A DNA stretch of 34,397 bases, taken from NCBI GenBank assembly GCA_023251945.1, contig JAHEXT010000006.1:1-34397 (forward strand). Direction: 5' to 3'. Position numbers and translations under genes: made by a program. The notes below the pieces were generated by a model. It saw only the letters and a program-made list of their open reading frames with translations. It had not been told where the DNA came from and searched no databases. The stretch's first letter is position 1. The number at the start of each line of letters is the position of its first letter. Shown piece after piece: positions 1 to 34,397 of this stretch. Source of the stretch: Actinomycetes bacterium (GTDB lineage: Bacteria; Actinomycetota; Thermoleophilia; Gaiellales; Gaiellaceae).

Positions 1-341
1 ACGGTGAGGAGCAGCGCCACGACGAGGCCCTTCGCGCGATCGGCGAGCCAGCCGCGGGGGCTCTGCGTCGAGAAATCCCACCGTCGCTCGCGGATGTGCC
101 CCACCCAGAAGCCGATGGGTAGACGCGCGGCGACGGGGGCGGCGACGGCGAGCGAGCCCAGCACGATCGCCGCCGCCCACCACGGCCTACTGTCGAGCGA
201 GGGCCCTGCGAAGGCGAGCACAGCAAGGACGCCCAGCCCGATCGCCGCGTTCGCGAGGGACGCGACGTAGAGCGGGTTGTGGTAACGCGACGCCCGCTCG
301 ATCTGCTCGGCGTCGAAGTACTTCTCGGCGAGCGCGTTCAC
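1..341 (-). CDS. M48 (Ste24/CAAX-protease-like) membrane metalloprotease, N-terminal part only
   Basis: Translating the minus strand from a GTG at 341 gives 113 residues with no stop before the window edge, so the C-terminal catalytic part (HExxH) lies outside. The visible part resembles the N-terminal membrane domain of CAAX prenyl protease 1/M48 proteins. It starts EKYFDAEQIERASRYH, has two hydrophobic segments, then the loop RERRWDFSTQSPRGWLADRAKG, matching the ER-hGFS-Q-xxxWLxDxxKG signature of that family. The gene begins 31 nt after the clpB stop on the same strand, so it may be the last gene of the HspR-controlled operon; HtpX, another M48 protease, is heat-shock induced in other bacteria. 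No strong Shine-Dalgarno is visible. Family assignment is fairly sure; start and function are inferred. Confidence 0.7.
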   Translation of the reverse strand, partial: MNALAEKYFDAEQIERASRYHNPLYVASLANAAIGLGVLAVLAFAGPSLDSRPWWAAAIVLGSLAVAAPVAARLPIGFWVGHIRERRWDFSTQSPRGWLADRAKGLVVALLLT

Positions 342-372
342 GGCGCTGACAGTACTCGCGCGGTGACCTGCG

Positions 373-2850
<2,478 letters not shown>

Positions 2851-2854
2851 CTCG

Positions 2855-3222
2855 TCACGCCCTCCTCGCCGGGTGCTGGGACGCCGGACGGTAGAGGACG
2901 AGCTCGCGCTTGTACGAGCGGTGCACGGACGCGATCTCGGCGCGCAGCTCGCGCTCCAGCCGCGCCATGCGGGTCTGCAGACGGTTGAGCTCGTCCTCGA
3001 GCCGAAGCACCTGCTCGACGCCGGCAAGGTTGAGCCCGAGCTCCGTCGTCAGCCGCTGGATGAGCCGAAGCCGCTCGATGTCCGCATCCGAGTACAGGCG
3101 TGTTCCGCCCGGCGTCCGCGCCGGCCACACGAGACCCTTGGCCTCGTACAGACGCAGCGTCTGCGGGTGCATCCCGACGAGCTCGGCGGCGATCGAGATC
3201 ATGTACCGCGGCCGGTCCGGCA

Positions 3223-3223
<1 letters not shown>
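2855..3223 (-). CDS. hspR: MerR-type heat-shock repressor HspR
   Basis: A 122-residue MerR-family repressor. The N-terminal winged helix contains [24 protein letters not shown] followed by the wing [14 protein letters not shown], the form seen in HspR rather than in metal-sensing MerR proteins. A coiled-coil region (about residues 70-105) follows, rich in Leu/Arg/Glu. In actinobacteria HspR uses DnaK as co-repressor and shuts off its own dnaK operon. Start ATG at 3223 overlaps the stop of the small membrane gene by one base (TGATG), so translation is probably coupled, and clpB starts 4 nt after its stop. An internal ATG (residue 8) would remove residues that precede the first helix and is less likely. 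Confidence 0.93.
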
Positions 3224-5012
<1,789 letters not shown>

Positions 5013-5016
<4 letters not shown>

Positions 5017-6923
5017 GACTTCGTCGCCTCTTCCTCGTCGAGGACCTCGAAGTCGGCGTCCTCGACGACCTCGTCCTCGGCCACGCCGCCGTTTCCGGAC
5101 GGTTGGGAGGCAGTCTGGGCGGTCGCCTGCGCGTACACAGCGTCCGCGAGCGTCCGCGACGCCTCTTGGAGCGCCTCCGTCCGTGCGCGGATGTCGGCGA
5201 CGTCCGAGCCCTCGATCGCCTGGCGAAGCTCCATGATCCGCCCCTCGATCGTGGCCGCGTCGGCCTCGACCAGCTTGTCCCGGTGCTCTTTGAGCGTGCG
5301 GTCCGTCTGGTACGCGAGCTGCTCACCCGCGTTTCGCGCGTCCGCAAGCTCGCGGAGCTGGTGCGCCTCCCCGGCGTGCGACTCGGCGTCCTTGATCATG
5401 CGGTCGACCTCGTCCTCGGAGAGGCCGGAGCCGCCTTCGATGCGGATCTGCTGCTCGTTCCCCGTGCCGAGGTCCTTCGCCGACACGTTGATGATCCCGT
5501 TCGCGTCGATGTCGAACGAGACCTCGACCTGCGGCATGCCGCGCGGCGCGGGCGGGATGCCGACGAGCTGGAACTTCCCGAGCGTCTTGTTGAAGGAGAC
5601 CATCTCGGACTCGCCCTGCGCGACGTGGATCTCGACCGACGGCTGGTTGTCCTCGGCGGTCGTGAACGTCTCCGACTTGCGCGTGGGAATCGTCGTGTTG
5701 CGGTCGATGAGCCTCGTGAAGACGCCGCCCTTCGTCTCGATCCCGAGCGAGAGCGGGGTGACGTCGAGCAGGAGGACATCCTTGACCTCGCCCTTGAGCA
5801 CTCCGGCCTGGATGGCCGCCCCGACGGCGACGACCTCGTCCGGGTTGACGCCCTTGTGGGGATCCTTGCCGATCAGCTCCTTGACCTTCTCCTGCACGGC
5901 GGGCATGCGGGTCATGCCGCCGACGAGGACGACGTGCTCGATGTCGGCCGCCGTGAGCCCGGCGTCCGCAAGCGCCTGCTTCGACGGGGCGACCGTGCGC
6001 TCGAGGAGGTCATGGGTGAGCTCGTCGAGCTTCGCCCGGGTCAGCTGGAGGTCGAGATGCTTCGGGCCCTCGGGCGTCGCGGTGATGAACGGGAGGTTGA
6101 TCTGGGTCGTCATCGTGGACGACAGCTCGATCTTCGCCTTCTCGCCCGCCTCGTACAGGCGCTGCAACGCCATCGGGTCCTGCCCCAGGTCGATCCCCTG
6201 GTCCCGCTTGAACTCCGCGATCATCCAGTCGACGACCGCCTTGTCGAAGTTGTCGCCTCCGAGGTGGTTGTCGCCGTTCGTCGCCTTCACCTCGAAGACG
6301 CCCTCGCCGAGCTCGAGGATCGAAACGTCGAACGTCCCGCCCCCGAGGTCGAAGACGAGGATCGTCTGCTCCGCACCCTCCTTGTCGAGGCCGTACGCGA
6401 GCGCGGCGGCGGTCGGCTCGTTGATGATCCTGAGGACGTTGAGCCCGGCGATCTTGCCGGCGTCCTTGGTCGCCTCGCGTTGCGCGTTGTTGAAGTAGGC
6501 GGGCACGGTGACGACCGCGTCGGTCACCGGCTCGCCGAGGTACGCCTCGGCGTCCACCTTCAGCTTCTGGAGGATCATCGCCGAGATCTCCGGCGGCGCG
6601 AACTCGCGCTCGTCCGCCTTGACCCGCGCGTCTCCGTTCTGTCCCGAGATGACCTCGTAGGGGACGATCTTCATCTCCTCGGAGACCTCCTCGAACTTGC
6701 GGCCCATGAACCGCTTGATCGAGAAGATCGTGTTCTGCGGGTTCGTCACCTGCTGGCGCTTCGCGGGCGCTCCGACGAGCCGCTGGCCGTCACGTCCGAA
6801 GGCGACGACGGACGGCGTCGTGCGTCCGCCCTCGGCGTTCGGGATGACGGTGGGCTCCGATCCCTCGAGCACGGCCGTGCAGGAGTTCGTCGTGCCGAGG
6901 TCGATGCCGATGGTCTTGGCCAT
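5013..6923 (-). CDS. dnaK: Chaperone DnaK (Hsp70)
   Basis: A 636-residue Hsp70, first gene of the heat-shock operon. It starts [15 protein letters not shown] (phosphate-1 loop). It contains [13 protein letters not shown], the [13 protein letters not shown] motif, [12 protein letters not shown] (phosphate-2), [10 protein letters not shown] (adenosine site), the interdomain linker [15 protein letters not shown], and a C-terminal lid with an acidic EEEATKS-type end. The frame stays open far upstream, but the ATG at 6923 is the family start and has AAGGAG about 5 nt upstream. In HspR systems DnaK is also the co-repressor, so the operon is self-limiting. Confidence 0.98.
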
Positions 6924-6935
6924 GGTTTCTCCTTG

Positions 6936-6987
6936 TTGAGTCTTCAGGGATGGAAAATCTGAGTCGCACCGTAGCAGATCAAGACTC
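6936..6987 (-). promoter_or_regulatory. Candidate dnaK promoter with GACTCA repeats (HspR-like site)
   Basis: On the minus strand, TTGATC (6982-6977) and GATTTT (6959-6954) are separated by 17 bp and could be -35/-10 elements, placing the transcript start about 25 nt before the dnaK ATG. GACTCA occurs twice in the same orientation, at 6965-6960 and 6942-6937, 23 bp apart and flanking the -10. A third GAGTC in the other orientation lies at 6987-6983. The actinobacterial HAIR operator is CTTGAGT-N7-ACTCAAG. These boxes match its half-site only partly and are not arranged as the classical inverted pair, so assignment to HspR is tentative. Confidence 0.4.
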
Positions 6988-7043
6988 GCGAAGGAGAGCC
7001 GCGAAGATTGCGGAAACTCAGCTTCGTGACCGAGGAGCGGCCG

Positions 7044-7460
7044 ATGCTCGGCTTGAGACTGCGGTGGATCGAGCGAGCCGTGCAGTCGAACCGCATTCTC
7101 CTCTATCTCTCCGGTGCCACGATCGTCCTCAGTCTCACCGCCGGAGTCATCGTCCATCTCGTCGACAAGAAGGACTTCCCGACTGTCGGAATCGCGGTCT
7201 GGTGGGCTGTCGTCACGTTCACGACCGTGGGGTACGGCGACGTGATCCCTACGAACACGGTTGGGCGTACCGTGGCGAGCGTTGTCATGGTCCTCGGCAT
7301 CACGTTCATCTCCGTCATCACCGCGCTCGTCACGTCGGCGCTCGTCACTGGAGAACAGCGGCGCAGAGCCCAGCGCGAAGCCATGCAGCATCCGCCGATC
7401 TACGAGTCGCTTGCCCGCATCGAGCAGCAGCTCGAAGCCCTCGAGCGCCGGCTTCCTTAG
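7044..7460 (+). CDS. Two-TM potassium-channel-like protein
   Basis: About 138 residues. A first TM segment (around [18 protein letters not shown]) is followed by the pore helix and selectivity filter TFTTVGYGD, then a second TM segment ([20 protein letters not shown]) and a short cytoplasmic coiled tail rich in Arg/Glu/Gln. This is the Ion_trans_2 (KcsA/MthK pore) layout without a voltage sensor or RCK domain. I chose ATG 7044 because GAGGAG lies 6 nt upstream. A TTG at 7008 with AAGGAG further upstream would add 12 residues. It is divergent from dnaK and its last 4 nt overlap the 3' end of the convergent EamA gene. Confidence 0.85.
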
Positions 7461-8302
7461 CGGAGCGAACCGATCAACACCCCTCCGGCGACGACGAGGA
7501 CGGCGCCGGCGACGACCCGGACGCCGATCCGCTCCGACCGGCCGATAACCAACGCCGAAAGCGCGACCCCCCACAGCGACTCCGTCGCTACGAGCGGCGA
7601 CACGACCGACACTCGCGCGCCGTAGAAGGCGACGAAGAGCGAGACGTACGAGAGTCCGAAGAGGATCCCGGCGGGCGCAAACGCGGGCAGCGCCCGAAAG
7701 CCGGGCCGCCGGCCGGTAAGGAGTAGAAACGCGAGAATGCAGATGCCTCCGGAGAGGAGCGTCGCGCAGGCGGCGAGGGCGGGCTCGACCTCCGTGTCCC
7801 CCGAGAGCCAGCGCACGACGTTGTCTCGCGTAGCGAAGGCCAGGGTCGCGGCCAGGGCGTAGACGAGGCCGATCGCGCGGAACCGTTCCGGCCGCCGCCG
7901 CTCGCTGGCGAGCGCGACGCCTCCGCCCACGATCAGCAGCGCTCCCGCAACGAGGCCCGCCTCCAGCGGCTCATCGAGGATCACGAGTGCGATCGCCACC
8001 GCGAAGAGCGGCGCCGTCCCCACGACGACGGAGGCCCGAGACGCTCCAGCATCGCGTACCCCGAGCGTGAAGAGCACCTGGGACGCGCCCGGCCCGAGGA
8101 TTCCGGCGAGCAGGAACGGCCACGCGCCGGCGAGCTCGCCGTCGGCGACGAGCGCGAACGGCAGGGCGACGAGGAACGCGACCAGGACGGTGAGAAACGC
8201 GCCCGCCTCCGCCTCCGCCCCACGCTGGAGCGCGATCCGAAGCGCGACCGTCATCGCCCCGAAGAGAAAGGCCGAGGTGGCGGCGAGCAGCGCGGGCTCC
8301 AC
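7457..8302 (-). CDS. EamA/DMT-family ten-TM transporter (second in pair)
   Basis: A 281-residue very hydrophobic protein made of two five-helix halves, each like an EamA repeat: [42 protein letters not shown] in the first half and [44 protein letters not shown] in the second. Such drug/metabolite transporters usually export metabolites across the inner membrane; the substrate cannot be told from sequence. GTG start at 8302, 6 nt after the stop of the other EamA gene, so they are likely co-transcribed and could be paralogues or a heteromeric pair. It converges on the channel gene with a 4-nt overlap. Confidence 0.88.
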
Positions 8303-8308
8303 CGCGCC

Positions 8309-9193
8309 TCACCGCCCCCGCGGCAGGAGGCGCCGGAGCGCGTCCGCAGCAGCCGGTTCCGCGAGGACGATGCCGGTCATCATCACCGCACACCCGAGCC
8401 ACCCGGCCCACCCGAGCACCTCGTCCGCGAGGAGGACGCCGAAGAGCGCGGCGAACGGCGCCTCGAGCGTGAACACGAGCGCCGCCCGCGCGGCGGTGGT
8501 TCGCGCCTGCACCCACGTGGCGACGAGGTAGCCGAGCGCGCCGGCGAAAAGTCCGGTGACGAGGAGCGCACCCCACACCGTCCAGCCCCGCGGAACCTCG
8601 ACCTGGCCGAGGACGACCGCGAGAACGGCGAACCCGACGAGCGAGGTCGCCATCTGGAGGAAGGTGAGCGCCCGAGGGTCGTAGCGCGGGGCGAACCGCT
8701 CCATCGCGGCGATCTGGAATGCCGCCGCGAGCGCGCTCGCGAGAACGAGAGCGTTGCCCACCGTCGAGCCGCCGGGAACGCCGCTGAGCAGCAGAAGCCC
8801 GGCGATCGCCAGGGCGACGCCGGCCCAGAGGGCGCGCGGCACCCGGGTTCCAAAGAGCGCGAGCGCGAGGAGCGGCGTGAAGACGACGTAGAGGCCGGTG
8901 ATGAAGCCGGTGCTCGCGACGGTCGTGAGGTCGAGCCCAGCGGTCTGGAGCCCGTAGGCCGCGGCGAGGAGGGCACCCACGCCGACACCGGCGAGATAGC
9001 CCTCACGCGGAAGCGCCCGTAACGGTGTCCACGCAAAGGGCGCGAGCGCGATGGTCGAGATGGCGAACCGGACCGCGAGGAAGGCGAAGAGCGGGTAGAG
9101 GGCGAGCGCGTCCTGCACCTGCACGAACGTCACACCCCAGATCGCCGTGACGCCAACGAGCGCGAGGAGCGGGAAGGTGCGGCGCTGGCTCAC
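8309..9193 (-). CDS. EamA/DMT-family ten-TM transporter (first in pair)
   Basis: A 294-residue transporter beginning [20 protein letters not shown], a typical EamA first helix. Both EamA repeats are present, with the conserved ends GFITGLYVVFTPLLAL and ALVFTLEAPFAALFGVLLADEVLGW. The start is a GTG at 9193 that overlaps the stop of the START-like gene as GTGA; the longer open frame upstream is antisense noise over that gene and moaA. It forms an operon START-like > EamA > EamA. Substrate unknown. Confidence 0.9.
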   Translation of the reverse strand: MSQRRTFPLLALVGVTAIWGVTFVQVQDALALYPLFAFLAVRFAISTIALAPFAWTPLRALPREGYLAGVGVGALLAAAYGLQTAGLDLTTVASTGFITGLYVVFTPLLALALFGTRVPRALWAGVALAIAGLLLLSGVPGGSTVGNALVLASALAAAFQIAAMERFAPRYDPRALTFLQMATSLVGFAVLAVVLGQVEVPRGWTVWGALLVTGLFAGALGYLVATWVQARTTAARAALVFTLEAPFAALFGVLLADEVLGWAGWLGCAVMMTGIVLAEPAAADALRRLLPRGR

Positions 9194-9690
9194 GCGGCGA
9201 GGGAGCGGCGGACGCCCGCCAGCCAGCGGCGCCGGATGAGTGCGGAGAAGGGACCGACGAGGCGCCAGTAGCGGCGGAAGGCGCGGCGTGCTTCCTCGTC
9301 GACTCCGCTGATGCGCGTCTCGGTCGAGAGCCTCGTACGGGGCCCGGGAAGCGGCTCGACGCGGAAGTTGGCGGCGATGCGCACCGTCCCCGGCGACGCA
9401 AGGGTGAACGGGCCGACTCTGCCGCCCGGCTGCCACGGCTTCCCGGCCGCCCCGAAGACGACCTCGCCCGGCTTCCGCGCCAGCGTCTCGAACCCCATGC
9501 CGAGCAGCAGCTCCTCGATCGTTCCACGCCAGGGGAGCCCTCGGAGCCGCAGGAGCAGGCGCACGATCGCGTCCGGTGCGGCCGGAGCCCCGAGTGCGGC
9601 GGCGAGCGCTCGCTCGGGCTTCGCGTCGAGCACCACGCCGTGGACCTCGTTGGCGTCCCACTCGGGAAGGAAGAGATCGATCTCCGCCAC
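9190..9690 (-). CDS. SRPBCC/START-like hypothetical protein
   Basis: A 166-residue protein ([20 protein letters not shown] at the start) with an alternating beta pattern and a long C-terminal amphipathic helix ([27 protein letters not shown]), which resembles SRPBCC/polyketide-cyclase-like proteins of actinobacteria. Conserved-looking stretches are [19 protein letters not shown] and [11 protein letters not shown]. No catalytic residue can be assigned; these folds bind hydrophobic ligands. GTG at 9690 is chosen because it puts the protein start at the expected hydrophobic beta strand and leaves 25 bp to the divergent moaA. It is first in an operon with two EamA transporters. Confidence 0.7.
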
Positions 9691-9715
9691 GCGCCGATTC
9701 TCTACGCTTGTCTCT
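9691..9715. promoter_or_regulatory. 25-bp divergent spacer with a -10-like TACGCT for moaA
   Basis: The spacer between two divergent GTG starts is too short for two separate promoters with leaders. On the plus strand TACGCT (9703-9708) ends 7 nt before the moaA GTG, which would give a leaderless mRNA. On the minus strand GAGAAT is 6 nt from the START-like gene's GTG. The upstream -35 regions would lie inside the opposite gene. No Shine-Dalgarno is convincing for either gene. Confidence 0.35.
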
Positions 9716-10717
9716 GTGGGCGTCCTCGACACCCTCGGGCGGCCGCTCCGCGACCTCCGGATCTCGGTCACCGACCGCTGCAACTTCCGCTGCGTCTACT
9801 GCATGCCGAAAGAGGTTTTCGGGCGCGACTACCGCTTCCTTCCGCGGCGTGAGCTCCTCACCTTCGAGGAGATCGAGCGCGTCGCACGGGTGTTCGCAGG
9901 GCTCGGCGTCCACAAGCTCCGCATCACCGGCGGCGAGCCTCTCCTGCGCCGCGATCTCGACGTCCTCGTCCGACAGCTCGCCGCGCTCGGCGACCTCGAC
10001 CTCACGCTGACCACGAACGGCGCCCTGCTTGCCCAGAAGGCCCGGGCGCTCGCCGACGCAGGCCTGACACGCGTCACGGTCAGCCTAGACTCGCTCGACG
10101 ACGAGGTCTTCCGGGTGATGAACGACGTCGACTTCCCCGTGGCACGGGTGCTCGCCGGGATCGATGCCGCCGCGGCCGCGGGCCTGCCGGTCAAGGTGAA
10201 CGTCGTCGTCAAGCGCGGTCTGAACGAAGGCTCCGTGGTGGACATCGCCCGCCGCTTCCGCGGCACGGGCCACGTCGTGCGGTTCATCGAGTACATGGAT
10301 GTCGGCCACAGCAACGGCTGGCGAATGGACGACGTCGTCCCGGCCGAGGAGATCGTCCGGACGATCGGCGCCGAGTTCCCGCTCGAGCCGGTGGATCCGA
10401 GCTATCGCGGAGAGGTTGCGCAGCGCTATCGCTACGCCGACGGCGAGGGCGAGATCGGTGTCATCGCCTCGGTCACTCAGCCGTTCTGCGGCGACTGCAC
10501 CCGCGCCCGGCTCTCGGCGGACGGGAAGCTCTACACGTGCCTCTTCGCCGTCCGCGGACACGACCTGCGCGCGGTGCTCCGCTCGGGCGCGACCGACGAG
10601 GAGCTGGACGGCGCGATCCGCGCCGTCTGGGAGCGTCGGACCGACCGCTACTCCGAGCTGCGGACGGAAGAGACGAGCCGACGGCGCAAGGTCGAGATGT
10701 CCTACATCGGCGGATGA
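9716..10717 (+). CDS. moaA: GTP 3',8-cyclase MoaA (molybdenum cofactor synthesis)
   Basis: A 333-residue radical SAM enzyme that starts Moco synthesis by converting GTP to 3',8-cyclo-GTP. The N-terminal SAM cluster motif CNFRCVYC has Cys 22, 26 and 29. [11 protein letters not shown] motif follows, and the C-terminal second 4Fe-4S site is in [21 protein letters not shown]. The protein ends SYIGG, with the C-terminal Gly-Gly needed for MoaA activity. The frame is open upstream, but GTG 9716 ([17 protein letters not shown]) is the family start. It overlaps the next gene by ATGA. No other moa/mog gene lies in the window. Confidence 0.96.
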
Positions 10718-11208
10718 CAGTCCGCGGCTACCGCGAAGCCGACCTCAAGGCCTGCCGGGCGCTCTGGGTGGAGCTGACGCAGTGGCATCGGGACATCTTC
10801 GCTGCGCCCGAGATCGGCGGGGACGATCCGGGCGCCTACTTCGACGAGCATCTGGCCGCCGTCGGAGCGGACAACATCTGGGTTGCCGAGGCCGACGAGC
10901 GCGTCGTCGGGTTCGCCGGGATGATCCCCGAGGAGAAGAGGGCCGAGCTCGAGCCGATCGTCGTCAGCGCGGCGTACCGCGGCCGCGGCGTCGGGCGGGC
11001 TCTGGCCGACGCAGTCGTGGCGAGCGCGAGGGAGCGGGGCCTCCGACAGGTGTTCGCGCGCCCGGAGGGACGAAACGCCGAAGCCATCCGTTTCTTCCAC
11101 GCGCAGGGCTTCGGCGTACTCGGGCAGATCGAGCTCATCTTCGACCTCGCCGCCCCGGAGCGCTGGCGCCCCGGCGAGCAGATCGCCGGACGCGACTTCA
11201 GAGTCTGA
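10714..11208 (+). CDS. GNAT-family N-acetyltransferase
   Basis: A 164-residue acetyltransferase of the GNAT fold. Motif A (acetyl-CoA pyrophosphate binding) is visible as [19 protein letters not shown], with the R-x-x-G-x-G/A pattern, preceded by the beta-4 strand [19 protein letters not shown]. Motif B is about [19 protein letters not shown]. The acceptor substrate is not predictable. ATG at 10714 overlaps the moaA stop (ATGA), so the two are co-translated. The open frame upstream is a moaA shadow. Confidence 0.88.
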
Positions 11209-11244
11209 CGGCGAATCTGACGGGGGAGGCAGGCAGAGCCGACC

Positions 11245-12165
11245 CTATTCCGAGAGCGGGGTCACCTCGAGGTGGAGGATGTCCGGCCGGTGGTAGTGCC
11301 CGGCAGGGTCGAAGCGCTGCCGCTCCTCGAGTAACCGCGCCGGGTCGAGCTCGGCGTACAGGATCCCCTCCTCGTCGTAGAGCGGCCCGGCGAGATAGGA
11401 GCCGTCGGGCGCGAGAATCGCGCTGCCGCCGTGTCCGATCACGTCCATTCCCTCGATGAGCTCTCGCAGCGGGAAGTCCTCCGGATAGGAGGACGCCCGC
11501 TGGAAGTGGGCGGGTGCGACGACGAACGCGCGCGACTCGCGCGCGATGTGCACGAGCGTGGCCTGCCAGGTGTCGGCATCGTCCGCGGTGGGACCCAGGT
11601 AGATCTCGACTCCTGACTCGTAGAGGGAGAAGCGCGCGAGCGGCATGTAGTTCTCCCAGCAGATGAGCCCGCCGAGGCGCCCGAGCGGCGTCTCGATCGC
11701 GCGGAGCCCTCCACCGTCGCCCTGGCCCCAGACGAGCCGCTCGTGGTTGGTGGGCACGAGCTTGCGATGCTTCAGCGCGAGCGAGCCGTCGGGGGCGTGG
11801 TAGAGGAGCGCGTTGTAGACGGTGCCGTTCCGGGTGGGATCCAGCTCGTTGACGCCCGTGACGAGCCAGACGCCGTGCTCGCGCGCGATCTCGCCGAGCC
11901 GGTCGGCACCGGGACCGGGGATCTCGAGCGCGCTGCGCGCCAGCGCGGCGAACGCGGCCTTCGCCCGGGGATCCACCCACCCGGCGAGCGCCTTTGCCCA
12001 CGCCGAGGAGGGGTAGACCGAGACGAACGTCTCGGGGAAGACGACGAGCTGCGCACCTACCCCCGCAGCCTCGGCGGTGAGCGCGGCGAGCTTGTCGAGC
12101 GTCGCGTCGCGGTCGAGGACGACCGGCTCGGCCTGGACGCAGGCGACCGTGACGGGAGCCTTCAT
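11245..12165 (-). CDS. Nitrilase/carbon-nitrogen hydrolase
   Basis: A 306-residue CN-hydrolase with the full catalytic triad: Glu45 in VVFPETFVSVYP, Lys135 in KHRKLVPTNHERLVWG, and Cys169 in GGLICWENYMPLAR. The Cys-Trp-Glu-Asn context and the ERLVWGQGDG stretch are typical of branch-1 nitrilases (nitrile to carboxylic acid plus ammonia) rather than amidases. The exact substrate (aliphatic, aryl or cyanide) is uncertain. ATG 12165 has AAGGA about 10 nt upstream. It is convergent with the GNAT gene (36 bp apart) and divergent from nifJ (109 bp apart). Confidence 0.9.
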   Translation of the reverse strand: MKAPVTVACVQAEPVVLDRDATLDKLAALTAEAAGVGAQLVVFPETFVSVYPSSAWAKALAGWVDPRAKAAFAALARSALEIPGPGADRLGEIAREHGVWLVTGVNELDPTRNGTVYNALLYHAPDGSLALKHRKLVPTNHERLVWGQGDGGGLRAIETPLGRLGGLICWENYMPLARFSLYESGVEIYLGPTADDADTWQATLVHIARESRAFVVAPAHFQRASSYPEDFPLRELIEGMDVIGHGGSAILAPDGSYLAGPLYDEEGILYAELDPARLLEERQRFDPAGHYHRPDILHLEVTPLSE

Positions 12166-12262
12166 GGGCTCTCAATCCTTGCACGACACCCTGACCCGCG
12201 CGTGCGGGAAGCCCGAAGGAAGGTCAGCGCTGGCCACGATGCAGGCGCGGCCGCTGACGGGC

Positions 12263-12274
12263 GACGCTTGAGCC
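12263..12274 (+). promoter_or_regulatory. Possible leaderless -10 region of nifJ
   Basis: GACGCT (12263-12268) ends 6 nt before the GTG start of the oxidoreductase, and no Shine-Dalgarno is seen. The heptamer ACGCTTG here also precedes the starts of moaA (9704-9710) and the LuxR-type gene (18334-18340) at similar distances. The first base is poor for a -10 element, so confidence is low. Confidence 0.25.
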
Positions 12275-15200
12275 GTGGGAGTCCGGACGACGATCGACGG
12301 GAACGAGGGAGCCGCCTGGGTCGCCTACCGGGCGAGCGAGGTGATCGCGATCTATCCGATCACTCCCGCGACGCCGATGGGGGAGCTTGCCGACGCCTGG
12401 TCGGCACACGGCGTGCCGAACGCCTGGGGGGCGGTGCCGCAGGTGATCGAGATGCAGAGCGAGGGCGGGGCTGCCGGGGCCGTGCACGGCGCGCTCCAGG
12501 CGGGGGCGCTGGCGACGACCTTCACCTCCTCCCAGGGCCTGCTGCTGATGCTCCCGAACATGTTCAAGATCGCCGGCGAGCTGACGCCGACGGTCTTCCA
12601 CGTCGCTGCCCGCACGCTCGCCACCCATGCGCTCTCGATCTTCGGCGACCACTCCGACGTCATGGCCGCGCGCGGCACGGGCTTCGCGCTCCTCTGCTCC
12701 TCGTCGGTGCAGGAGGCGCAGGACCTCGCGCTCGTCGCCCACTCGGCGACGCTCCGCTCGCGGATCCCTTTCCTCCACTTCTTCGACGGCTTCCGCACGT
12801 CTCACGAGCTGAACACCGTCGAGCGCCTGACGGAGGAAGACTTGAGCGCACTGCTCGACGAGGAGCTCGTCGCCGCACATCGCGCCCGGGCGCTGAGCCC
12901 GGACCACCCCGTCCTTCGGGGCTCCGCCCAGAACCCGGACGTCTTCTTCCAGTCGCGCGAGGCCGTGAACCCCTTCTACGCGGCGGTGCCGGTGATCGTC
13001 CAGGAGGAGATGGCCCGCTTCGCGTCGCGGACCGGGCGGCGCTACCGCCTGTTCGACTACGTCGGACACCCGGAGGCCGAGCGGGTGCTCGTGCTGATGG
13101 GCTCGGGCGCGGGCGCCGCCGACGAGGCGGTCGAGGCGCTGTGCGACAGAGGGGAGCGCGTCGGGCTCGTCAAGGTCCGGCTCTTCAGACCCTTCGACCC
13201 GGCGGCCTTCGCTGCCACTCTCCCCGCGACCGCCGGCTCGATCGCCGTCCTCGACCGCACGAAGGAGCCCGCGGCGCTCGGTGAGCCGCTCTTCCAGGAC
13301 GTCGTCACGGCGCTCGCGGAACGAGGCGGCGAGCTACCGCGCGTCATCGGCGGCCGCTACGGCCTGTCGTCCAAGGAGTTCACCCCCGCGATGGCCGCGG
13401 CCGCCTTCGCCGAGCTCGAGCGCGAGGCGCCGAAGAGGCGCTTCACGGTGGGGATCACGGACGACGTGACCGGCCTCTCGCTCGAGGTCGATCCGACCTT
13501 CTCGACCGAGCCGGACGACGTCGTGCGGGCCGTCTTCTACGGGCTCGGCGCCGACGGCACGGTGGGCGCGAACCGGAACTCGATCAGGATCATCGGCGAC
13601 GCAACCGGGCTCCACGCCCAGGCCTACTTCGTCTACGACTCGAAGAAGTCCGGCTCGGTCACCGTCTCGCACCTCCGCTTCGGGCCGCAACCGATCCGCT
13701 CCACGTACCTCGTCCAGCGCGCGGGCTTCGTCGCCTGCCACCAGTTCGGCCTCCTCGGCCAGCTCGACGTGCTCTCCATCGCCGACGAGGGCGCGACCTT
13801 CCTACTCAACGCTCCGTACGGCCCGGACGAAGTGTGGGACCACCTGCCGGTCGAGGTGCAGGAACAGATCGCCGTGAGGCGCCTTCGCTTCTACGTCGTC
13901 GACGCGACGCGCGTCGCCCGCGAGGCCGGCCTCGGGAGACGGGTCAACACCGTCCTGCAGACGTGCTTTTTCACCCTCGCCGGCGTGCTTCCACGGGACG
14001 AGGCGATCCCGGCGATCAAGGACGCCATCCGCGAGACGTACGGGAAGCGCGGCGAGGCCGTGCTCGAGCGGAACTTCGCGGCCGTCGACCGCGCGCTCGA
14101 GGGTCTCCACGAGGTCGCGCTGCCCGCATCGGTCACGTCGACGATCCGCCGGCGCGAGCCCGTCCCGGCCGACGCCCCCGCCTTCGTCCGCGCGGTGACC
14201 GGGCCGATGCTCGCGGGCCGCGGCGACGACCTCGCCGTCAGCGCGCTCCCCGTCGACGGCACGTTCCCGACCGGAACGGCGCGCTACGAGAAGCGCTCGA
14301 TCGCTCCCGAGATCCCGATCTGGGACCCCTCGATCTGCATCGACTGCGCGAAGTGCACGCTCGTCTGCCCGCACGCCGCGATCCGGATGAAGGTGTTCCC
14401 GCCCGAAGCCCTCGAGGGCGCGCCCGAGGGGTTCCTCTCGAAGGAGTGGAAGGCCCGCGACCTGCCCGGGATGCTGATGACGATCCAGGTTGCGCCCGAG
14501 GACTGCAACGGCTGCGGCATCTGCGTCGAGACCTGCCCGGCGCACTCGAAGGAGGAGGTGCGGCACAAGTCGATCGACCTCGAGCCGAAGGACGATCACC
14601 TCGACGTCGAGCGCGAGCGCTTCGAGTTCTTCCTCTCGATCCCGGAGATCGACCGAACGCTCGCCGACCCGGCGACCGTCAAGGGCTCGCAGATGCTCGA
14701 GCCGCTCTTCGAGTACTCGGGTGCGTGCGAGGGCTGCGGCGAGACCCCCTATCTCAAGCTCCTGACGCAGCAGTTCGGCGACCGGCTGCTGGTTGCGAAC
14801 GCGACAGGATGCTCCTCGATCTACGGCGGGAATCTTCCGACGACGCCCTGGTCTCAGAACGCGGATGGGCGCGGGCCCGCCTGGTCGAACTCGCTCTTCG
14901 AGGACAACGCCGAGTTCGGGCTCGGCATGCGACTCGCGCTCGACCAGCAAGAGGCGGCGGCGCGTGCGCTGGTCGCGAAGGTCGCCCCCGACCTTGCTTC
15001 CGCGATCCTCGGGGCCGACCAGACGGCGGAGGCGGGAATCGCGGCCCAGCGGGCGCGGATCGCCGAGCTCGAGGCCCGCTGCCGCGAGCTCGACACGCGC
15101 GAGGCGCGGAGGCTCCTCGCGGTCGCCGGCGCGCTCGTCCGCAAAACGGTCTGGATCGTCGGCGGCGACGGCTGGGCGTACGACATCGGCTTCGGCGGCC

Positions 15201-15832
15201 TCGACCACGTGCTCGCCTCGGGGTACGACGTGAACGTGCTCGTCCTGGACACCGAGGTCTACTCCAACACGGGCGGCCAGGCGTCGAAGGCGACGCCTCG
15301 CGCTGCCGTGGCGAAGTTCGCGGCGGGCGGCAAGCGCACCCGCAAGAAGGACCTCGGGATGATCGCCTCCGCGTATGGGGACGTGTACGTCGCCCAGGTG
15401 GCAATGGGCGCCGACAACCCGCAGACGGTGAAGGCGCTCGCGGAGGCCGACGCGTATCCGGGGCCGTCGCTCGTGATCGCGTACAGCCACTGCATCCTGC
15501 ACGGGATCGAGATGAAGAAGGGGATGGAGCAGCAGAAGCTCGCGGTGGACACGGGCTACTGGCCCCTCTACCGCTACGACCCCCGCCATGCACACGCCGG
15601 GGAGCATCCGTTCCGGCTCGACTCGCGGAGACCCAAGCTGCCGCTCTCCGAGTTCATGTCGCGCGAGGCACGCTTCGCGATGCTGGCGCGCGCGCGGACG
15701 CAGGAGGCGGCCGAGCTCGGGAAGCTGGCGCAGCACGACGTCGACGAGCGCTGGCACGTCTACGAGCAGATCGCCGAGATCGAGCACGAGCCGGAGCCGA
15801 GCGAAGAGGCGCCCGAGGAGACGGCATCGTGA
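12275..15832 (+). CDS. nifJ: Pyruvate:ferredoxin (flavodoxin) oxidoreductase
   Basis: A 1185-residue single-chain PFOR, full length for the homodimeric type; it converts pyruvate + CoA to acetyl-CoA + CO2 with reduction of ferredoxin or flavodoxin. Domain I has the YPITPATPMGE motif, followed by the core and gamma-type domains. Two 4Fe-4S motifs lie at about residues 688-698 (CIDCAKCTLVC) and 744-754 (CNGCGICVETC). The TPP domain starts with CEGCGE near 818 (proximal cluster) and TGCSSIYGGNLPTTPW, then GGDGWAYDIGFGGLDH for TPP/Mg binding and SNTGGQASKATP. It suggests anaerobic, microaerobic or reductive carbon metabolism. GTG 12275 gives the standard start (VRTTIDGNEGAAWVAY). It overlaps the next gene by GTGA. 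Confidence 0.97.
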   Translation: MGVRTTIDGNEGAAWVAYRASEVIAIYPITPATPMGELADAWSAHGVPNAWGAVPQVIEMQSEGGAAGAVHGALQAGALATTFTSSQGLLLMLPNMFKIAGELTPTVFHVAARTLATHALSIFGDHSDVMAARGTGFALLCSSSVQEAQDLALVAHSATLRSRIPFLHFFDGFRTSHELNTVERLTEEDLSALLDEELVAAHRARALSPDHPVLRGSAQNPDVFFQSREAVNPFYAAVPVIVQEEMARFASRTGRRYRLFDYVGHPEAERVLVLMGSGAGAADEAVEALCDRGERVGLVKVRLFRPFDPAAFAATLPATAGSIAVLDRTKEPAALGEPLFQDVVTALAERGGELPRVIGGRYGLSSKEFTPAMAAAAFAELEREAPKRRFTVGITDDVTGLSLEVDPTFSTEPDDVVRAVFYGLGADGTVGANRNSIRIIGDATGLHAQAYFVYDSKKSGSVTVSHLRFGPQPIRSTYLVQRAGFVACHQFGLLGQLDVLSIADEGATFLLNAPYGPDEVWDHLPVEVQEQIAVRRLRFYVVDATRVAREAGLGRRVNTVLQTCFFTLAGVLPRDEAIPAIKDAIRETYGKRGEAVLERNFAAVDRALEGLHEVALPASVTSTIRRREPVPADAPAFVRAVTGPMLAGRGDDLAVSALPVDGTFPTGTARYEKRSIAPEIPIWDPSICIDCAKCTLVCPHAAIRMKVFPPEALEGAPEGFLSKEWKARDLPGMLMTIQVAPEDCNGCGICVETCPAHSKEEVRHKSIDLEPKDDHLDVERERFEFFLSIPEIDRTLADPATVKGSQMLEPLFEYSGACEGCGETPYLKLLTQQFGDRLLVANATGCSSIYGGNLPTTPWSQNADGRGPAWSNSLFEDNAEFGLGMRLALDQQEAAARALVAKVAPDLASAILGADQTAEAGIAAQRARIAELEARCRELDTREARRLLAVAGALVRKTVWIVGGDGWAYDIGFGGLDHVLASGYDVNVLVLDTEVYSNTGGQASKATPRAAVAKFAAGGKRTRKKDLGMIASAYGDVYVAQVAMGADNPQTVKALAEADAYPGPSLVIAYSHCILHGIEMKKGMEQQKLAVDTGYWPLYRYDPRHAHAGEHPFRLDSRRPKLPLSEFMSREARFAMLARARTQEAAELGKLAQHDVDERWHVYEQIAEIEHEPEPSEEAPEETAS

Positions 15833-16875
15833 CCCCCGACCTCTCGACGACCTACCTCGGGCTCCGCCTGCGCTCCCCCGTGGTCGCGTCCGCATCGCCG
15901 CTGACCGGGGATCTCGCGTCGCTTCGTGAGCTCGAGCGGGAAGGGATCGGCGCCGTCGTCCTCCCCTCGCTCTTCGAGGAGCAGATCGAGCACGAGGAGG
16001 TCGACCTGTACGAGCTCCTCGAGCACCAGACCCACAGCTTCGCCGAGGCGCTCACCTGGTTCCCCGAGCTCGACGACTACAACACCGGCCCCGACTCGTA
16101 CCTCGAGCACCTGCGGGACGCGAAGCATGCGCTCGCCGTGCCGGTCATCGCAAGCCTGAACGGCGTCTCTCCCGGGGGTTGGCTTCGCTACGCGCGGCTC
16201 TGCCAGGAGGCGGGGGCGGACGCTCTCGAGCTCAACGTGTACTCGATCGAGGCCGATCCGGGAGTCTCCGCAGCCGACGTCGAGGAACGAACGCTCACTC
16301 TCGTCCGAGAGGTGCGCGCCGCGGTGACGATCCCGCTGGCGGTCAAGGTGGGGCCCTTCTACTCCGCGTTCGCGCACATGGCCCGGCGGTTGGGCGAGGC
16401 GGGCGCCGACGGGCTCGTCCTCTTCAACCGCTTTCTCCAGCCGGACATCGACCTCGAGTCGCTTCAGATCTCGCCCGCACTCGCGCTGTCGACCCCACCC
16501 GAGCTCCGTCTCCCGCTCCGCTGGATCGCGATCCTGCGGGACCGCGTTCCCGTGAGCCTGGCCGGCACGTCCGGGGTGCACGACTGGCAGGGCGCCCTCA
16601 AGCTGCTCCTTGCCGGGGCGGATGCGGTCATGATGGCTTCCGCGCTGCTCAGCCGCGGGCCTGAAGTCGTGCGCGAGCTCGAGGACGGGCTGCGGGCCTG
16701 GATGATCGAGCGCGAGTACGAGTCGGTGGAGCAGCTCAAGGGCAGCCTGAGCCAGGCGGCCTGCCCGGATCCCGCCGCGTTCGAGCGCGGCAACTACATG
16801 CGTGCGCTCGTCTCCTACGCACCGAGGCCGAACGGTCTTCGGCAGGTGCGTCGCGACGACGGATCTCGGCGTTAG
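15829..16875 (+). CDS. Dihydroorotate dehydrogenase-like flavoprotein
   Basis: A 348-residue TIM-barrel protein of the DHOD-like class often found beside PFOR genes. It starts DLSTTYLGLRLRSPVVASASPLTG, has the FMN-binding stretches VPVIASLNGVSPGGW, ALELNVY, PLAVKVGPFYS and GADGLVLFNRF, and the C-terminal phosphate-binding region SLAGTSGVHDWQGALKLLLAGADAVMMASALL. It lacks an obvious PyrD-type substrate loop, so pyrimidine synthesis is not assured. The GTG at 15829 overlaps the PFOR stop (GTGA); strict coupling suggests a shared redox role. Function beyond flavin oxidoreductase is inferred. Confidence 0.88.
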   Translation: MTPDLSTTYLGLRLRSPVVASASPLTGDLASLRELEREGIGAVVLPSLFEEQIEHEEVDLYELLEHQTHSFAEALTWFPELDDYNTGPDSYLEHLRDAKHALAVPVIASLNGVSPGGWLRYARLCQEAGADALELNVYSIEADPGVSAADVEERTLTLVREVRAAVTIPLAVKVGPFYSAFAHMARRLGEAGADGLVLFNRFLQPDIDLESLQISPALALSTPPELRLPLRWIAILRDRVPVSLAGTSGVHDWQGALKLLLAGADAVMMASALLSRGPEVVRELEDGLRAWMIEREYESVEQLKGSLSQAACPDPAAFERGNYMRALVSYAPRPNGLRQVRRDDGSRR

Positions 16876-16878
16876 AAT
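16873..16878 (+). promoter_or_regulatory. -10-like TAGAAT before the PAP2 gene
   Basis: TAGAAT overlaps the TAG stop of the preceding gene and ends 9 nt before the GTG at 16888. The spacing would give a leaderless or near-leaderless transcript. No clear -35 is visible 17 bp upstream, so this could be chance. Confidence 0.35.
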
Positions 16879-16887
16879 CGGCCGGTC

Positions 16888-17628
16888 GTGTCGACCGCCG
16901 TCGCGCAGCTCTCACGGCGCCTGCCCCGTGGCTGGGCGCATTTGGCTTTCCAGTTCGTCATCTGGATGGGCTTCTACGTCGTGTACCAGGTCGCCCGCGG
17001 CGCGGCTGACCGGAGCGTCGCGGCCGCGTTCCACAACGGCGAGTGGGTGCTGCAGAAGGAGCAGCAGCTGGGAGCGCTCTTCGAGCCGGCCGTCCAGCGG
17101 GTTGTCGACACCTCGTCGATCCTCGTCACGCTGACCTCCTACACGTATTGGCTCTCCCAGTTCGCCGTGGTGGGACTGACGCTCCTCTGGGTGTACTTCC
17201 GCCACCACGATCGCTTCGCGGGATTCCGAAACTGGATCATCGTCGCGAACCTCGTCGGCCTCGTCGGCTACGTCCTCGTGCCGACCGCGCCGCCGCGGAT
17301 GTTCCCCGAGTGGGGATTCGTGGACACGCTTGCGCAGTTCTCCTCGGTCAACCACTCGAGCGGCCTGATCGCGTTCGCGGCGAACCCGTACGCTGCGATG
17401 CCGAGCCTGCACGCGATGGACGCCGTCATCGTCGCCACCGTGATGGCCGGCCTCTGCAGAACGCGGTGGGCGAAGGCACTCTGGCTCGCCTGGCCCGCCT
17501 GGGTCGCCTTCGCCGTGATCTCGACCGGGAACCACTACTGGCTCGACGTCGTCGCCGGGATCCTGATCGCGATCGCGACGGGGCTCGCGCTGCGGCGCGT
17601 TCGCACGGCACGCCTCCGCCACGCATGA
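16888..17628 (+). CDS. PAP2-superfamily membrane phosphatase/phosphotransferase
   Basis: A 246-residue membrane protein with about six helices. It belongs to the PAP2 group related to inositolphosphotransferase/Aur1-like enzymes. Motifs visible are PTAPPRMF after the third helix, NPYAAMPSLHAMDA (the PSLH motif with the catalytic-type His), and STGNHYWLDVVAG (the second His-x3-Asp motif). It probably acts on a phosphorylated lipid. It overlaps the CDP-alcohol phosphatidyltransferase gene by ATGA, which suggests that it dephosphorylates or processes that enzyme's product, for example phosphatidylinositol phosphate; this is inference. The GTG start lacks a Shine-Dalgarno but has TAGAAT just upstream. 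Confidence 0.86.
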   Translation: MSTAVAQLSRRLPRGWAHLAFQFVIWMGFYVVYQVARGAADRSVAAAFHNGEWVLQKEQQLGALFEPAVQRVVDTSSILVTLTSYTYWLSQFAVVGLTLLWVYFRHHDRFAGFRNWIIVANLVGLVGYVLVPTAPPRMFPEWGFVDTLAQFSSVNHSSGLIAFAANPYAAMPSLHAMDAVIVATVMAGLCRTRWAKALWLAWPAWVAFAVISTGNHYWLDVVAGILIAIATGLALRRVRTARLRHA

Positions 17629-18308
17629 CCGAGGACGAGCGGGCGCCCGCGGACGAACGCGAGCCGCCGCCGCGCGTCAACCAACTCGACCGGTTCAAGC
17701 AGGAGTACACGCAGGCGGCGCGAGAGATCCTCGCCCGCTCGATGCGCGGCGTCGCGAAGACGAAGCTGACGCCCGACATGCTGACCCTCGCAGGCGTCGG
17801 GCTGTGTCTCGCAGGCGCCGTGCTGGTCGGGTTCGAGGAGCGGAACGAGAAGCTCTTCTTCTGGCTCGGCGGCGCGCTCTTCGTCGTCGGCTCGGTCGCC
17901 GACATCCTCGACGGCGCGCTGGCGCGTGCAGCCAGCAAGGGCACAGTCTTCGGCGGCTTCCTCGACTCGACGTTCGACCGCCTCGGCGAGGCCGCCATGC
18001 TCGCGGCGATCGGGCTCGTGTTCATGCGCGACGGGAACGAGATCGCGCTCATCGCGACCTTCGCGGCGGTGATCGGCTCGTTTCTCGTCTCCTACACGCG
18101 GGCGAAGGCCGAGGCGCTGGGTCTGCGCGCCGACGTCGGCTTCGGCTCACGGGTCGAGCGCATCGTCCTCATCTCGGTCGGCCTCTTCCTCGCCCCGTGG
18201 GGATGGTTGCAGTGGCCGATCTACGTCCTCGCCGCGATCGTCTGGGTCACGGTCACGCAGCGGATGCTCTTCGTGCGGCGCCAGCTGCGGGAGCTCGCCG
18301 AAGCCTGA
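17625..18308 (+). CDS. CDP-alcohol phosphatidyltransferase (possible PI-phosphate synthase)
   Basis: A 227-residue enzyme with a charged N-terminus and about six membrane helices. The complete signature D-x2-DG-x2-AR-x8-G-x3-D-x3-D is present as DILDGALARAASKGTVFGGF followed by LDSTFD. The following loop SYTRAKAEALGLRADVGFGSRVERIV resembles actinobacterial phosphatidylinositol phosphate synthases, which join CDP-diacylglycerol to inositol-1-phosphate. The window also encodes Ino1, which makes that substrate, supporting this reading over phosphatidylglycerophosphate synthase, though it is not proven. ATG 17625 overlaps the PAP2 stop. Confidence 0.88.
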   Translation: MTEDERAPADEREPPPRVNQLDRFKQEYTQAAREILARSMRGVAKTKLTPDMLTLAGVGLCLAGAVLVGFEERNEKLFFWLGGALFVVGSVADILDGALARAASKGTVFGGFLDSTFDRLGEAAMLAAIGLVFMRDGNEIALIATFAAVIGSFLVSYTRAKAEALGLRADVGFGSRVERIVLISVGLFLAPWGWLQWPIYVLAAIVWVTVTQRMLFVRRQLRELAEA

Positions 18309-18309
18309 C

Positions 18310-18338
18310 TTGCCTCCTGTGACGGAGTTCGCCACGCT
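18310..18338 (+). promoter_or_regulatory. Candidate promoter of the LuxR-type gene
   Basis: TTGCCT (18310-18315) and CACGCT (18333-18338) are separated by exactly 17 bp, and the -10-like element ends 6 nt before the ATG at 18345. No Shine-Dalgarno lies at a useful distance (a GGAG is 17 nt away). This fits a leaderless mRNA. Confidence 0.4.
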
Positions 18339-18344
18339 TGCAAC

Positions 18345-21068
18345 ATGGAAATCGAGGTCGTCGGCCGCGATGAGGAGCTCGCGGCGATCGAGTCGTGGCT
18401 CGACCAGCCGGACGCGCCCGTTTTCCTGCTCGAGGGCGAAGCCGGAATAGGCAAGACCACGCTTTGGCTGGCCGGCGTCGAACGGGCGCGGGAGCGCGGG
18501 CTCCGCGTGCTCGTCGCGCGGCCCGCAGAGGCGGAGCGCGAGCTGTCGTTTGCGACGCTCGGCGATCTGCTCGCGAACGTCCACGAGCAGATTCGCAGTC
18601 TTCCCTCTCCGCAGCGGCGACCGCTCGAGCGCGCGCTGCTCCTCAAGGACGTGCGCGGAGCACCCGTCGAGCCTCGTGCGGTCGCGGTCGCGTTGCTCGC
18701 GACCCTGACGGCCGTAGCGCGGGAGCGGCCTCTCCTTGTCGCCGTCGACGACGTCCAGTGGGTGGACGCTGCGTCGGCGATCGCGCTTTCGTTCGCGCTC
18801 CGCCGTGCCGTGGAGCAGTCGGTCGCGGTCCTGCTCGCGCGGCGAGCCGGACCGGGCACGGAGGCTCGCGTCCAGCTCGACCCGAGCCTCGGCGTCGAGC
18901 GTGTCGTCGCCGGGCCGCTGAGCCTCGGGGCTCTTCGGCGGCTGCTGGAGGATCGGCTCGAGGCGAGGTTGCCGCGGCCGATCCTGCGCCGAATCCACCA
19001 GCGGGCCGGCGGGAATCCCTTCTACGCGCTCGAGCTGGCGCGGGCGCTCGCAACGCGGGGAGGGCAGCTCTCGCCGCAGGAGGAGCTGCCGGTGCCGGAC
19101 GACCTCGAGCGACTCCTCGCGGAGCGCCTGCGCGTGCTGCCGCCGGAGACGAAGGAGCCGCTGGCGGCTGTCGCGGCGCTCGGGGAGCCCACGCTCGAGG
19201 TCGTCGGAGAAGAACCGCTCGAGGCCGCCTTCACGGCGGGCGTGCTCGTGCGTGACGGCGACCGGATCCGCTTCGACCATCCGATGCTCGCAGCCGCCGC
19301 ATACGAGGCGCTGACGCCGGCCCGCCGCCGCGCGCTGCACCGGCGCCTCGCGGAACTGGTCGACGACGTCGAAGAGCGCGCACGCCATCTTGCGCTTGCC
19401 GCAGAAGGTCCGGACCCCGCGCTTGCCGCCGTCCTCGACGAGGCAGCGCTGCGGGCGCGGGCACGCGGCGCGCCGGAGGCGGCGGCCCACCTGGCGGAGT
19501 GGGCGCTCCGGTTCGGCAACGTCGAAGATCACGAAGCCGCTGCGCGCCGCACGGTCGCGGCCGCCGAGTACCGCGTGCTCGCCGGCGACTACGGCGAGGC
19601 GCGCACGCTCGTGGAAGCTGCGCTCTCTGCCGGTCCCGCCGGCGCCGCCCGTGCACGGTTGCTCCTCCAGCGTGCGCGCATCGTCGACGAACCCGTCGAC
19701 GTGGCCATGGGCTTGCTGGAGGAAGCGCTCGGGAGCTCCGGCGGAGACATGAGGCTCGAGGCCCAGATCCTGGCGGATCTCGCCGGTCTCATCACGAACG
19801 CACGTCGGATCTCGGACGCCGAGCCTTACGCGCGGAGATGCCTCGAGCTGGCCGAGTGCACCGGCGAGCCGGTCTTGCTCGTCCGCGCGCTCGAAGTGCT
19901 CGCCCAGAACCAGTTCTGGCTCGGGCGCGGGTTTCCCGCAGCGCTCGTGGAACGCGCGCTCGAGCTCGACCCGCTCTGCGAGTCGATGCGAGTGAGCGTG
20001 CGCCCGATAAGCGTCTTCGGCTTGATGTGCATGCAGGCGGGAGACCTCGACCGGTCGCGCACGCTCCTCGAGCGCGCGCGACGAGTCGGATACGACGCGG
20101 GCGACCTCACCGTGCACGCCGTGCTCTGGTACACGGCCGCGCTCTAATACTTTGCCGACGATTGGCGGCGGAGCCTCGAGGTCGCGGACGAGCTGTACGA
20201 GCTCGGCGTTGAGGCCGACTACGAGCCGGCTGTCCTCACCGCCCTGGTGGCGCGTGCTGCGCTGTTCGCCCACTTCGGAGACGAACGCCGGACGCGGCGT
20301 GCAGCCGCTGAAGCCTTCGCGCTCGACGACGCACGCGACAGTCGCTTTGCCGTCCGCCTCGGATCCTGGGCGTTGAGCCTGCTCGAGCTCTCGCTGGACA
20401 GGCCGGCGGCGGCACTCGAGCACGTTCGGCCGGCAACGGCGGAAGTGCGGGCGAGCGGAGTCGAGGAGCCGGCGCTCGTCAACTCGTTCCCGATCCACGC
20501 GGAGGCGGCGATCGCCTGCGGCGAGCTGGAGGAAGCGCGCGAGCTGCTCGACTGGATCGAAGAGCGGGCGGTACGGCTCGATCGTGAATGGGCGCTCGCC
20601 TGCGTCGCGCGCTGTCGCGGGCTCCTCGCTGCGGCGCGCGGCGACGAGGCCGCCGCCGTGGCAGCGTTCGAGCGCGCGCTCGCCGAGCACGCGCGCGTGC
20701 AGTACCGGCGGTTCGACCTCGCGCACACACTGCTCGCACAGGGCGAGACGCTACGGCGCTTCAAGAAGAAGCGAGCCGCGCGCGAGGCGATGGAGGCGGC
20801 GACCGCGATCTTCGACGAGCTGGGCGCGGAGCTCTGGAGCGCCAAGGCGAGACGCGAGCTCGCGCGCGTCAGCGGGCGGACGCGTGCGGCCGGCCTGACG
20901 GAAACGGAGCGGCGTGTCGCCGAGCTCGTCGCCGCCGGCCGCTCGAACAACGAGATCGCAGGCGAGCTGTTCGTGACCGTGCGCACCGTCGAGACGCATC
21001 TGACGCACGTCTACGCGAAGCTCGGCGTGCATTCGCGCACGGAGCTCGTGAGCCGGCTCGCTACGTAG
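18345..21068 (+). pseudogene. LuxR-family AAA-ATPase transcriptional regulator broken by one in-frame stop
   Basis: The frame encodes a large LAL/MalT-like regulator of 907 codons. Walker A GEAGIGKT is at residues 31-38 and Walker B LLVAVDDVQWVD at about 130-141. A long TPR-like helical middle follows, then a C-terminal LuxR helix-turn-helix (LTETERRVAELVAAGRSNNEIA, then TVRTVETHLTHVYAKLGV). At 20145-20147 the codon is TAA between TAAL and YFADDWRRSLEV. The same frame continues without further damage to the HTH, so a single change such as GAA to TAA explains it. Translation would give 600 residues without the DNA-binding domain; the C-terminal piece could restart at GTG codons. It may be a recent pseudogene, a real two-piece gene, or a sequencing error. 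Confidence 0.85.
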
Positions 21069-21090
21069 CTCCCGTAGCTGCCGCTGTCAA

Positions 21091-21117
21091 AGATCGTGGC
21101 TCTCCACGATTTCTTTT
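21091..21117 (+). terminator. Intrinsic terminator after the LuxR-type gene
   Basis: ATCGTGG (21093-21099) and CCACGAT (21104-21110) form a perfect 7-bp stem with a CTCT loop, extendable by G-T and A-T pairs to 9 bp. It is followed directly by TTCTTTT. It lies 23 nt after the regulator's stop and is the clearest rho-independent terminator in the window. Confidence 0.85.
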
Positions 21118-21173
21118 GCGCGGCCTGAGCCGTAGCGTCCCTCATGTTCGTGACAGCAACGGAGGGAGGAGAG

Positions 21174-21659
21174 GTGCAACTTTCACTCAAAAGGCTGGCG
21201 GCAGGGGCTGTGCTGGCGACAGCAATGGCCTTGGCTGCTGCGACGCCGTCGGGAGCAACGCCGTCGATTGCGGTGGCCGGAAGCGCGTTGCCGACGGGCG
21301 CAACCCTCAGTGCGAGGACGGCCGATGGCAATCTGATCATCGAGGGCTCCGGCACGCATGTCTGGACGGGGAGCCTGACGGGGACGAGCGTCATCGACGT
21401 CCGCTTCGTCGTGCACTCGTCGGGCATCGTCACGTACCAGGGCTTCCTGACCTTCACGGGCACGACTCCCTGCGGGACGGGAACGGTACAGCTCGTCTCG
21501 TCCGGCAACGGCCCGTTCCCGGGTCCGATCACCGGTCAGGCGACGACGGTCAACGAGGCAGAGGCGTCGGTTGCGCTGCACGCGAGGCTGGACGTCGAAC
21601 TCTTCCTGACCCCGTTCGGCGCGGTCGCCACGTACACCGGCGACGTGCACTGCGGCTGA
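21174..21659 (+). CDS. Secreted beta-rich protein (DUF3224-like)
   Basis: A 161-residue exported protein. Residues 1-28 form a signal peptide (basic LSLKRL, hydrophobic AAGAVLATAMALAAA, then SGA/TPS around the likely cleavage site). The mature part is rich in Gly/Thr/Ser and beta strands: HVWTGSLTGTSVIDVRFVVH, SSGIVTYQGFLTFTGT, then two cysteines (CGTG and the final HCG) that could form a disulfide. The GTS-plus-YxGfltftG pattern recalls DUF3224 barrel proteins, though the match is loose. I prefer GTG 21174, which has GGAGGG 7 nt upstream; an ATG at 21144 would put ten non-signal residues in front. It overlaps the next gene as TGATG. Confidence 0.7.
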   Translation: MQLSLKRLAAGAVLATAMALAAATPSGATPSIAVAGSALPTGATLSARTADGNLIIEGSGTHVWTGSLTGTSVIDVRFVVHSSGIVTYQGFLTFTGTTPCGTGTVQLVSSGNGPFPGPITGQATTVNEAEASVALHARLDVELFLTPFGAVATYTGDVHCG

Positions 21660-21919
21660 TGGGCCGCTACCTGGCCGAGCTGTACCTGGCCAAGGGCGCC
21701 GCCAGCGCAGTCGCCTCGGCGACTGCGCGCGCCCGAGCGGCCGCGGCGGAGGCCGCAGAGGAAGACATGCCGATTCGCTGCCTGCGCTCGATCTTCGTGC
21801 CCGAGGACGAGACGTGGTTTCTGCTGTACGACGCCCCGACGGCCGCGGCAGTGAGGCGTGCGGTCGAGCGTGCGGCCCTTCCGTGCGCGCGCGTCGTGAA
21901 GGCGGTCGCACCACCATGA
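21659..21919 (+). CDS. Small DUF4242-like (SCO4226 type) protein
   Basis: An 86-residue cytoplasmic protein. YLAELYL at the start, an Ala-rich helix, then RCLRSIFVPEDETWFLLYDAP and VRRAVERAALPCARVVKAV follow the pattern of DUF4242 proteins (ferredoxin-like fold; one Streptomyces member binds nickel). The start ATG overlaps the stop of the secreted protein (TGATG), so it is translationally coupled. Pairing with exported proteins is unusual for this family. Function is unknown. Confidence 0.75.
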   Translation: MGRYLAELYLAKGAASAVASATARARAAAAEAAEEDMPIRCLRSIFVPEDETWFLLYDAPTAAAVRRAVERAALPCARVVKAVAPP

Positions 21920-22029
21920 ACCGCATTGGGCAAATGTAGGATCGACCGCAACGTGAACGACCAGAGGAGCTTCACCACGTCCTCGAGTACCTTCGACCTC
22001 GAAGGGACCCAAAGTGAAAGGGAGGAGTC

Positions 22030-22587
22030 ATGTGGAAACGTCTCCGACGAGTACTGCTCATCTTGAGCGCGGCTGCCGTGATCGCGGCGGCGGGGGCGGT
22101 CTCTGCGACCCCCGCGCGGGCCTACGGAAAGGCCAACTGGCAGGCAGCGCTCACTGGCACCTTCACCTTCCCGACGACTGGTTTCGGCTTCGGTTTCTGG
22201 GGCTGGTGTGACTTCGCCGGTGGCGTGACCTCGGGCGACGATGCCGACTGCGAGCTATCGGAGTACATGCACATGCCCAAGGGGACGGGCTGGACGTGCG
22301 AGCTGAGCGTTGACGCCACAGCCTGGGACCAAAGCGTCGGCGACTTCTTCCCGTTCCCCACCTTCCACATCACGGGCAGCTTGGTAGTGCACCCCGCTAG
22401 CTTGACAGCCAGCGAGAAAGAGGCCTGCGTGAACTTCTTCACGAATAGCGGCGGCAGCACGACCTTCACGGACATAGACACCTTTATCCCAGCCGCGCCC
22501 GGCCACTACGACTTCGGCGACGTCGTCACCCTCTTCGGAGCAGTCGGCGAGTTCAACTTCACGGTGAAACAGATCCCATCCCGTTGA
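22030..22587 (+). CDS. Secreted hypothetical protein
   Basis: A 185-residue exported protein of no family I recognise. The signal peptide is MWKRLRRVLLILSAAAVIAAAG with likely cleavage after ATPARA. The mature part is aromatic and Gly-rich (TTGFGFGFWGWCDFAGGV), contains four cysteines (WCDF, DCEL, TCEL, ACVN) that could make two disulfides, and has the stretch FPTFHITGSLVVHPASLTASEKEACVNFF. GGGAGG about 5-8 nt before the ATG is a strong ribosome site, unlike the leaderless-looking genes elsewhere in the window. It sits in a run of exported proteins. Confidence 0.75.
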   Translation: MWKRLRRVLLILSAAAVIAAAGAVSATPARAYGKANWQAALTGTFTFPTTGFGFGFWGWCDFAGGVTSGDDADCELSEYMHMPKGTGWTCELSVDATAWDQSVGDFFPFPTFHITGSLVVHPASLTASEKEACVNFFTNSGGSTTFTDIDTFIPAAPGHYDFGDVVTLFGAVGEFNFTVKQIPSR

Positions 22588-22650
22588 TAGGAACGCGGGT
22601 ACGGGGAGTAGACCAACGGTCATGGAAACACGTTCTGGAAGGAGGCAGGA

Positions 22651-23184
22651 GTGAAGGGAGAGCGACGACCTCACGCCAGGTTTGCGCTTTCCGCCATCTT
22701 GGCGGCGGTAGTGCTTGCCGCAATCACGTTAGGCGCCTCGGCGGCGGCCGCCCCACAGGTTGCAACGACCAAGTTGAGGGCCACGCTCGACGCGCGCCAG
22801 GTTGCGCCAAAGCAGGACGTTGGGGTGCCGAATGCGACTGGCCTCTTCACGGCGACGCTGACGGGCAAGAAGCTGAGTTGGACGCTCACGTACCGTGGCC
22901 TCAGCGGCCCTGCGCTCGGCGCGCACATCCATATAGCGAAGCGTCGTGTCGCGAAGTTTGAACCCGTCATCGGCCTGTGCGGCTTCCTCGCCGACGCCAA
23001 CCAGCCGGCGGACTGCAAGTCCGGTGTCCATGGGACGGCCGTCGTTCACGACGGCACGCTCTACACGATCAGCGCGAGCGCGGTCAGGAAGGCGATCCTG
23101 AGCGGCGGCGCCTACGTCAACGTACACACGACCAAGAACTACAACTGGGGCGAGATCCGCGGACAGATCGCGGTCGTCAAGTAG
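22651..23184 (+). CDS. CHRD-domain secreted protein
   Basis: A 177-residue exported protein: signal peptide in residues 1-33 (RFALSAILAAVVLAAITLGASAAAA), then a CHRD domain (about 40-175). Typical CHRD pieces are KLRATLDARQVAP, GLFTATLTGKKLSWTLTYRGL, LGAHIHIA, a Cys pair (GLCGF and ADCKSG), GGAYVNVHTTKNYNWGEIRGQI. CHRD domains are beta proteins first seen in chordin and are common in secreted bacterial proteins; their bacterial role is unknown. GTG 22651 is preceded by GGAAGGAGG. In the same frame, directly after the TAG, the DNA continues to encode collagen-like GXY triplets, so the protein may once have been longer. Confidence 0.88.
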   Translation: MKGERRPHARFALSAILAAVVLAAITLGASAAAAPQVATTKLRATLDARQVAPKQDVGVPNATGLFTATLTGKKLSWTLTYRGLSGPALGAHIHIAKRRVAKFEPVIGLCGFLADANQPADCKSGVHGTAVVHDGTLYTISASAVRKAILSGGAYVNVHTTKNYNWGEIRGQIAVVK

Positions 23185-23480
23185 GGAGAGCCGGGGACGA
23201 ACGGGACGAACGGGGACAAAGGCGAGCAGCGAGTCCAGGGGGCCTGCGGGCATCCAGGGCTTGACAGGCGATACGGGACCTCAGGGACCGGCCGGGCCGA
23301 AAGGCGAAAGGGCGAAACGGCCACACGGGAGCGACGGGGCCGCAGGGGCCTCAGCGCCCACAGGGAGAGCCCGGCGATGACGGCGAGAACGGCGTGAGCA
23401 TCGCGAGCGAGTCGGAGCCAGCCGGTGCGAACTGTGCGGCCGGCGGAACGAAGTTCACCGCGGCGCATGGGGTGACCTAG
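23185..23480 (+). pseudogene. Decayed collagen-like (GXY) protein segment
   Basis: This 427-bp gap between genes holds remains of a collagen-like protein in three frames. Frame A (23185-23229, the CHRD frame) reads GEPGTNGTNGDKGEQ. Frame B (23249-23311) reads GIQGLTGDTGPQGPAGPKGE. Frame C (23328-23477) reads GATGPQGPQ, then PQGEPGDDGENG, then SEPAGANCAAGGTKFTAAHGVT and a TAG. One Gly position is Arg. The C-terminal GANCAxGGxKFTAAxGVTY pattern is common at the end of collagen stretches in bacterial surface proteins. At least two frameshifts and one or two stops mean that it is not translated as one protein. From 23481 to 23600 frame C stays open but I recognise nothing. Confidence 0.75.
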
Positions 23481-23600
23481 GCGTTTTCGGTGGTCCTCCT
23501 CATGTCGAACACCATCTCGTTCGAGCTACCCGGCATGGCACACATCCAGTCGAACTCCTGCTCGATTGTCTACCACCTGACGATGTCGGGGCGTGATATC

Positions 23601-23625
23601 GTGCTAGCAGTTTGACTGCTAGCAC
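23601..23625. promoter_or_regulatory. Operator-like palindrome: two TGCTAGCA boxes
   Basis: GTGCTAGCAG (23601-23610) and its exact reverse complement CTGCTAGCAC (23616-23625) flank TTTGA, a perfect 10-bp inverted repeat. Each arm contains TGCTAGCA, which is itself an 8-bp palindrome; the box centres are 15 bp apart. The TTG that best starts the RHH-Ino1 frame (23612) lies in the loop, so a bound protein would block expression. Ribbon-helix-helix repressors such as MetJ bind arrays of 8-bp palindromes, so the RHH module encoded immediately downstream is the obvious candidate binder. That link is inference. Confidence 0.65.
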
Positions 23626-25108
23626 TTCACGGAAGAGAGCGGGCATCCTGGTCAGGATGCCCGCTCCATTGAAGGGGGCGCTCGTCCGCGAGACGGCTCG
23701 TCGAGGCTCCAACGTCAACGACGTCTTGGCCGGCATTCTCGCCGACAGCTTCGGCATCACGTACGAGCCGAGCGGCCGTCGCCGCAAAGTGCTAGCAGGC
23801 TCTAGCCCCGTCCTCCTCCTCCGGGTACCCCAGGAGTTGAAGGACGAGATCCACGCGGAGGCGTCGCGACGCGACTCCAACGCTAACGACGTCATCCTCG
23901 CCGCGCTCGCCGACGGGCTCGGCGTCCCATCGGTGAGCAATCGCAAAGGAAAGGAACTCATGGCCAGCACGAATGGCTCGAAGAACGGCGCGCGCTCGAA
24001 GGAGAAGGTGCGTGTCGCGATCATCGGCGTGGGCAACTGCGCCAACTCGCTCCTTCAGGGCGTCCAGTACTACAAGGACGCCTCACCTGAGGAGTCCGTG
24101 CCCGGGCTCATGCACGTCGACCTCGGCGGCTACCACATCTCGGACATCGAGTTCACGGCCGCGTTCGACGTCGTCAAGGGCAAGGTCGGGGTCGACCTCG
24201 CCGACGCGATCTGGGCGCATCCGAACGACACGATCAAGTTCGCGGACGTGCCCAAGACCGGCGTCAAGGTCTCCCGCGGCATGACGCACGACGGCATCGG
24301 CAAGTACATGGCCCAAGTCGTCGAGAAAGCACCGGGCCAGACGGACGACGTCGTCGGAATCCTCAGGGAGACCGGCACGGACGTCGTCGTCAACTACCTC
24401 CCCGTCGGCTCCGAGGCGGCGACGAAGTGGTACACGGAGCAGATCCTCGAGGCCGGCGTCGCGATGGTGAACTGCATGCCCGTCTTCATCGCGCGCGAGG
24501 CCTACTGGCAGAAGCGCTTCGAGGACGCCGGCGTGCCGGTCATCGGCGACGACATCAAGTCGCAGGTCGGCGCAACGATCACGCACCGCGTCCTGACGAC
24601 GCTCTTCGGCGATCGCGGCGTGCACCTCGACAAGACGATGCAGCTCAACGTCGGTGGCAACTCCGACTTCCTGAACATGCTCGAGCGCGAGCGCCTGGAG
24701 TCGAAGAAGATCTCGAAGACGAACGCCGTCACCTCGATGCTCGACTACGAGATCGGCGACAAGAACGTCCACGTCGGCCCGTCGGACTACGTGCCCTGGC
24801 TGACCGACCGCAAGTGGGCGTACATCCGGATGGAGGGATCGTCCTTCGGCGACGTGCCGCTGAACATCGAGCTGAAGCTCGAGGTCTGGGACTCGCCTAA
24901 CTCGGCCGGCATCGTCATCGACGCCGTCCGCCTCGCGAAGCTCGCGCTGAACAACGGGATCTCGGGTGCGCTCGAGGCGCCGAGCGCATACCTGATGAAG
25001 TCGCCGCCGAAGCAGATCCGCGACGACGAGGCGCACGAGCAGATCGAGCGCTTCATCACCCGCAACGCGGTGACGAAGCCGAAGCGGAAGGCGGGCGCGA
25101 AAGCGTGA
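23612..25108 (+). CDS. Tandem ribbon-helix-helix module fused to inositol-1-phosphate synthase
   Basis: One open frame of 498 codons. Residues 10-50 and 65-105 are two similar ribbon-helix-helix units: [38 protein letters not shown] and [39 protein letters not shown] basic linker follows, then complete Ino1 from residue 117. The only usual start before the first RHH strand is TTG 23612; an in-frame TGA lies at 23594-23596. ATG 23657 would cut the first beta strand. TTG has no Shine-Dalgarno, so the start is uncertain. RHH proteins bind DNA as dimers through the beta strand. Ino1 normally has no such domain, so this is either a DNA-binding metabolic enzyme or a regulator gene read into ino1 without a stop between them. 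Confidence 0.6.
23637..23666. repeat. 30-bp palindrome at the 5' end of the RHH coding region
   Basis: GAGCGGGCATCCTG (23637-23650) is repeated as its exact reverse complement at 23653-23666, separated by GT. In mRNA the 12-bp stem closes a short loop and covers ATG 23657. It encodes [11 protein letters not shown], the first RHH beta strand. There is no T-run, so it is not a typical terminator. It could be a second protein-binding site or an mRNA structure that limits translation. Confidence 0.55.
23789..23798 (+). promoter_or_regulatory. Third TGCTAGCA box, inside the RHH coding region
   Basis: GTGCTAGCAG recurs exactly, between the codons of the two RHH units, 173 bp (centre to centre) from the second upstream box. 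It uses the codons GTG CTA GCA; CTA is unusual in this GC-rich window, which hints at selection on the DNA sequence. A second CTAG (23802-23805) follows about 10 bp further. Confidence 0.5.
23945..23962 (+). promoter_or_regulatory. Internal ribosome-binding site for free Ino1
   Basis: AAAGGAAAGGA at 23945-23955 lies 4-9 nt before ATG 23960, inside the fused frame. It is a much better initiation site than the TTG at 23612, so a separate Ino1 protein is likely made from the same mRNA. Confidence 0.65.
23960..25108 (+). CDS. ino1: myo-Inositol-1-phosphate synthase (short form)
   Basis: A 382-residue NAD-dependent synthase of the bacterial type that turns glucose 6-phosphate into 1L-myo-inositol 1-phosphate. 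It shows the Rossmann motif [59 protein letters not shown] (the catalytic Lys region), [21 protein letters not shown] and [18 protein letters not shown]. After a short Ser/Lys-rich tail ([15 protein letters not shown]) the enzyme begins at KVRVAIIG, as in stand-alone Ino1. It feeds phosphatidylinositol and possibly mycothiol synthesis. It overlaps the downstream membrane-protein gene by GTGA. Confidence 0.93.
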
Positions 25109-25818
25109 CGAGGCTCCGGCTGAGCCGGATCTTCTGGATCGGGGCGGCGGGGATCCTCGTCGTGGCCGCCCTGGTCGCTATCGCTGCGATCATCCGCGGC
25201 GACTTCTCCGAGAACGACGGCCGCATCCTCGTCACCCTGGCGGCGCTGCTCTACACAGGAGGAGCGGCGCTCGCGGGACTCGCGCTCGTCGATCGCGACC
25301 GGGCACGCGCGCTCGGTTGGTCCGTCGCCGCGGCGGCGCCCGTCTGCCTCGGGCTCGTCATCTGGGCCGTCTGGACCTTCTTCTTCGACGGCGGGGGGAA
25401 CGAGGTGGCGGACAAGCTCGCGTGGTCCTCGGTGCTCGCGCTCCTGTCGGGCCTGATCGCGACGACAGGGCTCCTGCTCGCGCGGCGCCGCTCGCTCGTC
25501 CGCCTCGCCGGGGCCGCCGGAGTGCTCGCCGCCCTCGCGGCGGCACTCAGCGTCGCCGGCATCTGGACCGAGCCCGAGGGCGACGCGTTGACCAAGGCAC
25601 TCGCCGTGCTCTGGATCCTGGCCGCCCTCGCGTACTTCCTCGTTCCCATCCTCCAGCGCTTCTCGGCCGTTGGCGCCGAGGAAGCCGCCGTTCGCGTCCT
25701 CGCGGAGCTCGACGGGGTCGAGCTCGTCGCTTCACGCGCCCGGCTCGATGGCGTCGCCGTCGAGCCGCCGGGCCCGGGCGAGCACCTGATTCTCCGCCGG
25801 CATCAGGCCGGCACGTAG
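25105..25818 (+). CDS. Six-TM hypothetical membrane protein
   Basis: A 237-residue protein with six clear hydrophobic segments: [96 protein letters not shown] and [19 protein letters not shown] cytoplasmic C-terminal tail of about 45 residues follows. I do not recognise a family. The GTG start overlaps the ino1 stop (GTGA), so it is co-translated with Ino1 and may act with it. Its last 16 nt overlap the 3' end of the convergent radical SAM gene. Confidence 0.78.
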
Positions 25819-26963
25819 GCGCAGGCCGGATCTTCCGCCAACGGATCGCCCGACGCCGCGTACGCACGGGCTCGAGACCCGCCGCAGAGGTCGCGGTACT
25901 CGCAGCGGCCGCACTTTCCGCCGAACCGGGCCGCGCGGATGCCGCGCAGGAGCGGGTCGTCCCGGTAGATCTCGATCAGGCTACGTTCTCGCACGTTCCC
26001 CAGAGCGATCGGCAAGAAGCCTGCAGGTGTGACGTCTCCCGTGCTGGAGACGAACACGATCCCCCGCCCGTCCCGTGTCCCCTTCGTCTGGGCCTTCGGG
26101 CCGTCGGTCGGCTGGCCGACCTCGGCCACGAGCCCCGCGGCGAGCCGCTCGTAGAGCGCCCCCGTCTCACACGCCCGGTCCTCGTCGCGCCACGCGACGA
26201 CCCGCCGGAACATCGGGGCCTCGACGGTGCGCACGATGAACCCGTAGCGGGACGCGTCGTAGAGAAAGTGGCAGACGTCCTCGACGTCGTCGGGCGCGAG
26301 CTCGGACATTCGCGCCCCGCGACCCACCTGGACGAGGAAGAAGAGCTCCCAGATCGACGCTCCGGCGGTGCGGGCGATCCGGGCGACCCGCGGCAGCTGC
26401 TCCACGTTCTCCGCGCACACGAGCGTGTTCATCTGGACGACGAAGCCGTGCGAGCGCAGACGGTCTATTGCGGCAAGTGCCTCCGTGTAGTGCCCCTCGA
26501 CCTGCCTGATCCCCTCGTGCGTGCCGGGGGCCGCGCCGTCGAGGCTCACCGAGGCGACCTTCACGCCGAGCGCGCGAAGCTCGGACAGCCGATCGTCGGT
26601 GAGCAGCGGCGTCACGCTCGGAGCGAGAGCGACGGGCACGCCGCACTTGCCCGCACGCGCGACGAGCACGGCAAGATCGCGGCGCATGAGCACGTCGCCC
26701 CCCGTGAGCACGAGGACCGGGGACGGCCTCCCGAAAGCCGGGAGCGACTCGATGAGCGCCAAGCCCTCGTCGGTCGAGAGCTCGCCGGGGACGGGGACGG
26801 CCTGCGCCTCCGCCCGGCAATGGCGGCAGGCGAGGAGGCAGGCTCGCGTCGTCTCCCAGAAGACGAGGATGGGACGCCGGTCGAAGTCGAGCGCAGTTGC
26901 CCGCACCCGTTGGACCCTCGGGCGTCGCCGAGATGCGAACATCGGGGCGCGACCGGAACCCAC
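25803..26963 (-). CDS. Radical SAM/SPASM protein (TIGR04053-like)
   Basis: A 386-residue radical SAM enzyme. The SAM cluster is in ETTRACLLACRHCRAEA (Cys 42, 46, 49). VLTGGDVLMRRDL follows, then SLDGAAPGTHEGIRQVEGHY and WELFFLVQVGRGARM, which resembles the TIGR04053 family. The C-terminal SPASM region has CGRCEYRDLC with Cys 351, 354 and 360, plus Cys 381, for an auxiliary cluster. SPASM members usually modify peptides or make cofactors; the substrate is unknown and no precursor peptide is evident nearby. GTG 26963 with GGAAAG upstream is preferred; ATG 26942 is possible. It follows the CDGSH gene by 18 nt and is probably in one operon with it. Confidence 0.87.
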   Translation of the reverse strand: MGSGRAPMFASRRRPRVQRVRATALDFDRRPILVFWETTRACLLACRHCRAEAQAVPVPGELSTDEGLALIESLPAFGRPSPVLVLTGGDVLMRRDLAVLVARAGKCGVPVALAPSVTPLLTDDRLSELRALGVKVASVSLDGAAPGTHEGIRQVEGHYTEALAAIDRLRSHGFVVQMNTLVCAENVEQLPRVARIARTAGASIWELFFLVQVGRGARMSELAPDDVEDVCHFLYDASRYGFIVRTVEAPMFRRVVAWRDEDRACETGALYERLAAGLVAEVGQPTDGPKAQTKGTRDGRGIVFVSSTGDVTPAGFLPIALGNVRERSLIEIYRDDPLLRGIRAARFGGKCGRCEYRDLCGGSRARAYAASGDPLAEDPACAYVPA

Positions 26964-26981
26964 TGCGGGCTTTCCGCAAGC

Positions 26982-27197
26982 TCAGCAGGTACGGGGGGCC
27001 GAGTCGTCGGCGACGAACCCGACCCGCTTGTGGCTGGAGTCGCAGAACGGCTTCGTCCGCGAGTGCCCGCAGCGGCAGAGCGCGATCGCGCTTCCCTCGG
27101 GCAGCACGAACTCGTTTCCCTCCGCGTCGATGATCCGCACCGATCCTTCGATCTTGTACGGGCCGTTCGCACGGGCTTTGATCGTGACCTCCGTCAT
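26982..27197 (-). CDS. CDGSH iron-sulfur protein
   Basis: A 71-residue protein with one CDGSH motif: CRCGHSRTKPFCDSSH, ligands Cys41, Cys43, Cys52 and His56, which bind a labile 2Fe-2S cluster. The N-terminal half (ANGPYKIEGSVRIIDAEGNEFVL) is the usual beta extension of the single-CDGSH type. ATG 27197 is preferred over the TTG five codons upstream. A -10-like TACCTT ends 6 nt before it, so the mRNA may be leaderless. It may supply an electron or a cluster to the downstream radical SAM enzyme; this is inference from adjacency. Confidence 0.9.
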   Translation of the reverse strand: MTEVTIKARANGPYKIEGSVRIIDAEGNEFVLPEGSAIALCRCGHSRTKPFCDSSHKRVGFVADDSAPRTC

Positions 27198-27203
27198 CAC
27201 CCC

Positions 27204-27209
27204 AAGGTA
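27204..27209 (-). promoter_or_regulatory. -10-like TACCTT for the CDGSH gene
   Basis: TACCTT on the minus strand ends 6 nt before ATG 27197. With a 17-bp spacer the -35 would be TTTCGC, which lies in the neighbouring repeat element. Weak evidence from spacing alone. Confidence 0.3.
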
Positions 27210-27213
27210 CAAG

Positions 27214-27292
27214 CAGCGCCGCGGCCGCGAAAGCCGCCTTCAGGGATTTTCGCGCGAGCAGAATCCGCGCTCGCGGATTCTGCTCTTGCGCA
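27214..27292 (-). repeat. Two-hairpin repeat element, copy 1
   Basis: Read on the minus strand: GCGC-AA, a perfect 13-bp stem (GAGCAGAATCCGC / GCGGATTCTGCTC, arms at 27285-27273 and 27268-27256) with loop GAGC, GCGC, then GAAAATCCCTGAAGG. A second short stem-loop of GCGGC/GCCGC follows. The same layout occurs three more times at 29660-29971 with different stem bases. It fills the space between the divergent CDGSH and glycosyltransferase-PHP genes. Confidence 0.75.
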
Positions 27293-27301
27293 CTCTGGGG
27301 C

Positions 27302-27307
27302 TACACT
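27302..27307 (+). promoter_or_regulatory. -10-like TACACT for the glycosyltransferase-PHP gene
   Basis: TACACT ends 9 nt before the GTG at 27317, which has no Shine-Dalgarno. A 17-bp spacer places TTCTGC (27279-27284) as -35, inside the first stem of the repeat element, so the repeat might contribute to the promoter. Confidence 0.35.
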
Positions 27308-27316
27308 CGCCCGACC

Positions 27317-29047
27317 GTGGGCCTCCGGATCTGCTTCGTCACGCCCTTCGCGTGGTCGCAGCCGCACGAGGTGAACGCGCACGTGGCCGGGACCGCGGCC
27401 GCGCTCCGGCAGCTCGGGCATTCGGTGACCGTCCTCGCTCCGTCCACGCGAGCGAGAGACCTGCTCGCCGGGAGACGTGCCCTCCAGCGCGGGAACGACG
27501 CGGAGGTGATCGCCGTGGGCCCCTCGATCCCCTTGTCTCGAAGAACGCACATGGGAGTGCCGGTCGGCGTACGAGCCAACCTCGCCCTCGCCCTACGCCG
27601 CGGCCACTACGACGTGGTGCACGGCTTCGAGCCCGGTCTGCCGAGCCTCTCGTACCTCGCGCTCACGGCCACGCATGCGCTCACGGCAGCCACGTTCTTC
27701 TCGCCCGACCGCCTAGGCTATCCCGCACGGAGGGCCCGTCGAGACCGGTTGCGCATCCGCCTCGACGCGCTCCTCGCCACCTCGGAGGAGACGGTGACCG
27801 CCGCCGCCGCGCGCTTCGACGGCGACTACCGGCTCGTGGCGCTCGGCGTGGACACGGAGCTCTTCCGACCCGGGAGGAAACGGAACCTGATCGCTCTCGA
27901 GCTCGAGCCTGCGGGAAGAGCTGTCACCCGTGCTCTGGCCCGCGCTCTCCGCGACCTCCCCGGCTGGGAGCTCCACCTCCTCCACACGAAGCCTCTCGGC
28001 TTCCGCCCGGCGATTCCCCGCTCCGTCCGCTCGAGGGTTCATGTCCGCTCGGTGCGACGGCCGGAGCAGCGCGCCGGAACGCTCGCGGAAGTGGCGATCT
28101 TCGTCCCCGCCCCCGAAGGTGAGCAGCGGCTCGCGCTGGAGGCTGCGGCGTGCGCGGCTGCGGTCGCCGACGGCGACGGCCCCGAGAAGGCGGCACAGGA
28201 GGTCTTGCGCCTCGTCCGCGACGAGACGCACCGAGCTCGAGTGGCCACCGACGGTCGGGCGGCCGCCGAGGCACAGGGCTTCGACCGGGTCGCCGGAGAC
28301 CTCGACGCGCTGTATTCGCGTCTGACGCGCAAGAAGCGGCTGCGGATCGACGACTCGAGACGGGACGACCCGCTCGCCGGTCGGGACTGGATCGCGGTCG
28401 ACCTGCACATGCACACGGACTGGTCGCACGACTGCTCGATCGCAGCCGAAGACCTCCTCGACCATGCCGAGGACATCGGCCTCGGCGGGATCGCGGTCAC
28501 CGATCACAACGCGTTCGGAGGCGCCCTCGAGGCGGTCGAGCTGGCTCGGCGTCGCAACCTTGTCGTCATCCCCGGCGAGGAGGTCAAGACGGACGGTCAA
28601 GGAGAGGTGATCGGCCTCTTCCTGGACGAGGAGATCCCGCGCGGGATGTCCTTCGCGGACACGATCGCGGCGATTCGTGAGCAGGAGGGTCTCGTCTATC
28701 TCCCCCACCCGTTCGATCGGATGCACGCGATCCCCGACCCCGCGACGCTCCACCGCCACCTTGCGGAGATCGACGTCTTCGAGGTCTTCAACGCGCGGCT
28801 CCTGCGCGACTCGTTCAACGACGAGGCGCTGCGTTTCGCGCGCAAGTACCGGCTCCTTCAGGGCGCCGGCTCCGATGCGCACGTGCTCCAGGGCGCCGGG
28901 ACGGGAGCGATGCGGATGCGGCGCTTCGACGGGCCGGAGGAGTTCCTGCTCTCGCTGCGCACGGCCGAGGTTCTGCGCCGCCCGAAGTCGCTCGCCTACC
29001 TCCAGTCGCTCAAGTGGGTCGCCCAGGTCAAGGAAAAGGTCCGCTAA
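27317..29047 (+). CDS. PimA-like glycosyltransferase fused to a PHP phosphoesterase
   Basis: A 576-residue two-domain protein. Residues 1 to about 345 are a GT-B (GT4) glycosyltransferase. The N-terminus ICFVTPFAWSQPHEVNAHVAGTAAALRQLGHSVTVLAPS resembles PimA (phosphatidylinositol mannosyltransferase), and an E-x7-E motif (EGEQRLALE) is present near 266. The usual GR-x4-KG donor motif is degenerate (ALELEPAGRAV). Residues from about 358 are a PHP domain with all four motifs: DLHMHTDWSHDCS, TDHNAFGG, PGEEVKTDGQGEVIG, YLPHPFDR and GSDAH. The fusion suggests glycosyl transfer and phosphate removal in one pathway, possibly on an inositol-phosphate compound given nearby ino1; this is inference. GTG start; the UDG-like gene follows after 21 nt. 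Confidence 0.85.
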   Translation: MGLRICFVTPFAWSQPHEVNAHVAGTAAALRQLGHSVTVLAPSTRARDLLAGRRALQRGNDAEVIAVGPSIPLSRRTHMGVPVGVRANLALALRRGHYDVVHGFEPGLPSLSYLALTATHALTAATFFSPDRLGYPARRARRDRLRIRLDALLATSEETVTAAAARFDGDYRLVALGVDTELFRPGRKRNLIALELEPAGRAVTRALARALRDLPGWELHLLHTKPLGFRPAIPRSVRSRVHVRSVRRPEQRAGTLAEVAIFVPAPEGEQRLALEAAACAAAVADGDGPEKAAQEVLRLVRDETHRARVATDGRAAAEAQGFDRVAGDLDALYSRLTRKKRLRIDDSRRDDPLAGRDWIAVDLHMHTDWSHDCSIAAEDLLDHAEDIGLGGIAVTDHNAFGGALEAVELARRRNLVVIPGEEVKTDGQGEVIGLFLDEEIPRGMSFADTIAAIREQEGLVYLPHPFDRMHAIPDPATLHRHLAEIDVFEVFNARLLRDSFNDEALRFARKYRLLQGAGSDAHVLQGAGTGAMRMRRFDGPEEFLLSLRTAEVLRRPKSLAYLQSLKWVAQVKEKVR

Positions 29048-29068
29048 GGGAGAAGGGAGCCGCACTCA

Positions 29069-29662
29069 GTGCCCGCGGCCGTGCCCACCGACGAGATCTA
29101 CGAGCGCTACCTCAAGAAGGCCATCTCCGAGATCAACGAGCTCGGGGACGAGCTCGCCCGCGAGGGCGACGAGCTGCGCGTCCCGGTGCTCGGATCGGGC
29201 CACCCACTCGCCGACGTCTTCCTCCTGAAGTACGCACCGCAGCCGTCGGAGATCCAGGAGGGTGTCGCCTTCTTCGGGCGCGCGGGCCAGGCGGTCCTCA
29301 AGTCGCTCCAGCGCCTGCACGTCGATCCGCTCGCCGTGTACGGCACGAACTGCCTCAAGTTCGGCACGGAGGATCCTGCCGACGCTGCAGCCTGGCTGAC
29401 GCGCGAGCTCCACATCGTGCAGCCGAAGCTCCTGATCGCCATGGGTCAGCGGTCCGTTGCGTTCGTCAACGACCTCCGCTTTCCCCTCTCCGACCCCGTC
29501 GATCCGCAGACCGAGGGTGCCGTCCTGCGCTTCACGCCGACGATCGGGGCGCTCGTCACCCCCGACGTCGACGAGTCGCTCGACGACCAGCCGTCCAAGA
29601 CGCGGTTCTGGAACGCCTTCAAGGCGCTCGGCCCCTGGTGGGCGGAGCAGCCCCCGTACTGA
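29069..29662 (+). CDS. Uracil-DNA-glycosylase-like protein
   Basis: A 197-residue protein of the UDG superfamily. YAPQPSEIQEGVAFFGRAGQAVLKSL corresponds to the family 4/5 region GEAPGxxE-x-GxPFvGraG. YGTNCLKFG matches the strand with the conserved Asn, and HIVQPKLLIAMGQRSVAF matches the helix before the active-site loop. It has only one cysteine, so it cannot hold the four-Cys 4Fe-4S cluster of families 4 and 5. The HPS-type motif is replaced by TPDVDESL. Uracil excision is therefore uncertain. GTG 29069 has GGGAG about 10 nt upstream. Its TGA stop is also the first three bases of the 114-bp repeat. Confidence 0.75.
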   Translation: MPAAVPTDEIYERYLKKAISEINELGDELAREGDELRVPVLGSGHPLADVFLLKYAPQPSEIQEGVAFFGRAGQAVLKSLQRLHVDPLAVYGTNCLKFGTEDPADAAAWLTRELHIVQPKLLIAMGQRSVAFVNDLRFPLSDPVDPQTEGAVLRFTPTIGALVTPDVDESLDDQPSKTRFWNAFKALGPWWAEQPPY

Positions 29663-29773
29663 TGCGCAAGACCGGGAATCCGCAGAAGCAGATTCCCGGT
29701 CGCGCAGAAGAGCCCCTGAAGCGCAGCAGCTTCGCTGCCGCTGGTGTGCGCGGTCGTCCGTCCCGCCGCCTCC
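29660..29773 (+). repeat. Two-hairpin repeat element, copy 2 (114-bp unit)
   Basis: It begins with the TGA stop of the UDG-like gene. Hairpin 1 is GACCGGGAATCCGC / GCAGATTCCCGGTC (one mismatch, loop AGAA), flanked by GCGC on both sides. AGAAGAGCCCCTGAAGC follows, then hairpin 2 GCAGC-TTC-GCTGC. About 30 bp of tail completes the unit, which is repeated exactly in the next 114 bp. Confidence 0.85.
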
Positions 29774-29887
29774 TGATGCGCAAGACCGGGAATCCGCAGA
29801 AGCAGATTCCCGGTCGCGCAGAAGAGCCCCTGAAGCGCAGCAGCTTCGCTGCCGCTGGTGTGCGCGGTCGTCCGTCCCGCCGCCTCC
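29774..29887 (+). repeat. Two-hairpin repeat element, copy 3 (perfect duplicate)
   Basis: By eye it is identical, base for base, to 29660-29773 (period 114 bp, a multiple of three). Such identity suggests a recent duplication, while the element itself is older, judging by the diverged copies 1 and 4. Confidence 0.85.
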
Positions 29888-29971
29888 TGATGCGCGCGGC
29901 CGGAATCCGCTCGCGCGGATCCTGGTCGCGCGAAGATCCCTGAAGCGCGGCCGCTTCGCGGCTGCGGCGCC
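29888..29971 (+). repeat. Two-hairpin repeat element, copy 4 (diverged)
   Basis: It starts with the same TGATGCGC. Hairpin 1 is GGCCGGAATCCGC / GCGGATCCTGGTC with loop TCGC (12 of 13 pairs, two of them G-T), flanked by GCGC. GAAGATCCCTGAAGC follows, then hairpin 2 GCCGC-TTC-GCGGC. It ends two bases before the ATG at 29973. Together with copies 2 and 3 it fills the whole 310-bp gap between two genes. Confidence 0.8.
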
Positions 29972-29972
29972 A

Positions 29973-30725
29973 ATGAACCTCGAACCTCGATCCCGGATAG
30001 GTCGCTCCCACTGGCGTGCGCTCGCGCTCGCGGTCCTCGGTGCGGCGCTCGTCGCCTACGGCGCCGTCGCGGAGCACCTCTGGGGGCTTCCCTCTGGCCT
30101 CGACGTCGCCGTCCACAGCCTTCTCGTCTTCCCCGCCTTCGCCGCCGCGATCTGGGTGGCGCTGCCGCTGGCCCGGATCCCGAGCGTGCAGCTCCTCGTC
30201 GCCGCGGCCGTTGTCGCCCTTGCGGCGTTCGGGCTCACGCTGATCGGAGCAGGGTCGGCCGCGAACGTTTCCAAGCTCGCCTGCTACGCGCTCCTCGGCT
30301 ACTGGTTCGTCTCTCTGTTCGAAGAGCTCTGGTGGGTCGCCCTCGTCGCCGTGCTCGTCCCCTGGGTCGACGTCTGGTCGGTCGCGGCCGGCCCGACGCG
30401 CTACGTCGTCGAGGAGCAGCCCGGCTTCTTCGAGCGCATCTCCGTCGGATTCCCGAATCCGGGGGAGACGGCGACGGTGAACATCGGCCCACCGGACGTG
30501 ATCTTCTTCGCGCTCTTCCTCGCCGCCGCGGACCGCTTCGGGCTCCGCGTCGGCTGGACCTGGCTCACGATGACCGGCTTCCTTGCAGCGACGCTCGCAC
30601 TCGTCTGGACGTGGGACGTCTCAGGCCTGCCCGCGCTCCCAGCCGTCTGCCTCGGCTTCCTCCTCCCGAACGCCGACCTGCTCTGGCGCAACATGCGTGA
30701 TGCACGCGCCGCCGCTCGCATGTAG
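29973..30725 (+). CDS. Candidate presenilin-like (A22-type) intramembrane aspartyl protease
   Basis: A 250-residue polytopic membrane protein with about eight or nine helices. Three features echo presenilin/signal-peptide-peptidase homologues: Asp133 in a helix (VPWVDVWSVAAGPT, like the YD motif), Asp175 at the start of the next helix (NIGPPDVIFFALFLAA, like GxGD), and a PAL motif at 220-222 (LPALPAV) near the C-terminus. A hydrophilic loop lies between the two Asp helices, as in the family. The GxGD glycine is Pro (GPPD), so activity is uncertain. The start ATG 29973 is the first that leads into the membrane part. It converges with the rRNA methyltransferase gene. It could instead be an unrelated multipass protein. 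Confidence 0.65.
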   Translation: MNLEPRSRIGRSHWRALALAVLGAALVAYGAVAEHLWGLPSGLDVAVHSLLVFPAFAAAIWVALPLARIPSVQLLVAAAVVALAAFGLTLIGAGSAANVSKLACYALLGYWFVSLFEELWWVALVAVLVPWVDVWSVAAGPTRYVVEEQPGFFERISVGFPNPGETATVNIGPPDVIFFALFLAAADRFGLRVGWTWLTMTGFLAATLALVWTWDVSGLPALPAVCLGFLLPNADLLWRNMRDARAAARM

Positions 30726-30749
30726 GAGCCGGGCATGCCCGGCTCCTAC
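30722..30749. terminator. Shared palindromic terminator between convergent genes
   Basis: GTAGGAGCCGGGCA (30722-30735) and TGCCCGGCTCCTAC (30736-30749) are exact reverse complements, a perfect 28-bp palindrome. It contains the TAG stops of both convergent genes (30723-30725 plus strand; 30748-30746 minus strand). The GC-rich hairpin has no T-run, so it resembles the U-less bidirectional terminators reported in actinobacteria. Confidence 0.65.
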
Positions 30750-32113
30750 GACGAGCGCGTGAGCAGCGACACCGACTCGACGTGCGGCGTGTGGGGGAAC
30801 ATGTCCACGGGCCGGCAGCGGACGAGCGCGTAGCCGAACTCGTCGCGGAGCACCTTGACGTCCGAGGCGAGCGTCGTCGGGTTGCAGGAGACGTAGACGA
30901 TTCGGGCCGCGCCGAGTCCGCCCGTCCGCCGCAGTGCCTTCCCGGCGAGCCCCGGGCGCGGGGGATCGACGACGACGACATCGGGCCGACCGGCCTCCTC
31001 GACCAGACGCTCCAGCGTCTGCCCCACGTTCCCGGCGTAGAACCGCGCGTTCGCGATTCCGTTGAGCTCGGCGTTCTCGACGGCGCACGCGACGGACTCC
31101 TCGGAGATCTCGACACCCCACACCGATGCCGCACCGCCGGCGAGCGCGAGCGCGATCGTCCCTGTTCCGCAGTAGAGGTCGAAGACGTTCTCTGCGCCCG
31201 TCAGCCCCGCGCACTCGCGGGCGAGCGCATAGAGACGCTCCGCCATCTCCGTGTTCGTCTGCAGGAACGCGGCCGGGCGGAGCCGGAAGCGGAGCCCGAG
31301 GATCTCCTCCTCGATCGCCTCGTCTCCCCAGAGCAGCGTCGTCGTCACATTCGTCCGCTCGGCAGGCGTGTCGTTGACCGCCCAGTGGATCGAGCGCACC
31401 TCGGGAAAGCGCCGGAGGACGTCCACGAGGTAGCCCGTCTCGAACCGCTCGCCCGGCGCCGTCACGAGCAGGACGAGCGCCTGGCCCGTGTTCCGCCCCT
31501 CGCGCACGACGAGGTGGCGAAGGTAGCCGTCGCCGGTCCCCTGGTCGTACGCCTCGAGACGCTCCTCCCGAGCCCAGTCCCGAACCGCGAGCCGGATCGC
31601 GTTCCCGAGATCGGTCGTCAGCAGGCACGCGTCGATCCCGACGACCTCGTCCCAGCGTCCCGCCCGGTGGAAGCCGAGCTCGACTCCCTCGTCTCCCGCT
31701 GCGAACGAGTACTCGAGCTTGTTCCGGTAGCCGTACTGCGAGGCCGCGGGCACAATCGGCTCGAGCGGCGGTTCCGCGATCCGCCCGATCCGGACGAGCG
31801 CGTCGCGCACCTGCTGCTCTTTGGCGGAGATCTGAGCCTCGTACGCCAGGTCCTGGAAACGGCAGCCGCCGCACGTCCCGAAGTGGGGACACGGCGCCTC
31901 GACCCGGTTCGGGCCCGGCTCGAGCACGGCGTCCGCGGCCGCTTCCGCGAAGCCGCGCTTCACCTTCGTCACGCGTGCGCGAACGCGATCTCCGGGCAGC
32001 CCGCCGCGTACGAACACGACGAACCCGTCATGCCGCGCGACCCCGCTCCCGCCGTACGCGAGCGAGTCGATCCGGAGCTCGAGCTCCTCCCCCTTCTGAA
32101 CGGGCGCGGCCAC
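30746..32113 (-). CDS. rlmD: 23S rRNA m5U methyltransferase, RlmD/RumA family
   Basis: A 455-residue SAM-dependent RNA uridine-C5 methyltransferase. The N-terminal TRAM domain covers about 1-65 (LELRIDSLAYGGSGVARHDGFVVFV). Iron-sulfur cysteines are in CPHFGTCGGCRFQ (75, 81, 84), with a fourth near 163. The Rossmann SAM site is VFDLYCGTGTIALALA, and the catalytic motifs are DPPRPGL and YVSCNPTTLASD with the nucleophile Cys; it ends VDMFPHTPHVESV. The family methylates 23S rRNA U1939 or U747, and tRNA in some members; the exact site is not decided by sequence. GTG 32113 has no Shine-Dalgarno but TACCCT lies 7 nt upstream. Confidence 0.93.
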   Translation of the reverse strand: MAAPVQKGEELELRIDSLAYGGSGVARHDGFVVFVRGGLPGDRVRARVTKVKRGFAEAAADAVLEPGPNRVEAPCPHFGTCGGCRFQDLAYEAQISAKEQQVRDALVRIGRIAEPPLEPIVPAASQYGYRNKLEYSFAAGDEGVELGFHRAGRWDEVVGIDACLLTTDLGNAIRLAVRDWAREERLEAYDQGTGDGYLRHLVVREGRNTGQALVLLVTAPGERFETGYLVDVLRRFPEVRSIHWAVNDTPAERTNVTTTLLWGDEAIEEEILGLRFRLRPAAFLQTNTEMAERLYALARECAGLTGAENVFDLYCGTGTIALALAGGAASVWGVEISEESVACAVENAELNGIANARFYAGNVGQTLERLVEEAGRPDVVVVDPPRPGLAGKALRRTGGLGAARIVYVSCNPTTLASDVKVLRDEFGYALVRCRPVDMFPHTPHVESVSLLTRSS

Positions 32114-32120
32114 TCCGGCC

Positions 32121-32126
32121 AGGGTA
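32121..32126 (-). promoter_or_regulatory. -10-like TACCCT for the rRNA methyltransferase
   Basis: TACCCT on the minus strand ends 7 nt before the GTG start at 32113. The spacing predicts a leaderless transcript, the same pattern as at moaA. Confidence 0.35.
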
Positions 32127-32196
32127 GCCGTGGAGCGATCGACACGAATTCATGACAGTCGCGTGCCAGTCACTCGCCGACAATGGAGGAGTGCGC

Positions 32197-32346
32197 GTGT
32201 GGCGCCGACCTGGACCGCTGATCGAGCGAGCGGACATTGACGCTATCTTGAGAGCAATGTTCGATATCCGCGTCGAGCTGACAAAGATTCGCAAGGCGTT
32301 GAACGAGGAGGACGATGGCGAAGAGGAAGAAGAAGGTTCCTCCTGA
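32197..32346 (+). CDS. Small acidic-tailed hypothetical protein
   Basis: A 49-residue protein: a helical stretch RADIDAILRAMFDIRVELTKIRKAL followed by a very acidic tail (EEDDGEEEEE). GGAGGA lies 6 nt before the GTG at 32197, which decides the start; an upstream ATG (32152) in the same frame has no such site. No family is recognised. It overlaps the next small gene by 32 nt, so the two are probably made together. Confidence 0.6.
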   Translation: MWRRPGPLIERADIDAILRAMFDIRVELTKIRKALNEEDDGEEEEEGSS

Positions 32347-32488
32347 AGTTCAGGCGGAAGAAGAGGCCCGCTACGCCGAGACAACGCGGCTTCTCGAGGA
32401 GCGGATCGCCTACCACAGCGCCAAGCTCGCGGAGGAGCGCGAGCCGAAGCAACGCCGCTTCTGGCGCCCCTGGAGCACCGAGACGTAG
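32315..32488 (+). CDS. Small basic hypothetical protein
   Basis: A 57-residue protein starting MAKRKKKVPPEVQAEEEARY and ending FWRPWSTET. It is highly charged, with a central helix (TTRLLEERIAYHSAKLAEER) that could be a coiled coil. GAGGAG sits about 4 nt before the ATG, inside the coding sequence of the preceding small gene and in a different frame. The acidic and basic partners encoded in overlap might bind each other. Function is unknown. Confidence 0.6.
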   Translation: MAKRKKKVPPEVQAEEEARYAETTRLLEERIAYHSAKLAEEREPKQRRFWRPWSTET

Positions 32489-32512
32489 ACCGAGCGGAGT
32501 GCGGCCACGGAC

Positions 32513-33253
32513 TCAGGTGACGTCGCTGTGCTCGACTCGAAACCAGCCGAGGAGGCTAACGCCGACGACGTAGGCGAGCCCGACGACGCCGCCCGCAACA
32601 GGTGAGAGCGCATCGTCCACGCTCCCTTCGAACGCTCCGAGGGCTTGCGCGGGCAGGAAGTCGGCGGCGCTGTCGAGGTCGACGAGGCCGAGCAACAAGG
32701 TCAGCAGCGCCTCGAACAGGAGGATCCAGAGAATCCCCGCCACGAGAGCGAAGGTCTGGCTCTTCAGCAGCGACCCGACGCCGGCCCCGAGGGCACCCCA
32801 GAGCGCGGCGGCGAGGACTATTCGTCCGACGCGTGCACCGAGACCGCTGTCGAGCACGAACGAGGCGTCCCTGGCGACGATGAACGGAATCGCCACCGCG
32901 AGCACGACGGCGACCGCGAGCACCGCCAGCGCCACACCCGCGAGAAACGCAGCGATCCCCTTCGCCGCAACATGGAGCTCGCGACGGGGAGTCACGAGGA
33001 GGGTGCGCGTGATCGTGCCGTGCCGCCACTCCACCGTCACCGACGTGATGCCCACCAGGAACGCGATCAGCGAGGCGAGGGAGCCTGCGACGAGGTCGCG
33101 CTGGAACTCGGGCGTGCCGAGGTCGACCTCCGCCGCCGAACCCACCTGCGCTGCAGTACCGATCCCCGTCAGGACGACGAGCGCAAGGACGTACCCGATC
33201 CAGCCGCGCGTGGTTCGCAGCTTCAGGAACTCGGCGCCGACGAGCGTCGTCAC
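32513..33253 (-). CDS. ABC-2 type transporter permease
   Basis: A 246-residue membrane protein with six helices. The N-terminus TTLVGAEFLKLRTTRGWIGYVLALVV is typical of ABC-2 permeases, and SVTVEWRHGTITRTLLVTPRREL is the conserved cytoplasmic loop. The GTG at 33253 overlaps the ATPase stop (GTGA), so ATPase and permease are made together. It probably exports a small molecule or lipid or gives drug resistance; the substrate is unknown. Confidence 0.88.
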   Translation of the reverse strand: MTTLVGAEFLKLRTTRGWIGYVLALVVLTGIGTAAQVGSAAEVDLGTPEFQRDLVAGSLASLIAFLVGITSVTVEWRHGTITRTLLVTPRRELHVAAKGIAAFLAGVALAVLAVAVVLAVAIPFIVARDASFVLDSGLGARVGRIVLAAALWGALGAGVGSLLKSQTFALVAGILWILLFEALLTLLLGLVDLDSAADFLPAQALGAFEGSVDDALSPVAGGVVGLAYVVGVSLLGWFRVEHSDVT

Positions 33254-34137
33254 GCAGGCGCCTCCGATCCGGTCAGCTCCAGGAAGACCTCTTCGAGCGT
33301 GGCCCGCTCCGCGCTGAGCTCGTGGAGGACGATGCCGTGCGCGGCGGCAAGCTCACCCACCCGCTCGGGCCCGGCGGCAACGGCAAGCGTTCCGTCGCCC
33401 AGTGAACGCACGTCGAGGCCTGCCTCGGCGAGCAGCGAAGCGAGGCGCTCCGCGTCCGGGCTGCGGACTCGAGCCGCACCGGCCGCCATCGCCTCGACCT
33501 CGGCCATCGTGGCGCACCGCACGAGCCGGCCACGATGGATGATCACGACCTCGTCCACCGTCTGCGCGATCTCGGCGAGGACGTGGCTGGAGATGAGCAC
33601 CGTGCGCCCCTCGCGTGCCAGCGCGCGGAGCAGGTCCCGAAGCCAGCGAATGCCCTGCGGATCGAGCCCGTTCGCGGGCTCGTCGAGGACGAGCACCTCG
33701 GGGTCGCCGAGCAGCGCAGCAGCCAGGCCGAGGCGCTGCCGCATGCCGAGGGAGTAGCCCTTCGCCCGGCGGCGTGCGGCGCCGGTCAGCTCGACGAGTG
33801 CGAGGACCTCGTCGACCCGCGAGGCCGGGAGTCGCGCGGCGGCCGCGAGAAAGCGGAGGTGATTCCGGCCGGACCGGCCGGGATGCGCGTCGAACGTCTC
33901 CAAGACGGCGCCGACCCGCTCCAGCGGCGCGTCCAGCTCGCGATAGGGACGCCCGAGCACGGCGGTCCTCCCGGCGTTGGGTCGGACGAGGCCGAGGATG
34001 GCGCGCAAGGTCGTCGACTTGCCGGCGCCGTTCGGGCCGAGGAAGCCCGTCAGCGTTCCCGGCGCGACCGAGAACGAGAGATCGTTGACGGCGACGGTCG
34101 AGCCGTACCGCTTCGTGAGCCTCTCGACCTCGATCAC
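33250..34137 (-). CDS. ABC transporter ATP-binding protein
   Basis: A 295-residue ATPase. Walker A is GFLGPNGAGKSTT, the signature YSLGMRQRLGLAAALL, Walker B VLVLDEPANGLDP, and the switch His is in ISSHVLAEI. The C-terminal extension of about 75 residues is usual for the DrrA/CcmA-like class working with ABC-2 permeases. GTG 34137 (VIEVERLTKRYG) is the family start; further upstream the frame crosses into the next gene. Both ends overlap neighbours by GTGA. Confidence 0.94.
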   Translation of the reverse strand: MIEVERLTKRYGSTVAVNDLSFSVAPGTLTGFLGPNGAGKSTTLRAILGLVRPNAGRTAVLGRPYRELDAPLERVGAVLETFDAHPGRSGRNHLRFLAAAARLPASRVDEVLALVELTGAARRRAKGYSLGMRQRLGLAAALLGDPEVLVLDEPANGLDPQGIRWLRDLLRALAREGRTVLISSHVLAEIAQTVDEVVIIHRGRLVRCATMAEVEAMAAGAARVRSPDAERLASLLAEAGLDVRSLGDGTLAVAAGPERVGELAAAHGIVLHELSAERATLEEVFLELTGSEAPA

Positions 34138-34397
34138 TGCAGCAGGCTGAGGTAGACCACTCGCTCGCGGGGCCCGTCGAACTCGCAGAAGAAGATTCCC
34201 TGCCAGGTGCCGAGCGCGAGCGACCCGTCGTCGCGCAGCGGGACGACGACGCTCGGCCCCATGAGCGACGCCCGAACGTGCGACGGAGCGTTCTCGTCGC
34301 CGGGCTCGACGTGCTGCCACGGCCAGCCGTCCTCGACGATCCGCTCGAGGGCCGCCTCGAGGTCGCGGGCGACGGCCGGGTCGGCGTGCTCGTTGAT
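34134..34397 (-). CDS. YjbQ/UPF0047-family protein, C-terminal part
   Basis: The last 87 codons of a gene that enters from the right edge. INEHADPAVARDLEAALERI, then PSHVRASLMGPSVVVPL and LALGTWQGIFFCEFDGPRER, match the YjbQ family (also annotated as secondary thiamine-phosphate synthase). The N-terminus is outside the window. The TGA stop overlaps the ABC ATPase start (GTGA), so it is the upstream gene of that operon. Direct functional evidence for the family is thin. Confidence 0.88.
   Translation of the reverse strand: MNEHADPAVARDLEAALERIVEDGWPWQHVEPGDENAPSHVRASLMGPSVVVPLRDDGSLALGTWQGIFFCEFDGPRERVVYLSLLQ

Follow-up and report, generated by a model that had tools for sequence, protein, structure and literature searches.

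Repeat copies and genes at the locus

The window, meaning the whole 34,397-nucleotide stretch that was analysed, is contig C71 of the genome G000 (1.28 Mb, 63% complete) and harbors four copies of a two-hairpin repeat, as the initial annotation claimed. All four are matched in cmsearch, with E-values from 2e-17 to 1.5e-12, by a covariance model seeded with 13 genome copies. Copy 1 (27212-27291, minus strand) lies between two divergent genes, a CDGSH gene (26982-27197, minus strand) and a glycosyltransferase/PHP gene (27317-29047, plus strand). The product of the latter is a 576-residue fusion of a glycosyltransferase-4-like N-terminus and a PHP domain, and most genomes of the genus have an orthologue. 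The remaining copies, all on the plus strand, make up an insertion at 29663-29972 between a UDG-superfamily gene and the next gene, a junction that nearly abuts in sister genomes.

Copy 2 (29664-29750) starts no more than 2 nt past the stop codon of the UDG-superfamily gene (29660-29662) and consists of hairpin 1 (about 29664-29705), the linker sequence CCCTGAAG (29714-29721) and hairpin 2 (about 29722-29743). Copy 3 (29778-29864) is a tandem duplicate of copy 2, and the duplication spans 29652-29879 on the plus strand as two 114-bp units (29652-29765 and 29766-29879) that are 97% identical, so that only three of the four window copies are independent. The units include flanking sequence, showing a recent local duplication. 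Copy 4 (29892-29974) is diverged, with hairpin 1 at about 29892-29931, CCCTGAAG at 29938-29945 and hairpin 2 at about 29946-29964, and its end meets the start of the next gene (29973). Opposite-strand matches at 22-31 bits were rejected as extra copies; they are shadows of the palindromes. Farther along, a perfect 26-bp palindrome, TAGGAGCCGGGCATGCCCGGCTCCTA (30723-30748), reaches from the stop codon of the 29973-30725 gene to the convergent 30746-32113 gene and is probably a bidirectional terminator.

The layout first described, in which a stem and loop framed by GCGC are followed by a linker ending in CCCTGAAG and a second hairpin, is correct. The consensus reads GCGC-AA-GACCGGAATCCGC-TNGC-GCGGATTCCGGTC-GCGC-GAARAT-CCCTGAAG-GCGGCCGC-TTC-GCGGCCGC, with an element length of approximately 82 bp, or 100-110 bp with its ends, and a family range of about 80-110 bp. 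Two details of the original description need amendment. The tetraloop given for hairpin 1 does not apply to copies 2 and 3, in which the loop is bigger, and the copy 4 stem GGCCGG/CTGGTC pairs only by way of two G.T wobbles and adjoins an A.C mismatch. The AA of hairpin 1 is unpaired in 59 of 81 copies, and the unpaired CCCTGAAG linker is nearly invariant.

Covariation and spread of the family

The claim that covariation means preserved structure holds in an extended alignment of 81 copies, made with MAFFT on sequence alone. Covariation is strong in this alignment: paired cells amount to 93.5%, and both sides have changed in 17 of 25 pairs, comprising 12 of the 13 inner pairs of hairpin 1 and five of the eight pairs of hairpin 2. 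The outer GCGC helix hardly varies. Cells with double changes, which are phylogenetically non-independent, number 86, whereas shuffles give 10.5 ± 2.9 and slid controls no more than 20. These changes show that both hairpins are kept through compensatory change. Paired changes can also arise without function, as quasi-palindrome correction is an established mutational process in palindromes, and intrastrand template switching in a decaying repeat could in principle yield double changes with no selection on structure. Such a process should neither produce a strand-specific excess of one mismatch class across many stem positions nor keep the unpaired CCCTGAAG linker nearly invariant, and it is considered very unlikely as the source of the pattern.

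The further genome copies that the initial annotation proposed to look for are present. The exact motif GCGCN6CCCTGAAG occurs 12 times in G000, compared with once for a reversed control, and the covariance model detects at least 35 distinct copies at 66 bits or more in the 1.28 Mb available. Congeners range from one or few copies (G001, G006 and G007) to dozens (G009 and G010); raw counts, for which no more than 150 candidates per genome were scored, are up to twofold too high through opposite-strand palindrome matches. In one array of G009 (L175, contig C218), the repeat has expanded compactly in tandem, at least four copies being separated by short joints and spaced at approximately 79 bp. 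Across the Gaiellaceae the distribution is patchy, with matches at E ≤ 1e-6 in 22 of 103 genomes and six of 34 genera. The restriction to one genus suggested by the exact motif is thus wrong, as the covariance model finds the family in six. The named records bearing the motif are MAGs of Gaiellaceae, Thermoleophilia or Actinomycetota, and a narrow literature search found no paper on repeats in Gaiellales or this uncultured group of Actinomycetota.

Gene ends, empty sites and an apparently constrained strand

Nearly all copies are intergenic, typically 5-30 bp from a stop codon. Their placement was examined in the stretches surrounding the copies, with genes called by a simple codon-usage caller trained in this analysis. 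Gaps with repeats comprise 13 convergent, 29 tandem and three divergent cases, compared with 37, 207 and 42 among gaps without (chi-squared p=0.013), an enrichment of convergent and a depletion of divergent gaps. In tandem gaps, the repeat lies antiparallel to the genes, with its reverse complement in sense, in 21 of 29 cases (p=0.024).

The suggestion of a REP-like mobile palindrome describes the behavior of the family well, as the repeat is dispersed, intergenic, located beside gene 3' ends and missing at the orthologous sites of sister species. At the window array, the insert measures 310 bp, and in the sisters the UDG stop codon is followed at once by the next gene. Four further sites were compared, three of which have syntenic empty orthologues; sister gaps of 4/18/36, 6/2/-1/2 and -4/10/-4/5/3 bp correspond to gaps of 113, 103 and 102 bp in G000. 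The fourth junction (L136) is empty and intact in no sister, and a G005 copy lies beside the same downstream gene. Orthologous junctions without the repeat indicate present or past mobility of the family. Some insertions are shared between species and are older: at the copy 1 site, G005 retains a degenerate copy with matching position and orientation and the other sisters are empty, and at the L142 site G008 has a truncated copy.

The stems carry a marked strand asymmetry. On the strand first annotated, stem mismatches comprise 57 A.C and 11 G.T, in a tally that excludes one pair, often T opposite C. Since A.C mismatches become G.T or G.U wobbles on the reverse complement, one particular single strand is apparently constrained, and it appears to be the reverse complement of the strand as written, which also forms the more stable fold with RNA as well as DNA parameters. 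These properties are consistent with a structured RNA or 3'-UTR element, kept by selection, whose minus strand would fold at the mRNA 3' end and there protect the transcript, terminate it or be processed. The sense orientation of the reverse complement in tandem gaps and the distribution between convergent and divergent gaps point in the same direction. However, the repeat has no U tract and no Rfam match above the gathering score, and its copies at orthologous genes vary from species to species, which means that no gene relies on them. The ratio of A.C to G.T is biased alike in every orientation to the neighboring genes (16:1, 18:3, 10:4 and 3:1), and the asymmetry is therefore a property of the element and not of the host transcript. 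In the unpaired linker, G>A changes exceed C>T changes (31 vs 8), and mutational bias, which may contribute to the asymmetry, is thus a partial rival to strand constraint; for A>G and T>C, the per-site asymmetry in the linker is not clear. Selection for a role in the transcript is accordingly judged an unlikely account of the family as a whole.

A constrained single strand also fits the HUH chemistry of a REP/REPIN-type repeat, in which single-stranded DNA would be moved by a RAYT (Y1 HUH transposase) recognizing a 5' tetranucleotide together with hairpin 1 and the AA left unpaired in it. Published REPs, REPINs and BIMEs (PMC3733652, PMC3116915) resemble the repeat in size, intergenic location near gene 3' ends, tandem clusters that include flanks, compensatory hairpin changes and an unpaired AA in the stem, the last of which recalls the AA-GC bulge of the Escherichia coli REP (PMC8266576). 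RAYT-like Y1 genes occur in six of 11 genomes of the genus, but the RAYT/Y1 link raised in the initial annotation finds no backing there. Copies flank none of the 10 Y1 genes of the genus (no match at E < 0.1 in fetched surroundings of up to 8 kb on each side), the genes are not one orthologous group, and they do not track copy number: the Y1-rich genomes G004 and G007 are copy-poor, whereas no Y1 gene was found in the copy-rich G000, G002 and G003. The repeat also differs from REPs in having two dissimilar hairpins in fixed order joined by the conserved CCCTGAAG linker, and no fixed GTAG or CGTC tag. GTAG occurs in a minority of copies at a variable distance from the stem, CGTC-like 5-mers are not clearly enriched, and a 5' GTAG would lie on the strand opposite to the constrained one. 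Mobilization by a RAYT is therefore held to be improbable. Separately, a RAYT-like Y1 subgroup (L110, L112, L113 and L116, in G010, G004 and G007) bears TGACACC at the ORF end, the stop codon plus ACC, which possibly marks the ends of an element of its own.

CTAG sites, IS982-type termini and the origin of the repeat

The borders of the repeat suggest a different relationship. In 19 of 66 copies, a CTAG is found no more than 16 nt from the left end, compared with none in three shifted control windows. Gene 3' ends as such carry CTAG in 27 of 256 cases, so the enrichment at repeats is approximately threefold over the proper background; for YTAG, the proportions are 17 of 46 repeat-adjacent gene 3' ends and 31 of 256 others. 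CTAG is enriched at both ends of the repeat, with exact matching duplications in few copies. The one clean comparison of empty and filled states is the L124 site, at which one CTAG or TTAG, formed by two convergent stop codons that overlap, is present in two sisters and G000 reads TTAG-element-CTAC. The right end agrees with TTTCACATCAAGCCT in at least 10 of 15 positions in 34 of 95 copies, compared with 0-3 of 82-91 in control windows, and in all 15 in a copy on contig C1 of G009. No more than roughly one copy in three retains a recognizable right end or a CTAG. A search for perfect terminal inverted repeats at the two ends of the repeat found none.

In the same genus, an IS982-family insertion sequence that makes CTAG duplications has TTTCACATCAAGCCT as its terminal inverted repeat. 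A genus-wide search with part of TTTCACATCAAGCCT led to this element, to a set of MITEs and to a cassette. The insertion sequence (G004, contig C24) is 974 bp long, has CTAG on both sides and matches TTTCACATCAAGCCT in 15/15 and 13/15 terminal positions; its transposase is assigned to IS982 by NF033520 (155.5 bits, cut-off 130). Like known members of the family (PMC7335449), the element has a transposase, the likely helper, above the NCBIfam IS982 cut-off, is approximately 1 kb long and makes short direct repeats. It is unlike them in its 4-bp CTAG duplication and in its termini, which begin AGG instead of the AC with which the inverted repeats of most, although not all, members begin. On the same contig, at approximately 7.1-8.0 kb (L262), a second CTAG-bounded IS982-type element has ends ATGATTGATGCCACGG and a transposase 36% identical to the first. 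MITEs of 61-165 bp with the same termini and CTAG-like flanks occur in G001, G003, G006 and G009. The 165-bp MITE of G001 resembles the linker over 8 bases, TCCCTGAA, probably through chance, as a related G006 MITE lacks this stretch. The 802-bp cassette (L251:1501-2302, contig C87 of G006) is bounded by CTAG on either side and has inverted ends that match perfectly over 15 bp (AGGCTTGATGTGAAA). It contains a 197-residue lipoprotein-like ORF with no Pfam match, contains no transposase and is a predicted passenger cassette. The CTAG or CTAG-like borders of the two G004 elements, the MITEs and the cassette support, by comparison, IS982-type transposition into CTAG in the genus, and the repeat carries one end of this type.

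The repeat is short, non-coding, multi-copy and insertion-polymorphic, as MITEs are. We lean, with somewhat better than even confidence, toward a non-autonomous, MITE-like and REP-like two-hairpin element that would be cross-mobilized by IS982-type transposases. Such transposases would move the repeat in trans into CTAG or TAG sites, and its insertions would be expected to terminate at AGGCTTGATGTG and to be flanked by a CTAG-type duplication of 4 bp. In these GC-rich genomes, such sites would be rare inside genes and concentrated at stop codons, which would bring the copies snug against gene 3' ends. Hairpins in that position may be tolerated or useful in the transcript, and tandem copies would stem from later local duplication. 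Against an IS982-type origin, the left end, which by eye reads (Y)AGYTTGCGC, does not resemble the IS repeat to a significant degree, and the hairpin lies at a variable distance from CTAG (1 to 11 nt and more). Searches for an intact IS982 transposase succeeded in G004 alone; G003 has a fragment, and none was found in the copy-rich genomes, which are mostly incomplete but include G010 (92%) and G008 (95%).

A MITE derived from IS982 has a precedent in Cardinium (PMC9769881), which is likewise short, non-coding and multi-copy and has a terminal sequence in common with an IS982-family element of the same lineage. The present repeat differs from it and from other IS-derived MITEs in having the IS repeat at one end only, two internal covarying hairpins and a CTAG target, and from IS-derived MITEs in that its parent transposase was not found in most copy-rich genomes. 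Correia- and ERIC-type MITEs (PMC10969869), compared with it by description, are also dispersed and intergenic, fold in transcripts and may affect mRNA, but are longer and have proper inverted termini.

The covarying hairpins have a further bearing on the mechanism. DDE transposases act on double-stranded DNA. By themselves, they give no explanation of a strand-specific hairpin constraint. It is conceivable, although doubtful, that one end of the element is of the ordinary IS982 type and that a folded single strand defines the other. The two hairpins of the minus strand would then act as RNA or single-stranded DNA, in the spread of the element or in host 3'-end control, and a DDE-type element would carry a strand-specific structural constraint. 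If the origin in cross-mobilization by IS982-type transposases is confirmed, REP-like repeats that keep their structure and hug gene 3' ends would arise without a RAYT, and a CTAG target coinciding with stop codons would link them to a DDE insertion sequence instead. The question of what spreads palindromic repeats that lack a RAYT, such as the CGTC REPs, would then become testable.
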